Translations under genes and position numbers: made by a program
The notes under the pieces: generated by a model
The model's database searches: none
The model's input: the letters and a program-made list of their open reading frames with translations, nothing else
What the model was told of the DNA's origin: nothing
From: Meira nashicola
Taxonomy: Eukaryota; Basidiomycota; Exobasidiomycetes; Exobasidiales; Brachybasidiaceae
Assembly: GCA_001600355.1 (NCBI GenBank)
Contig: BCJU01000001.1
Coordinates: 3,121,178 to 3,185,177, forward strand
Direction of reading: 5' to 3'
Length of the DNA: 64,000 nt
Shown: one piece after another, positions 1-64,000 of the stretch
Layout: each line of letters starts with the position of its first letter
How positions within the stretch are numbered: the stretch's first letter is position 1

Positions 1-22
1 GTACAAACTTATTTTCCTCTAG

Positions 23-681
23 TGGAATGATACATGGAGCATGACTATACAGAGAATCGTATTCGCCATCGCATATACGCATTATCTTGGAACGGGAAGA
101 CTGATTACGAAGGAGCAGGTTGCTGATGTTTTGGCAGGTACGTTTATGGTCGATACGTATTCTGTTTTCTTTGTTCATTTACTGATTCCATCTCTCATAC
201 AATCTCAGTTCCGCAATCGGAGAACCATCGATTCAAATTGGCAACTGAAGAATACTTGCATGCTTTGGTCAGCCTGGTGAACGAATTGTCCCGATTAGCA
301 GTCAACAGTGTCACTCTGGGAGATTTTGGTACACCAGTCCGATTGAGCGCATTTGTTAAGGATTTACATACCGGTTTCCAGATGTTAAATCTCAAGAATG
401 ATAGTTTACGCAAACGATTCGATAGCATAAAGGTGGGTAGTATAATAATACAGAAGAATATAAGAAAAGTGCATTTAAAAGTACAATAAAAAGACTGACA
501 AATCCAATCTTGCCTAACTTTTCACTTTTTTCCCGTAATCCAGTACGATGTAAAAAAAATCGAAGAGGTGGTATACGACATTTCCTTACGAGGCTTGGCA
601 GGATCCGGACCTCCAAATGGCGTAGGAACTGAAGTTGATGATGTAGAAGCGGATCGTGTATTGAGTCTATTGCGGAATTAG
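23..681 (+). CDS. Translin (3' part of gene, 5' end outside window)
   Basis: Nucleic-acid-binding protein that with Trax forms the C3PO octameric ribonuclease. Visible coding exons are 23-137, 209-432 and 544-681. The window opens in an intron whose acceptor (CTCTAG) lies just before 23. Introns 138-208 and 433-543 are GT-AG. The spliced reading carries the conserved translin blocks: an LSRLAVNSVTLGDF segment, LNLKNDSLRKRFD, and after the last splice YDVKKIEEVVYDISLRG, followed by a short acidic tail ending LLRN. The N-terminal third, with the basic RNA-contacting part, is upstream of the window. An ATG at 41 is in frame, but family alignment shows coding continues before it (WNDTWS matches the family's helix there), so it is not the start. 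Confidence 0.93.
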
Positions 682-749
682 GATTCGTAATAGTATCGCT
701 TGGATTGTAAATATTTGTTGCTGTAAGACATAATGAGTACACCTGGAAC

Positions 750-944
750 CTATTCTGATGAAAGGTGACGTTTGACACGTTGTCTCTTTTCGTTTGAAGA
801 TGATGATAATCTGACGGTATAATCATGAATTTCAGGTGCTTGTTTACGTGCTTGAATATCATCTGCTGCTTGAACAGATGCAATTGAAAGGAGTGAGATC
901 ATTGCGATCATGCAAAAGAATGTAACGGAGATGCGTGAGAACAT
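750..944 (-). CDS. Small secreted peptide with dibasic C-terminus
   Basis: Unrecognised 64-residue protein. I chose the ATG at 944 because it puts a hydrophobic signal peptide at the very N-terminus (residues 1-26, cleavage likely after SVQA). An in-frame ATG at 992 would place 16 unrelated residues ahead of it. The mature part is about 38 residues, polar, with no cysteine. It has two Lys-Arg sites near the end (residues 53-54 and 58-59) that fit Kex2-type processing. There is no intron, membrane anchor or CAAX box. It is divergent from the Alb1-like gene and convergent with translin. A secreted signalling or effector peptide is possible; the sequence shows secretion only. Confidence 0.5.
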   Translation of the reverse strand: MFSRISVTFFCMIAMISLLSIASVQAADDIQARKQAPEIHDYTVRLSSSSNEKRQRVKRHLSSE

Positions 945-1283
945 GATGATTGATTTGATTGAATATTTGAGATTAAGTGTTGGTAGTTGCAAGGTAAAAG
1001 GGGTCTCATCAACATCAGTCTATTCATAAACGCAGCGCATGCGGGCGCGCACAAGTGTTGATCAAACCAGAATGCAAAACACGCTAACGAAATGCAACCA
1101 GCCTCAGAGAGGAGCGGGGAGGTGGACCAATTACACGTGTGCAGTATGCGTGTGTAGACTAGTGAAGTAAAGCTTAAAATTTCCAATCAAGAATTTAATT
1201 TTCTGAGAATGTTGAATTTTTTAGGTGGAGAAAGTTCTATCAATTACATCCATCCAACTTCTTTTCCTCACTGAAAGGTCAAA
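945..1283. other. Intergenic, divergent promoter region
   Basis: Shared upstream region of the secreted peptide and the Alb1-like gene. It contains a CGCAGCGCAT box (1031-1040) and a CACGTG (1134-1139). No RNA gene or further ORF that I would defend. Confidence 0.5.
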
Positions 1284-1628
1284 ATGGCGATCAAAAAGAG
1301 TAGTAGCACAATTCATGCTACCAGTGGAGGTCAAAAGCGCTTAGAACGTAAAGAAGTTCCACCAACTTCTCTAGGTCCTCGTGAGCCAAATACAGAAAAA
1401 AATTCTTCTTTATCGATCTCTGCTTTGGCGGCTTTACGTCAACAAAAGGGTAATTCTAACTCTGAGAAGCAAACGTCAAACGCAAGAAAAAGGGGTCATG
1501 CAAGGAAAGCAGAAAATCGTGCTAAATTAGAACGTGCTGTCGAGAATGCAGATAGATTGCAAATGAAAGCTTCTAAACGTTCAGCACGAGATGAGAAACG
1601 CAAACGAGCAAAAGAGGTCTTACAATGA
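1284..1628 (+). CDS. Small basic nuclear protein, possibly Alb1-like ribosome biogenesis factor
   Basis: A 114-residue, very Lys/Arg-rich protein without introns; ATG at 1284 sits in a good context (GTCAAAATGG). The first third is Ser/Thr-rich. Residues about 43-52 form a short SISALAALRQ segment. The C-terminal half (about 65-114) is a predicted charged helix rich in RK, AE and KR pairs. This layout (basic N-terminus, KKRAKK-type helix) resembles fungal Alb1, the small partner of Arx1 on pre-60S particles, but similarity is mostly compositional. Other small nucleolar basic proteins (Slx9- or Cgr1-type) cannot be excluded. It ends 27 bp from the convergent ALG6 stop, so the 3' UTRs must overlap. 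Confidence 0.45.
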   Translation: MAIKKSSSTIHATSGGQKRLERKEVPPTSLGPREPNTEKNSSLSISALAALRQQKGNSNSEKQTSNARKRGHARKAENRAKLERAVENADRLQMKASKRSARDEKRKRAKEVLQ

Positions 1629-1655
1629 ATTTGTATTGCTCTACAACTTTTTATT

Positions 1656-4600
1656 TTATTTGGCCGTCTTTTTCTTTGTACTGCTTGTGCTACTTTTTTG
1701 AAGGCCAAAAATATCAATTCCACACGCAAAGCCAACCTCCAATTGTCTCTTTGTCGACCAAAGCCAAATCAAGCCAAACACAGGTGTGCAGAGCAAGACA
1801 TTCAGGACAGGGAATATGTCTGGGTATCTTGAGAAAATTGGCTGTGCGATAGAAGGAAGAAGGGGTAGAATGATCTCAAGGGTATGCAGAGCAAGCATTC
1901 CAAGGTGTATCATCGCTGCTGACCATGCGACAAAGGTTTTACGAAAAGACTGTAGTCCATTGAATGGTCGATAACCAATTGCGCAGTTCCAGCCAACAGA
2001 AAGTAAGACGTATTGCCATACCAAGCCATCTCGTTGCAATAATGGCCACATGCTGAACAAAGACACGTTGTTCATTAAGATCGCCCATTCCCAATCCGTC
2101 TTTCCAGCACCGCCGCCCCATTCATCAGCTTTTACACTGATGAGCAAGGTCATTGGTAAAAGCGGTATCAAGATCGACTTTTCGTGTGTTTGGAAACCGA
2201 ACAAGAAGAAGGCCAACGATGTGGATAATAAAGCGTATGGCAAGATTGATGCAGCAGGAGAAGGTGAAGATGATGCAACTGTTTGAGCATTTGAAGTTGC
2301 TCCTAATCGATCTATTCTCGACGTTGAAGCACTTGTCGTCAATCTACTCGTACTTTGTCCACCTACTCCCGATTGCGTCGTACTGCCCAAGATACTATCC
2401 AGATTACTGCCAGCCTCAGAAGGAGCTGGAGCGGCTTGAGATAGATGCCTTGGCCTTCGCCCAGAAATTGATGATCCACCCACAACACTCCCTTCTGCTT
2501 GACGCTTCTCAGAAGCAAGTACTTGTCGTTTACTGTCTTCGTCCAAAAACATTTCAATGTGTACCGTCTCTGCAGCAGCAGCAAATAGATGAACGCATGG
2601 TAATAAGATTACTAGCAATGTTGTTGCAAGACTTAAGCGTGCCAATGAGTCGATCGATAAAGCATTTTTAAGCTTATATTTAGTAGGTAAGGGTAAAACT
2701 GAAGAGAAACACCAAATATTGCTCACTTTGTCCTCAAACAGACCTCTAGCCATTGGGAAAATGCGATGAATGATTTGACCTAATTGTTTTATATCTCCTA
2801 ACCATTCTCTAAACACAATTGCGAATGTGAGTGTCGTTGCCAAACCAATACCTGTGAAGCAGATCAGACCTCGTTCGAAACCTATTCTGGCTAAACCTAC
2901 GCAACGTCCGAGCATGATAGCAAAGACAGCCGGTGCGTAGTAAAGCGCCATTTGCTTGAAGGACAAACTTAAGCTAAAGAAAACGGCAGCCGCAATGTAT
3001 TCGTAGCTTATTCGTCTACTTAAGCTCTTCATGCGATTGCGTAGTTCTGTAGCTCCTATGCCGAGATCTGGGTTGGGTAAACTTGTATAGAGTAGCGAGA
3101 AGGCAAAAGCGGATAGACCAAGCATGACGGTGTTGTATTGGAAATGACCATGATCAATCAAAATCGTACTAGGTTGGAGCAGCACAGTCAAAATCGCAAT
3201 AGCTCGTGTTCTCCGGCCTCTTCCTTGAAGTCGCCTGTTCAAGAAGAACAGAATCGATGGTACATAAAGGAGAGTGTCCAGCGCTAATACAGTTGCACGC
3301 ATAAAGAGTGCCACTTCATTTGCTTCACTTCCTCGAGATCTGTCCAACGCAAAATGCTCGGCTACGCGAGGAAAGTACGATGCAAGCTGTCCACACCATC
3401 TGCTTACTTTTGCCGTAAGGGGCGGATAATCCAAACCCCAATAAGAGAGATCGTAAAAATACCATTGCGATGTTGGTAGATGTAAAGTGATTTCGATCCA
3501 ATGTCTCTGTGCTTCGAAATCACCATACATTGGATCAATGCCCTTTCCGCTCCAACCATAAAGCCCAGTCGTCCACTTGAGCACGGTGCTGATCAAGATT
3601 GCACTGATCACAGTGATAGCCATTGTAGCTGTGGATCCTGTCTCATTCTTTGTGCCTGGTGTGTTTCTCTCTAGCAGCATAGACTTGGCCCATGTTCTAA
3701 TCGGCGACCCAAGAATGGCTTCCTTTTTCAAATGACGTGCGGCGAGCGAGGTTGATCTGTGAGAGGATGTTTGTCGCGCTGGGATAGGGATCGATGCTGA
3801 CAAAAGGGACACTGCAGTACCAGGCATGGAAGGTGATGCACTTAACGTGCCTGATCGAGGTTGATGTTGTGAAGAAGATGGCTCCCTTGCCGAGTAAATC
3901 ACTCCATCGATGCTCATTCCGCCGTCTCCAAGACCGTTTGAGCTATTTCGATCTCTACGTCTAACACCTTCACGCAGTCTTACCCCGCTTGCACTCATCG
4001 TTCCAGGGCTGAGCTCGCGTCGGGTTCTTCGTCTTTCAGAGGCTACCTGACTATCGATTTCTGCTGATTCTAGCCATTCTCTTAAACCTTTACCTGTCAT
4101 TTCATTATTCTTGCGAGACGAAGAGCTTGTCATTCCAGCAGCATCTGCATCAATGGCAGCAAGATCCCAATCTGGTATTTTTGAGCGCTTTCCAGTCGTT
4201 CCTGTACTTCTTTTGCTACCTCGCAAACCTGTAGATTTCGCTCCTACAGACTTACCAGCATCTGACATCCCATCTTGCATTTCTGGACGAGAATCAACAC
4301 GTCGTATCGCCTCTTGAGAAATACCTTGAAAACGTCCATTGGCAGCAGATCCTGATCCATTTGGAGGACCTGCAAGAGCTTGCGTACGTAGCCATGCTTC
4401 TAAACCACCTTCACCAATGCTGATCGGTTGATCGTCCACACGATCTGATAAACCAGACTGTATGCTATCATGTGAAGGCAATTGAAGTTCAGGAACTTGT
4501 CCCCTTCCAGCACCATTGGAAAAGCTTTCACCTCTTGACTTTGGCCTCGCACTTCCATGACGTCGACTACGATGTTGAGGTAATGCAGCTGGAGCAACAC

Positions 4601-4814
4601 TTGAGCCAACACTGGACATAGAATCTACTCGACCTCTTGCTTTTCGTGTTGGACCAGCCAAAGGTGATAGCAGATCGTCATCATCCTCGGTTGGAATGTT
4701 TCTAGACGTATCAATTCTGTTGTGACCACTTGCGAAATTTAATGATGATTTGCGATCAGACTTGTTTCCATATGAAGCATTCTGATAGGAAGACTGTTGT
4801 TCCAATTCTGACAT
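1656..4814 (-). CDS. ALG6: Dolichyl-P-Glc:Man9GlcNAc2-PP-dolichol alpha-1,3-glucosyltransferase (ALG6), with long N-terminal extension
   Basis: Adds the first glucose to the dolichol-linked N-glycan precursor in the ER lumen (GT57 family, multi-pass membrane protein). The start is the ATG at 4814 (MSELEQQ); the open frame extends slightly upstream only through TTG. Residues 1 to about 395 are low-complexity, Ser/Arg-rich and lack family similarity. The enzyme begins near residue 400 with a membrane segment. It is followed by the family signatures GDFEAQRHWIE and WGLDYPPLTA, then successive hydrophobic segments (FKQMALYYAP, LEDKVSNIWCF-type block). A second insertion (about 85 Ser/Arg/Gly-rich residues) lies in a late loop before the FGFQTHEKSILIPLLP block. 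Total 1052 residues against roughly 500-600 usual for the family. No intron is evident. Confidence 0.93.
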   Translation of the reverse strand: MSELEQQSSYQNASYGNKSDRKSSLNFASGHNRIDTSRNIPTEDDDDLLSPLAGPTRKARGRVDSMSSVGSSVAPAALPQHRSRRHGSARPKSRGESFSNGAGRGQVPELQLPSHDSIQSGLSDRVDDQPISIGEGGLEAWLRTQALAGPPNGSGSAANGRFQGISQEAIRRVDSRPEMQDGMSDAGKSVGAKSTGLRGSKRSTGTTGKRSKIPDWDLAAIDADAAGMTSSSSRKNNEMTGKGLREWLESAEIDSQVASERRRTRRELSPGTMSASGVRLREGVRRRDRNSSNGLGDGGMSIDGVIYSAREPSSSQHQPRSGTLSASPSMPGTAVSLLSASIPIPARQTSSHRSTSLAARHLKKEAILGSPIRTWAKSMLLERNTPGTKNETGSTATMAITVISAILISTVLKWTTGLYGWSGKGIDPMYGDFEAQRHWIEITLHLPTSQWYFYDLSYWGLDYPPLTAKVSRWCGQLASYFPRVAEHFALDRSRGSEANEVALFMRATVLALDTLLYVPSILFFLNRRLQGRGRRTRAIAILTVLLQPSTILIDHGHFQYNTVMLGLSAFAFSLLYTSLPNPDLGIGATELRNRMKSLSRRISYEYIAAAVFFSLSLSFKQMALYYAPAVFAIMLGRCVGLARIGFERGLICFTGIGLATTLTFAIVFREWLGDIKQLGQIIHRIFPMARGLFEDKVSNIWCFSSVLPLPTKYKLKNALSIDSLARLSLATTLLVILLPCVHLFAAAAETVHIEMFLDEDSKRQVLASEKRQAEGSVVGGSSISGRRPRHLSQAAPAPSEAGSNLDSILGSTTQSGVGGQSTSRLTTSASTSRIDRLGATSNAQTVASSSPSPAASILPYALLSTSLAFFLFGFQTHEKSILIPLLPMTLLISVKADEWGGGAGKTDWEWAILMNNVSLFSMWPLLQRDGLVWQYVLLSVGWNCAIGYRPFNGLQSFRKTFVAWSAAMIHLGMLALHTLEIILPLLPSIAQPIFSRYPDIFPVLNVLLCTPVFGLIWLWSTKRQLEVGFACGIDIFGLQKSSTSSTKKKTAK

Positions 4815-5199
4815 GATGAAGAACAACTGTCTTACATATCATTCGGGGTCTTTGGAACGAATCAATTAAACGACTAATCGGTAGATGGAGTACATCGACA
4901 GGAAATGCTGGAACTTAAAGATTCTGGATATGGAGCTGGTATGGAAGAAAGTTAATGTACCCCAGCATTCTCTATCCAACTGTGTTGATTTCATTAATAA
5001 ACGCGTGCGGTGTGCTGGGCTGCACTTTGGTCACCCTCGTCACTGCAGCGCGCTAGAACTTCCGCTACGGGATGCCGATTAGTGCGAAATTAAAATCAGT
5101 TCTTTCTAACAGTCTTTAAAATCAGTCTCGCGCAGTATGGTTGCAATTCGTAAATTTTATACAAGTACAGAATTGGTGGAGAAGGTGATTAGAGTACAA
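4815..5199. other. Intergenic between ALG6 start and uL29m stop
   Basis: ALG6 promoter region on the minus strand. It holds a GC-rich GCAGCGCGC patch near 5045 and otherwise AT-rich sequence. The open frame at 4885-5082 shows no family features and I do not call it. Confidence 0.4.
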
Positions 5200-5880
5200 T
5201 TATTGAACGAGGTCATTAAGCTTTTTGTTCTTTTGAGGTTCTTCTTCATATAAATTTCCTTCATCTTCTTCTACACTCTCTTCTTCGGCCCATAGAGTAC
5301 CTTCAGCAGCTTTTTCTTGTGCATCAAGAAGTGCCAATCTTCTCTCATTCAATACAAACTTAATTCGTGCCATAGTCTTGCGAATTCTTGCTTCGATACG
5401 TTTTCCGTTATAATCTGCTAAAGCGGCGAATGCTGTTGCACCTGCTCTCTGAATTTCTGCTTTTGTAGTCGCAAGCTTATTTCGTTCTAGCAAGCATACA
5501 TACCATAATTGATGTAATTCCAAGCTGCTTTTCGTTCTCAATTCTGCTGCCATCCAAGATCTTCCGCTACGATCGGGTCCTAGATTTGATACTGCCAAAG
5601 AGACAGGTACCATTTCTTCTCGTGTTTCTCCATTCGCCCCAGGCAAATTCACCTTTCTACTCTCTCTTCCAAAGAATGCCAATAAAGGATGACGAGGGTA
5701 TGCTTTGGTAAATTGATATATGTCCTTTGGTACAACTGTATTCTCTTGTGATGCAGGTCTTGTTGCCTCAACCCGAGGTGCAGAAGAAGTAGAAGGTGTA
5801 CAACTGAACGCTCTGCTGTAAAGAGGAGCAATTGACTGCCTCATAGAGCTATTTATTGTCGACCTACTTAGTTGCAACAT
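5200..5880 (-). CDS. Mitochondrial large-subunit ribosomal protein uL29m (MRP-L47 / Mrpl4)
   Basis: Structural protein of the mitochondrial large ribosomal subunit near the exit tunnel. It has 226 residues and no intron. The N-terminus (about 1-45) is rich in Ser, Arg and Thr and poor in acidic residues, as expected for a matrix-targeting presequence. The diagnostic uL29m block follows: a GRSWMAAELR motif at about 106-115, then KSSLELHQLWYVCLLERNKL, the helix pair that contacts 23S-type rRNA. The C-terminus is strongly acidic (EEESVEEDEG) and ends basic. It is tandem with ALG6 and divergent from the PIN gene. Confidence 0.93.
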   Translation of the reverse strand: MLQLSRSTINSSMRQSIAPLYSRAFSCTPSTSSAPRVEATRPASQENTVVPKDIYQFTKAYPRHPLLAFFGRESRKVNLPGANGETREEMVPVSLAVSNLGPDRSGRSWMAAELRTKSSLELHQLWYVCLLERNKLATTKAEIQRAGATAFAALADYNGKRIEARIRKTMARIKFVLNERRLALLDAQEKAAEGTLWAEEESVEEDEGNLYEEEPQKNKKLNDLVQ

Positions 5881-6258
5881 TTTGTGTGCAGTCGTTATGG
5901 TGATGTAGCAATGGTGGTAGAAGAAGAATGGAATCAGCTTGTTTCTCGATTTTTCTTCTTCTTACTGGTGTTAACACGTGAACCGCTGTAATGAACGCCT
6001 AAAGGCACCGACAGACAATTTGTATTTAGACGCGTAAGAAGAAGCCCCTAGCCTAACTCCACGCCCAAAAGTAGCCTACATGCATATCGGAATTAAGGTA
6101 TTGAGAAGGACAAATGAATGTAGAATATGTCCAATACCTAATCAACTATTCCAATTGAACTCCCAGGACACTTTCTTAGGAACGAGACCCTTATGTGTTC
6201 TACTCTGTGATCTCACCTCACCTATAAAAAGGTCAAGACCAAAGATCGCTTTCTCACT
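5881..6258. other. Divergent promoter between uL29m and PIN gene
   Basis: Contains a CACGTG at 5975-5980 and the TATA element annotated separately at 6223. No additional gene seen. Confidence 0.4.
6223..6230 (+). promoter_or_regulatory. TATA box of the PIN-domain gene
   Basis: TATAAAAA lies 29 bp before the ATG at 6259, within a CT-rich surround. The spacing implies a very short 5' leader if it is used. Confidence 0.45.
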
Positions 6259-7479
6259 ATGCCTTCTTATGCTGATTTGATGGCACAACGCAACCCTACT
6301 CCTTCTGCAAATCGAGGTCCAGTTCGCTTATGGATCTCAAAAGGAGAAGTGAGAAAGGATCAAAAAGGAAGAGAATATGTGGAAGAAATATGGGAAGAAG
6401 AGGAAGTAATGGATACAGATCTAGTCAATATACCTGAAGAAGATGCAGGAATGCAATTTTTTTCGTCCAAAAGATTCAACAATAATATGAACAATTTTGC
6501 TAGGGATGGCATTGCTTCAAGCCTTGCAAGTTTGGGAACAGGTAATGCCGGTGTTTTGCTTATTCTTGACACGAATACACTTTTGAATGCTTTGCCTTTC
6601 TGTACGACAATGTTCACTCAATGCTTAGCTCGCAATGCTCATGCAATGAGTTTAGGAAAGTTTACAGTAAGTCCTATTTCCTTCATCATTCCTAAAGTGG
6701 TAATTGGTGAATTAGACAATCTCAAAACAAGAAACTATACAAAAGAAAGCGCTCAACGTGCCAATAGATGGATTTTGGAAGCTATTATTCAGCAAAAGAA
6801 AAGAATGTATACCCCTTCTAATGCTCCTGATCAACATCAAACAGAACCACTTCCAGAAATCGCATGGGCTTTGCATATCGAAAATAATACTCATTATACG
6901 AAATGCCTTCAAGATCCACTTTATCGTGACGAATCACCAGATGAGGAGATTGTATCGTTGTGCAGAATTTTGCAACGTGATTCTGGACAAACGGCTTGGC
7001 TTTGTTCGGATGATATTAATGCAAAACTTCGTGCAGAAAGTGAAGGTATCATTACTTTTTCGGTTTCCAAATGGATCAAGGACGAAGTTGGATTCGCTAT
7101 AGACGGCAAAGATGAAAGCCTTAGCAGGAGTATATCTGATATGATTGATCAATGGAACGATCAAATGGGTTTTCAAGCCACAAATTTGTCGGGTCAATCA
7201 CAGCATTATGACGATTCAACGCAATCGACAAGTATGACGATCGACAGTCCTTCCTCTTCACCAAGTTTAGATCCAAGACGATCTCCAAGGCAAGGTTTGT
7301 CTGATAGCATGCACGCAGTCAACAATTATACGTATCAACCACAACGTAATGGTAGGCTAGAAAATGGTACACACTCATCACGATACCCACCTCGAACACA
7401 AAATTCCATTCCAAACGCACACGTCTACTCTTCAACTGATCGTTCATCTGGCTCGTCAATGTGGGCAACCAAGCCATAA
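6259..7479 (+). CDS. PIN-domain endoribonuclease (Swt1/Smg6-type PIN)
   Basis: A 406-residue protein with one PIN nuclease domain at about residues 97-270. Acidic metal-ligand positions are visible: Asp104 in ILDTN, Glu151/Asp153 in GELDNLK, Glu229/Glu230 in SPDEEI, and Asp251/Asp252 in WLCSDDINAKL. The order and spacing match PIN domains of the Swt1 and Smg6/Est1A group, which cut single-stranded RNA in nuclear mRNP quality control or NMD. The N-terminal 95 residues are charged and unique. The C-terminal 130 residues are Ser/Asn/Pro-rich and probably disordered. There is no 14-3-3-like or TPR region, so it is not Smg6; Swt1-like is the better guess. No intron. Confidence 0.7.
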   Translation: MPSYADLMAQRNPTPSANRGPVRLWISKGEVRKDQKGREYVEEIWEEEEVMDTDLVNIPEEDAGMQFFSSKRFNNNMNNFARDGIASSLASLGTGNAGVLLILDTNTLLNALPFCTTMFTQCLARNAHAMSLGKFTVSPISFIIPKVVIGELDNLKTRNYTKESAQRANRWILEAIIQQKKRMYTPSNAPDQHQTEPLPEIAWALHIENNTHYTKCLQDPLYRDESPDEEIVSLCRILQRDSGQTAWLCSDDINAKLRAESEGIITFSVSKWIKDEVGFAIDGKDESLSRSISDMIDQWNDQMGFQATNLSGQSQHYDDSTQSTSMTIDSPSSSPSLDPRRSPRQGLSDSMHAVNNYTYQPQRNGRLENGTHSSRYPPRTQNSIPNAHVYSSTDRSSGSSMWATKP

Positions 7480-7610
7480 GAGGACATATGAGACACTTTC
7501 TGAATTCAAACAGCATATGTACAATAAGCAATCTTCATTCATTCATATACCATCATTATCATGTATCAATCTACAAATCCTTAAACATCGTTTTCGTCTT
7601 GTTCACCGTT

Positions 7611-8885
7611 TTACTCGGTATAGCCTGGAGGTCCACCACCAGCGACATCCTTTGAAGCAGATTGGGTGTTTTGTTGTGATTCATGAATCAAGGATGAAGT
7701 GGTAGGCACCTCTGTATGCGAAGCAGTATTATTAGCGCCGGTAACTGAATCAGTGAATGATGGAGGCTCATCTGTTTTAGTAGCCGGAATTGGTTCCACA
7801 ACGCTCGAGGATCCAACTTGCGAATGCTGATCGAGCGGTGGTGGAACACGATGAGTAGTAGTCTTTGCACTCGTGCTTGGACCTGCAACTTGATTTTGTT
7901 CATCCTCTTTTCCGATTGCTTCCAATTCTTTAGCTTCTTCATCTGATATACCAATTTCACCTGGAGCTAAACCTTGAGGAATTTGATCTGCTCCATATAC
8001 ACCTTCCTTTCCTTCGGCAGCATACAAAGTTGCCCAAAGAGGATGAACGGATTTAGGTGCAGTAACTTTACCGGCAAAAATATCAGCCACTTCTGCTCTT
8101 TGACCATAAAGACGAGCATTTGCATCATCGCGTTTAAGAACAATGGTTCCGTCTAATTGTAAACCTGCATAAGCACCTTTTGATTTTGTATAACTCCAAC
8201 AAGGAGAAGCATCAATTCCCGAATCTAACATTGCACCATTACCTACAGGACCAGCAGCAACGGATAACTCGGCACCGATTGATACTTTTGGATGAGTGAA
8301 TGCTTTTAGAGCTTCGGGTTTGCGAATGACTAGAACGACGTCATAGATATCTAAACCAATCAAAAATCCCCATCCGATTGTATGAATTAGGATACCAGAA
8401 GGAGGGCTCCAAGATCCATCGGGTAATTTTGCTAAAACAACACCGCTACCGCCTGAGCCTGAAAAACCGAATCCAGTTCTGAAACAAGTCATAATTGCAA
8501 TTCCAGCTGCATTTTGAAGAACTTTTGGAGGAATTTTTTTAATTACTTTTTGTGTTTTACGTGAAGCATATTTATCCTTTTCAGCTTGTGTTTTTTGTAT
8601 TCCACCTTCTACTCCACCCGTCTTTTCAGCTTCTTCACTATCATCAGCTTGAACTCCATCAAGTGTAAATGTTCTTAAAATTCTTGCTGCTTTATCTAAT
8701 TCACCTTCGGCTAATTCAGTTGGCCAAAACGCTTCTGCTCCTGCTCTTCCGGCTAATTTATTTGCTCCTCTACCAACAGGCTCCAATACACGCCATACTC
8801 CAGTTTCCACCTTTTTAAACATTCCTCCTGCTTTTTGAGCATTGGGAGTTTCTGTAAATGCTTTCCATTTATCAGCTAAAGTCAT
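7611..8885 (-). CDS. SYLF-domain (Ysc84/SH3YL1-type) lipid- and actin-associated protein
   Basis: A 424-residue intronless protein with the SYLF (formerly DUF500) domain at about residues 115-310. Visible hallmarks are IPPKVLQNAAGIAIMT, then a glycine-rich GFGFSGSGGSGVVLAK, the WSPPSGI block, a GADLSVAAGPVG-like stretch (IGAELSVAAGPVG) and YSYSKSKGAYAG-like (YTKSKGAYAGLQLDG). In Ysc84 and SH3YL1 this domain binds phosphoinositides and actin at endocytic sites. Unlike those proteins, no SH3 domain follows: the last 110 residues are Ser/Thr/Pro/Gln-rich with a GGGPPGY end. The N-terminus (LADKWKAFTETPNAQKA) is typical of the fungal SH3-less subgroup. Confidence 0.88.
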   Translation of the reverse strand: MTLADKWKAFTETPNAQKAGGMFKKVETGVWRVLEPVGRGANKLAGRAGAEAFWPTELAEGELDKAARILRTFTLDGVQADDSEEAEKTGGVEGGIQKTQAEKDKYASRKTQKVIKKIPPKVLQNAAGIAIMTCFRTGFGFSGSGGSGVVLAKLPDGSWSPPSGILIHTIGWGFLIGLDIYDVVLVIRKPEALKAFTHPKVSIGAELSVAAGPVGNGAMLDSGIDASPCWSYTKSKGAYAGLQLDGTIVLKRDDANARLYGQRAEVADIFAGKVTAPKSVHPLWATLYAAEGKEGVYGADQIPQGLAPGEIGISDEEAKELEAIGKEDEQNQVAGPSTSAKTTTHRVPPPLDQHSQVGSSSVVEPIPATKTDEPPSFTDSVTGANNTASHTEVPTTSSLIHESQQNTQSASKDVAGGGPPGYTE

Positions 8886-9275
8886 TTTTTTCTTTGAAAT
8901 ATTTTGAGTGATGGTGATTGTGTTGAACAGAGAGAGAAGAATTTAACAAAAAGCAAGAGCATTTATTTATACAACTTGCTCCAGCAGAAGGATCAAAAAT
9001 GGGCTGTGTATAACCCATACCTTCTAAGATTCCGCCTCCGCTCCACACAAACACGCACAGACAATTAATTGGTCGGGACAATGCTCCGAATTTATTTTTA
9101 AAAAATAAAGCTTTTGTCTGGCTGTGCATGCATGCATACAGAAAATCTTAGCGTGAAAGAAACGTTGCATGCATTTTCAGGGTAGATAAAGGGTGCATAC
9201 ATACATCAACAATAACCTTTGCTATTGTTGTACAAGTATGAAGGAACGATGGTTCCGCTCTACTAAATCCGATAA
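8886..9275. other. Intergenic, promoter of SYLF gene
   Basis: AT-rich, with two TGCATGCA palindromes (9125-9137 extended as a TGCA repeat, and 9166-9173). Nothing else supported. Confidence 0.4.
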
Positions 9276-10519
9276 TCAAACCCGAATAATAACTTTTCCT
9301 GTTGCTTTGTTGCTCATCAATCGATCAAATGCATCAATTGCTTTCTCAAATTCAAATTCCGAATCGATTAAAGGAACGATGACGCCTAGGTATGAGTAGG
9401 AGCAGTAGTAGTGTGCATTCAGCTTGACATACTTTTAAATTTATGCATTGATTCACAACTCACCTTTCTTTACCAGCTCAGCCAATTCATTCATCGTCTC
9501 TTTTGTTGCAATTTCTTTTGGTCTTTTGTATGTTCTTGCGACACCTCCTAGCCAAGTTGGTAGAAGGAAATAGGATATCAATCTGCGCAAAGCAGGGAAT
9601 ATACCTTGTGTTAGATCCATACCAACGTTAGTATACGATCCGGTGGGTATCTATAAGTGTTACCTTTTAGTTAGTAAAACGCCAAACCAATGAAGAACTA
9701 AAAATATTTACTCACCAAAATTTTATCGCATATCTGCCATATGTTGAATGCATCAGCACAATCCAAAACAGTATCAAATTGACCTTCTTGTTTTGCGAAT
9801 TCGATCAGTTTATCCACCATGTCTGATTTTCTATAATCAAACGTTTTATCTGCTCCTCTATTTAGTACGAGTTCGTTCTTTGCTTCACTGCATGTTGCAG
9901 CAACATAATAACCTTTATGATGCAAAATAGAAACCAATTGCATTCCAACAGAAGAAGCGCCACCGCAAACCAAAACACGATGTTTGACGGATGTGGATTG
10001 TTTGATTGATTGATCGGCTTGTTGTGAAAGTACTAAAGCAGTTAATCCTACAAGTGAAATTCCAGCAGCATGAATTGGATCAATATTTTCTGGTCTTTTA
10101 GCACATGAATGTGCAGGTGCAATAATTTCTTCTGCTAAACTTCCTAAACCTGTTGCCATTTTAATAGAACTATGTACGATTCCATATACTTCATCACCTG
10201 CTTTAAACTTTTCACTTTTCGATTCTAAGATTGTACCGCTATAATCAGATGCAGCAACTGCAGGTCGTTTACCGATGAATGTAGGCGCATACGCCATAAT
10301 CTTCCCTGAGAGAAAAAGAGAGAGAAGAAATGCATGATTAGATTGACAGTTGCCTCTTATACTATATAAGTTATACTTACAGTCAACTGGATTTAATCCG
10401 ACCGCTTTAACCTTGATACGAACTTGATCATCTTGAAGAGTGGGTGGTGTATAATCCTCCACTAATTCTAGTATCTTGGCTGGCTTTCCTCTTTGTGAAT
10501 ATGTATATGCTCTGACCAT
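9276..10519 (-). CDS. MDR-family NAD(P)H oxidoreductase (zinc-less quinone/enoyl reductase type)
   Basis: Four exons on the minus strand: 10519-10381, 10305-9716, 9650-9464, 9385-9276, with GT-AG introns of 75, 65 and 78 nt. The spliced protein is 341 residues. Exon 1 to 2 splicing restores the classic NPVDWK of medium-chain reductases; without splicing the frame is interrupted by intron sequence. The N-terminal GroES-like domain is followed by a Rossmann fold with VLVCGGASSVGMQL at about 180. There are no structural-zinc cysteines and no GHE catalytic-zinc motif, so a zinc-independent quinone or enoyl reductase is likely. The C-terminus ends with the family's FDRLMSNKATGKVIIRV. Substrate unknown. 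It shares a 380 bp upstream region with the Hsp31-like gene. Confidence 0.9.
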
Positions 10520-10899
10520 AGTGAGATTTGTTATGACTTGATGTCAATTTTGTGAAATTATGAACATTCTACCTTTTATATGATTAATGTTAGCCTGATT
10601 CAAGCTTTCTCCACGGACGAATGAACGAAAGCAAATCGGAAATCGGTAAGAGTTGAATACTGTGATGGGAAGAAATGTTGATGTTCCTAGAAGCTTCCTT
10701 TCTGTGCTCAGCAAAGGTAAGTAGCGTATGTATGCAGCGCGTAAACCTCGGTCATGCATGTATGCATGTATGCAATTCGGCTTGTCAAAACACGGCGATA
10801 AGCTTATGCGGGAATAAGAACAAAAAAGATTTTAATCAGGAAGGGAGCGGGGAATGTTCTTTCATTTATTACATTCATCATCTATTTGCTTTCTTCGCA
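10520..10899. other. Divergent promoter of MDR and DJ-1-like genes
   Basis: Contains a CATGCATGTATGCATGTATGCA repeat tract (about 10753-10774). Divergent stress-type genes (oxidoreductase and DJ-1/Hsp31) could share control here, but no known element is recognisable. Confidence 0.35.
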
Positions 10900-11625
10900 A
10901 TGTCTTCTGCAAAAGAGAATGTTGATGATAAGACGACGACAAAAAAGAAGATTATATTAGTAGTCACTAATGTAGATCGATATGATGATCCTAAACATCC
11001 TACAGGTCTTTGGATATCCGAATTAACGCATGCATACGATGTATTTGCTGCGAATGGATATGAACAAAAGATCATTAGTCCAAAAGGAGGTAAATCACCA
11101 TTAGAGCCTAGATCATTGAAATGGCCTTTATTTGATGCATCTGCGAAAGGATGGGTAAATGATAAAGAGAAGATGTCATTGTTAGAATCAACAGCAAGAC
11201 CGGAAGAAGTTGATGCAAAAGAATATGATGCGATTTATTTTACTGGAGGTCATGCGGTCATGTGGGATTTTCCTGAAGATGAAGGATTACAAGAATTAAC
11301 AAGAGAAATATATGAAAAAGGAGGAATAGTTTCATCCGTTTGTCATGGTTTTGTTGGTTTATTAAACGTTCGTTTAAGTGATGGAAATTTATTAGTAAAA
11401 GATAAAAAGTTGACAGGATATTCTTGGTTTGAAGAAATTTTAGCTGGTGTATCAAAACAAGTTCCTTTTAATTCAGAACAAAAAATGAAAGATCAAGGTG
11501 CAAATTATCAAAAAGCTTTTTTACCTTTTGTTTCAAACGTTTATATTGACGATCGTCTCGTAACAGGACAAAATCCTCAATCTGCCAAAGAGACTGCTGA
11601 AAAAGTTGTTTCTCTTTTGAAGTAA
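10900..11625 (+). CDS. DJ-1/PfpI superfamily protein, Hsp31-like (glyoxalase III type)
   Basis: A 241-residue protein starting at the ATG at 10900. The frame is open further upstream, but that part is unlike the family and contains intergenic repeats. Features: VVTNVDRY near the start, a GLWISELTHAYDVF block in which the Glu corresponds to the DJ-1 catalytic acid, IYFTGGHAVMWDFPED, and the nucleophile elbow SSVCHGFVG with Cys followed directly by His. This Cys-His pair and the GGHG-like loop match Hsp31-type proteins, which act as glutathione-independent glyoxalase III and chaperone in stress. No transit peptide; probably cytosolic. No intron. Confidence 0.9.
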   Translation: MSSAKENVDDKTTTKKKIILVVTNVDRYDDPKHPTGLWISELTHAYDVFAANGYEQKIISPKGGKSPLEPRSLKWPLFDASAKGWVNDKEKMSLLESTARPEEVDAKEYDAIYFTGGHAVMWDFPEDEGLQELTREIYEKGGIVSSVCHGFVGLLNVRLSDGNLLVKDKKLTGYSWFEEILAGVSKQVPFNSEQKMKDQGANYQKAFLPFVSNVYIDDRLVTGQNPQSAKETAEKVVSLLK

Positions 11626-11936
11626 GCTTCACATATTATATATTATACATATACATGATTGATTTGCTCAAATTACTCCACAAATTGATTTCCCTTTTTT
11701 GTCTTTTTAGCGTGAGTGAATGTTGCACTTCTGGCCCGTTTATAAATTAAACTCATTGTTCTCGTAACTTTTAGCTTGACTTTCTTTAACCTTATTTTCC
11801 CATCGGGATTTCGGTAAAGTTTAGGTGCTTTTATTTGTTCGAACGAGCAACAAGTAGCGAAAAGACTGAAATGTATAAAAGATTGATTGACTGTAAGGAT
11901 TTTCATCTTCTCAATAATTTTTGCCCCACTAAAACA
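11626..11936. other. Short intergenic region
   Basis: Between two plus-strand genes; AT-rich. Nothing recognisable beyond presumed terminator and promoter function. Confidence 0.35.
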
Positions 11937-13148
11937 ATGTCTGAAATCACACTTGAACCTGCTGCTCAGCAATTTACAAAGTGAGATATATAACAGTATT
12001 AACCTTTTATAATTATATTTACTGAAAATTGCTTTTGTCTTATTCCTTAAAAACAGCGCAACCTCTAAAGAACCTTTTCTCTTTCAACTTTCACCAGAAG
12101 AAGGTAGAAAGATATTTGATGAAGTACAAAAAGAATCAATCTCATACAATGATGGCATTCAGAGTGAATTAATTAAACTTTCGAATTTTGAAATCAAGTT
12201 AATCAAACCAATAGACTGTTCAGTCAGATTACCCGTTCTCTATTACGTTCATGGAGGTGGTTGGGTTTTTGGTTCTCCGGATGGATTTGGTAGGTTATTA
12301 GGAGAGATTGCAAAAGGTGTAAATTGTGCAATTTTTGCTATTCATTATACCCGTTCTCCTGAAGCTAAATATCCAACTGCTTTAGATCAAATTTGGCAAA
12401 CACTACAATATATTATCGAAAATGGCGATAAACATAACGTGTAAGTGAACAAATATTGAATTCTTATAAAAGAGGGTACACATTAATCGAACCCTTTCTT
12501 TTCAACAGAAACACAAACAAGATTGCTATTGCAGGTGATTCTGTAGGTGGTAACATGTCTGCCATTACAGCTTTACGTGATCAAGGTGAACATTTACTCG
12601 GTCAAGCATTACTTTATCCTGTTACAGACTTTTCATTCGATTCTGAATCATATAATAAATTCGCAAAAGGTTACTTTTTACAACGTGATGGTATGAAGTG
12701 GTAAGTAGAAGTAATAATGGTACTAGGTGACTTTGATTTCATTACTTATACTCTATCTCTTTCAGGTTCTTTGAACAATATACTGATGGCGTGAATGTAA
12801 ATTCTGATGATTCAAGTATTTCTGTATTGAGAACAGAAAAATCTCAATTAGCCAAAGCACCTCCCGCTTTAATCTTAACAGCAGAAGCAGACGTTTTACG
12901 CGATCATGGTGAACAATACGCCAACAAATTACGTGAAGCTGGTGTTCAAGTGACAAGGTGAGCATTAAAAATGTTTATAAATAGGATTCGTAAATGTGAA
13001 TTACGTTAACCTCTTTTATTTCCTCTCTAGTGCTCGTCTAGGTGGAATCATTCACGATTTCCTTCTCCTCGATCCTCTTAAAGATACAGGCGCTGCTAAA
13101 GCTGGTCGTACTTTACTCATTGCTCAGTTGAAAGAATGGCTAGCTTGA
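11937..13148 (+). CDS. Alpha/beta hydrolase, hormone-sensitive-lipase (HSL) family
   Basis: Five exons: 11937-11980, 12057-12440, 12509-12700, 12766-12957, 13031-13148. The four introns are 65-76 nt, and all exon ends fall at phase 2. Spliced length 309 residues. The HSL oxyanion motif YYVHGGGWVFGSP is in exon 2. The nucleophile elbow AGDSVGGNMS is formed in exon 3. The catalytic Asp is in ILTAEADVLRDHGE in exon 4 and the His in GIIHDF in exon 5. This is a complete Ser-Asp-His triad, so an active carboxylesterase or lipase is expected. There is no signal peptide or membrane segment, so it is likely cytosolic. Substrate unknown. It is the most intron-rich gene in the window. Confidence 0.92.
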
Positions 13149-13204
13149 TTAAAATTGTCCGATATTGATTGTTGTTGTCCAATTTATAGTGTCAAAAAAA
13201 AATT

Positions 13205-13214
13205 AAAAAAAAAA
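13205..13214 (-). terminator. RNA polymerase III T-run terminator of 5S rRNA
   Basis: Ten consecutive T on the minus strand begin one base after the mature 3' end of the 5S gene, as expected for Pol III termination. Confidence 0.85.
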
Positions 13215-13215
13215 G

Positions 13216-13333
13216 AACTGCAGCACCCAGGATTCCCGCGTGGTCCCCCACCGCAGTACTGACTAGGCGATACCGTGCTTGACTTCGCAGATCGGACGGG
13301 ATGCGGTACTTTCACGGTTCTATGGCCGCAGAT
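13216..13333 (-). rRNA. 5S ribosomal RNA
   Basis: A 118-nt match to fungal 5S rRNA on the minus strand. It starts ATCTGCGGCCATAG, and the central CCGCATCCCGTCCGATCTGCG is intact. The internal Pol III control region includes GAAGTCAAGC (box A region) and the conserved GGTGGGGGACCACGCGGGAA and TCCTGGGTGCTGCAG. The 5' strand AUCUGCGGC pairs with the 3' end GCUGCAGUU (with one U-U) to form helix I, including changes that stay complementary, which argues for a functional copy. A T10 terminator follows. It sits alone between two protein genes and not beside 18S/28S genes in this window. Confidence 0.97.
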
Positions 13334-13492
13334 ACTGTAAAAGGTTACGTTATGAAATATATACGAAAATACAAATGGTTAGACCAAATTGATATGCCAG
13401 TTCAATCGCCTTCACACTCCAAATATCATTCAACAAAACACAATTATTATCAATTCAGTATTAAAGTACATCTTTATATTATATTCTTATAG

Positions 13493-15610
13493 TCAATGTT
13501 GAGCGGCGAGATTTTTCTTCAATACCTTTCCAGCATCACTCTTCGGCAAAGCATCAAGCCAAGTTATACCTGCAATCTTTTTATATCCTGCAACTTGTTC
13601 GTTAACTTTCTTAAGAATTGAATGTGAAATTTCATCCTTTTTACTTTCATCTTCGGGTAATTGTTTACTTGAAACAATGAAAGCCCAAGGACGTTCATTT
13701 CCATCTTGAGGATCAATTGAACCAATTACAGCGGCATCTTTTACACGATCATCTTTAAACAAAATTCCTTCTAATTCGGCAGGTGAAACTTGAAATCCTT
13801 TTGATTTAATAACATCTTTTAATCGATCAGTAATTTTAATATAACCAACTTCATCAATTTTCACTACATCTCCTGTCCTTAACCATTGTTGTTTTTGTTC
13901 ATCAACATAGAATGCTTTCTCGTTTGCTTCTTCGTTACGTAAATAGCCATGCATCATTTGTGGTCCTCTTAACAAAAGTTCACCTGGCTCATTATGACTT
14001 AATTGTTTACCTTCTTCATCCAAAACCATGGCTTCCGTGTTGGGTGCTAAAACTCCAACAGTATTAGGCGCAGTCTTTACATCACTGACAGTTTGCATAC
14101 CCACGATCGGACTCATTTCTGTCATTCCATATCCATCCGTACAAACGATTCCCAATCTTGCACCAACCGCATTTGTGATTTCGTCTGGCAAACTTGCTGC
14201 ACCACTGGCAACACGCCATAAAGTTGAAATATCATATTGATCAACGAGAGGATGTTGAGCTAAAGCAAGTAAGATTGGAGGAACAACGAAACCGAACGTG
14301 ATACCATGTTCTTGAATACTAGACAAATATGTCTCTAAATGAAATCGAGGTAAAATAATGCGTGGTGTAAGAGTATGTATTGCCACTAGATTAACCAGAA
14401 GACCATAACAATGGAATTGAGGCAAAACATCAATGTGAAATTCTTGTTCACCTTTCGGTCGACTTTCTATTCTTGCAAAACCCGTTTCTCCAAGGTATGT
14501 CGGTGCAGGTTTCTCATCTGGACTACTGGAGGAAATTTCGGTTGCTTTTGGCATATCGTCCTTTTCTACATCTACTACCGCGCCTAAGCCTTTCTTGAAT
14601 CGACTTATAAGTTTGTTAATACCTTTCTTGGATGACTTCTTGCTTGCTTCTCCTTGTCTTGTTGGAGAAGAATTTACTTTTTTCTCTGGTCTATATTCTT
14701 TTCCTGCTCCTTTTGCTTGTGCTTTATCGTACCAGCCAGTTGTGCCATTCTTTGAGAATCTAACACCATCTTCTACGGCCTTATTCATTCGGTCATGCAA
14801 CAAGAATGTAGCTTGGATCGTATTGGATACTAGATTGCCATGCGTTAAGACAACAGCTTTTGGTAAGCCAGACGTTCCGGAACTGAAGCAATAAACAGCT
14901 GCGTCTGTACTCTTTAGTGCGCTTGCTCTTTCTGAAATTCTCTTGCGATCTTCTTCGTTGGTTTGGCCATTTGAAAGAATGTTTTGAATTCCTTTTTTGG
15001 CATCATCCTCGAATACCAAAATGGCTGGCTCTTCGTCTAACTTTTCAAATCCGCCTGTGTCTGCGTCTCCTTTCTCTTCAAAAGCCAATTTAGCGGCTTC
15101 TTGAGCTCGTGTGAATGGTGTTTCTGGAGTTGTTTCTTGAACTTCTTTTTTATCCTTTGGTTTTGGTAATCCTGCATCGTCAGTCGTGAAAATTGCTCTT
15201 GCACGAGTCATTCTTAGTTGATGTGCTAGTTCGTTTGGCTTATAAGATGGATTACAAAGTGCCGGTATTCCTCCTGCCATTTGAATGCCCAAAACGATTG
15301 GAACGTAATCATGTTGATTCGGTGAATAAATTGCAATCACATCACCTTTTTCGAATGACTTTTTCCCTTGATCTAATTTACCATCAATCAATCCATTCGC
15401 TATCGCATATGCTAATTCGGACATATCCTTCAAACTGAGCGGTTTAGCATTCGGTCTTGATCTGAATGCTTTTCCGGATGAAGGAGGTGGATAGAGGATA
15501 GGCTGTGTTGAACGATCAGATGTTTGAGCTGGATCAAGAAGAAATTTAGGCAAAATTGCCTCCCCTCCTTCAGGGAGATCAAGAGTAGGATGAGGTGATT
15601 GGAATATCAT
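13493..15610 (-). CDS. AMP-forming acyl-CoA ligase (4-coumarate-CoA-ligase-like)
   Basis: ANL-superfamily enzyme that activates a carboxylic acid as acyl-AMP and then the CoA thioester. I use the ATG at 15610 (MIFQSPHPTLDLP), which matches the family's usual N-terminus; a further ATG exists at 15655. Length 705 residues. Motifs: CFSSGTSGLPKAVVLTHGNL (P-loop), DGYGMTEMSPIVG, WLRTGDVV, and the hinge and C-terminal KGFQVSPAELE with KSDAGKVLKK (catalytic Lys). Two insertions enlarge it. One acidic segment lies before the P-loop. One Lys/Ser-rich segment of about 100 residues sits between the P-loop and the LPQFHCYGLL block. No clear PTS1 (ends AAQH). Substrate cannot be read from sequence. Confidence 0.9.
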   Translation of the reverse strand: MIFQSPHPTLDLPEGGEAILPKFLLDPAQTSDRSTQPILYPPPSSGKAFRSRPNAKPLSLKDMSELAYAIANGLIDGKLDQGKKSFEKGDVIAIYSPNQHDYVPIVLGIQMAGGIPALCNPSYKPNELAHQLRMTRARAIFTTDDAGLPKPKDKKEVQETTPETPFTRAQEAAKLAFEEKGDADTGGFEKLDEEPAILVFEDDAKKGIQNILSNGQTNEEDRKRISERASALKSTDAAVYCFSSGTSGLPKAVVLTHGNLVSNTIQATFLLHDRMNKAVEDGVRFSKNGTTGWYDKAQAKGAGKEYRPEKKVNSSPTRQGEASKKSSKKGINKLISRFKKGLGAVVDVEKDDMPKATEISSSSPDEKPAPTYLGETGFARIESRPKGEQEFHIDVLPQFHCYGLLVNLVAIHTLTPRIILPRFHLETYLSSIQEHGITFGFVVPPILLALAQHPLVDQYDISTLWRVASGAASLPDEITNAVGARLGIVCTDGYGMTEMSPIVGMQTVSDVKTAPNTVGVLAPNTEAMVLDEEGKQLSHNEPGELLLRGPQMMHGYLRNEEANEKAFYVDEQKQQWLRTGDVVKIDEVGYIKITDRLKDVIKSKGFQVSPAELEGILFKDDRVKDAAVIGSIDPQDGNERPWAFIVSSKQLPEDESKKDEISHSILKKVNEQVAGYKKIAGITWLDALPKSDAGKVLKKNLAAQH

Positions 15611-16184
15611 TTTGGAGTAGGGATGATGGCGTCTGAAAGATATGAATGAATGCATTTGGATGATATCTTTATAACATTTTTGTGGCTTATCATTTTAGTA
15701 CATTGTCCGGTTGTTTCCATGTCCGTATCATTTGAATGAAAGGCAAAACTGCACTTTTTATGCATCTTCTCCACCCATAAAGGAACACCTTCCGAGAAAA
15801 AGGACCGATTTAAGAAAGACGCATGCATATAGTCTACAAATGTATGTATACAAGAACTTCCCTTCTGTAGGAGAGCAAGATGAAACAAAGCGTCAAACAC
15901 GCACCCATTCACAAGACCATTTAAAGTTTTTAAAAATGCATAGCGTGAATCATTTCCATAAGACAATAATTTGAAACGGAAAACGGAATCCGATTAATAA
16001 AGTATGCAATCAAACACGTGTGTAGTAGACTACTTCTTTTTTGTGATACATGCACAATACCCTGTCACTAATTTGGAACTTTTGGCTGAATTAAAGAGAA
16101 ACAGGGCGTGGCTATTCGCACGACAGCTCCCTTTTCAGACTTCATCACCTATACAACCTCGATCGATTTTTATACTGGGAGAAG
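15611..16184. other. Divergent promoter region
   Basis: Lies between the acyl-CoA ligase and the small zinc-finger gene. Contains CACGTG at 16015-16020. No further gene supported. Confidence 0.35.
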
Positions 16185-16485
16185 ATGGGTAACGGAAATG
16201 TGAGTTAATGAATGAATGTGATATCGGTCAAATTACAAGTATATCTTACACTCTTCTTTTTTTTTTCAGAGAGCGATTCAAAAGCGTGAACGTAATGCAG
16301 CAAAAACAAAAGGAGGAGATGCAAAATCTCAACTTAAAGTGAACGAAAAAGCATTAACTGTGATTTGTCAAACATGTCGTCAAACTTTTTTATCAACTGT
16401 TCGTGAAGGAGAATTAAAAGTTCATGCGGAAAATAAGCATAGTAAAACGATTAAAGATTGTTTTCCAATGTTCACGTCTGCTTGA
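16185..16485 (+). CDS. Small C2H2-type zinc-finger protein with SERF/4F5-like N-terminus
   Basis: Two exons: 16185-16199 (only five codons) and 16270-16485, joined over a 70-nt GT-AG intron with a T-rich acceptor. The product is 76 residues. The N-terminus MGNGNRAIQKRERNAAK resembles the basic 4F5/SERF-type start found in a conserved eukaryotic family (plant At2g23090 type). The second half holds one finger: CQTCRQTF, then about 12 residues, then HAENKH, followed by the conserved KTIKDCFP end. Function in this family is poorly defined; nucleic-acid or ribosome association has been suggested for relatives. The tiny first exon makes the gene easy to miss. Confidence 0.88.
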
Positions 16486-17821
16486 AATCATCAAGATGGC
16501 ATAAAGAGGATGCGCATATACTCTATGATTCACCAACGCACATCTACTTTCAACGCCGCATTTCGTCTCCATCGTCATTCTTTCTCTTGCTTTTTTTTCG
16601 CCTTTCGATTCGTTATTATCACCATTGTATTCTTTCAATTTCACCCAATATAGATGATCATTTCAGCATCTTTTATCATCAAGAACTGACTTACTACAGT
16701 GAAAAGAAGGTAGGTGCGTACGAATGAAGAGCCCATTTACACACGTCAGAGGAATTTGTCAGAGAATTGGATGGTAGCCGATACAATCCTACGCCAATCT
16801 CAGCACATGAAGATCAAGCCAGATCTGTGACAAGATTCAAGTGGTCCTTTCCGCGAGAGCTTGTGAAAGGGGGTTGTCTGGGATTTGAGTCGTATCCTGT
16901 TCTTTTCATGTTTCTGCCAGGATCGAGACGGAATGTGCCTGCGATGTTTCGAGAGGTACAAGAATGCAATAAGCTAGTTTCTTCAAACAGTCTTACGAAG
17001 TCGCACTAAGCATCATTCTGACATAGTGGTCATTTGTTCTTCACAAGACACATCCTACTTTCAATCGTGATCGTTTCTCATCTTGAATATACGAATCGGA
17101 TCGTCTACAAAAAGCCAACTCAATCAATCTCATTCGGATCAAATCACCTTCTCCAGCCTTTGTACAATAACTTATTTAGAGAAATGATTGTGCAACTGCC
17201 TATCTTTGACGCAAATGATGTCAAGAATAGAAACGCCAATTCGTGTAAAATTAGACAATTTGTACGAAATGTATGAATGTCGAATTGTATGATGCTATAT
17301 AACGTCCATCTTGCGTCGGAATGGGCGCAAATGCGTCTGTTTACATGCGAGTTGGAGTTTTGTACGTCATCATAAGACACGGACGAGATTGCAAACTTCA
17401 TTATTACGCCTTCTTTCTATTTTCGTACATGATCACATGCTGCGCCTATTTGAGAAGGCATTTTTGATAACTGTCTGTAGGATTTGTATGGTATTGGTAT
17501 CTTAAGCCTCACTTTCTTCGATCAGCGGAGAAGTAAGTGTCGCACGAGTATATCAAATAAAATCCTATCGTAAGAAGAAAACGTCATGGTATTACATACA
17601 AACAGGTTTAAAGCAGATTTGAACAAACTTATCATCGAAGGAAATCAGCAGTCTACACTATAACATCATAAGATTGTTTGGCGTATTTGATGACGTTAGG
17701 AAGATATATGCGAGATCTTGAAAGAGACCTCTATGATTTATAAAAGGCATAAAAAATGTTCCATATCAATCCTCTTCTTCACACAGCCAACCTTTAAACA
17801 AGAACAAAATCGAATCTCAAA
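16486..17821. other. Long intergenic region (1.3 kb)
   Basis: No conserved protein, tRNA or repeat found. Several frames of 60-90 codons are open (for example 16767-17009), but they lack signal peptides, motifs or supporting splice sites. The last 80 bp carry the TATA box annotated at 17739. Confidence 0.4.
17739..17746 (+). promoter_or_regulatory. TATA box of small secreted peptide gene
   Basis: TATAAAAG, 76 bp before the ATG at 17822, followed by an A-rich leader. The spacing is very similar to the TATA element of the other secreted-protein gene at 26161. Confidence 0.6.
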
Positions 17822-18055
17822 ATGTTTGTTGATTTATTCGCCACTTCTCTTTGCTTGATCATCATCATGACTCAAATGGCTAAAACGTTAAACGCTGCTC
17901 CCGTTGCTGAAAGCAACTTATATAGCCGTCATCGTTTCGCCGGAGTAAGTTTTCTATCTCACATTTATTTCAGTCATCAAATCTTAATCTTACCCTTTTT
18001 TCTTCTTATATTTCAGTACAAAGATCGATGCACATTCTTGTCAGCTAATTGTTAA
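17822..18055 (+). CDS. Small secreted peptide, two C-terminal cysteines
   Basis: Two exons, 17822-17944 and 18017-18055, with a 72-nt intron (GTAAGT...TTTCAG). Product 53 residues. Residues 1-25 form a signal peptide (hydrophobic LCLIIIMT core, cleavage after TLNA). The mature peptide is about 28 residues, with Tyr/Arg/His-rich sequence and a terminal CTFLSANC pair that could form one disulfide loop. Reading through the intron would give a different, hydrophobic tail, so splicing matters. No known family recognised. A strong TATA box lies upstream, suggesting regulated and possibly high expression. It ends 45 bp from the convergent permease stop. Confidence 0.6.
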   Translation: MFVDLFATSLCLIIIMTQMAKTLNAAPVAESNLYSRHRFAGVSFLSHIYFSHQILILPFFLLIFQYKDRCTFLSANC

Positions 18056-18099
18056 AAAGCTACAAAGAATTCAAATATAAACAAACAAGAAATACAATT

Positions 18100-19821
18100 T
18101 TACAACGAGAAACGAAAACCAGGATGACGATCTCCTATAGGCGCTTTTGTAATACCTTGTTTTACCAATTCTTCATAAGCTGCAATATTTCCATCACGTT
18201 TACCTGCCGTTCTAGCTGAATTTTCACGATAACACCATAAAACGTTGAGAGCGATACAAACCCAACCTAAACATAAACATGCTAAAACGATTGCATGTGG
18301 AACGACATAACCTTTTTCTCCTCCAAATTTATTTTCATCGTAAATAAAAGTTGCAATAAATCCAGCACCGTTTGCGATCATAAGTTGCATAGCAGTTGAA
18401 GTTGCACGTTTATAATGACCAGAAGAATTATTTGCAATTAAAGTTAAAATGCATGGAATAGCTGGATAAATTCCAAAACAAATCAAAAATACCGCTGCAT
18501 AACGAGCATCATTATTTTTGGTTGCGACTAAGATTATATAACCAACGATTGAAATTGGTAAGAAAGCCATAATATATGGACCACGCATCTTTGTTTTATC
18601 GGAAAAATAAGCAACGATTAAGACCATAATTGCAGCAGGAACAAAAGGTGGAACGGTTAAAAGTTGAACACGAGTTTGACTTGAATCGGGAAATACTCCA
18701 CGTAAGATTGTAGGTAAAAATAAAGTGATCGAATAAAGAGAACAACAAACACAAAGATATAAAATACCCGTTAACCATGTTTGAATGTCTAATGCTCCTC
18801 TTTGTACTTCATACCATTCAAATTCTTCTTCGTGACCGTGAGTGATTGTACGATGTCCGATTTCCTCCCCGTTTGAACCGTGACCATCCTTTTCGCGAGG
18901 TTTATCAAAAAGTTTATAAGTATAAGCACCAACACCAACGTCAACTTGAAGTGCTTCTTGACATACTTTACGTTCTTCTTCATTTAAATATTTAGTTTTT
19001 AATACTGAATTAGGCATTATTATAATCGAAAAGATTGCAAATCCAACCGTGATCACTCCTTCGACTATATACAACCATCTCCATCCTCTGATTCCTCCTG
19101 TATCTAAAGTTGTAAGTCCGCTAGCGAGTAAACCACCAAAAGAGCCAGCTAAAGCAGCTGCAGCGTAAAATCGAGCAACTCTTTGTTGAATTTGAAATCG
19201 AGGATAAAGTGTTGAAAGATATAAGGTAATTCCTCCAAGCAATCCACCTTCTGCCAAACCTAAAAATAGCCTTATTATTAAAAATCCTGTATAATTATGT
19301 GTTGCTGCCGTACAAGCAGTGATCATACCCCAAAAAAACGTTATTGTAGGTAACCAAATATTTCCACCAACTTTTTTGAGAATGATATTTGAAGGTAATT
19401 CGACTAAAATATAAGTAATATAAAATACTGCTAAAGCAGTGTTAAATTGTAAACCTTCTAAACCTAGATCTTTACTTAAACCTGCAATTCTTGCATTTCC
19501 AGCATTGGATCGATCTATAAAGTTTGCTAACCACATCAATAAAAGAGGAGGAACGACTGTCCAATCTAATTTACGCGTACCACTTTTTAATAACTTTGCT
19601 TTTTCAGGATCATTATAAAGTGCATCATGTGCTAAAGATGCTTGATCGGCTATTCTACCTGCTCTTTGCTTTGCATCTTCTGATGTATTATAATGTTGAT
19701 TAGATCCATAAGATGAATTCTCTTCAATATCTCTTGTTTGTGTGATCAATTGAGATTTCTTTTCTTTATCTGTTTCTATAGTTGACATTTTGCCATCTTC
19801 GTTCCCAATTTCGGAGCACAT
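18100..19821 (-). CDS. MFS transporter, allantoate/nicotinate (Dal5/Tna1) permease family
   Basis: Plasma-membrane anion:cation symporter of the MFS ACS family; these import allantoate, nicotinate, pantothenate, dipeptides or related acids. 573 residues, no intron. About 12 hydrophobic segments follow a soluble 85-residue N-terminus. Family signatures: WLANFIDRSNAGNARIAG in TM1 and its following loop, YITYILVELPSNIILKK, RLFLGLAEGGLLGG, and the central cytoplasmic loop (EREKDGHGSNG region). An internal ATG at 19788 (MSTIETDK) is an equally plausible start, as the first 11 residues are not conserved. The cognate substrate cannot be assigned. Confidence 0.92.
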   Translation of the reverse strand: MCSEIGNEDGKMSTIETDKEKKSQLITQTRDIEENSSYGSNQHYNTSEDAKQRAGRIADQASLAHDALYNDPEKAKLLKSGTRKLDWTVVPPLLLMWLANFIDRSNAGNARIAGLSKDLGLEGLQFNTALAVFYITYILVELPSNIILKKVGGNIWLPTITFFWGMITACTAATHNYTGFLIIRLFLGLAEGGLLGGITLYLSTLYPRFQIQQRVARFYAAAALAGSFGGLLASGLTTLDTGGIRGWRWLYIVEGVITVGFAIFSIIIMPNSVLKTKYLNEEERKVCQEALQVDVGVGAYTYKLFDKPREKDGHGSNGEEIGHRTITHGHEEEFEWYEVQRGALDIQTWLTGILYLCVCCSLYSITLFLPTILRGVFPDSSQTRVQLLTVPPFVPAAIMVLIVAYFSDKTKMRGPYIMAFLPISIVGYIILVATKNNDARYAAVFLICFGIYPAIPCILTLIANNSSGHYKRATSTAMQLMIANGAGFIATFIYDENKFGGEKGYVVPHAIVLACLCLGWVCIALNVLWCYRENSARTAGKRDGNIAAYEELVKQGITKAPIGDRHPGFRFSL

Positions 19822-20459
19822 TATATGATGATGAAGGTATTGAAATAAAAGGATTTTATTCGATAATGAAAACGGGGAATCTTTTTACTCTTTATAGCTC
19901 CAGATTATACTCGGTAAAATTATGTCATTTATTGGAAACGCACGCATTAATCGTGCGTATAAAGCTGAATTTACAATGATCGTGTAAGGTACTTCAGGGA
20001 CACGACAGTCAAATCGTACAGCTTGCTTAACCGACGGTGTTATAAAAATATGCGTGGGACCTCTTTTATTTTACCTATCGGAAAAAGGATTATCGTCTAA
20101 CAAAAACACCAGACAAGACATGTATAAGTGGGGTGCATATGCAAGCGAATAAACAGTCAAACAGTCAAAAATGCAATTCTGGGGTAGGATGTTTAAATGA
20201 GAGAGATTTACATTTACTTCAGCGTGTGAATAAATAAAAACTGATATTATACATACAGCATTCCGTCTCGGCGCTCAAATACTGAAAACATCTCTTCTTT
20301 TCCCCCGCAATTTATTTGAATCGCCAAGAGGCACTAAACTGAAGAAAGCGATCAGAGTTCGGGAATTCCGCTAACAAAATGGAAAAATAGCAATAGCGCC
20401 CGCGTAATTAGACAAATACGGGCAGTTTTATTATACCTTTTCATGTTGCATTCGCCGGA

Positions 20460-20470
20460 CCCCCCCCCCC
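20460..20470. repeat. Homopolymer C11 tract
   Basis: Eleven C in a row in an otherwise AT-rich intergenic stretch; copy number may vary between strains or be a sequencing-error hotspot. Confidence 0.9.
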
Positions 20471-21165
20471 ACTTCGATACATGTACCGGAAATCAGTACT
20501 AAACCGGCGATTATAAAGTCAAAAAGGTGGGATTGCGAGCAAGAGATTGTACATTGACATCATCTTGAAAAACCAAAGTGAGAATATTTCAAATCGATGT
20601 AGGAACAGAGAACCCTATCTGACTGTCATACATATAATAATATTCGCTCGGCAAAAGATATCCTTGGCATGCTTTTCCCTTTTTCATTTCTTTAAAGAAC
20701 TTTCCTAGTATTTTGAATTTATACACTTTGTCTTATCATAAGAATATAAGAGCGCGAATGATACTTTTCTGTATGGCTTTATTTATTCTCATATAAAGTC
20801 ACCCCGAGCGATGTTTTCGGAAAAAGATTTACCCTTGTTGCATTAATTGTATACAGCCTTCACTTATCGAAAAATATGGCAATATCAGATTTGCAAAACC
20901 TTCAAGCTGACATAAGCAAAACACTCAACCGTTTACCGGGCATCCTCGGACAGGATTCCGAATATTTAGAAGATGAGCCCTCGCACGCATTCAAGGCGAG
21001 TGAATGCGTTATTCAAACCCCAACACCCCTGGCCGCGCGCGAAGCTTTTTGCTGGGCTGTGAACGCTCGTGCCTTTTTTCTTTGCCCAATCGTGAAAATC
21101 GGTAATATATTAACTAGAAGAAGAAAAGTCGACACGTTTTGTGCCTGAAATATCTCCGGTAAAAG

Positions 21166-21223
21166 GCGTGCGTGTGTGCGAGTGTACGTGGGTGTGTACG
21201 TGCGTGCGTGCGGGCGTGCTTGC
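21166..21223. repeat. Alternating purine-pyrimidine (GC/GT) tract
   Basis: Roughly 58 bp of GCGTGCGTGTGTGCG-type repeats starting about 150 bp before the VDAC ATG. Such alternation favours Z-DNA and length variation. Confidence 0.75.
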
Positions 21224-21315
21224 ATTTTTGGTTGTATACGTGTATTGTAATAACCCAGAATAAAACATCTACCAGATCATTTACCATCACCCTTCTTTGT
21301 GACTTATTTGATACA

Positions 21316-22203
21316 ATGGCTGCTTCTTCTCAACCCGTTCCACCAAGCTGGAAAGATATCGGCAAAGCTGCCAATGACTTATTAGGCAAGGATTACCCAA
21401 TTCACGGCTCCACCCTTGAAGTTAAGACAACAACACCAAACAACGTTACTTTCAAAGTTTTGGGTGCTCGTGATTCAAAATCCAATAAGATCAGCGGTGA
21501 TTTGGAAGCCAAATGGACCGATAAGAAGAACGGTGTTAATTTCACTCAAGCATGGTCAACTGCTAACGTTTTAAAGAACCACGTTGAATTGGAAAACCAC
21601 ATCGCAAAAGGTCTCAAATTGGAATTGATCACAACTTTGATCCCTGACAAACAAACCAAGAATGCTTTGATTGCAAGCACCTACAAGCAACCCGGTTTCC
21701 ACACCAGACAGCACTTGGATTTGTTCAAAGGTCCTTCCGTTACTGCTGATGCAGTTTTGGGTCGCGATGGTTTCTTGCTCGGTACTGAAGCCACTTACGA
21801 TGTCAAGGATGGCAGATTGTCAAAGTACAACTTGGCAGCCGCTTTCCACGCTCCCGAATACGCTGTCGCTCTTCACGCTTTGAGCAACTTAAACGTTTAC
21901 ACTGCAAGTTACTACCACCGTGTTAACGCTGACATCGAAACAAGTGCTCGTGCTACTTACGATACCAAGGGACCTGCCAGTAACGTTAACTTGGAAGTCG
22001 GTACAAAGACTTACCTCGACAATGCTGCTTTCGTCAAGGCAAAGATCAACAACTCCGGTATCTTGTGCTTGGGTTACACTCAAGCCTTGCGTCCTGGTGT
22101 TAAGGCATCTCTTGGTTTGGCTTTGGACACTGTTAAATTGTCTGACAACACTGCCGGAGCTGATGCCCACAAGGTTGGTGCTTCTTTCGTCTTTGAGGCT
22201 TAA
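21316..22203 (+). CDS. Mitochondrial outer-membrane porin (VDAC)
   Basis: 19-strand beta-barrel voltage-dependent anion channel that passes metabolites and ATP through the mitochondrial outer membrane. 295 residues, start at ATG 21316 (MAASSQPVPPSWKDIGKAAN), matching the fungal VDAC N-terminal helix. The frame is open upstream through the GT-rich tract, but that part is not protein-like. Conserved features: DLLGKDYPIHGSTLEVKTTT, GDLEAKWTDKKNGVNFTQAW, LGRDGFLLGTEATYDV, and the C-terminal GVKASLGLALDT strand with the VGASFVFEA end (a beta-signal sorting motif). Codon use is strongly biased (AAC, GGT, AAG, GCT), unlike neighbours, consistent with high expression. No intron, which is unusual as many fungal VDAC genes are split. 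Confidence 0.97.
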   Translation: MAASSQPVPPSWKDIGKAANDLLGKDYPIHGSTLEVKTTTPNNVTFKVLGARDSKSNKISGDLEAKWTDKKNGVNFTQAWSTANVLKNHVELENHIAKGLKLELITTLIPDKQTKNALIASTYKQPGFHTRQHLDLFKGPSVTADAVLGRDGFLLGTEATYDVKDGRLSKYNLAAAFHAPEYAVALHALSNLNVYTASYYHRVNADIETSARATYDTKGPASNVNLEVGTKTYLDNAAFVKAKINNSGILCLGYTQALRPGVKASLGLALDTVKLSDNTAGADAHKVGASFVFEA

Positions 22204-22506
22204 GAATGGTAGAGATTAGTGTGCAATATAAAAGGAGGAACAATTGCTTCCTTTTTCCGAGATCATGCGGATATAGAATAGGAAGTTAAAATGGAAGTTT
22301 TTGTTCGTATGACCGCGTGATCTTCTTCAACGAACGAACCGACTCGCTCTGTAAACAAATAATATAAAAGGCGACAGATATATACAAGAAGCTGGAGATG
22401 GGGTATAACGTCCTTTCGTCTAATGAATAAATACATCTAATGTCAAATTATGTGAGAGTGCGGGTGTGTGTGAGGAGGTAGAGGTCCTTTTGTATGAAAG
22501 GTAGGA
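22204..22506. other. Intergenic between convergent VDAC and Zn2Cys6 gene
   Basis: 3' regions of both genes; a short GT-rich patch near 22450. No gene seen. Confidence 0.4.
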
Positions 22507-25380
22507 TCATGTGGCAGAAGGATTACTAAAGATCGACCTTTCCAGAGCAGCAACTAGGTCCACTTCACCAGCTGCATAATCCGGAAATAGAGCTTCTAAA
22601 GACCAAATTGTAGGATCATACATATCAAAAGTAGCTGTCGGCATCGCAGGTTGCTCTTGTAGCAACATTTGATCATCCAACGGTTGTGCACTTATTCCTG
22701 ACGGGTATGTGATTCCCAATAAAGCTTCTCTGTTTGGGTTGGAGAATGTGTTGCTAGTGCTCGAGCCTGTGTCGAATTGAAAAGGTGCATTAAGTGGCCA
22801 AACCAATTGAGGAGATTGAGAAGAAATACTGAATGTGTCTGGTGTTGTGTCAAACGTGCTAGAGTCATTCTGAGACGTTCGCAAAATCGTTGGAGAAGAA
22901 GATGAGCTTTGTTCGATAGGAGATCTAGTCATTCGCTCGACGTGATTTTGTGAAGGAGGTTGAGGTTTGCTTTTTGACTGATCTTGAATTTTAGCCTTTG
23001 GCTCCCTTCTTCGAGTTATTTTTTGACGTGATCGATAGAGCTTTACACCTTCTAAGAATGCATTAATGCCAGGTAAGTGTTCCTTTGTATACTGAGGAAT
23101 TTCGCTTTGATCCATAAAACGAAGTGCTTGATCGAGTTGATCTAATGTAAGGTCAAAGTTATCAAGTACGAATACGTCTGACTCCTTGCTCTTGAATTTC
23201 TTTGAGGGTTTGTCGTTGTGATCCTTCAATCCGTCAAGGTATTTTTCTTGTGCGTTTGTGGATCTCGTTCTATCCATTTCATATAGTAAAACCAATTGCA
23301 AGATTAATGTAGCATGGAATAAATGACTTTGCATGATAAACGTACTCCAAATTGTTAACCCATGTTCGGCAATCTCTGCTCGAGCAGCAAGAATCTCTCT
23401 TGCTGAATTAAGACATGCTATTGTAGATCGACGATACTTTTTATTCTTCAAGCCTTTCCCGAATTGCAAACGATGCAACCGTAATCGACGAAAGTGTATT
23501 TGATCATGAATTAAAATTGTTCGAATGATATTTTCCTTGTATTTAGATTTATCAGCTATTTCTTGAGTCTTTTTGAATTGCAAGGATTCGGGTATCAAAT
23601 CTATCACTTCGCATATATGATCATCAACTGTCAATACGTCTTCATAAATCAAAGGTAATCCTTTTATATTTTGCAAATCTGTTTGAGTACGCACTGCTCG
23701 AGCTAAGAGCAACCATATTCCTGCCACTTCATTCTCTGAAGATTCATATTGTCCTCTTCTTGCTTTTGCTAATAAAATTAAAGCTTCTGGAGAAAGAATT
23801 GCAGAATCACTGATTGGAACGGGTGAAGCGGTATGATTGATAGAATCATGTGCTGTATAAAAGTGATCTAAATGACCCGCTATGAGGAAATCATTAGTGA
23901 CTAGCGAGCACCATACTTTTCTGCCTAATTCACGCAATGCAATATTCCCTTCTTCAAAGATTGATATTGTAGCGCCATAACGTGCATCAGTCAGAATAGT
24001 TGTATTGTTTGGTATACCATCAGTATTAAAGGCTTTAATGCTTTTGCTAGAAGTTGCTCTATCACCATCCTTATCATTCTTATCCAGCATATCATCGAGA
24101 TCATCGTATGCGCTTCCTAAACGATTTAACCCCATATTGACGGCCAAAGAAATTGCAAGATTGATCAGACCGACATTTCTACTTGAAGTACGAGAATCTA
24201 ACCATCTACTTTGTGCCAAAAGTAATGCTTGAATGACCCACAAAGTTGGTTGATGCATAAAATTAGACATTGTCAAATGTCTCATTGATAATTCGTGTAA
24301 ATGATTACACCAATTCATCGTCATTTCATCATTTGCGTTTTGTGGAAGAATTTTTAATTCAATCAAACCTTTTGTATCGACAGCACGACCAGCAATATCC
24401 AATAATGCCAACATGACTGCTATTAATCCTTGACTATTCCTCTTACCGAGAAAGTATTCTTTGTAACCTGGAGAGGCCATATCTTCAACTTGACGTGCGA
24501 ATGGATGCGAGAAATCCAATACAGAGGGGAATATGTTGACATCTGATGAAGAACAAGATCCGTCATAATGACCTACAGATACACCCAATTCTTGCACTCC
24601 ATCCCAAAATTGATCGACCTGCTCATGTAAGATTACACGATTGAAAATGCTTCTAAACGGTCCAATTTCGTCCAAGAAGCGATCGACCAAAGTTTCGAAT
24701 GCTTTTCGTTTCGGAATAAGTTGAATTGTTTGACATATAACTTCTTTACTTACTTGTTCAGAAGATTTGTCTTCTTCAACTCGAATAGGATGAAATAATT
24801 TACTTGATCCGGTAAAAGCTTTCACTTGAATTAAATTTGCATCAGCCATTGAAGGTGGTCTTGTCATACATTCAACTCCTTTTGTAGCTTGTCTTTTGCT
24901 TTTTAGAAACGCTTTCCAACTCATACTCGCAAGATTTATTTCTGGCAAAGATTCTCCATTGATCTTCTTCAATACCTCTTCGACGATGTGATCCACGTTC
25001 TCTTCGTTATCCTTACCGATTCTTCTCTTCCGATCAAAGTGAGTATCATAAAAGTCATGTTCAGTATTGTCTTCATCCCTTTCATCTCCCCATCTACATG
25101 TCCTTTGAATGCCCCGAGCTACACAGCTACTGCAATTCGGAACGTTTCGATCGCATTTAATCTTCCTTTCGTGACATTGAGTACAGCTGAGCGCTTTTCT
25201 CCGTTTTCTCTTTCTCTGTGGTTGATTTTGTGTTTGCTGTTTTATATTTCTTTCAAAGTCTATTGATCTATCAATTGCGCCAATAGTTCTCTCGAAACTT
25301 GGAATTCGTTCACTTTCACCACTTTCGCTTTGGGTATTATCGTAACTAGATGAAGTGGAGGATTGTCCTTTTCGATGCAT
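22507..25380 (-). CDS. Zn2Cys6 (Gal4-type) transcription factor
   Basis: A 957-residue intronless fungal regulator. The binuclear zinc cluster is at residues 66-95, with Cys at 66, 69, 76, 83, 86 and 95 (spacing 2, 6, 6, 2, 8). It is preceded by a very basic RKRKRRK stretch that also suits nuclear import. The long middle part (about 230-720) is helical and weakly resembles the fungal-specific regulatory domain (for example MNWCNHLHELSMRHLT, LAQSRWLDSRTSS, AISLAVNMGLNRLG). The C-terminal 200 residues are Ser/Pro/Gln-rich and end with an acidic, aromatic segment likely to be the activation domain. Targets unknown. Confidence 0.93.
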   Translation of the reverse strand: MHRKGQSSTSSSYDNTQSESGESERIPSFERTIGAIDRSIDFERNIKQQTQNQPQRKRKRRKALSCTQCHERKIKCDRNVPNCSSCVARGIQRTCRWGDERDEDNTEHDFYDTHFDRKRRIGKDNEENVDHIVEEVLKKINGESLPEINLASMSWKAFLKSKRQATKGVECMTRPPSMADANLIQVKAFTGSSKLFHPIRVEEDKSSEQVSKEVICQTIQLIPKRKAFETLVDRFLDEIGPFRSIFNRVILHEQVDQFWDGVQELGVSVGHYDGSCSSSDVNIFPSVLDFSHPFARQVEDMASPGYKEYFLGKRNSQGLIAVMLALLDIAGRAVDTKGLIELKILPQNANDEMTMNWCNHLHELSMRHLTMSNFMHQPTLWVIQALLLAQSRWLDSRTSSRNVGLINLAISLAVNMGLNRLGSAYDDLDDMLDKNDKDGDRATSSKSIKAFNTDGIPNNTTILTDARYGATISIFEEGNIALRELGRKVWCSLVTNDFLIAGHLDHFYTAHDSINHTASPVPISDSAILSPEALILLAKARRGQYESSENEVAGIWLLLARAVRTQTDLQNIKGLPLIYEDVLTVDDHICEVIDLIPESLQFKKTQEIADKSKYKENIIRTILIHDQIHFRRLRLHRLQFGKGLKNKKYRRSTIACLNSAREILAARAEIAEHGLTIWSTFIMQSHLFHATLILQLVLLYEMDRTRSTNAQEKYLDGLKDHNDKPSKKFKSKESDVFVLDNFDLTLDQLDQALRFMDQSEIPQYTKEHLPGINAFLEGVKLYRSRQKITRRREPKAKIQDQSKSKPQPPSQNHVERMTRSPIEQSSSSSPTILRTSQNDSSTFDTTPDTFSISSQSPQLVWPLNAPFQFDTGSSTSNTFSNPNREALLGITYPSGISAQPLDDQMLLQEQPAMPTATFDMYDPTIWSLEALFPDYAAGEVDLVAALERSIFSNPSAT

Positions 25381-26160
25381 TTTGATGAATTCTTGAAGGG
25401 ATGATGGAAGTATGAAGGAAAGAAGCCTCTGATTTGATCCCGCTGAGCTACATTTGCGTCACAAAAGACATTTTTAGGATCTTCCCGTTCTGGATAAGTC
25501 TTTTTGATAAGAAGAGGACTTTTGACATGTCAGGAACACTCTGCATTCTGTAGAAACGCTAAATGCTACAGATTGCATACAAAGCACAAACGCGGACAAA
25601 CGCGCTCTTCAGCAAATATCTCCGTTGATCTCCGTAACATGCTCAGCGTGATTACATGATCAAGACAGAGTTGGGTAGCTCCCTATATTCTTATTCTACC
25701 AATTTGTTTGAGAACAAGAACTTTCATTTCTTCTCCTATAAACGGGGAGGGCAATAAAGATATGTCATATGTCTATGCTCGTAATGAAAATATCTTCTCC
25801 TCTTTTCTGGCGCATACATTCCAGAAACCGTTACACAGGAAAGTACAATCCAGACTCGTTTTGCGAAATACATTGTAGGATTATGTCGGAGCAAGAATGG
25901 AGTAACAGCGTTAAAGCTTTTACAACAGTGGAATAAAAAGAGGAACTCTGATAGGGGTATAGACGAGATCTTTCTTGAATTTCAGATATTTCAGGAGAAA
26001 ATCATGAATATTCATATGTGAACTATAAATAAAAACACATTTCTCGCCCGTAAATTAAGACCGTCACAACAGGGTATAAATACACTATGGTTTCGAAATT
26101 TATCTTGCCCACTTTTTTTTTATCTTAACTACCTTCATCCACGTCTAGCCTTCCTCAATT
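25381..26160. other. Divergent promoter region
   Basis: Lies between the Zn2Cys6 regulator and the cysteine-rich secreted protein; includes the TATA element at 26075. No other gene supported. Confidence 0.4.
26075..26082 (+). promoter_or_regulatory. TATA box of cysteine-rich secreted protein gene
   Basis: TATAAATA, 78 bp before the ATG at 26161, followed by a T-rich and C-rich leader. Confidence 0.6.
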
Positions 26161-26647
26161 ATGCGTTACTCAATCTTATCCGTATTACTTGCAATTTTCT
26201 TGGTTGTTGTACAAGTGTATGGCGCTTGTAAACAACAGACTTCTTCTTGGTCACCTAAATCCATTGGTTGCCCTCCTCAAACCAACGCGATAATTTTACC
26301 CAGCGATCAATGGCATCATTGCGGTAGAAGTCCAGGACCAAATAATGTATGCTGCGGATATTTCAAATGCGATCAATATAGCCGGGACGATAGGGTCAAG
26401 AGCAAAGACGGCCAAAGTGTTGAATGGGAGTGAGTTATACTGAACGTTTTTTTTCTACTTTTGAACTATTGCTGACATACCTCTTCTATTCTCTATCAGT
26501 ATTCACTGTGAAACGGCAGCAGGCTGTGGGGGTAAATGGAGTTTGGCATTTGATCAAACCGATTGCGGCAACATCAACGGATGCTATCAAGGGGGACAAT
26601 GTTGCTCAATGCAAAGCATCCCTGATCCGAAGCCCCATTCCTACTGA
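26161..26647 (+). CDS. Cysteine-rich small secreted protein (effector-like)
   Basis: Two exons, 26161-26429 and 26500-26647, with a 70-nt GT-AG intron; product 138 residues. Residues 1-21 form a signal peptide (LLAIFLVVVQVYG, cleavage near ACKQQ). The mature protein has 12 cysteines: 23, 37, 54, 64, 65, 70, 93, 99, 112, 118, 124 and 125. Two Cys-Cys pairs close roughly similar CG...CC halves. Without splicing the second half would be lost. No known domain. Secretion plus an even cysteine count suggests an extracellular disulfide-stabilised protein. The frame after the stop continues with a third Cys-Cys motif (see findings), so the 3' end may be incomplete or mutated. Confidence 0.75.
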
Positions 26648-27216
26648 ATTATTTTCTTCGGTGTTCTCAGCGATACTTTGGACAATGTATGTTGCGATAA
26701 TACACTTGCAAGCTTGAAAGTTATCGCTTATTCTTCTTAGTTCCTTTTCTTATGTTCCGTATGATTCGATTTTATTGAGATCCATATTTACCATCTATCT
26801 TGAGGATTTTTATAAAAGTTGTATATTCTAGGAAGAGTATGTTGAAGAATGACGGAGTTCGGGGAACCGGAATTAGCGCCGATTTAGTGTCCCGCTCTGC
26901 GGGAATGTCCTAGTCTACGTGTGTGGAACAGGATATGCTGCACAGGATGTGCAAATATGTTTACTGGCATAGCAAGATATGCGAGGTTTGGTATTAGATA
27001 AACTATATACAAACATCATTCCTCAGATCTACTGACAGTACTATAGGCTATAAATAACAACAGAGTAAGAGGATAGGTAGCTTTTAAGAGTCTTATCGAG
27101 TCTCCGCGCATGTATGCTGCTCATCCTGAGTAGAGGATATATCTAGCTATACTGAACTTTTGATATACACTTCATTAACGGCTAATGTACAGAATTTTGG
27201 ATGTGCTTTACTGCTT
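26648..27216. other. Intergenic between convergent genes
   Basis: The first 80 bases continue the frame of the secreted protein after its stop (to the TAG at 26723). The remainder is AT-rich with no recognisable gene. Confidence 0.4.
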
Positions 27217-27940
27217 TCAATCTTCTTCGAGATAATCTGCTGCCATCAATCTGTGGGACAAAAAGTGGATATAACTCAATCAGTGAGTGATCTAGTCATA
27301 AATGCAAGAAAGGTATCGTCCTTCTTACTCACAGTTCAACGGCAATCTCTGGTTTGATGCGATGTTGAAAATCGGGTATGTCCACATCTTTTGCATCGAA
27401 ATATCTCGCATTCCAACAAAGATATTCAACAACTTTTTCTAAAATGACTCCACGAATATTTGGGAATTTGACTGTATTACTCTGTGCTTCTGCGAATCCA
27501 TTTTCGAATGGAAGTTCAACATCAGAATCATCGTCTTCACCATTTACGTTTGTTGCGAATGGGTTCACATATCCATCTGGATCTGCTCCATTTGTATTTG
27601 TTAGACTGGATCCTTGAGGTGGTGGAGTCGCACGACCGTTCATCGAATCTAAATTTGATGAATCATCAATTTCTGTTGGAACAGATGTTCCATTTGGCAC
27701 AATTTCCAATAATTGCGAAGCTGAAGCATTAGCAGTATTAACTTTTGAAGATGAAGATGCCGCTTTTTGCCCACGTCTGGCCAAATTACTCGTCCTACTT
27801 TCTCCCAACATACTTCGTATAAAGATCGATCGTAAAGCGAACCTTTTATCGATCACGAATTGAAAATTATCTTTGCTGATCAACGTTACCCATTCTATAT
27901 TTGGATTGGATGTTGAAGATGTTCCTTTCCCTTTCGCCAT
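27217..27940 (-). CDS. Elongin C (Skp1/BTB-fold adaptor) with long internal insertion
   Basis: Exons 27940-27333 and 27250-27217 with an 82-nt GT-AG intron; 213 residues. The start at 27940 (MAKGKG) is preferred; an in-frame ATG at 28009 would add 23 hydrophobic residues. The split Elongin C fold is clear. Residues 15-47 (IEWVTLISKDNFQFVIDKRFAL...) form strand-helix one. After about 105 residues of Ser/Asn/Asp-rich insertion, 154-213 give VKFPNIRGVILEKVVEYL, then IPDF and KPEIAVELLMAADYL. The last exon supplies the essential LLMAADYLEED end. Elongin C pairs with BC-box proteins such as Elongin A in transcription and in cullin ubiquitin ligases. Usual length is near 110. Confidence 0.92.
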
Positions 27941-28445
27941 CTTGTAGAAGAAGAGCAAATGAAGTGTTGGTGGTGGAGGAAGGAATATTATTACTTTAAT
28001 GCTTGCCAAAAAAAAGTCAATGCATGCAGTAAAGCCGGCGCAGCGCGTCGCTTGTGATTACGCGTAGATTAAGATGCAGTAGACTATGCAACAAGAAGAT
28101 TTCGTGACAGACAATCAACAACAATCTTCGGTCTAAAATGAGATTATATTAAAACAAGTATGATAGTTCAAAAGAAGGTAATGTATGGAAAAAAAAACAA
28201 ACAACGTTTAGGTGACAAGAAGAAGCAGTCAAGTCGTGACAAGATACTAAGTAGTGTTGATGACGACGACCATGTGAAGAGAAAACAACTTTGTTCTGCA
28301 GTTTGTGCTCTTGAGGTATGATATTGCTTTTGACTTGAGAAATGAAGGTGATAAATCAACGTGTGCGAATGAAAAAGGGATGTGCTGCTTTGATGATAAG
28401 ATTATAATGTTGACTTTCCGTTTCGTGCATTCGGTTACATCTCAT
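27941..28445. other. Elongin C promoter / G-alpha 3' region
   Basis: Contains TGCATGCA (28021-28028) and GCGCAGCGC (28038-28046) about 100 bp upstream of Elongin C. No additional gene. Confidence 0.45.
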
Positions 28446-29507
28446 TTACAAAAGACCGCAAGATTTGAGGTTGACTTGAATGATTACATCATTAACGGCA
28501 GAAATGACAAATTTAATTTGATTGGTGTCCGTTGCACATGTGAAGTGTGAATAAATTGTCTTTGAATCACTTCTGTTCAATCCAACGAATCGGTTTACGA
28601 TATAATCACAAGCTGCATTATAATCCGATCCACCTGTATAATCGGGGAAGTAGTTGATCATAGGACTGTAAGGCAACTTTTGCTTGAACAAATCAATCTT
28701 GTTCAAGAATAAAATGATTGCCGTTCTTGTGAACCATCTTGAATTGCAAATGCTATCAAACAGTGTCAATGCTTCTTGCATTCGATTAACGTTCTCATCT
28801 TCGTATAATGTTTGATCGTACTCAGAAATGGCAACCAAGAAGATGATAGCTGTCACATTTTCGAAACAGTGAATCCACTTTTTACGTTCTGATCTCTGAC
28901 CTCCTACGTCAAACACCTTGTACTTCAATTCACCAATCTGGAAGTGCGTTTCCGTGATTCCGGTGGATTTCACACGGGATCTTAGGACATCTTGATCGCT
29001 TGGCAAGTAGTTGGGTTGTGCCATTCGTTCGATCGAATCAAAGTAGTACTGCGCTGAATCGTTAAGTTGATATTCTCTACTTCTACCGAAGCATTCTTGC
29101 ACACCAGCATCATTCCATAATCCTTTAACTGCATCGGCTACATGCACCGGTAGATCATCCGTATCCAATTGTGAAGGCAAATTAAGAATCAATTCTGCCC
29201 TTCTCGCATTTTCTCCATCGGTCAATGGGATATCCAATTGTTCCATCGCATCCAAAATTACACGCATAGATTGCAAAGTATTGGAAAAAATGATTTCCTT
29301 ATATGATTCTCGTTCTTCTGCTGTATACGATCCTAAATTGATCAATTTCATCTGTTTCAAAATCGTTGATTTCCCTGATTCTCCTGCTCCCAATAGTAGC
29401 ATTTTGATCTCATTCCTCTGTGCCAAACGATCTTTCTTCAATTGCGCTTCAATCTCATCGTTGCGCAATTGTCCTTCCTTATCAATTTTGCTGACTCCAC
29501 AACCCAT
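28446..29507 (-). CDS. Heterotrimeric G-protein alpha subunit (group I / Gi-like)
   Basis: Membrane-anchored GTPase that couples receptors (pheromone or nutrient) to effectors. 353 residues, no intron. MGCGVS supplies N-myristoylation at Gly2 and palmitoylation at Cys3. The P-loop is GAGESGKS at residues 40-47. Switch I contains RVKSTGITE. Switch II is DVGGQRSERKKW. The guanine-specifying motifs are FLNKIDLF and TCATDT. The C-terminus CGLL has the Cys at -4 typical of Gi-type (group I) fungal subunits. The length equals the family's usual 353. All catalytic residues (Arg in switch I, Gln in GGQ) are present. Confidence 0.97.
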   Translation of the reverse strand: MGCGVSKIDKEGQLRNDEIEAQLKKDRLAQRNEIKMLLLGAGESGKSTILKQMKLINLGSYTAEERESYKEIIFSNTLQSMRVILDAMEQLDIPLTDGENARRAELILNLPSQLDTDDLPVHVADAVKGLWNDAGVQECFGRSREYQLNDSAQYYFDSIERMAQPNYLPSDQDVLRSRVKSTGITETHFQIGELKYKVFDVGGQRSERKKWIHCFENVTAIIFLVAISEYDQTLYEDENVNRMQEALTLFDSICNSRWFTRTAIILFLNKIDLFKQKLPYSPMINYFPDYTGGSDYNAACDYIVNRFVGLNRSDSKTIYSHFTCATDTNQIKFVISAVNDVIIQVNLKSCGLL

Positions 29508-31247
29508 TTTGAACTAATGCTTGTTTTGGGGGGGCTGGTTTGGAGTGGAGTGGTATAGATGAATGAATGCTACGATAGAGATGACCTGCTTCAGATCACC
29601 AAAGTCGAAAAGAAAAGACGGTCAATGCGGGCGTAAAAAAGAGATGATAGGACTTTTTGATTCGATGAACGGAGTTTAGACGTGATAAAAGTCAGTTTCG
29701 TTCTTTTCTTCCTTTGAGAGTCGGGTAAAGAAAATGCAATTTGTGATGAAATTGCAACTGAAGCGGTGCGCCGTTCGAAAAGGTTAATGAACCGGTACGA
29801 GAATTTACGGTTAAGTGACTTGGCTTAATAACTACTTGAATCTCAATTTGCTCAACAAAGAGCAACCTTTTACTTGATGTGATTAAACTCAAAAACTCGA
29901 TCGATGTCAACCTTGTTTGGCGAATCCAAGAGATGGATGGAGGCAAGAAATGAAGATAGGAGAACAAAGGATGTGTTAAAAGGCGCTTTAGTCGGAGTTT
30001 TTCTGACTTGTTCTGTTGCGGCTGTCCGATTGAAACAAGTAGAGGTGAATCGTATTTGAAGATTAACGGGAGCAGTTGGATCGATTACACAAATGTATGT
30101 ACACATGTATTTGTAGGAGCTTAGGAGAACAAGGAGACTGCTTAAATGCCTAAAAATCATTCGATAGGAAACTTTGGACGGGGTCAATAGAACGGGCGCG
30201 TTACTTTGTGCATCATGTGGGTGCGTGCCTTTTTTCTCTCTTTCTCTCTTTAGGGCAAATGGGCAAGCGCGCCGACGGTACTGAAATTATTTATCCTTTG
30301 TCCTCTCCCCTTTCGTCAGGCGGTGGAGCTGTGCTTTATGAATGACGAAGAAAGGGTGGCTCGAATCTTGATGGTAAAATTAGCGTAATTATCAAACAAA
30401 CTTCTCAGCTTTGGCACAATCATCATGTCATGTATGTACTTATGCATTCAATGAAATTTGTATATGGAGATTCTGTTTTTTACGCTAACGCCAAACGCCC
30501 TTTAAAAAAATTACGCCATGCAATGCGTGTGGATAACACACACACTCTCCTCTTCATGAGAGAACAGTAATTAAGGTTTTTAAATACGCCCACAATGGAA
30601 CTTTCATGTACATATTAGCAAACCAATTGAATCAATCAGGAAGAGACTTACTGCGTGCATAATCAAACTTCAGGTCGAATAGATGATCATTTAATCTAAT
30701 TGAAGTCATCACTTCTCTAGCTAAAGCGGCTCGGTCCCGGCTAATCATCTTGCGAAAATTCCCAGCACCTTGCAAAAAAAAAAGAAGAAGTCTTGCTCTC
30801 GTACGAAAATGTGTCAAGTACAAATTCTTATCTGCGTAATGTGAAATGAATGAGATCATTTCTCTATAATCTTAATTAACATCGATCATCTTTTGAATAA
30901 ATTTCGTTTTCTGAGTGTTAAACATCATGCATCTTCATTAAGTCATGAAATGTTGAATTATTTTAGTGACTTTTATACCAAGCATCCTCATCATCATATT
31001 CGCAAGTCCATCAGACACAAAAATTGTACACGTGCTTATTTTCCGCCTAGGGCCGTGCGTGCAGTGGAATTTTGGCAGGGAATAAAGCATAGGCAGTGTA
31101 GTTGTAATATATATTACACGCGCAGGTTAACAGGGGTACAGTGTATGCTTTCTACTACACTTTCCTACGCCATCATCCATCGCTTTTGTGGGGGATCGTC
31201 ATCGTTCCTATTCTCTGCTTAATCCTACTTTTCTGATCCAAGTCAAG
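29508..31247. other. Long intergenic region (1.7 kb)
   Basis: Divergent between G-alpha and the V-ATPase subunit d gene. Contains a G7 run (29528-29534), a CTCTTT tract (about 30235-30252) and CACGTG (31029-31034). A minus-strand exon-like stretch near 30650-30765 has a T-rich acceptor and a GTAAGT donor but no identifiable partner exons. No conserved protein or tRNA found. Confidence 0.4.
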
Positions 31248-32377
31248 ATGGAGATGATCACATTTAATGCTCATTATGGGTATGCAGAAGGTTTAGTACG
31301 TGGTTATCAAATGGGATTATTGGGCAGTCAACAATATGCAGCTTTAGCACAATGTGAAACGTTGGATGATTTAAAAATGCAATTGAGTGCAACCGATTAT
31401 GGTAACTTTTTAGCAAATGAACCTTCACCTCTTTCAACTTCAACAATAGCTGAAAAAGCAACAGGAAAGATGGTACAAGATTTCGATTATTTACGTCAAA
31501 ATGCTTCAGGAGATTTGGCTAAATTTTTAGAATATTTGACATATTCTTATATGATCGATAATGTCATCTTACTTATCACAGGAACATTACATGAACGTGA
31601 TACACATGAACTACTACAAAGATGTCATCCTTTGGGCAAATTCGAATCTATGCCAGCGCTTTGTGTTGCAACCACGGTTGAAGAACTTTATAGAAGTGTA
31701 TTGGTAGAAACACCTTTAGCACCTTACTTCCGTGATTGTCTCTCTGCGTCCGATTTGGACGATTTGAATATTGAAATCATTCGCAATACACTATACAAAG
31801 CATATTTGGAAGACTTTTACGACTTTTGCCAGAAATTGGGAGGGCCAACAGCCGAAGCAATGACAACTTTATTGGCCTTTGAAGCAGACCGAAGGGTACT
31901 CAATATTACACTAAATTCGTTCGGAACTTCATTGTCCAAAGAAGATCGCGCACGACTATTCCCAAGTATCGGAAGATTGTTCCCAGCAGGAAACAACGTT
32001 TTAGCAAGAGCGGATGATATTGATCAAGTAAAAGCCGTCTGTGATTATGTACCAGAATATAGAGCCTTCTTTGGAGATGTAGCCGCATCTAGTGATGGAG
32101 ATTCTCCTGCTGATGGATTAGAGGACAAAATGTTCAAAGAAGAGACAAGGCTAAACAAAATCGAAACAATTAATCAATTCCAATTTGGAGCATTTTATTC
32201 GTGGCTAAAGTTGAAAGAACAGGAAATTCGTTCGATCACTTGGATTGCAGAGTGCATCGCACAGGGAGTTCGAGGTAAGTGTATGATATGGTGGATGCGA
32301 TTGAGATTTGCCTTTACTGATCAATATATTTTTCTTTTTTCTTTACAGACCGTATCAGCGATTTCGTCAACGTGTAG
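31248..32377 (+). CDS. VMA6: V-type H+-ATPase subunit d (Vma6)
   Basis: Couples the central rotor of V1 to the c-ring of Vo on vacuole and endosome membranes. Exons 31248-32274 and 32349-32377 (74-nt intron); 351 residues. The last exon encodes only DRISDFVNV, the conserved family end, which an unspliced reading would miss. The start MEMITFNAHYGYAEGLVRGY matches the family N-terminus; a frame upstream from 31188 lacks similarity. Other hallmarks: CETLDDLKMQLSATDYGNFL, YLTYSYMIDNVILLITGTLH, PLGKFESMPAL, TLYKAYLEDFYDFC, FEADRRVLNITLNSFGTSL. It is convergent with RIO1, with 72 bp between stops. Confidence 0.97.
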
Positions 32378-32449
32378 ACCTGGAACCGTATCATTGTACA
32401 TATCATAATCATTCTATCAACTTTATTATACAAAGAAGGAAGGTTTCCA

Positions 32450-34504
32450 TTACTTCTTAGTCGTGCGCATGCGTCTCTTCTTTTCCGCTTTTGGCATCTT
32501 TGTCTTTCTCTTCTCACGAGCGGCTTCTTTTACCTGCTTCTTACGCTCTTTCTTTGCATCTCGATCTTCATGGCGGTGTCCTCTAGGCGTCTTCTTTGTT
32601 TGTCCGTCTTCTGCACCTTCCTCACTATCACTATCTTCTTCATCGTCAGAATCGTCAGTCTCAGATCCGTCCTGATCAACTGTAGGTTGTTCTTTCGATC
32701 GGCCATCAACGCCGATAACGTTTGCATAAATGAGCCCGTTTGCGTGGCCTTCATTTCGTTGTTCGATATCACGTTCAGGATCAAAGACTTCGTTCAAATT
32801 TTGAGGGATATAAGCTTGTCGGAAAACAGCATCATCAAAAGGAAGATTGACATTCTTGCCTGATTCTTCTTCTTCTTGTGCGTTCATCATCATATTCCTG
32901 ACTTCTTCTGCAAGCTCTTCATCACTTTCGCCCGGTCCGCGAATGATGAATTCAAATTTGCTAAATGGGCCACTGGCAAGAGTTGCAAGTGTGTTAAGTT
33001 GAGGCTCTTTTGCCGCAGGTTGAAGAGATGGTGTTGATTGTTCAACATTGCTCTGACTAGCGCTTTCGCCTTGCCCTTCTACTTTAGTTGGCGTGCGGAC
33101 GATCCATTCAAAAGTTTTTCGTACACCCAAAGTTGAAACTCCTCCTCTTTTTGCAAAATATTCGTCAACGTGAGCAATATCTGCTCGCAAGAAATCGAAA
33201 GCGTAAGGATGGTCATGTTCGACAGATTGTGAAACATCGATGATGAAAAGATGATCTTTGTGATACAAAATGTTATACTCGCTCAAATCGGCATGAACCA
33301 AATGACACTGATGGTACATCACACGCATAGCAACCATTATTTCGACGTATAGATTTTCCCAAATCATTTCTTCGCCTGCTTGTCTCCTTTCGTCTATCAA
33401 ATTCTCTGCATCTCTCAATCGAGGACTGTTTCTACCCGTTCCATCTTCCAAGAATTCCATCACCAATACATGATCACGCAGTTCAATCGGTCTAGGGCAA
33501 CGGATACCTGCTCCCACCAACCTCTTGAGATTTCTTGCTTCCTTTTCGGCCCATAATTTGACCATCTTTCGAGGGTTGTGACGGGCATAGCCATGTCTGA
33601 ATCTGAATTCTCCGGTGATGTATCGATCACGATCCTTGAATACCAAAATGGTGGTCTTGTAAATCTTTAAAGCTAGAGGCAATCCTTCTTCGTCTGATTG
33701 ACTTTCGCCATTTGCTACCATATCTCCTGTAGTGATATACTTATATGTGCTTGCATGGTATACATTTGCTTCCTTTCCAGTGCTGATCACTCCATTGATT
33801 TCTTTCAATAATCCACGTTGCAACATCTTGAATAAGATCACCATCGTTCGCGGATCAAGGACTTGTTGTACAGTTGATCGATCACTTTTATCACGAACAC
33901 GTTTCTCTCCTGTTCCTGTATTGCCTTTTCTTGGTACATTTGCACTCAATGCACCACCTGTGATTGCACTTGGATCGTACGTATCATCGATACGCATCTT
34001 AGCCCCAAACTTTTGCCGGAGACTTGATAATTGTTCCTCAATTTTATCAGCTGGCTTTTGATTTGTATTTGTAGCACTATCATCAACTGGCTTTTCTTCT
34101 TCTTCTTTCGCTTTTATATGCGTGCTAGATGGTTTTGCCTTTGTCCTTCTTGCTCGATTCATAGCCGGTAATGGTACATTAGACCCTGATGCATTGGAAG
34201 ATGATTGACCTGCAATTTGTGCCAATTGTCTTGATCGTTTGAACATCTTTGTGAAATCTCCACGTGCTAATTCCCAATCAGCATCTTCTACTCTACCCAT
34301 CTGTTCTTCATCTTCTGCAATTTCATTTTCAAGCTCGTCTTCGTATTCTTCACCTTCTTCGTCTTCCTCTTCTTCTGAATCTTCCATATTCAATCTTTGG
34401 GTAAAGCTTCTTACTAGATCTTTCCTAATCATTTGTCCTTCTTCTGCGTCGTCAAATTGTGGTCCTTTCTCATCATTTTTGCTATTCAAATCGACCGCAG
34501 CCAT
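32450..34504 (-). CDS. RIO1: Serine/threonine kinase RIO1 (RIOK1)
   Basis: Atypical kinase/ATPase required for final 40S ribosome maturation and cell-cycle progression. 684 residues, intronless. The kinase core begins near residue 205. The P-loop is STGKEANVYH at 241-250. The ATP Lys is at 280 (ALKIYKT). The catalytic loop HADLSEYN is at 404-411, with Asp406 the catalytic, phospho-acceptor-type residue. The metal-binding IIDVSQSVEHDHP has Asp423. RIO1-specific features are the FLRADIAHVDEYF block and a long acidic plus basic C-terminal tail ending in a KKERKKQVKE-type region with nuclear-localisation character. The N-terminal 90 residues are acidic and disordered. Confidence 0.96.
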   Translation of the reverse strand: MAAVDLNSKNDEKGPQFDDAEEGQMIRKDLVRSFTQRLNMEDSEEEEDEEGEEYEDELENEIAEDEEQMGRVEDADWELARGDFTKMFKRSRQLAQIAGQSSSNASGSNVPLPAMNRARRTKAKPSSTHIKAKEEEEKPVDDSATNTNQKPADKIEEQLSSLRQKFGAKMRIDDTYDPSAITGGALSANVPRKGNTGTGEKRVRDKSDRSTVQQVLDPRTMVILFKMLQRGLLKEINGVISTGKEANVYHASTYKYITTGDMVANGESQSDEEGLPLALKIYKTTILVFKDRDRYITGEFRFRHGYARHNPRKMVKLWAEKEARNLKRLVGAGIRCPRPIELRDHVLVMEFLEDGTGRNSPRLRDAENLIDERRQAGEEMIWENLYVEIMVAMRVMYHQCHLVHADLSEYNILYHKDHLFIIDVSQSVEHDHPYAFDFLRADIAHVDEYFAKRGGVSTLGVRKTFEWIVRTPTKVEGQGESASQSNVEQSTPSLQPAAKEPQLNTLATLASGPFSKFEFIIRGPGESDEELAEEVRNMMMNAQEEEESGKNVNLPFDDAVFRQAYIPQNLNEVFDPERDIEQRNEGHANGLIYANVIGVDGRSKEQPTVDQDGSETDDSDDEEDSDSEEGAEDGQTKKTPRGHRHEDRDAKKERKKQVKEAAREKRKTKMPKAEKKRRMRTTKK

Positions 34505-34968
34505 TCTCTCTCATGAATGACGGTGTCAATGGAAAACTTTAAATTGAGCACCCTGCAAGTTATTCTTCTGAACTTCTCCACCTTTTTTTATTTATTTATT
34601 TATTCATTACATAATCGGATAATTTTTTGAGCGCGGAATAGTCGGGGCCAGGAGAATATATACACGTGTTTTGAACTCCTCTTGCGCGGCGAAAACGGTA
34701 CAAGGGTAGACTGCTTTGCGAGTGGAGACGTGTGAATGAGAAGAATGAAACATAAAGGCGAGAACCGGCTCAAGAGGAGAATACCACCAAAATTACCCCA
34801 AGCACGCACAACACCCCAGCTTTGGTGTGATTTTGCGCACAGACTAACACGGACATACATATAACACAGCTTCACTCTCAAAATAGGCTCCGATTTGATA
34901 ATTGCGAATCTTCCCTTCTCGGACATCATCTTCCTCCAATCTTGAATATTCTAGATTACTTCATAAAA
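34505..34968. other. Divergent promoter of RIO1 and malate dehydrogenase
   Basis: AT-rich with a TTTA repeat (about 34588-34605) and CACGTG (34663-34668). No further gene. Confidence 0.4.
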
Positions 34969-35970
34969 ATGTCATTCAAAGCTGTCGTCGTTGGTGCTGC
35001 CGGTGGTATCGGTCAACCTCTTTCCCTTTTGCTTAAGCAATCCACTTTGGTCAAAGAATTGGCTCTTTACGATGTCGTAAACGCTCCAGGTGTCGCTGCT
35101 GATATTTCTCACATCAACACACCTTCAATCGTGAAAGGATATTTGCCCAAAGATGATGGTTTACAACATGCTCTCAAAGATGCAGACATTATCGTCATTC
35201 CCGCCGGTGTACCACGTAAGCCAGGAATGACCCGTGATGACCTTTTCAACATCAATGCAAGCATCGTTCGTGACATTTCCGTTGGAATTGCTGCTCATGC
35301 ACCAAAAGCATTCGTTTTGGTTATCTCCAACCCTGTCAACTCTACCGTACCAATCGTTGCTGAAGTTTTGAAGAAGAAGGGTGTTTTCGATCCTAAGCGA
35401 TTGTTCGGTGTTACAACTTTGGACGTCGTCCGTGCTTCCACCTTTGTTTCTGAAGCTGCAGGCAAGCCAACGGAATCTCTTGAATACCGCATTCCTGTCG
35501 TTGGTGGTCACTCTGGTGAAACAATTGTGCCAATTTTGAGTCAAACTCAACCATCCTCAAACTTTGATCAATCTACTTTGGAAGGTTTGGTCAAGCGTAT
35601 CCAATTTGGAGGTGATGAAGTCGTAAAGGCAAAAGATGGTGCAGGTTCAGCCACTTTAAGTATGGCTTTCGCAGGTGCTCGTTTCGCAACAGCAGTTTTG
35701 GAAGCTGCAAGCGGAAAAGCTTCTCAACAACCCGAATACACCTACGTTCACCTTTCAGCTGATGCTGGCGGTAAGGAAATTGAATCTTCTTTGCCAGGAA
35801 AGGCTGAATATTTCAGTGTACCTGTCCTTTTGGGCAAGAACGGTGTTGAAAAGATCTTGCCAATTGGTAACACAACCGATTACGAGAAGAAACTTCTCGA
35901 AACCGCTGTTGGTCAATTGAACGGAAACATCTCAAAGGGTGTCTCATTCGTTGAAAGCTCCAAACTTTAG
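34969..35970 (+). CDS. NAD-dependent malate dehydrogenase with C-terminal SKL (peroxisomal form)
   Basis: Interconverts malate and oxaloacetate with NAD(H). 333 residues, no intron. The start at 34969 (MSFKAVVVGAAGGIGQPL) places the Rossmann glycine loop GAAGGIGQ near the N-terminus, with no mitochondrial presequence. Active-site motifs: IPAGVPRKPGMTRDDLFN (substrate Arg), VISNPVNSTVPI, LDVVRAS, and the catalytic His in IPVVGGHSGETI. The protein ends in Ser-Lys-Leu, a canonical PTS1. A peroxisomal role in the glyoxylate cycle or beta-oxidation NAD shuttle is inferred. Codon use is strongly biased, indicating high expression. No cytosolic or mitochondrial MDH paralogue lies in the window. Confidence 0.96.
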   Translation: MSFKAVVVGAAGGIGQPLSLLLKQSTLVKELALYDVVNAPGVAADISHINTPSIVKGYLPKDDGLQHALKDADIIVIPAGVPRKPGMTRDDLFNINASIVRDISVGIAAHAPKAFVLVISNPVNSTVPIVAEVLKKKGVFDPKRLFGVTTLDVVRASTFVSEAAGKPTESLEYRIPVVGGHSGETIVPILSQTQPSSNFDQSTLEGLVKRIQFGGDEVVKAKDGAGSATLSMAFAGARFATAVLEAASGKASQQPEYTYVHLSADAGGKEIESSLPGKAEYFSVPVLLGKNGVEKILPIGNTTDYEKKLLETAVGQLNGNISKGVSFVESSKL

Positions 35971-36048
35971 ATGTAATCCAGATGAAACACAATAATAATT
36001 TTCAATGAGATTGCTTTTTAATGTACAAAATGTATAGATGCCCTTTGG

Positions 36049-37491
36049 CTAATCCTTTTTGGCTGATGCCCGAGTGCGAATTGACATACAAAAGCTATCA
36101 AACAGTTGTCTTTCTCGTCCGAAGATCCAATCAAGTTGCATTTGTGTGACTGGTTTATTTTCTATCTTTTGCAATGTGATACGAACTCCGACGACTGGTA
36201 GGGAGCATTCATGTGTTTGAACCGTACCACCTCGAGCCTTCAAGCGTCGGGCTTTGCGGGTCCATGTATCCTCTTTCGCAAATACAGTAAGGTGTTCCGA
36301 TGTCTGGTCTGTAACTTCAGCTAGTTTGACATAGAAGCCAGAATGGCGAAGATCGTTTTGGAGACGAGTTGCGAGAACAATTACATCACTACATTCACTT
36401 AATTCAAAGATATGCTGACTATTACTGGGAAGAGATAACTTGTTCGAGTTTTGCAACTTTGGCAAACGAAAAGCTGTGAATGTCCACAATACAGCCCATC
36501 GCTTAGTTTTTCCTTGTATGAAATCTGTCACCTGCAAATGAGATGCATTTTGCTTTTGCAATTCCTCCACAATCGGCTCCACATCTGATAATTTACCGAT
36601 TAAAGTTGTGAACCAGATCACTTTGTCCTTCATCCTTGCACTTTCTTTAATCATCTGCTTGATAAAGTTCAATTCACCCCCTTCGCAAATCATCTCATTT
36701 GAAGATCCATGACAAACGGCATTTGGTGGTGTTGCTTTTGCCTTCAGTGATTCGTCCATCTCAGCTTGACTGGCATAGAACGGAGGATTGCACATGATCA
36801 TGTGATATAGATATCCTTCTTGCAAAGGTGATGACGAAGGGGCAAGATCTAGACCTATTGCACATAATTCCTGCGAATTTGGGAAAAGAGACTGCTCTCT
36901 CATCCTTTCCAACAAGTGAATGCGCTTTGGTAAATTGAGCGGAAAAGATCCGTTTCGGTCAGTACTCTTTCGATTGTTACTAGGGCTGTTAATCGTTTCC
37001 CGAGCACTGTTTAGGGATTCCTTATCGATATCCGTACCTATAAATTCCCAATCCGAATGCATTGCACAACCCAACAAAGGATAAATGCATGATGATCCTG
37101 TTCCGATGTCTAAGATCCGCAGGGAGGTCTCTCTTTCGACCTTTGTGCGCTTTGTTGGTCTGCCTTCGATTATTCCTTCATCCAAAGTTGTGATGAATTC
37201 TTCAAGCTCATAAATGCATGTATTCCCCCATATCTCCTCTATCCAAGCAAGATAATCGAGCCTATTAGGAATCGTTGGACAAAGACGATCTTGTTTGAGT
37301 GTGATTGTAATACCAAATTCATGCAATAATGTAGCTTCTGTCACGGCTCGTAAGACAGAAGGATTTTTGAAATTAATTTGCTCATATTTACCATCTTTTC
37401 TCTTTCCCACTATACTCGCCAAACGATCATCTCTTTTCAACAATTCAACGAAATTTAATGATTGATTTGCATAAGGATTAAGATGATGCAT
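36049..37491 (-). CDS. METTL16-type RNA N6-adenosine methyltransferase
   Basis: SAM-dependent enzyme of the METTL16 (DUF890) family that methylates U6 snRNA and certain hairpins. 480 residues, no intron. The N-terminus MHHLNPYANQSLNFVELLKRD is the family's signature. The SAM site DIGTGSSCIYPLLG is at about 128-141, with a following Asp in GTDIDKESL. The catalytic NPPF motif is at 235-238 (MCNPPFYAS). The region after residue 340 corresponds to the variable C-terminal part and is shorter than in animals, without a clear vertebrate-conserved repeat. It is convergent with MDH and tandem with the Zn2Cys6 gene downstream. Confidence 0.95.
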   Translation of the reverse strand: MHHLNPYANQSLNFVELLKRDDRLASIVGKRKDGKYEQINFKNPSVLRAVTEATLLHEFGITITLKQDRLCPTIPNRLDYLAWIEEIWGNTCIYELEEFITTLDEGIIEGRPTKRTKVERETSLRILDIGTGSSCIYPLLGCAMHSDWEFIGTDIDKESLNSARETINSPSNNRKSTDRNGSFPLNLPKRIHLLERMREQSLFPNSQELCAIGLDLAPSSSPLQEGYLYHMIMCNPPFYASQAEMDESLKAKATPPNAVCHGSSNEMICEGGELNFIKQMIKESARMKDKVIWFTTLIGKLSDVEPIVEELQKQNASHLQVTDFIQGKTKRWAVLWTFTAFRLPKLQNSNKLSLPSNSQHIFELSECSDVIVLATRLQNDLRHSGFYVKLAEVTDQTSEHLTVFAKEDTWTRKARRLKARGGTVQTHECSLPVVGVRITLQKIENKPVTQMQLDWIFGRERQLFDSFCMSIRTRASAKKD

Positions 37492-37694
37492 TAAACGCGA
37501 ATGTGGAATGGAATGAAGGAAGTAAAATGTAACACACTAAAATAGTTAGTCTATTCTGATTTATCCGACTTACACGCAAAGCCACGCGCCTCGCAAAGTA
37601 TCGATAGGGTGACTGTTATAGTATGGTAAACAGATGCAGAACAAGAAGAAATATAATACAGTAGGAATTATATACGCAATATTGCAAAAAGATA

Positions 37695-40600
37695 TCATCG
37701 ATCATTTAACGAAAAAGGATTCATCATGCCAGCAGAATTGCTCGGTGATCCGCCAACGCTTGCTGATCTCCCGATTGAAGGGTCAGGCAGACCGCCCAAA
37801 AAACGATCGAAATAATCGGTCCAGGAAAGATCGCCATTGAATTGAAAGCTTTGCATTCCTGTACCAAGATCATCACCAATCTGTGATTGAAAATCTTCAA
37901 TGTTGAAAGGAGTGTTGCCGATAACGTCAAGCGAGGATGTATGTTGAGGTCGTAAAGGGGAAGAAGAATGCAAGGATGATTGATTAATTTCATGAGTGTT
38001 TTGTATTCCACCACTTCTTTCCCCGCCGCTCATACGATTCCAGACGGGTACATATTGGCCACTCATGGAAGAATGGCTCATATAATCGCCATTAATAACA
38101 CTGGGCACACTTGTACGGCCGCGATCAGAATCGCTACGTGATGGTGGTCGTTTGAAAGGTGAATGTTGGCTGATCGGAACAGCAAAGTTAGATGGATAAG
38201 TGGCATTCTGTCCGTTGTATGATTGCATGGATGCTGTTTGCGTACTATTGGACAACGGAGAATGAGCTGACCGTCCTTGATAGCCCCCTTCCGTTGCAAT
38301 AGATTCGGAGTGGTAGCGATTTGCACTTCTCGACCCAATGTCCACCCCACTTTGGCCTATTGCGTTCAACGTAGCAGGTGCAATACCACCACCAAGCACA
38401 CCACTTTGACGTAGCAACTCCTGCATTCGTCTCCTTCTTTCATCGTCTGTCAAAAGTGGTAAGCATCGTAGAGCAATATTTCGTAAAATTCTATGAGCTC
38501 GTTGAACCAAGACGCTCGCAAATCGGCTTTGCTGATTGTACACTTCCAACGAAAATTCGATTATATCACTATCCTCCAAGAGCATATCCTTGTCGTTTGT
38601 ACCATGCCAAATGGTAAGAATGAAAGTTGAAGCGCTCAAAAAGCTTTGATGAAGGAAAAAATAAGAGATAGAAATACCGCGAATTTGTTGTAATTCCCGT
38701 AAAGCTCGAAGTGTGCTACGAGCATGATTTGCACATTGAGGCAAGAGCATCTTTCGTAAAATTGAGTCGTCATTAGAGGGTAGACCTGTCGCACGTACAT
38801 CATATATGAACGGTTTGAGGGTGTACAGTCGTAGATTCGCTTTTCCAGATTGCAAAAATGCGCATAGAATTGGATACGGAGTCGTTCTTACATCATGCAA
38901 ATATGAAGGGAATTCGCTGATCCATTCATCGATCTTTTTACACATAATTGTCATATCCTTGTAACTCGGTGATGATGCAAATCCATTGTATGTAGCTGCA
39001 GTCTTTGCTGGTTGGTATATAGATGCTATCACTTGACGAATGAGGAGGCCACCCTTGATGAGATGAATATATCCGCCCGTAAAAGATGGCGTTGTGTCAT
39101 CTATTCGCATTTCTTCAATACGTCCACCAGTCCGTTCAGATTCGCTTAAAGCATCTTCACTGCACATTATTGGGTATTTTACCGAGCAATCTTCTAAACG
39201 AAGGCCAAAGGGTCTTCCCATATTCAGGCACAAGATCGAATCTAGAGTGAATGCTGCCCAAAATGTTCGACGTCTTCGCTCTTGCTCAAAGGGTGTATAA
39301 CCAACATATGCTTTTTCGGTGTGCAATCCGATATCAAAGATTGCTCTGATTGCTGCTCCTAAAACGGTCCAACTGGTACCAACACCAAGACTGGCGGGCA
39401 TAAATGCGCATGACAAAATGAGAACTTGTACGTTTATCAAGCTTGCAGCGTATACTTGATGGTAAAATCGAGATGCTGACGACCAATGATCTCCTGCACT
39501 TTCGGGATCTTTTGGATCAGCCAAAACACGAGGATCATCTTTAAAGAAGCGGCTGGAAATGGCTAATACTGTGAATATCAACCCTCGAAATGCCGAGTCC
39601 CTATCAGCTCTACCATTTTGTAGATCACGCCGCAAGGAAGACTCATGAAGGATGGGAAGAAGCGGATGTAGCCATCGGAAATAGTAATCGAACAATTCAT
39701 TCAACAATTCTGATGGCGGAAAGTGAAATCTCTGAAACCAACCTTCGCTTGCGTAAATATCGTCTCGACCAACCGCAACCAGTGTCTTTCTTCGAAGTTC
39801 ACGTACCCACATCATCGAATTGCGGGGAAACTGCGGCATGGGCGAAGGAAGTACGGAAAAGTTGTTCTTTGCAGTAACTGAAGAGCTTCTAGGTCGCTTC
39901 CCTTCCTGCGGATGTGTATATTGTGTTGCTTGTATGGAGCTGCCTGCTTCTTGCAGCGACTTTTTATTCTGCGAAGGAGGACTAGTCGGACGAGATTCAA
40001 GACCTGAAATATTTCCAAAAGTACTGCTTCCGCCGAAGTAACGAGGCCTTCCATCTTCCAGATCGGGTACCATTGGATTATGCTCTGTCCCAGAAGTATC
40101 GGATACGGAATGTTGAAATTGATCATCATGAGCTTTGCTTTCCGATGGAATGGCCTTTTCGCCCTCTTTTCTGGCAGTATCGCCGTTGTTTTCTGCTTTG
40201 CTGCCCATCGGACTGGTGATATGAAGGTCACCACGTTCGAATTGGGAAGCCAATTCAGGTGCAACACTGCGTAAAGCTGTTAGCAAGGTATCCTTTTGTG
40301 ATTCCAATATTTCATAACGACCTCTACTTCGATCAGGTTCTACTGTGAACGAACAAGTATATCCCATATTTTCACAATTATTGCATGTATTGGAAGGATT
40401 CGGTAATCCTTCACATTTGACTTTTTTGCGTCGACATGTGTCGCATGCCACTACCACCCTTCTTCTCTTTTTTGCCTTTTTCTTGTTTGAATCATTTTCC
40501 TCTTCTCTCTCTTCTTGTTCAGCAGAATATGCATTTTGGCTATTTTCTACAACATTTGGCAATCCTGCTGCGTCACTACGAATTTCTTCGTTCATCCTTG

Positions 40601-40739
40601 CTCCTCGTTCGAGCAAAGGATATGGAGAAGCTGGTGGCATTGGTCTATTGCTCTCGATGAACGGATACATGCTGGGTCCATTGAATCGATTCGAGCCCTC
40701 CGCATTTCGAGCTTGACCACCTTCAATATTATTGCTCAT
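37695..40739 (-). CDS. Zn2Cys6 transcription factor with fungal-specific regulatory domain
   Basis: A 1014-residue intronless regulator. The zinc cluster is at residues 99-129, with Cys 99, 102, 109, 119, 122 and 129 (spacing 2, 6, 9, 2, 6), preceded by a basic KKKAKKRRR patch. The middle homology domain (about 330-640) is clear: a FDYYFRWLHPLLPILHE block, FTVLAISSRFF, IRAIFDIGLHTEKAYVGYTP, and RRRTFWAAFTLDSILCLNMGRPFGL, the hallmark of the Fungal_trans family. Both tails are Ser/Pro/Gly-rich. Target genes unknown. The arrangement resembles carbon- or amino-acid-metabolism regulators, but family membership alone does not decide. Confidence 0.95.
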   Translation of the reverse strand: MSNNIEGGQARNAEGSNRFNGPSMYPFIESNRPMPPASPYPLLERGARMNEEIRSDAAGLPNVVENSQNAYSAEQEEREEENDSNKKKAKKRRRVVVACDTCRRKKVKCEGLPNPSNTCNNCENMGYTCSFTVEPDRSRGRYEILESQKDTLLTALRSVAPELASQFERGDLHITSPMGSKAENNGDTARKEGEKAIPSESKAHDDQFQHSVSDTSGTEHNPMVPDLEDGRPRYFGGSSTFGNISGLESRPTSPPSQNKKSLQEAGSSIQATQYTHPQEGKRPRSSSVTAKNNFSVLPSPMPQFPRNSMMWVRELRRKTLVAVGRDDIYASEGWFQRFHFPPSELLNELFDYYFRWLHPLLPILHESSLRRDLQNGRADRDSAFRGLIFTVLAISSRFFKDDPRVLADPKDPESAGDHWSSASRFYHQVYAASLINVQVLILSCAFMPASLGVGTSWTVLGAAIRAIFDIGLHTEKAYVGYTPFEQERRRRTFWAAFTLDSILCLNMGRPFGLRLEDCSVKYPIMCSEDALSESERTGGRIEEMRIDDTTPSFTGGYIHLIKGGLLIRQVIASIYQPAKTAATYNGFASSPSYKDMTIMCKKIDEWISEFPSYLHDVRTTPYPILCAFLQSGKANLRLYTLKPFIYDVRATGLPSNDDSILRKMLLPQCANHARSTLRALRELQQIRGISISYFFLHQSFLSASTFILTIWHGTNDKDMLLEDSDIIEFSLEVYNQQSRFASVLVQRAHRILRNIALRCLPLLTDDERRRRMQELLRQSGVLGGGIAPATLNAIGQSGVDIGSRSANRYHSESIATEGGYQGRSAHSPLSNSTQTASMQSYNGQNATYPSNFAVPISQHSPFKRPPSRSDSDRGRTSVPSVINGDYMSHSSMSGQYVPVWNRMSGGERSGGIQNTHEINQSSLHSSSPLRPQHTSSLDVIGNTPFNIEDFQSQIGDDLGTGMQSFQFNGDLSWTDYFDRFLGGLPDPSIGRSASVGGSPSNSAGMMNPFSLNDR

Positions 40740-41035
40740 TCTTGTAAAAATATCATCTTTTGATTCATCGCATCTTTACTTTCGAAGATGATGATAAAAG
40801 AAGTTGTTTTATGCATTCTTTATGCGGGGTTACACTATATTTTCTTTCCTATACGTAGGCACTTAGTCGTGTTAATTGTAGTGCAAAGGCAGTTTGCGTG
40901 CGAAAGGATGTGCAAACTTTATTACTGGCCGCCGCGAAGAAATGCACTCAGTCACGCGCCTGTCCGTTTAACCAAATGAATAGACTAAATGCAATTCGAA
41001 GATCTTGCACACCATCACAAACGGAAATCAACAGT

Positions 41036-41598
41036 ATGGTCTACATAAAGCGATGGGCTGAGTTCCATTCTAAATGTGTAGATCTATACAAGCAATCACC
41101 CAATGATGTAAGTCGATCAAGTGGACGATGAACTTTCTTTTTTCAAACAAGAAACTCATACAAATTAAGACTTCTTCTTTTCTCCTTCATTAGACCCGCT
41201 ACCTTATCAAAGCCACACCATCACAGCAATGGCTTGTCTTGAAAGTGACAGACGATCAGACTGTAAGTTTTTTTGGTGGAATTTAATCATTGTTGCTAAA
41301 CTTGTGCTGATACTTTCATCTCTTGCTACAGTGTCTTAAATTTAGAGCAAGATCCGCAATTATTATTAATAGATTCGAATCCTTTACCCGCGATATGACA
41401 GCACTCATGACAGGCTTGCCACTACCTTCAGAAGCAGCAGCACTAGCAGCTTCATCAAAAGCGACACAGAATGCCATGGATATAGATACAGAAGCTACTG
41501 GAGCAGCAGATTCAACAAACAAACCAATTGGTACTGCACCAGGGAATGCTGCAGCTGGCGGAGCAAATAAGAAAAAGAAGAAGAAGGGCAAAAAGTGA
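41036..41598 (+). CDS. Signal recognition particle subunit SRP9
   Basis: Forms the Alu-domain part of SRP with SRP14 and supports elongation arrest. Three exons: 41036-41107, 41194-41262, 41332-41598, with introns of 86 and 69 nt. Product 135 residues. The fold is recognisable from MVYIKRWAEFHSKCVDLYKQSP (the WEEF-like start), TRYLIKATPSQQWLVLKVTDDQT, then CLKFRARSAIIINRFESFTRDM. The tail is Ala/Gly-rich and ends in a Lys-rich stretch (KKKKKKGKK), typical of fungal SRP9/SRP21 proteins. Only the third exon is visible as a long open frame. Confidence 0.93.
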
Positions 41599-41759
41599 GA
41601 AAATTTCGAGCAATCCAAAATGTACATCATCTGCAATTATACTTTGATATTTTCATGAGAGATGTGAGGATAGTAGGAAAAATTCGCATGATTAGGGATT
41701 GGTATACGCATATGATTTAAATAGACTATGAAGATATGCCATACAAATTTGGCAATCTT

Positions 41760-44621
41760 TTACAATTTAAAGGCTTCACGATACCAGGCTTCTTCTTCTT
41801 CCAATGATCTCTTAATGTTTTCACTTTTTCTGAAACCATGACCTTCACCCTCAAACTCAATGTACTTTGTCTTGACGCCTTGTTTCTTTACAGCTTCATA
41901 GATTGTCTTGTTTTGTGCTGGTGGAACTACTTTATCAATCTCTCCTTGTAAGATAAGTAGTGGAGAACGGATACGATCTGCCATATAAATCGGAGAACGA
42001 GATTTATAAACTTCTGGAATCTTTTCTGGAGGTCCTCCCATTAATTGGTTGACATATTGTGATTCGAATTTGTGCGATTCAGCTGCAAGATCAGCTATGT
42101 TGGAAACACCAAAGTAGTCAGCTCCTGCTCCGAATGCATATGGACTCAAACAAAGAGCAGCAAGAACGGTATATCCACCAGCAGAACCACCGCTGATAGC
42201 AATCTTCTTTGGATCAGCAAGAGGAGGAACGGTAACTGTGGAAGTACCCTCTACACCAAACAAGACTGGATATATGGTGCGATAGACTCGTTCGACTACT
42301 GGCAAACCTGGAAGTAGGTTTGGAAAGAGCACTTGTAGTTTATTGCCGTACGATGATGTTGGAGTGGAAGCTTTCTCAGATGCGAGGGTACTACCGGGAG
42401 TCTTTGTCGCAACGGCAATATAATCAATCACCTTCCAACGATGAATTGATTCTTTCGTGAATACATCCAAAATTGCATCTCGAGGAATCAGCTTTGTGTT
42501 GGAACTTGTAGTGATGAGATTTGACTTTTCGAGTGACTTGGATAGTTTTGGGAGGTGGAAGCCTCGGATTGTACTCAATTGAATACCGATATTTGGCATC
42601 ACTAATGCACTTTCGCTCTGAACACGTGTGACATGACGCAGAAGCCAAGTCAAACCTCCAGCAACGAAGGCAAAGCGAGCATCAAAATTTGGGATAAATG
42701 AAGAAGCGGCTCCAACCGTTGTTCCGATCAACACATTAGTAGCAGTCTCCAGCCATGAGGCTTGTTTTTTGAGTGAGAATTCTACAGCACCATTAGTCAT
42801 TTGCTTTTGCTCCAAAGATACATTCTGCAGCTGTGCCTTTGAATCGATTCGTCTGGCCGCCTTCTTATTTCCTTCTCCATGATCCGAAGCTCCAAGATAA
42901 TTTGCTGCGGCGATCGTATCGCGGACATCCACAACGCCCCATTGAGCCATCAAACGATTCATAAATTCTCTACCGAAACTTGTACTTCCTCCATAATTGA
43001 CTTTACAGAGTGCATATCCACGCGATGTCCAATAACTTGTCGATAGATCTAGTCCCGGTGTAGAATGACTGGTTGGTCCACCGTGAATTTTCATAATACA
43101 AGGTGGAGACGTACCAGCTGGTGCCACATAATCGGGATTGCCCGGTAAGAAAAGTAAAGCATGCGAAGTAGACTTTTTACCGTTGGGCAATTCCGTGGGA
43201 AATTCAATAGGTTCACACTTTGGTAAGAATGTAGGTGGAATTGTGCCATCTTCAATAATGCTAGAGCTTCGCTTGATGACGTGCCAAGTCGGCTTTCCAT
43301 TCACAGCTTTGAGGGCTTCGACCAAATCCAAAACTATCAGTGAATTTGGTTGGCTTGCTTCAGTAGCACGAAAGACGACAGAGTGAGGGCCAGCTACCTG
43401 TAATGCATAAATGTCCACAAAGGGTGTATCCAATTGCTTTACTTGTCCTGTAGGAATGTGCAACAAATTCAAGGAGCTGTATGCGTGGGAAGTGACGATG
43501 CATACTAGCCAATCTGGTGATAGTACAACAAAGTCCGAATTTCCCAATGACCATGGCGGACTAGAAAAGTCCCCTTCGAACGGCTTGGCAAGCAAAGGTT
43601 TGAGATTGTTGATCTCAAGGTTGGTTTTATCGCTGTTTATGCTTACTTTCCATGGATTAGAGAATCCGCTATTGTCTCGGGTAAAGTACAATGTATCGCT
43701 GTTAGCCCAAACGGGATGCCTTGCGACTTCGTCAGTGTTATTACCGCACACTTTCTTGTCCACTGCAAAGCTTGGTTGATCGTTTTCCAGTACAAATTTG
43801 GCAACCCATAATTCTGTCGCCCAAAATGGCATACTTGGGTGATTCCAAGCAACATAGGCCGCATATTTACCATCTGCAGAGAAACGGGGTGATGTGTAAA
43901 AGTCATAACCTTGCGCAACTGTATAGACTTTTCTTGTTTGGATGTGAATGGCAACAAGTGTATTTACCACCTTTGATGGCTCGTCAAACGTATGATCTTC
44001 TTGAATGGCCAAAATGTATGGCAGAGTAGGATGTTTGCTGAAATCTGCATAACGTAATGCTTTGTTGTCTTCTGTGATTTGACGCACGTTACCTTTTCCA
44101 TCAGCAGTGAAAATATTAAAAGATTTGTAGTCTGTAAAAACGGCAACGCCATCCTCATATTTGGCTACCGCACCACCACCATATTCGTGTACGCCAGAAC
44201 GTACATTATATTCTCCTTTTGATAAATCTGAATTGCCTTCTAATAACACACCGCTACGAGCTGATTCTAGTGAATCCAAACGAATCGTTTGTTTTACGAA
44301 AGCAGCACGACCGCTTTCTTCAGGTCTATTTTCCACATAGGCAACTTCCGCTGAATTTTCATCAGATGATAACACTACAATTTCTCCGAACGAGACACTC
44401 TTTTGTGTTAATATATCAGCAGTAATTGGTGATTTCCATGTACCATATGTGGCCACAGTCTTGCCAGCCATTGTGAAAGATGTTGAGCGAAAATATCTTG
44501 TACGAAAGAATGAATGATTCGAAGGAACGATGGAGGATTTAAGTGAAGAAGATGAAAAGAAGGAGAGGCGATGTTGATTTTGAAGGGTGAGAGGACGTAA
44601 CAAAACGGGCTTACTCCTCAT
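41760..44621 (-). CDS. S9 prolyl-oligopeptidase-type serine peptidase with embedded PIG-H domain
   Basis: One frame of 953 codons. N-terminus: Ser/Arg-rich 1-50, mitochondrial-like, then a second start at Met51 (44471). Residues 55-470 form a beta-propeller-like domain (YGGGA, SPRFSADGKYAAYVAWN, DTLYFTRD). The alpha/beta-hydrolase part starts at 500 (IMKIHGGPTSHS, VNYGGSTSFGREF). It is interrupted after about 580 and resumes at 802 with KKIAISGGSAGGY (nucleophile Ser813), LLILQGEIDKVVPP (Asp896) and GEGHGF (His928). These match acylaminoacyl-peptidase/DPP5-like S9C enzymes. The intervening residues 605-790 resemble PIG-H (Gpi15): a hydrophobic hairpin, then ESALVMPNIGIQL, IPRDAILDVFTKESIHRWKV and PGLPVVERVYR. 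No stop interrupts it. Confidence 0.9.
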   Translation of the reverse strand: MRSKPVLLRPLTLQNQHRLSFFSSSSLKSSIVPSNHSFFRTRYFRSTSFTMAGKTVATYGTWKSPITADILTQKSVSFGEIVVLSSDENSAEVAYVENRPEESGRAAFVKQTIRLDSLESARSGVLLEGNSDLSKGEYNVRSGVHEYGGGAVAKYEDGVAVFTDYKSFNIFTADGKGNVRQITEDNKALRYADFSKHPTLPYILAIQEDHTFDEPSKVVNTLVAIHIQTRKVYTVAQGYDFYTSPRFSADGKYAAYVAWNHPSMPFWATELWVAKFVLENDQPSFAVDKKVCGNNTDEVARHPVWANSDTLYFTRDNSGFSNPWKVSINSDKTNLEINNLKPLLAKPFEGDFSSPPWSLGNSDFVVLSPDWLVCIVTSHAYSSLNLLHIPTGQVKQLDTPFVDIYALQVAGPHSVVFRATEASQPNSLIVLDLVEALKAVNGKPTWHVIKRSSSIIEDGTIPPTFLPKCEPIEFPTELPNGKKSTSHALLFLPGNPDYVAPAGTSPPCIMKIHGGPTSHSTPGLDLSTSYWTSRGYALCKVNYGGSTSFGREFMNRLMAQWGVVDVRDTIAAANYLGASDHGEGNKKAARRIDSKAQLQNVSLEQKQMTNGAVEFSLKKQASWLETATNVLIGTTVGAASSFIPNFDARFAFVAGGLTWLLRHVTRVQSESALVMPNIGIQLSTIRGFHLPKLSKSLEKSNLITTSSNTKLIPRDAILDVFTKESIHRWKVIDYIAVATKTPGSTLASEKASTPTSSYGNKLQVLFPNLLPGLPVVERVYRTIYPVLFGVEGTSTVTVPPLADPKKIAISGGSAGGYTVLAALCLSPYAFGAGADYFGVSNIADLAAESHKFESQYVNQLMGGPPEKIPEVYKSRSPIYMADRIRSPLLILQGEIDKVVPPAQNKTIYEAVKKQGVKTKYIEFEGEGHGFRKSENIKRSLEEEEAWYREAFKL
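42252..42809 (-). other. PIG-H (GPI-GlcNAc transferase subunit) module inside the S9 peptidase frame
   Basis: Residues about 605-790 of the peptidase frame. They follow the PIG-H order known from human PIGH and yeast Gpi15. First comes a short soluble start, then a hydrophobic hairpin (about 626-662). Next is the LLV...GIQL strand, then a loop and IPR..I.DV..(N/T)E.I..WKVI.Y, and finally a VLFP..LPGLPVVERVYR end. PIG-H is part of the ER complex that makes GlcNAc-PI, the first step of GPI-anchor synthesis. The length (about 185) equals a complete PIG-H. It has its own possible Met (608) but no stop before the peptidase resumes. Confidence 0.82.
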
Positions 44622-44841
44622 GTATGTTCAACAACAAGACCTGTTTGAGAGAGAATGGTATGTAACATTTGACTCATAAAAACCCTTGTCTTCTAACGCC
44701 GAAATGCAAGCTAGGTAAATGCACTTTCTCGCACGGGCCTTATGTGTATCTTTTTAGGAAAAGTGTTGTTCTCATGCCAATTTCACTTACAACCAACTTG
44801 TATTCTCACTGCTCATAGCTCGATTGGGTTGAAGATTCGTC

Positions 44842-47253
44842 ATGGTGGACATGGAAGAGGGTATAAGGCAATTGGTGGACATTTTAGCATGCGATTCGAA
44901 TGAAGCTCGTAGAATACTTCAGCACTATGAAGGCGATCCGGAACGCGCAATTGATGCATATTTTAATGGCACGATTCCTTCTGCATCCACCGCAGCGGCG
45001 AATGATGTTAACCAATATCAACAGGCCGTTGTACCATATCAAGCACCTAATGAAGTTGCAGATCATACAATGCAGCCTATTCCCATTAAAAATACAGCAC
45101 AAGATCAATCTGCAGGATGGGATGCTCCAAATTCATTTATAGGTCCAAAGACACCGCCACCTTCTCAGAATAATACGACTTCATGGGCCGATCGAGCAAG
45201 CGAAGGAATTCGTAGAAGTGAACGCAATGCGAAAAAGAGATCATCTCCGATCGATTTAACAGGAGATGATGAAGACGAAGATCTTCGAAAAGCTATGCAA
45301 GCATCTTTAGAAAGTGAATCGAATCGTCAAAAGAGACATCAGGAGTACGGCATAGGAGAACATGAAAATAAACAAAATGGAGGTGCGATACATGGAGTGA
45401 ATGCGGACGAAGAAGCTTTGAATAGAGCAATTGAAGCAAGCATGCTTCAAAGCTCTTCCAACACTCGAGATCAAACACCTGCACTATCGAGCAGCTATCT
45501 TGATTCGATAGCAGGAAATCAAATCCGTTCGAATGATAAACCCGTCGGCATCGTTCCGCCACTCCCATTCATGCGTATTTTTGCATTGGCACTTCAAGCA
45601 TTGTATGCTTCAGAACCATTTCGTGATGCTATGTTAGCCGTACAATTCACCGATATCAGAATAACAGAAGCAAACGGGCAAGGCCTAGAAGATCTCATGA
45701 CAGATTATTGGCGTGGCAAGAGTCCAGCGAATATCAACAAACCTACAGGAGAAGTGTGGGTAAAGAATGCAATCTCTACAAATGAGCAACATTTTATCGA
45801 TATCTTTATGCGTCTGATGACCTTGTTCGCCTTTATGACCTACACCAAACGATCGGTTGTAGTTGCCGAAGATGTGATCACACATAGTCCATTCCGAAAT
45901 AATTACGCCTACGTGATGAACAGCGAACGCAAGCCGCCGCACGATATCCTTTCTTGTTACGTTCAGGGCCTACTGGATGCTATGATTAATGTGAGCACCG
46001 AATTGGAGAAGCGATCGCCGCAAATCTGTGATTCAAAATCGTTCAAGAAGACTTTTCAATCTTTCACTGTCAACGCAGTTGCACCACAAAAGGATGAAGA
46101 TCAGCTCAAAAATCCCAGAAAACCTCGTGGCGATCCATATGAATCAGTCTTGCATACACTAATGCAAACAAATACAAATAATACAGTTTATCGTGCTTTA
46201 TACTCAACTTTAGCAGATGAAAAAACGTTGTATTCCATGCCTGCAGAAAGCCTTTTCTTTTCTTTGGGCAGACCAGGTCTGTACAATCCTAATTTTGCAG
46301 CAGGATGGCAAGCGAACGGAGTAGAGGATGTCGAGTCATCCTTTACGATCGATCCTGTGATTTTCTTGGACGCATTTATGTTTCATCGTCGAAATGGCGT
46401 ACAGTTGGGATTGGACCCTGTTGATATTAAACAACGTCAAAATCGCATAGAAGAACTCGAAAAATACAAAAAGGCAATCGTCATGCACGAAGGGGAGGAT
46501 ATCCGTTTAAATTTACGTGCGAGCATTGAATATTTTCAAAGTCTATGTGTCGACGACGGAAGTGATTCATTACGAACGTCAAGTCTGGATGAAGCGGGTC
46601 CACGATTAGAAGCAATCCTTGCTCATTTAGAAGAAGAGATTACAAAAGTTGATTCATTATTGGCTGAAGAGAAAGCTGCAGTTGAAAAAGCAAGATCGAC
46701 GATTTTAGCAGAATTTGAAGAAACAATAGCAAATCCTAAATACCAAACTATGGCTTATAACCTTCAAGCAATTTTGGTAGACGATGGCATTGATGATGCA
46801 TGGGCGTACGTCTATCAACAAAATGATCAAGGCGGAGAGGGTAAGTGGTGGAAGATATGTGCAGGTGAGGTAACGCAAGTGGACCAGAGTGATGTTCTTA
46901 AAGAGAAGAACACAATCAATTTCCTTGTTTATTCAGCCACTGATGAAACGAAACGGGTATTAGCAAAACTTCGTTCATCTTCCGATAAAGATAATGATGT
47001 CATGTTATTGGATGATGAAACAGCCAAAGACGAACTTCCAAGGCGATCAAGTGAGTCGAATCATTGGTTATTAAAGCAACCATTGATTGAGGCTATAGAA
47101 TATGATAATGCCTCTTTTGGTAGGCAATTGGCGGGCGAGATACCAATTTCGACTGATGCGCCGTTTGCAATTCAAGGAATTGCCAATTCGGCGAATGCCA
47201 CAGTCGAGAATGAGACCAGTAAAGAAGATGAACAGATGACAATTGAACATTAG
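44842..47253 (+). CDS. UBA-UIM ubiquitin-binding protein with degenerate USP domain (pseudo-deubiquitinase)
   Basis: An 803-residue intronless protein resembling USP25/28-type enzymes. UBA domain at 5-43 (LVDILACDSNEARRILQHYEGD). Two ubiquitin-interacting motifs at 144-160 (EDLRKAMQASLESES) and 188-204 (EEALNRAIEASML). The USP-like region starts at 233, where PVGIVPPLPFMRIFALALQALY aligns with the usual GLxNxGNTCYLNSLLQ Cys box, but Cys and Asn are gone. The His box at 642-658 reads LQAILVDDGIDDAWAYVY instead of GHYWAY, so the catalytic His is also absent. A coiled coil (590-630) lies between. It can bind ubiquitin but is not expected to cleave it. Confidence 0.82.
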   Translation: MVDMEEGIRQLVDILACDSNEARRILQHYEGDPERAIDAYFNGTIPSASTAAANDVNQYQQAVVPYQAPNEVADHTMQPIPIKNTAQDQSAGWDAPNSFIGPKTPPPSQNNTTSWADRASEGIRRSERNAKKRSSPIDLTGDDEDEDLRKAMQASLESESNRQKRHQEYGIGEHENKQNGGAIHGVNADEEALNRAIEASMLQSSSNTRDQTPALSSSYLDSIAGNQIRSNDKPVGIVPPLPFMRIFALALQALYASEPFRDAMLAVQFTDIRITEANGQGLEDLMTDYWRGKSPANINKPTGEVWVKNAISTNEQHFIDIFMRLMTLFAFMTYTKRSVVVAEDVITHSPFRNNYAYVMNSERKPPHDILSCYVQGLLDAMINVSTELEKRSPQICDSKSFKKTFQSFTVNAVAPQKDEDQLKNPRKPRGDPYESVLHTLMQTNTNNTVYRALYSTLADEKTLYSMPAESLFFSLGRPGLYNPNFAAGWQANGVEDVESSFTIDPVIFLDAFMFHRRNGVQLGLDPVDIKQRQNRIEELEKYKKAIVMHEGEDIRLNLRASIEYFQSLCVDDGSDSLRTSSLDEAGPRLEAILAHLEEEITKVDSLLAEEKAAVEKARSTILAEFEETIANPKYQTMAYNLQAILVDDGIDDAWAYVYQQNDQGGEGKWWKICAGEVTQVDQSDVLKEKNTINFLVYSATDETKRVLAKLRSSSDKDNDVMLLDDETAKDELPRRSSESNHWLLKQPLIEAIEYDNASFGRQLAGEIPISTDAPFAIQGIANSANATVENETSKEDEQMTIEH

Positions 47254-47582
47254 CTGTAATATAGCACTTTTCCAAAGTTGTAATGCAATTCATTGTATGT
47301 AGAATTCACTTGAATAAGAGGGACATTGGATATATTTTTGTAGAGAAAAAGATTGATGCTGGATAAATTCTCTGCATTGCGCTTTTGCAATACGGGAAGT
47401 ACATGAATGATAAAACAACATAGTGAAGATGCTCTAGGAGAATATGGATTGTTGACAAAAAAAAGAGAGAATAAGTCCATCGCTGCATGGTCAAAATACG
47501 CAAGCTTACAATGGACAGAAGAAGACAAAAGAGTTGATTTGATTGATTGTTTGATTACTACGACTGACACAAGTGATGTGAT
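47254..47582. other. Intergenic between convergent genes
   Basis: 3' regions of the USP-like and importin genes. Open frames here lack any protein signature. Confidence 0.35.
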
Positions 47583-50264
47583 CTATGCTGGAGCTGGCAT
47601 GCCGCCAGAATTGGGAGCACCTTGCGTTAGATCAGATGCTCCAGTTCCAGCAGATGCAATTTTGACTTGCTCTCTTGCCCAAACAGCTGTCCTTCTTGTT
47701 TCTTGACCGAATGAACGATTGCGCGCTTCTTTAATCAGATCAGGTATCCAGCCTGCAGAAAGCATCGGCTTCAATTCTCCCGATCCGAATGCATTACAAA
47801 GATCGCCCAAAAGACCAACTGCACTGCGCAATAATGGCTCGGTTCTCTCTGCGCCAGCATCTGTTGCAATGCTTTGCAAGAATGTGAAAATGGCTTCCAC
47901 AAATGGTTTGAGCAATTGAATCTGGTTATCACCACGTAATCCACCTACGATTCCAACATAGGCCTCAGCAATACCTTCACGTAAAGTGATGATGAAATCA
48001 ATCATTTCGTAATCTGCAGAATTTTGCGTGCCGACAGAAGCAGCGGCCTGCTGTAGAACGGCCATGGTTGTTTGTAAGAATGGCTCAAATCCAGCGCCGA
48101 TTCCTAGTGCAATATCACCAAAGCTGCTCAAGATCGTCGGCTTAACATCCCGACTGAGTGTCTGGCTTTGAAGATTGGCGAAGAGAACGTTCATGAATTC
48201 TCCGGCATAAGTGTTTGCACGATTGCCCAATGCTCGACAGATATCACCTACTAGACCAACGGATGTCTTGCATAATTGTGTTTCTTCATGTCTTCGTAAT
48301 CCTTCACTTAAGAAAGGAGAGAAAGCACTCAAGTATTTTTCAAAATCTGCTTCTAGTGCAATGATCATCGATCCAACGGCCATGAATGCATCTTCCAAAG
48401 CTTCACTCTGTCTTCCGCAATTCTGAATTGTGGTCAAAAGACTGCTCATGATTCTATCGCTGAGCGGTGACACTTCTTTACCTAATCTACGAACAATTGC
48501 TTGAATAACGCTGCAAATATTAGTCTGTAGTTCAGACCAATTATTACGATCATCGATACCAACAAGCTGAGAAACAACGCCGTTCAAATGCTCTTGGCGA
48601 TCCAACATGGTGACTATTGTTGTGCTGGCTTGAGGCAAACAATCAACCGCACAACCAGACATGGCGGTCGATAATGCTTCGTAGGCTGATGTGCGTGCAT
48701 TGTGCTCGTTGTTCGGTCTATCAGTGGCAGCTAAAAGATTTGATACAATGTCGGGCATGAAGGGTGAAATGGGACTTGTTTGTGCTGGTGAACCATCGGG
48801 TTGCAGAGCTGCAGAGCCACCCAATTGATCGGTCACATTGAGCAAGATCCACCCACTGAGCATTGCAATATGTGGTCGATCACCAAGACCAGTAATTGCT
48901 GCACGCACAAGAGGAGGCAAGTGAACCTCTAGTGAAATGACTTCGATGAGCAAGTCTGTAATTCTGCCAAGGGTCCAAGCAACGGAATCCTTCACTGCTG
49001 CATTTGTATCTGTCATCATTTCGATGATTGTGGGTAGAGCTTGTTCCACCAATGGTGTCAAAGTACGCATATCGGGTCCGTCAAGAATTTGACCGAAACA
49101 GAGAACAGCTGCATCTCTTTCTCTCCATTCTGCGCTCCGGATGTTGCCTTCGATAAATGGAATGGCAAGGGGAACAATGTCATCTGCAACGCATTGCGCC
49201 AAAAGACCGATACAAACACCAGCGGCTTTTGAAACATCCCATTCATCTTCATCAGCATCTTCATCTTGTAGTCGTAGCAATTCCATTAAAACAGGCATGA
49301 TCTCTGATGCTGCGATACGAGCAAAATGATAGCAAAGCCGTACGGGGTCTTCCCCAAATTCTGCTGCCTCTTGTGCTTCCAACACCAAATCAATCTCTTC
49401 TTCGCAAACTGTTGACCAGAATTCGATTGCTTGAAGTGCTACCCTTTGTTCGGGGTCTCGCATACTTAGAACTGTCAAGCCGAATAAGGCGTGCTCCATG
49501 TAGAATCGCATCTTATCGTAATACAACTGCATGATACGCACGAGACATTCGTATGCTGCCACTTTAATGTCAAAGTTTGCACTTTGTGTTGCTTCACAGA
49601 CGACTTGCATGATGTAATTGCGTTCACCTTCTCGTTCAAAGTTAGCTTTGACGAATTCTAGAGAGTTGAACAAAGCTTGCAAAGCGGCCAATTGAATCTC
49701 AGGCGATGGTTCTTCACGTCTTGCGCCTTGGATTACTGCTGTTAAGATTTCGTTTGATTGATTTTCGAGAGTGCGCGTTGGGGCTGATTCACAAATAAAA
49801 CCGATAGCCTGCAATGTTGCTCTTCGAAGATTGTTATTGTTAACATCTCCCATTGCTCCTAGCAATTGTCTAATCAAATCTTGACTTTGACCTTGTGGTA
49901 ATTCGACAGTTGTGATTGCTGACAAAACTTGTGCACTTGCCAGACCAGCACGAGAATCTTGACTACCAAGGGTACTAAATGCTTTCGTCTTGATCTCATT
50001 ACGAACATCTTCGGTTAATTCGAACCATCTTCTAGCATATTCGTCTGATCGTTGTGCTTCACGAGCCGAAAGTGCATTCTTGATAGCAAGACCGGCAGCA
50101 TTACGAATGTGAGAAGGAGCGCTTTCGTTTGCCAATTCGGAGACGAGAGTTGTCATATAAGCCGGATAACTATCTTGTGCAGCTGCTGATAGCTTTTGTT
50201 CAGCACCTTGACGGGTTGCCGCATCAGGGCTGAGCGAATTTGCCAGCAACTCAGCGGCATTCAT
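47583..50264 (-). CDS. Importin subunit beta-1 (Kap95)
   Basis: Nuclear import receptor built of HEAT repeats; binds importin-alpha, RanGTP and nucleoporins. The start is the ATG at 50264 (MNAAELLANSL); upstream only TTG is in frame. 893 residues, no intron, against about 860-880 for the family. Signatures: AGLAIKNALSARE and EDVRNEIKTKAFSTLGS in the N-terminal Ran-binding repeats, AIGFICE, an acidic DEDADEDEWDVSKAAGVCIGLLAQ loop (the conserved acidic loop of importin-beta), DSVAWTLGRI, and the C-terminal AVGLLGDLC block. Expected in cytoplasm and at nuclear pores. Confidence 0.96.
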   Translation of the reverse strand: MNAAELLANSLSPDAATRQGAEQKLSAAAQDSYPAYMTTLVSELANESAPSHIRNAAGLAIKNALSAREAQRSDEYARRWFELTEDVRNEIKTKAFSTLGSQDSRAGLASAQVLSAITTVELPQGQSQDLIRQLLGAMGDVNNNNLRRATLQAIGFICESAPTRTLENQSNEILTAVIQGARREEPSPEIQLAALQALFNSLEFVKANFEREGERNYIMQVVCEATQSANFDIKVAAYECLVRIMQLYYDKMRFYMEHALFGLTVLSMRDPEQRVALQAIEFWSTVCEEEIDLVLEAQEAAEFGEDPVRLCYHFARIAASEIMPVLMELLRLQDEDADEDEWDVSKAAGVCIGLLAQCVADDIVPLAIPFIEGNIRSAEWRERDAAVLCFGQILDGPDMRTLTPLVEQALPTIIEMMTDTNAAVKDSVAWTLGRITDLLIEVISLEVHLPPLVRAAITGLGDRPHIAMLSGWILLNVTDQLGGSAALQPDGSPAQTSPISPFMPDIVSNLLAATDRPNNEHNARTSAYEALSTAMSGCAVDCLPQASTTIVTMLDRQEHLNGVVSQLVGIDDRNNWSELQTNICSVIQAIVRRLGKEVSPLSDRIMSSLLTTIQNCGRQSEALEDAFMAVGSMIIALEADFEKYLSAFSPFLSEGLRRHEETQLCKTSVGLVGDICRALGNRANTYAGEFMNVLFANLQSQTLSRDVKPTILSSFGDIALGIGAGFEPFLQTTMAVLQQAAASVGTQNSADYEMIDFIITLREGIAEAYVGIVGGLRGDNQIQLLKPFVEAIFTFLQSIATDAGAERTEPLLRSAVGLLGDLCNAFGSGELKPMLSAGWIPDLIKEARNRSFGQETRRTAVWAREQVKIASAGTGASDLTQGAPNSGGMPAPA

Positions 50265-51012
50265 CGTGGGCAATCGTTAAAGTTACCAAAGCTTTATTTT
50301 TCGTGTTTTATCTGAATCGAAAATTAATAAATGTGAAAGTAGTTGAACGATCAGGAAAGAAGCGAATTTAGAACGAGTGTGATTGTTTGATTATCAACCC
50401 TTCTTTGACAGGCTTTCGCGTAATCGATTGAATGGTGAGCGCGCTCTTATCGAATGTCGAAGCGAAGAGATGATTATTGGAAAGATTTGAAAAAGACACA
50501 CACAGAATAACACTTTAATGCGTGTTGGATTAAAAAAAAAAGGTGTCTTTTTTAATTTTACCAACTGGAAGGGCGCCGCGCAGCGCAGCACAGAGAAGCA
50601 AGCGAGCAAATTCGTGGTGTATGTACTGAATTTGTGCTTAAGTTTCGTGCGTTTCTCTTCCGCCCTGGAATAAGACTTACACAAAAGTATGTACATACAT
50701 GAGCAGCGCAGCAATGGCTATAGTTGAGAAGATGTAAGAACTTGAGTTGGTACAATCATGAGATTCAAATATGATAACTGTCAAAATACAAAGGTGATCG
50801 ATCTTATTTAAGTCTATTGGAAGATAGAATAGATTTACATATGTGTTTGTTGCCTAATGGGCGCAGCGACGGCTCCTTCAACTAAGTGTTTGTCACATGT
50901 CAAGTAGTAATCCTCCACAGTAAACAACACTCACGCGTGAGCGTAGCATCCACGCGTTAGGGTATATTTACAATATGATCTTCTAATGACTTGTGTTACA
51001 AAGAATCATAAT
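50265..51012. other. Importin beta promoter region
   Basis: Contains GCGCAGCGCAGC (50578-50589), GCAGCGCAGC (50703-50712), and GCGCAGCG (50861-50868), set in AT-rich DNA. No gene supported. Confidence 0.45.
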
Positions 51013-52160
51013 TTACAATTCAAAAATCATCATTTCTTCTTCTCTTCCCATGAATGCATTAATGCAAGGTCTTGATCCAGGGATAAAATTTATGCCAAAC
51101 GAAGTTCCGGCAAATTCAGAATCAGCTTCTTTGCCTACTCGATTACATGCGATAAATCTTAATGGCTTTTGAGGATGTTCGTCTTGATTTTTGAGTAGAG
51201 GTAAAAGTCTTAAAACTAAATAATTTATATGATCAAGTTGTGCATTTTTCAATTGTTCTTCTTTGCTTAAATGAAGACCTTCCTCTTCGTTCTCTTGATC
51301 TGATCTTAACCAAGCAATGTTCAACAAGAGTGTATCCACTTCTTCCTTTTGGCAAAATCGAGCCAATTCAAAAGCATCAAAAGGAGCTTGAAAATCATAG
51401 GCTGTAAAAACAATTAAGGTTGGAATTAGTACATATATATAATCACTCTTCTATCAACCTTCAAACCCATCTTTCTACTCACGATTGATGTCCATACAAA
51501 TTGCTACACAAACATTGCCAAGTAAAGGTACGCTTTTTATACATTCGAATCCTGGCCCTTCCGTTGCCCAAACTTTATCGTTGGTATAATTGAAGTGCTT
51601 CCTAAACGTATGAATGATTTCACCCGTTCTATGAACAAATAGAGAGGCATTAAATGCTGTTGGCTCTGGCCATTCTGTTGGAACTATGTCTTTCTGTCTG
51701 GCATCAAATGGTTTTGTGATTTGATATGAGGATTCGCCCATTGACTGAATCATAGGAAATTCAGAACCTATACATGGAAATCCTATACAAACAAAGCAGT
51801 CTAATCGAGTTACCAATTCTACTGCTAAAGCAAGAGAAGGTGAATTTCGTTCTCCTTTACTGGGTTCTTCAAGAAAAGGTGAAATTTCTTCCTTCTTTTC
51901 AAATATATATCCCGATAATGCCATCTCTGGCAGCATGATTAAATCAACATCTCCTCGTCTCAAGCTGTAAAGAATGGGCATACAAATCATCAGCATTTTG
52001 CATTAATCAATGCACCTCGTAAGACCTACTTTTTCGTCAATTCTAAAACTTTCTCCCGATTACGCTCTACTTGTCCATGTTTGCAATCGATTTGAACGCA
52101 TGCGATCCTTAATGATTTCCCTTTTTGATCGCTATCTTCTGATCCTAACACCATTTGCAT
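51013..52160 (-). CDS. NTA1: Protein N-terminal asparagine/glutamine amidohydrolase (Nta1), nitrilase superfamily
   Basis: Three exons: 52160-52030, 51964-51483, 51401-51013, with introns of 65 and 81 nt; 333 residues. Start at ATG 52160 (MQMVLGSEDS), since an in-frame stop lies just upstream. Nitrilase triad: Glu in LIMLPEMALSGYIF, Lys in HTFRKHFNYTND, Cys in VAICMDINPYDF. The intron 2 junction completes the INPYDFQAP motif shared with yeast Nta1. The enzyme deamidates N-terminal Asn/Gln, creating degrons for the Arg/N-degron pathway. The first exon starts RIACVQIDCKHG, the typical nitrilase beta strand. Confidence 0.92.
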
Positions 52161-52647
52161 CAATCAGTGCATACATGTGGTGGAAGATTTAAGGCTAGAT
52201 TTGATTGCATTCTTCTTTTAATTTTAAATACAAGCTTATAACCTCCGCGCCTGCAACCCAAGAGCATACATTCATAACGTATCATACACACAAAGAATGA
52301 AGCAAATTCGAACATAAGATTATGTATTAGATTTCAGTTGAAATGGACATCAAGTCACATTATACAGAGAAATATGCCGATCTAATCAGTAAGTAGAAAG
52401 GCGAGATGATGTATAGGTAGCCACAAAATCAGAAATTATTTATGCTTTGGTATGATCCGAATCCGATCAACGAGAGAAGGATCAAAAGTGCAATAAAGAG
52501 AGTATGGAAAAGAAAAAGAGAGATTTTGAAGGTTGATCAAGGTTAGACTGATCGACGCTCGGATATGATGATATAATACACCCTTGACAAATGAAGAAAA
52601 GAAAGGGGTTGAAGAATAAATTTTATTCACGTTCCTTTATTCGACAT
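52161..52647. other. Intergenic between tandem genes
   Basis: Nta1 promoter region; AT-rich. Nothing recognisable. Confidence 0.35.
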
Positions 52648-54648
52648 TCACTTTTGGGAAGGAAAGCTGACTCGAAATCCACGATCTTGATCTTGCAATT
52701 GGATGCTCAGCTTCCATGCTTCACGTTCTTCTGCAGTAGGTTCTTTGTTTCCTGGAACGAGATCATTCGAACTTTCGAACCGTAGCCTAGAAGAGGAAAG
52801 GGTAGGTATTCTATTTCCTGCATCTAATCTTGGACTAGATTCGTGCATGCTCATCGGTGAAGGATGTACACTTTCTGGAACGTCTGCTGCATTAGAATGT
52901 CTTGGCGTTCGTAAAATTTCTGAATCTTCGTCCAACATTCCTTGCAATTCATCGTTGTTAATAGTCTTTCCAGATACAACCGACAAATGAGGTTGAATTG
53001 GAGGTACAGCTTGTAAGAGAGTCTTTGTTGAAGAATCAAAATGTGGAGATGAGGAAACTTCTTTATCATCAGCGAAAGGTCCATGTTCATCTGAAACAAT
53101 TGCTTCAGGTGATTGTACCGTTTCGAGCTGTTCTGGAGAAATTGAAATACGAGGAACAGGTTTGCGGCGAATACTACTCTTGGAATTGTTTCTCGTTAAA
53201 TCACGAATGCTGTCTTTACGTCCAACAGTCACCGTTGCATTACTTGTCACCGATCCATTTCGACTGAGATCATGCATTTGTGTAGATGATTGCGAAGATC
53301 TTCTTTCTTCTTCAGCACTTTTGGTAGCTGCTGTAGCGATTAAAGGTTGTCCATTCGCATCTTGTCCGAATGATGGTGCAGGCGATCTTACCTCTCTTAG
53401 GTAGGGAGGTAATGTTGAGCTAGAAGTTGAAACAGATTGTGTGCGTGTACTTGGAAGTGCGGTATCTGTTGGCTCTTCACGGCTCTGATTCATGCTAATA
53501 CGAACGATATCTTGCATGTGATCAGGTGAGATTGGACGGGCATCTGTATCAGCAGCTAAATCGACCCAATGTTCACCATGTCTATGAGTGACTGGCTCAG
53601 GTGTACAACCTTCTCTTGCTTCCATCATCTCGTTGCGAATATCTGCATTGTGTTGTGTAAGTCCAGCAGAATGGATAGGGTTTGTTGGCTGACTGATATT
53701 ACGACCATGAGTTGGACCACGTTTGCTGGAGCCCCTGTTGAGTAATGTGATCGCTTTTTCGGACCAGCCTTGACGACGTTCAGCAGACTCGTTCATATTG
53801 CGTTTACGGCAACAGTAGAAGAATGCAATCACGGCTCCAATAGCCAAGATTGGTACCAGGACACCAGCAGCAATCTTTCCTCCATTATTGTTACCTTGAT
53901 TGCCTTGGTCTGTATTAGCCTGCGATTGTTGTTGTGATCCATTAGAAGCTGAACTTGTGGCTGTAACAGGACTGGAAGTAGAAGGCGCGGCATTTGATGC
54001 ATTCTGTGTAGCGCTTGAATCAGCTGCTGTGCTGGTGACGTATGAATTTGTATTTTGATTAGTTGACGAAGTGGTTGCAGCTGCTGTACTGGTGGAATCA
54101 GGTAAATCTGTTGATTGATATGATGTATTACCTAGACATGTCGTATTATTTCCAGTTGAAACGGTAAAAGTGTCACTCAACACAGTAAGGCCAGTATTAA
54201 GAATTGTTACAGCGAGCTGATACGTTCCTGGAGGTAAAGCAACAGTTGACCATGTCCATGATTGAACGCTCATTGGAATATTTGATCCACCTGCGATACG
54301 TACTGCCATTCTACGGGCTTGTAAACGCTGCATCTTGCTTGCAGATCGGCGTTTGATAGTTTTCTTGTGTTCGGTAAGCTGATATCCTTCAACGCTACGT
54401 TTGTATGCCGAACTATCACTATCGCCATCGTTATCAGCTTGTACTACAGCGATCGAAAGAGAATGAGTCATTTCGTCATAAGAAGATCCAGTCCAAACCC
54501 ATTGTACCGTTGCTGAACCACAAGTGACTACATTGCTTTGCACTTGGACCAATAGATGGCCATCACCAAGAGTTTGTGTGTACACAAAAGCACAAAAGGC
54601 AAGACATGCAAAGATTGCAAGACGAACGATTGATAAGGACATCATCAT
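52648..54648 (-). CDS. Single-pass membrane protein, SKG6-like, with Ser/Thr-rich ectodomain
   Basis: Type I membrane protein of 666 residues, no intron. Signal peptide 1-24 (LAIFACLAFCAFVYT). The ectodomain (25-255) has two cysteines (43 and 171). A beta-sandwich-like front carries GTYQLAVTILNTGL, and a Ser/Thr/Asn-rich stalk (175-255) is heavily glycosylatable. One transmembrane helix at 259-280 (AAGVLVPILAIGAVIAFFYCC) is followed by the RKR stop-transfer. This is the small-residue membrane signature of fungal SKG6/Axl2-like proteins. The 385-residue cytosolic tail is Ser-rich with many potential phosphosites and no known enzyme domain. A cell-wall sensor or polarity role is a guess from architecture. 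Start: three ATGs in a row; the first is used. Confidence 0.7.
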   Translation of the reverse strand: MMMSLSIVRLAIFACLAFCAFVYTQTLGDGHLLVQVQSNVVTCGSATVQWVWTGSSYDEMTHSLSIAVVQADNDGDSDSSAYKRSVEGYQLTEHKKTIKRRSASKMQRLQARRMAVRIAGGSNIPMSVQSWTWSTVALPPGTYQLAVTILNTGLTVLSDTFTVSTGNNTTCLGNTSYQSTDLPDSTSTAAATTSSTNQNTNSYVTSTAADSSATQNASNAAPSTSSPVTATSSASNGSQQQSQANTDQGNQGNNNGGKIAAGVLVPILAIGAVIAFFYCCRKRNMNESAERRQGWSEKAITLLNRGSSKRGPTHGRNISQPTNPIHSAGLTQHNADIRNEMMEAREGCTPEPVTHRHGEHWVDLAADTDARPISPDHMQDIVRISMNQSREEPTDTALPSTRTQSVSTSSSTLPPYLREVRSPAPSFGQDANGQPLIATAATKSAEEERRSSQSSTQMHDLSRNGSVTSNATVTVGRKDSIRDLTRNNSKSSIRRKPVPRISISPEQLETVQSPEAIVSDEHGPFADDKEVSSSPHFDSSTKTLLQAVPPIQPHLSVVSGKTINNDELQGMLDEDSEILRTPRHSNAADVPESVHPSPMSMHESSPRLDAGNRIPTLSSSRLRFESSNDLVPGNKEPTAEEREAWKLSIQLQDQDRGFRVSFPSQK

Positions 54649-56367
54649 CTTTGCGTAATCAATGATGAAAGATAATGGTTATGAATCAAGAAAATGTTGG
54701 AATATAAAGCTTGATCAAAGGGGGCGTTTAACAATACGCGCTTTATCAGAATCAAGGACGTTTTTTTTCCAAGTTTCAGCGGCCTATTAATTTTAAGTCG
54801 GTACCGTTTTACAGCACGTTGTACTATATGTCCGTGGCTTATTGGGCGGTAATTATCTTGTTAAATATGAAAATAACTGACTTGAAAAAGAAAGAGTGAT
54901 CGAAATGTCGTGTCGTCGAGACAATGAAAGTTGATCGAATGAATGTTTGAATATATATGTTGATTGGTTTTCGGAAGCGTATCGCAGATAGTCCGTCCGT
55001 CCGTCTTTGTTGAACCCCTTCAAGGCGTTCAAATTACGTTTGCTGAACAAAAAGAATCGAGAAAGAAAAGGAAAAAGCGCGACAATCTCAGATCAAGGAG
55101 AGAAAATGTCTAACTCGTAGTGAAGGAACGGATGTTAAGAGGCCGATGAACGTGCTTTTTTCCACTTTTCCTATTCACTCCGATTTGCGGAAAAGAGTGT
55201 TGCTTGAAAGAAAGGAAGTATGTAGGAGAAAGGGAGTCGGCCTGCAATGAATAATGATGGCAATGAGAAATTGAAGTCAGTCTGTACAAAAATCTCATCT
55301 GTAGACAGTCTACTTAGTGCCTTAGTAACACTTGGCAAGAAGCCGAGAGGAGTGTGTTACATATATCTGGAACACGTAAACATGCACACAAACAGTATTT
55401 TTTAACTTTTATTTTATGCCGCGTGTAATCGGTAAACTTTGCTTCTTTTGTTATCCCTTTTTTTTCTCTCGATGCAGGTGTAATTCCAACAGAACACACA
55501 ACAACAAAAACACAGTGCAGGAACGATGCACGTATGTAAGTACATAGAACTACATTCCAAAAAACCTCACCTATTACACTAGTACATACACATACATAAC
55601 ACATTAATGATGCAATTAATGTATATGTATATTATAGTACTAGCTTTCCTTGGGCTTAGAACCAATTCAAATTTTAGCTACATTTTCGCGCTTTATTCGG
55701 CATGCTTCACTTTAGGAGCAATCAAGACAAGCAATTTATTCTCAATGTCTATTAATAACCTTTTTAATTGGTTGAAGAAGAACGGCGCACACTGTTTTAA
55801 AAATACGCGTGCTCAAGCCTCTTTTTTCTAGGCGTAGGAAGGGGAAATTGATTGCCTTTTGTTTCTTTTTTTTTGATACATACTCGCAGGGCTGAATAGA
55901 AGAAGGACACCCTATCTCATAAATTTCGTGGCGCAGCGCAGCCCTTCCTTCACAATGTTGCATATATGCAATGCAGGGAGGAAGCTTTTAAAGTCCCCAA
56001 AATTGGATCGGATGAAGTCGAATGCATGCATACATACATTATTCATTCATTCATCTTAACCTTTTCTATACCAATCCAAGAAATTGAAAAGCGCTGCGCT
56101 GACTAAGCAAATTTCCCGAGATTGCTTTTTGGCCGCGTATAAAATAAAAAGTTGGTTCTGTATCCGAACATTTACCGGCTACTTAGTAACTACTTCCAAG
56201 AATCTCTTCTCCATCCTCCAGTCATTCCTTCATCAAAGATTACTAACACGAAAGTAAGTGAAGGCTTAATCATTTTTATTTTTACATCTCTCTCTCTATA
56301 CCCTATTGCAAATGACTATCACGCAAACTTTGTTCGGGAACGGAAGGGGATTAGGGCGATTACAACG
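54649..56367. other. Long divergent intergenic region (1.7 kb)
   Basis: Shared by the SKG6-like gene and Elongin A. Toward Elongin A it holds GCGCAGCGCAGC (55931-55942), a TGCATGCA repeat (56023-56030), and GCGCTGCGC (56091-56099). A possible 5'-UTR intron donor GTAAGT lies at 56252, and a uORF (56312-56371) overlaps the start codon. Open frames of 60-100 codons show no protein features. Confidence 0.45.
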
Positions 56368-57591
56368 ATGAAGGATTGGCGTAAATCACCGGAGCCTGTC
56401 AGTATGATGGGCTCAGCTGGAAGTAGCTCTACTGATCAAACGTATATGCTAGGCATTAGCTCAGAATCTAGTACTATCACTTCTGATCATCAATCACCAT
56501 CATCTGTATCCGTCGAACAACAAGAAGAAACGCAACCTCCACACAATAATAATAATTCACAAATAGTACAGCAAGATCAAACATCCCGTATTCGTTCAAA
56601 GATGGATATATCCTTGGCAGAAATGGCAAGAAGGGTGATCGTACAAAAGATCCATCTATTTGAAAGCTTTGGTGAAGCGCCATTTCCTATTGTTAAATCT
56701 ATTTTACAGCAATGCTCAGCATCTAAATTATGGAGTTTAGAAGAAGAATCGCCAGAGTATATTAAACATACATCAGAAATATGGAAAAAGCATTGTTTAC
56801 GCGATTTTAAAGATATTCAACAATTATACACTTCTCACCCGACAAATATGTTTAAATTGGCCGATTTTACTTCTTGGAGAGAATTGTATCATTCAAAAGT
56901 TGTACAAAAATTTGAGGCTATGGAAGCGGCAAAACAAAGAATGAAAGAAAGATTCGCAGCTTTGAAAGCTGATAAAGAAGCTGGCCAAGTACGTATCGTT
57001 GCCGAAACGCCTGCAGTACGATCGCGTAACAATCTCGCTTCTGTTAAACCTTTGGGTTTACAATCTACACAAGGTCAAAAGATGTTACACAAAGCACGCA
57101 TTCAGGCAAATACGATTGCTCGTTCTGTACAATCTCCAATTCAAAGAGGTTCAGCGGGATCAAGAGTACGATTGATGCCACCTGCCGAGATTGGCCAAAA
57201 TGCAGGCTCGAGAATTGTTGCATCACCACCTGCAAAATCCGTATCTACAAATCAGGCACACAGTCCAGGATCTCCTCTTTCTCCCTCATTTATCAGCAGA
57301 GAACCGCCTGGTTTCGAACGAAAAGCAACCTTCAACGAAGCTGATAAGCTGGAACGCGAAGCTGTTGAACAATTCTCAAAGGCACTTATGGAGCATTCCA
57401 GTCAGAAAAGGAGTATTCAAGATTCTGTCTGTACATCAAACAAACTTCGCAAAGTCATGCCGGATGGGGAAGGCACTAGACTAGCACCGTATACCTTAGA
57501 TTCGTCCCCTCCCAGTCGTCAAAGGCCTGGAAGTGGCATCAATGTACGGAAACGACAAGTTCATGCAACAACAAGATCTCCATCGAATTGA
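56368..57591 (+). CDS. Elongin A (RNA polymerase II elongation factor / cullin-ligase substrate receptor)
   Basis: Start at ATG 56368 (MKDWRKSPEP), giving 407 residues; the frame upstream is open only without an ATG. The Elongin-A domain at 80-200 is clear. BC-box-like ISLAEMARRVI at 81-91 binds Elongin C. A weak F-box-like segment follows (SFGEAPFPIVKSILQQC). Then comes the diagnostic block LEEESPEYIKHTSEIWKKHCLRDFKDI and WRELYHSKVVQKFEAME. The BC box has Ala where many relatives have Cys. The N-terminus is Ser-rich; the C-terminal 200 residues are basic and Pro-rich, low complexity. In metazoans and yeast it helps Pol II elongation and targets stalled Pol II for ubiquitination. Elongin C lies in the same window. 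Confidence 0.92.
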   Translation: MKDWRKSPEPVSMMGSAGSSSTDQTYMLGISSESSTITSDHQSPSSVSVEQQEETQPPHNNNNSQIVQQDQTSRIRSKMDISLAEMARRVIVQKIHLFESFGEAPFPIVKSILQQCSASKLWSLEEESPEYIKHTSEIWKKHCLRDFKDIQQLYTSHPTNMFKLADFTSWRELYHSKVVQKFEAMEAAKQRMKERFAALKADKEAGQVRIVAETPAVRSRNNLASVKPLGLQSTQGQKMLHKARIQANTIARSVQSPIQRGSAGSRVRLMPPAEIGQNAGSRIVASPPAKSVSTNQAHSPGSPLSPSFISREPPGFERKATFNEADKLEREAVEQFSKALMEHSSQKRSIQDSVCTSNKLRKVMPDGEGTRLAPYTLDSSPPSRQRPGSGINVRKRQVHATTRSPSN

Positions 57592-57708
57592 TTGTTAAGC
57601 ATTTGTTGTACCATATTGTACCATATTCATGCAACATATAATCTAAAATGTATTTATTTAGTCAAATTGCAAGCTTGAAATGTTTTAAAAAGAAATTGTA
57701 CAAATGTT

Positions 57709-60700
57709 TTATGATTCGATCGTGAAGCGCATCTTTAAACCCATTCCGGCCAATTCAGCACACAAATATTTGAGCACATACGGAACAGCAACGATATCCA
57801 AATCACCTGCACCTTGATGTAGGAGAGATGATTCGGGTAATTTGACTGCATCTTGTAATTTTCCGTTAGACTTACCATTCGTTTGAGGCTCTTCCTCTTC
57901 ACGATTGTTACGGCAAACCAAGCAATGCTCTCCATTAGGACCTAAAGCACCTGTAGAACGCGAATGTATATCAATCGTTTGAATTCCATGTAAATTTGCA
58001 TCTTGATCGTATCCCAACGAAATAAGAGATCCACAAGTTCGACAAATATATGATGTGCTATAATCACTGCAATTCATCAATCGATCTTGCAATAACATTG
58101 CCGTTCCATGAGCCAATAAAGCATCTCTTTCCATTTCACCAAATCGAATACCACCAGCACGCTTTCTTCCTTTGACAGGTTGACGGGTGAGTGAATTGAC
58201 AGGACCGGTTGTACGAACTTGGAATTTATCATTAACCATATGTCTCAACCGTTGATAATACACAACACCCAAATAAATATCTGCACGAAGTTCTTGACCG
58301 GTAATGCCGGAGTACATCGGCTCATGACCAACATGATTATATCCTGCCGCACGTAATTGTTCACCAAAGTAAGCGACAGGTGTATCATCTTCTGAGAATG
58401 TGAATGGAGTTGCATCTTGTGCAATTCCATGCATTGCACCTGCTTTTCCTGCCATACTTTCGATCAACATTCCGATTGTCATACGTGAAGGGAAAGCGTG
58501 AGGATTGATGATTACATCACATGTCATTCCACTTTCACTGAATGGCATATCGATCATCGGCCATTTTTGACTACAAACACCTTTTTGTCCATGTCTACTG
58601 GAGAACTTGTCACCAATCACAGGCGAACGTGGAATACGATATGTAATTTGTAATTTAGTTGCCATTCCTCCGTCTGCACCATCACTTCCAATGATACGAA
58701 CGGTATCAATGTATGCAATCTCGTCCGTTTTGTATTTCTTGATTGTTGTTCTTGCTGTATTTTCATCATAAATTGCGCAAATTGGACTTCCTGCTGTAAC
58801 ACGATCTCCCACAAATGGTAGACCATCCAAATCAAGCTTGTTACGATTAGGTGAAGTTGCAAAAACGTCTGGTCCGAATCCAAAGTGTAATGAAATATTA
58901 CGAGAAGATCTTCCTTTAGTACTGGCCATATCTGCAAGATCAATGATTTCACTCTTGTACACTGTACCGTATCCGAAACCTCTTTCGTGTGCGCTTTTGT
59001 TCAAGATCATAGCATCTTCCATATCGTATCCTGTATAACTGATAACAGCAACGATTGCATTTGTACCGCTTGGAGCGTCGTCAAAGTTGTACCTGTCATG
59101 CATTGCAGGACGAACAACGGGCGTTTGAGGTGTTTGGATACGGTAAAGTTTGTTGTCCGTACGATGATTGATTGCAGTAGAAGGAGTGGCCATACTTTGT
59201 TTTAACATTTGACATTGGTACATATTACGTGGTGATTGATTAAAATCAGAAAAGGGCGTCATATTGGCCAATAAACTTAAAACGTGTGTTGGAGCATATT
59301 CGACGTGACTTGATTGTCCAACTTCAATCTCGTCAGGTTGACAAGCGATATCCAAATAAACTTGTTCGAAAGATCCGACATTATCTTGCAAACCGTTGTG
59401 CAATAGCTTGACTGGTCTCATCATTCTACTTCTTCCCGCAAAGAGGTATAATCCAGGAAATTGTCCTGCTTTGCTAGTAGGTACGAAACCAATTTCAAGA
59501 TCGATCGGTACTCGATTCTTTTTCTCTGTTTTCCAAATACGCAAAGCCATTGCCATTTGATGAGCTAGAGTTGGAGCTGCGTATCCAATAATTCGTCCAT
59601 CAAGTTGCACAACTACATGTTTACGTGAATGAACACTGGACGAGAATGGCGCAATCATTCCCATATCTGCTAGTAAGGTTGGGATGGCAGAAACATCAAT
59701 CGTTCGAGTGATCAATCGACATGTATGTGTCAAGTGATTCAATAAACCACATGGCGATCCATCAGGTGTGTGAACAGGACAAAGGAATCCCCAAGCTTCG
59801 GGTAAAAGCTTGCGAACGGAGGTTGTCTTGAGTTCGGCAAAGAAAGCACCACGATGGATACTTCTGAAATGGGCAATATAACGTGCAAAGTTTAACTTTT
59901 CAGCAACGATTGTGAAACCGCTTGTTTGCTGCAAATCCAAACCAGAAGGTGAAGAGAGATTACCCGTCGCCAAGAAGCTGGATAGTCGACCACCAATGTT
60001 TGGAGTTACACGACCTACAACCTTTGATATCCAACCATTATTGTAAAAGTCGACTGATTTGGGATTTAGTCGCATTTGACGTACCATCTCAGTTCTGATC
60101 AGTGTCAAATACTCATCCAATCGTTCTTTGATAATTTGTCCATATAGCGTTCCTGGCAATAAAACTTCGTGATGTTGAGGTGAATCAGGATTATCGACGC
60201 ACGATTCACCAGCAACAAGGGAGTATAGCTTGCGCATCATAAAAACTAAAAGGTCAAACTTGTCACGAGCATTATCAAGATGGATCAAAATGTTGCGTCG
60301 GATCAATTCATAACCAACTTGTAAATCAGAATAATCTTCCGGTAAATTCATTGCGACGCGGAATTTTGTACCCAAATATTCCAAACATTGATCTCCTGTC
60401 CATAAATTGTAGCTCTTAAATCCACGCAAGAGCAATTCGACACGATCTGTCAAGAAAGTATTGTCAACATCATTTTGAACTAGGGCTGTAAAGATTTCTT
60501 TATCTGTAGCATTTATCAATGCTTTCAAAACCATCACCATTGGGATCATGTATTCTTGCTTTCGCATACTGAATCGTAAGGTGACACCTCCATTGTCCAG
60601 GTAGTGAATCGTGTTTGTGATTCCAATAAGTTCATCAGGATGAACACATCGAATTGCGCAACCTAAGCGGGTATAAGAAGGACCACGCTTGGCAAACGAA

Positions 60701-61530
60701 GGTCTATCGATAGCGACAACGTGATTTGCACGCGGTAAAATGAGGAAACGAATTAAACGTTCATTACCGTTGATGATAAAGTAACCACCTAATTCATTCG
60801 CTTCCTCACGATGATCGACTAATTGTCTGCTTGTCATTCCACGGATGTTACATCTATTCGATTTGACCATGATTGGCACCATACCCATATCCCTTTCTTC
60901 ATATTGTTTAGGCTGATCGTTCAATCTCCAAGATATTCTAGCTGTCATGCGAGCTTTATATGTCATTAATCGTTCACGACATTCTGTTGGATAAATGCGA
61001 CTTTGTAATGCCGATCTACCCTTTTCCGAAGATGTAGGTCTGGATAGCGTGACAGATTCCATATTGAATTGAAGACGATTTCCGAATTTTCCTTGTGCTA
61101 TATCTTCTGGTGTAGCATCAAAGATGACCCTAGGTAAGATATTTCGCATACTCTTCTCCAAAAGTCCCACTCCTTCTCCTAATGCTGCTTGACTGGCCAT
61201 AGATGAACCATCTTGATTTGGAGAAGCAACTGTTGGATCGGCTGCCCAAAGTGCATTAAATGATTCGATATGAGGTGCTACGAGAGCTTGTAAATCGGGA
61301 TGTTCGAATGCAGTCTCGCTTGGATTTTCGAACCTTTCTTGTGTTCTAAGAGTGTGAAAAGTGTAAGGTTTCTTCCAATCATCTGCTGAGGATAAGATCA
61401 TGTCGGACGATCTCTCCTGTTTTAGTGATTTGTCTAGAGGTGTTATTTCTGTATGAACTGTTCTAGGTGTGGATGGGCCCACCTCATCTGAGATAGCCGA
61501 TGAAGATGATGATGGACTAGGTGAAGACAT
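57709..61530 (-). CDS. RPA135: DNA-directed RNA polymerase I second-largest subunit (RPA135)
   Basis: Catalytic-core subunit that, with the largest subunit, makes the 35S pre-rRNA. The start is the ATG at 61530 (MSSPSPSSSS); upstream only TTG is in frame. 1273 residues, no intron. A disordered Ser/Pro-rich head (1-50) precedes the conserved beta-subunit. Blocks: YFIINGNERLI, WGFLCPVHTPDGSPCGLLNHL, QSPRNMYQCQMLKQSM, GYDMEDAMILNKSAHERGF, GDKFSSRHGQKG with its conserved Lys, and a zinc site near the end (CRTCGSLI and later CLVC). The LLEKSMRNILPRVIFD and RMMRPVKLLHN stretches fit the Pol I type. Divergent from Met2; 118 bp from the convergent Elongin A stop. Confidence 0.95.
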   Translation of the reverse strand: MSSPSPSSSSSAISDEVGPSTPRTVHTEITPLDKSLKQERSSDMILSSADDWKKPYTFHTLRTQERFENPSETAFEHPDLQALVAPHIESFNALWAADPTVASPNQDGSSMASQAALGEGVGLLEKSMRNILPRVIFDATPEDIAQGKFGNRLQFNMESVTLSRPTSSEKGRSALQSRIYPTECRERLMTYKARMTARISWRLNDQPKQYEERDMGMVPIMVKSNRCNIRGMTSRQLVDHREEANELGGYFIINGNERLIRFLILPRANHVVAIDRPSFAKRGPSYTRLGCAIRCVHPDELIGITNTIHYLDNGGVTLRFSMRKQEYMIPMVMVLKALINATDKEIFTALVQNDVDNTFLTDRVELLLRGFKSYNLWTGDQCLEYLGTKFRVAMNLPEDYSDLQVGYELIRRNILIHLDNARDKFDLLVFMMRKLYSLVAGESCVDNPDSPQHHEVLLPGTLYGQIIKERLDEYLTLIRTEMVRQMRLNPKSVDFYNNGWISKVVGRVTPNIGGRLSSFLATGNLSSPSGLDLQQTSGFTIVAEKLNFARYIAHFRSIHRGAFFAELKTTSVRKLLPEAWGFLCPVHTPDGSPCGLLNHLTHTCRLITRTIDVSAIPTLLADMGMIAPFSSSVHSRKHVVVQLDGRIIGYAAPTLAHQMAMALRIWKTEKKNRVPIDLEIGFVPTSKAGQFPGLYLFAGRSRMMRPVKLLHNGLQDNVGSFEQVYLDIACQPDEIEVGQSSHVEYAPTHVLSLLANMTPFSDFNQSPRNMYQCQMLKQSMATPSTAINHRTDNKLYRIQTPQTPVVRPAMHDRYNFDDAPSGTNAIVAVISYTGYDMEDAMILNKSAHERGFGYGTVYKSEIIDLADMASTKGRSSRNISLHFGFGPDVFATSPNRNKLDLDGLPFVGDRVTAGSPICAIYDENTARTTIKKYKTDEIAYIDTVRIIGSDGADGGMATKLQITYRIPRSPVIGDKFSSRHGQKGVCSQKWPMIDMPFSESGMTCDVIINPHAFPSRMTIGMLIESMAGKAGAMHGIAQDATPFTFSEDDTPVAYFGEQLRAAGYNHVGHEPMYSGITGQELRADIYLGVVYYQRLRHMVNDKFQVRTTGPVNSLTRQPVKGRKRAGGIRFGEMERDALLAHGTAMLLQDRLMNCSDYSTSYICRTCGSLISLGYDQDANLHGIQTIDIHSRSTGALGPNGEHCLVCRNNREEEEPQTNGKSNGKLQDAVKLPESSLLHQGAGDLDIVAVPYVLKYLCAELAGMGLKMRFTIES

Positions 61531-61924
61531 CTTGCCCAGTCCCTTCCTGTGGTGTTTCTCGTAATAGGATATGATAAGGGTTAAAGAAAATAACAAGATG
61601 GCTTAGTCCTGTTATCCACTTTCTTCTTCCCTTTGGTTTGCAGCTAAAAGGAAAAAATAAAAATTTAGCAAACACGTGCCGGGATGGATAGATTTCTCAT
61701 GTCGATTAGCGCGTATTGACTCGGAAGAAGTGGACTATGGCGCAATTCCGAAAATCTTTAAATGGTGCATTTCTTAGTTGAAAAGAATGGAAGCATTCTA
61801 GCCGTGCAATGTTGCATACATAATTCCCAATCCTATCACTTTCTGTTTATACCTTCATCCTTTCAAGGCAAAAGCAAAGCATAAAGCCAAAATTTATGAT
61901 TGAAAGAATTTCATAGTAGTCATC
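61531..61924. other. Divergent promoter of RPA135 and Met2
   Basis: Contains CACGTG (61673-61678). In yeast such a site upstream of MET genes binds Cbf1, but this is a single site here. No further gene. Confidence 0.45.
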
Positions 61925-63739
61925 ATGACACTTGACAATCATTTGAATGGCGATAACTCTACTGCCTCTACAAGTAGTACGCCATATCCGATACCCGGTC
62001 CGACTTCACCACAATCTTCTCTTATCTCTTCTGGTTTGCAATATTTGAGCTTTCCAACATTCACCCTCGAATCCGGTATAATATTGCACAATATTCCTCT
62101 AGCATACAAAACATGGGGAAAACTTGATCCTATAAAGAAGAACAATGCGCTTGTCGTGTGTCATGCTCTTACAGGAAGTGCTGACGTAGAGGATTGGTGG
62201 GGTCCACTTCTAGGACCAGGAAAATTGTTTGATCCTACTAGATTTTTCATCGTTTGTAGTAATGTGCTCGGATCTCCATACGGTTCTGCTGGTCCATGCA
62301 CAAAGGTAGAAGGTCATACCTCTGAATCGTCACCCGAATGGAACGGAGAAGGATGGTGGGGTCCTGAATTCCCTGCTACAACAGTTCGTGATGATGTAAG
62401 AATCACAAAGCAATTGCTCGATTATCTAGGCGTTGAACAGATAGCAGCTGTCGTTGGAGGATCGATGGGAGGTATGTCAGTATTGGAATGGCCTTTGTTG
62501 TTTCCGGTACGTTTTCCAGAAGGTACACCAAGTAAAGCAGACGAACAAGCACCAAGCACTCCAAAAGAATCTTATATTCGAGCTCTAGTTCCACTTGCTA
62601 CGGCTGCAAGACATAGCGCATGGTGCATTTCCTGGGCAGAAGCACAGCGACAATCTATCTATAGCGATCCTATGTTCGATCATGGATACTATCATCCTTC
62701 ACAAACTCCGCGTTCAGGTCTAGCAGCAGCACGGATGGCAGCTTTGCTAACATATAGAAGCAGAGAAAGTTTCGAAAGTCGGTTCGGAAGACGTATTGGT
62801 GGACCTAGTAAAGGTGGTGGTGTTGGTTTTCAAAATGTAGCCAAAACAAATGCTGATCGTAGATCCAGTCTAGCACAACAAGCTGCCATGATGCACAATG
62901 AGGGCAACCAAAGCCCTCGAGTACAGGGACAGCAAGCTGGAGCTTCGATTAGTTCTCTCACAGAAGCAGCACTCCCGCCTGCTGCTGCGAATGTGAATAC
63001 AAAATCTTTCTCGAATGGATCAAGCAATGGCAATGTAGAGTATGGGCAAGTAGCAGGATTGCAAACAAAACCATTCAGTGCACAATCTTATTTACGTTAT
63101 CAAGGAGATAAATTTGTCAAAAGATTTGATGCAAATTGCTACATTCATCTAACACGAAAGATGGACACGCACGATGTAGCTAGAGGAAGAGCTCATTGGG
63201 GCTTAACTGGATCAGCAGGCACGGAACCAAACACAGTTGAGCCGATAGAAATGGCAGATTTAGCAAAAGAACGCGATTCAGCAGAACAATCTGAAGAGGT
63301 AACAGTGGGAGAACAAAGATTGCCAAGAGAAGGAGAGGAGGACGATGAGGCTTTGCAGAGGGTCTTGTCACTACTATCGGTAAACACATACAGGCAAGGT
63401 GCATTGGCGCCTCCAGTTCTGGTGGTATCTGTCGAATCTGATGGTCTCTTTGCACCACCAGAACAAGAATTATTGCACCAATTCATTCAAGGTAGTGAAA
63501 TTGTCAACATTCGATCACCTGACGGTCATGATGGATTCTTACTCGAATTCGTACAGATTAACGATCATGTGGGAAGGTTTTTGCGTGATGCAATTCCTGA
63601 CATCTATGAAGGAAATGGAGTTGGTTATGAAGAATGGAAAGATTGGGCAGGAACAGATTCAGAAAGTATCAAAACAGGCGGAGAACGTGTTGTGAAAGAG
63701 TCAATGTCTGGAGAGGTGGAAGATTTGACTAGGTGGTAA
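61925..63739 (+). CDS. MET2: Homoserine O-acetyltransferase (Met2)
   Basis: Transfers acetyl from acetyl-CoA to homoserine in methionine biosynthesis. 604 residues, no intron. The alpha/beta-hydrolase blocks are intact: ALVVCHALTGSADVEDWW, PGKLFDPTRFFIVCSNVLGSPYGS, and FPATTVRDDVRITKQLLDYLGV. The nucleophile is Ser180 in VVGGSMGGMSVLEW. A late Asp lies in LVVSVESDGLFAPPEQ and His in SPDGHDGFLLE. A low-complexity insertion of about 120 residues (Gln/Ser/Ala-rich, roughly 290-415) splits the lid region from the C-terminal strands, making it longer than the 486-residue yeast enzyme. Both halves of the triad are present, so it should be active. No transit peptide is convincing. Confidence 0.95.
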   Translation: MTLDNHLNGDNSTASTSSTPYPIPGPTSPQSSLISSGLQYLSFPTFTLESGIILHNIPLAYKTWGKLDPIKKNNALVVCHALTGSADVEDWWGPLLGPGKLFDPTRFFIVCSNVLGSPYGSAGPCTKVEGHTSESSPEWNGEGWWGPEFPATTVRDDVRITKQLLDYLGVEQIAAVVGGSMGGMSVLEWPLLFPVRFPEGTPSKADEQAPSTPKESYIRALVPLATAARHSAWCISWAEAQRQSIYSDPMFDHGYYHPSQTPRSGLAAARMAALLTYRSRESFESRFGRRIGGPSKGGGVGFQNVAKTNADRRSSLAQQAAMMHNEGNQSPRVQGQQAGASISSLTEAALPPAAANVNTKSFSNGSSNGNVEYGQVAGLQTKPFSAQSYLRYQGDKFVKRFDANCYIHLTRKMDTHDVARGRAHWGLTGSAGTEPNTVEPIEMADLAKERDSAEQSEEVTVGEQRLPREGEEDDEALQRVLSLLSVNTYRQGALAPPVLVVSVESDGLFAPPEQELLHQFIQGSEIVNIRSPDGHDGFLLEFVQINDHVGRFLRDAIPDIYEGNGVGYEEWKDWAGTDSESIKTGGERVVKESMSGEVEDLTRW

Positions 63740-63801
63740 TGTATGTCGAATGATGAATTTAATAGATGAATTGCATTTCCAAATAATGATAACTTTAAAT
63801 T

Positions 63802-64000
63802 CTATGGAGGTATATTGACACGCATAGGATGTAATCGTAGTCTGCCATAACCCAACTTTGCACTTTCGCGTTCTATGCCATCCGGTGGAGCAGTAGAGGG
63901 TAACTTTTCAGCAGCAACAGAGATTTCTACTTCGAATAAGCCTTCTCCGTATGTTTCTAGCCATTCAACTTCTGCTGGATCATCTGCTGCTTTGATACGA
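63802..64000 (-). CDS. Unrecognised protein, 3' end only
   Basis: An open reading frame on the minus strand enters the window at its end and stops at 63802, with no start visible. Its 65 or so visible codons read EWLETYGEGLFEVEIS, an Ala/Pro-containing stretch, then LGYGRLRLHPMRVNIPP at the C-terminus. The mixture of aromatic, acidic and hydrophobic residues is coding-like. The family cannot be named from this fragment. It is convergent with Met2; the stops are 62 bp apart. Confidence 0.6.
   Translation of the reverse strand, partial: RIKAADDPAEVEWLETYGEGLFEVEISVAAEKLPSTAPPDGIERESAKLGYGRLRLHPMRVNIPP

Follow-up and report, generated by a model that had tools for sequence, protein, structure and literature searches.

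PIG-H (Gpi15) is a small protein, 203 residues long in Histoplasma, that forms a membrane hairpin with both of its ends in the cytosol. S9 peptidases of the prolyl-oligopeptidase family, of which the solved chain 7c72, the aminopeptidase 3azo, and unfused fungal homologues of about 650 residues are the representatives closest to the present case, combine a propeller with a hydrolase domain and carry a catalytic triad and the motifs HGGPT and GGSAGG. In the alpha/beta-hydrolase fold, the loop before the nucleophile strand faces away from the active site and the propeller. Domain insertions in enzyme loops are known, with a foreign domain placed in a surface loop and the enzyme otherwise intact. 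GPI synthesis begins on the cytosolic side of the endoplasmic reticulum (ER), and PIGH is essential for the activity of the mammalian GPI-GlcNAc transferase (GPI-GnT) (PMC7125958). In yeast, deletion of GPI15 is lethal (PMC6559964).

The gene that we describe here brings these two families together in a single frame. It lies in a window of 64,000 nucleotides of the Meira nashicola genome, and its features are as follows.

41760..44621, minus strand: the whole fused gene, an uninterrupted frame of 953 codons, from the reading of open frames
44469..44621, minus strand: N-terminal extension, residues 1-51, Ser/Arg-rich and devoid of acidic residues, from alignment A1
42894..44468, minus strand: N-terminal part of the S9 peptidase, residues 52-576, comprising the propeller region and the first half of the hydrolase, from the PDB relatives 3azo and 7c72
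42216..42893, minus strand: the insert, residues 577-802, in the loop preceding the nucleophile strand, from the lengths of fused and unfused proteins
42624..42758, minus strand: candidate hydrophobic hairpin (weak), residues 622-666, from Kyte-Doolittle windows, with putative membrane insertion
42324..42611, minus strand: PIG-H domain (PF10181), residues 671-766, from the Pfam match
42261..42719, minus strand: stretch that aligns with stand-alone PIG-H, residues ~635-787, including the LFPNLLP motif, from hhalign
41760..42215, minus strand: C-terminal half of the hydrolase domain, residues 803-953 and the stop codon, with PF00326 at 801-952
42183..42185, minus strand: codon of the catalytic Ser813 (in GGSAGG), invariant in the alignments
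41934..41936, minus strand: codon of the catalytic Asp896, invariant in the alignments
41838..41840, minus strand: codon of the catalytic His928, invariant in the alignments

PF10181 matches the 953-residue protein with 44.6 bits, above its cut-off of 25 (E 1.3e-11; positions 1-66 of the 67 in the model), and PF00326 matches it in two stretches, the best at 801-952 (E 4.2e-37) and the other N-terminal to the insert (C1:3164053-3164226 in the genome profile scan). With both families significant in one frame, the first-pass annotation, which had proposed a PIG-H domain embedded in an S9 peptidase, is confirmed: a PIG-H domain is nested in-frame within an S9 serine peptidase. The whole fused protein has a full-length match at one place in the 17.9-Mb genome. 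All matches of the fused protein in an NCBIfam scan fell far below their cut-offs, and the S9C subfamily named in the first-pass annotation stays a tentative label.

The arrangement recurs in other fungi. Residues 560-830, used as a query, matched 19 proteins, made up of the species' own copy, 17 proteins with both Pfam domains, and a Sympodiomycopsis protein whose PIG-H match lies under the cut-off. Using the peptidase part alone (residues 60-590), 3529 proteins were found among the best 8000 candidates scored. In the best 120 of these 3529, 24 carry the insert, 22 with a PF10181 call and two, P0009 and P0025, with scores below the cut-off (21.7 bits, E 1.8e-4, and 23.0 bits, E 6.8e-5, respectively); the other 96 have no PF10181 call, and 95 of them measure 556 to 678 residues. 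The remaining one, a partial record of 1363 residues from Astraeus odoratus (P0031), holds two unfused copies one after the other and may be a gene model in which two genes were joined. Altogether, 32 fused-type proteins were retrieved, 19 by the insert search and 13 more by the peptidase search. Alignment A3 contains 28 retrieved fused proteins plus the window's own protein, which replaces its copy P0002, and 12 of the 96 insert-less proteins; P0017 and P0019, two Ustilago proteins closely related to retained rows, and P0028, which at 759 residues lacks the C-terminal half, were dropped. Three stand-alone PIG-H proteins complete A3 and are excluded from the loop and tree counts (P0131 was omitted as near-identical to P0130).

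Sixteen named organisms have the fusion among the matches listed. A taxonomy look-up places Acaromyces, Malassezia, Violaceomyces, and Tilletiaria in three classes of Ustilaginomycotina, and we assume that the remaining named organisms belong to this subphylum as well, so that the fusion is common to the Ustilaginomycotina sampled. Twelve named fungal proteins among the matches listed, including those of Tulasnella, Trametes, and Sporobolomyces, have no PF10181 call (eight of them are in A3); the fungi concerned presumably all lie outside Ustilaginomycotina. Tilletiales and Moniliellomycetes are represented by no name among the matches listed.

That the insert is PIG-H is supported by profile comparisons. 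When 13 inserts were compared with four stand-alone ascomycete PIG-H proteins by hhalign, residues ~635-787 aligned with a probability of 98.3 (E 2.1e-14), reaching residues 77-199 of the 203 in the stand-alone protein and leaving the first 76 unaligned. At E <= 0.01, a profile built from the same four proteins recognized 27 of the 29 inserts, with the insert of this species at 1.1e-4 and the two that were missed at 0.017 and 0.97. As controls, none of 580 shuffled inserts (best E 0.77) and no peptidase part among 41 (best E 1.7) was recognized. PF10181 matched 32 of the 44 members of A3, a figure given as a total alone, which is the number expected if the 29 fused and three stand-alone proteins match and the 12 unfused ones do not; the individual calls available are in agreement. 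The core motifs of PIG-H, including the IPRD-like and LFPNLxP motifs, are found in the same order within residues 635-787, and conservation within the insert is highest in three PIG-H motif blocks (0.60, 0.57, and 0.64, compared with 0.24 to 0.42 in the linkers). The original suggestion of a PIG-H of full length needs correction: profile-profile homology extends over ~635-787, the Pfam match itself spans 96 residues, and for ~605-634, which would hold the N-terminal strand and the first hydrophobic stretch, the assignment relies on position alone. A sequence search of PDB chains for PIG-H found none. When the inserts were used to look for stand-alone PIG-H, four ascomycete proteins and no basidiomycete ones emerged from the best 8000 word-sharing candidates scored, an insensitive search that is uninformative about stand-alone PIG-H in basidiomycetes.

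The peptidase around the insert appears complete. The triad of Ser813, Asp896, and His928 shows no variation among the 19 rows of alignment A1 or the 41 peptidases of A3, in line with the intact triad described before, and the HGGPT and GGSAGG motifs are shared with the S9 relatives. By sequence homology to 3azo, whose residues 4-495 match residues 56-577, the N-terminal beta-propeller is present. The alignments with 7c72 and 3azo run to residue 576/577 and resume at 801; between these points the solved chains have four and three residues, respectively, and the fused protein about 223. The interval equivalent to Leu576-Asp803 measures 199 to 276 residues in 29 of 29 fused proteins but 6 to 10 in 12 of 12 unfused ones in A3. 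These values bear out the earlier placement of the insert in a loop that has few residues in relatives (3 to 10 against 199 to 276). Judging from the PF00326 matches on both sides of the insert and the conserved triad, the flanking halves are those of one S9 peptidase and still make a single hydrolase domain, as had been proposed. The insert should leave catalysis possible, since the loop is on the side opposite the active site and propeller. Further S9 peptidase frames are clustered at G000:C2:3.24-3.29 Mb and C1:868-880 kb, indicating an expanded family.

When the insert is left out, a tree of the peptidase part unites the fused proteins in one clade with a single change (SH-aLRT 100 in a quick search without bootstrap). 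Distances between inserts correlate with those between peptidase parts (rho 0.76; none of 2000 permutations was as high), as expected if both had travelled together. On this tree, the fusion is the outcome of a single insertion in an ancestor of the sampled Ustilaginomycotina that was retained in three classes. A recent insertion was rejected: the base composition of the insert resembles that of the remaining gene (GC3 0.37, compared with 0.28 to 0.37 in the remaining frame), and the sole 14-base direct repeat (41742 and 43791) lies ~460 and ~900 bases off the borders.

A hydrophobic stretch is positioned as the PIG-H hairpin requires but is weak in M. nashicola, where the best 19-residue mean on the Kyte-Doolittle scale is 1.04, compared with 2.28 to 2.71 in three stand-alone PIG-H proteins and up to 2.46 in fused relatives; the region is also poorly conserved (0.38 to 0.44). 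Compared with its stand-alone counterparts, the PIG-H described here thus differs both in residing inside another enzyme and in its weaker hairpin. The cytosolic location of both ends, assumed from the outset, fits an AlphaFold3 model of the human complex, in which PIGH is part membrane and part cytosolic and contacts PIGA and PIGQ (PMC12182360). It agrees less well with the low hydrophobicity of the hairpin and with the 76 unaligned residues of PIG-H.

The genome of M. nashicola encodes much of the pathway in which PIG-H would operate. A PF10181 scan, run exon by exon so that an intron-split copy could escape, found one significant place, the fused gene, and no second at E <= 0.001, which, within the reach of such a scan, speaks against the other PIG-H/GPI15 that the first-pass annotation had asked about. 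A candidate at C1:1137349 was rejected (E 0.8, internal stop). A search with the stand-alone PIG-H P0130 gave no match in this genome and missed even the fused copy, which shows it to be too insensitive to be of use. Matches were obtained for PIG-A, GPI2, GPI1, PIG-L, and the GPI8 family (Peptidase_C13), and for PIG-P in two neighbouring places; PIG-A, GPI2, and GPI1 have long open frames. The PIG-A gene (G000:C1:3105216-3105488) shares its contig with the fused gene, at a distance of ~57 kb.

As site and tree show for the sampled proteins, an S9 peptidase gained its PIG-H (GPI15) unit a single time, in the loop preceding the nucleophile strand. We propose that the inserted PIG-H reaches into the ER membrane from the cytosol and serves as the H subunit of GPI-GnT, which starts GPI synthesis. 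The peptidase would thereby sit beside the transferase, tethered on the cytosolic face of the ER. We infer the role as H subunit because the fused gene holds the sole PIG-H match found, the pathway is present, and the core motifs are conserved. In other words, one gene would encode a single bifunctional protein that is tethered to the ER and acts both as GPI-GnT subunit and as peptidase, a reading that we consider quite probable and from which ER location, GPI-GnT membership, and peptidase activity are predicted. The fused gene would then probably be indispensable through its PIG-H part.

Whether the two activities would also communicate is a separate matter. Possibly, the first enzyme of GPI synthesis in Ustilaginomycotina carries a working peptidase within its H subunit whose substrates at the ER surface are peptides or the complex itself, so that GPI synthesis and peptide turnover would be coupled. 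We regard this extension as rather doubtful. Alternatively, within the bifunctional reading, the fusion may be a neutral accident, PIG-H having become hostage to a peptidase gene while both parts work independently and uncoupled. To us the chances of this version seem evenly balanced. In the 12 aligned unfused relatives, a short loop occupies the site, which would be tolerant of insertion, and no sign of coupling is seen in the present data. Escape from such an arrangement might seem easy, and yet no unfused version or stand-alone PIG-H from a named member of the Ustilaginomycotina occurs among the matches listed, a counterpoint that depends on best-candidate listings and on the insensitive search for stand-alone PIG-H.

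The PIG-H part might also have lost its role in GPI-GnT and persist as a mere tether or structural insert, the transferase running without PIG-H. A sole copy does not force a function, since PIG-H is absent from some eukaryotes (PMC6559964; PMC2446393). The weak hairpin of M. nashicola and the faster divergence of the insert, with a mean pairwise identity of 0.33 compared with 0.49 for the peptidase, would fit such a loss. A mere structural insert is less easily reconciled with conservation that peaks precisely at the PIG-H motifs, with PF10181 being detectable across the fused set, and with the lack of any other significant PIG-H in a genome where the four other subunits searched are present. 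We therefore consider this alternative unlikely, although the weak and poorly conserved hairpin region has raised its standing very slightly and lowered that of the bifunctional protein to the same small extent.

Alternative splicing into two products, an insert-less peptidase and a PIG-H, appears highly improbable. Introns do seem to be present in the genome, as read by eye in the gene at 41000-41600, and two loose in-frame GT..AG pairs would remove 582 and 618 bases (donors in codons 570-612, acceptors in 765-806). Both pairs, however, share one poor acceptor, which lies in the conserved ADPKK strand only 14 bases downstream of a branch-like site; no donor-like GT[AG]NG[TAC] was found in codons 560-640, and the insert is an open, conserved frame in the aligned relatives. 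We thus find no convincing signal in the sequence for splicing out the insert. A conserved internal start was likewise rejected, as Met608 is shared with P0003 and absent from the other 17 rows of A1. An assembly error or read-through joining two genes can be dismissed, given an uninterrupted frame and the identical architecture and site in many independent genomes.

The N terminus deserves separate mention. Residues 1-50 are rich in Arg and Ser and lack acidic residues, which is reminiscent of mitochondrial targeting sequences. The extension is shared with the near relative P0003; differing ones are present in P0008, P0012, and Acaromyces P0021, and many relatives begin near residue 51 (MAGKTVA...). 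Conceivably, this N terminus could send some of the protein to mitochondria, and a dual start with a dual location is possible. Next to the fused gene and convergent with it, a small plus-strand gene at 41000-41600 with apparently two short introns resembles SRP9 on visual inspection. Scans with Rfam (40700-45000) and for tRNAs were empty.

In conclusion, the component families are known, and their nested arrangement is new as far as our literature search reaches. Consistent with the initial impression that no case had been described, no title or abstract found mentions the fusion in a search that left subscription journals and preprints mostly outside its coverage. The domain pair is already visible in public databases; what was missing, within the reach of this search, is a description. 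Relative to loop insertions in general, the guest is of an unusual kind, apparently an ER membrane glycosyltransferase subunit as judged from its family, and the insertion is common to the sampled members of a subphylum. On the present sample, it is more than the curiosity of one genome: a nested insertion that arose once, long ago, and has persisted across Ustilaginomycotina.

In summary, two unrelated functions have apparently been locked in one gene since an old common ancestor of a group to which crop smuts and the skin yeast Malassezia belong. The fusion could serve as a molecular signature for Ustilaginomycotina, and it cautions against annotation by name, which misses the sole PIG-H match found, some records being labelled dipeptidyl-peptidase V. 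It also offers a natural case of the size of insert that a hydrolase fold tolerates beside its nucleophile. Furthermore, the fusion makes it possible to test directly what PIG-H does, about which little is known, and whether GPI synthesis and peptide turnover may be linked.
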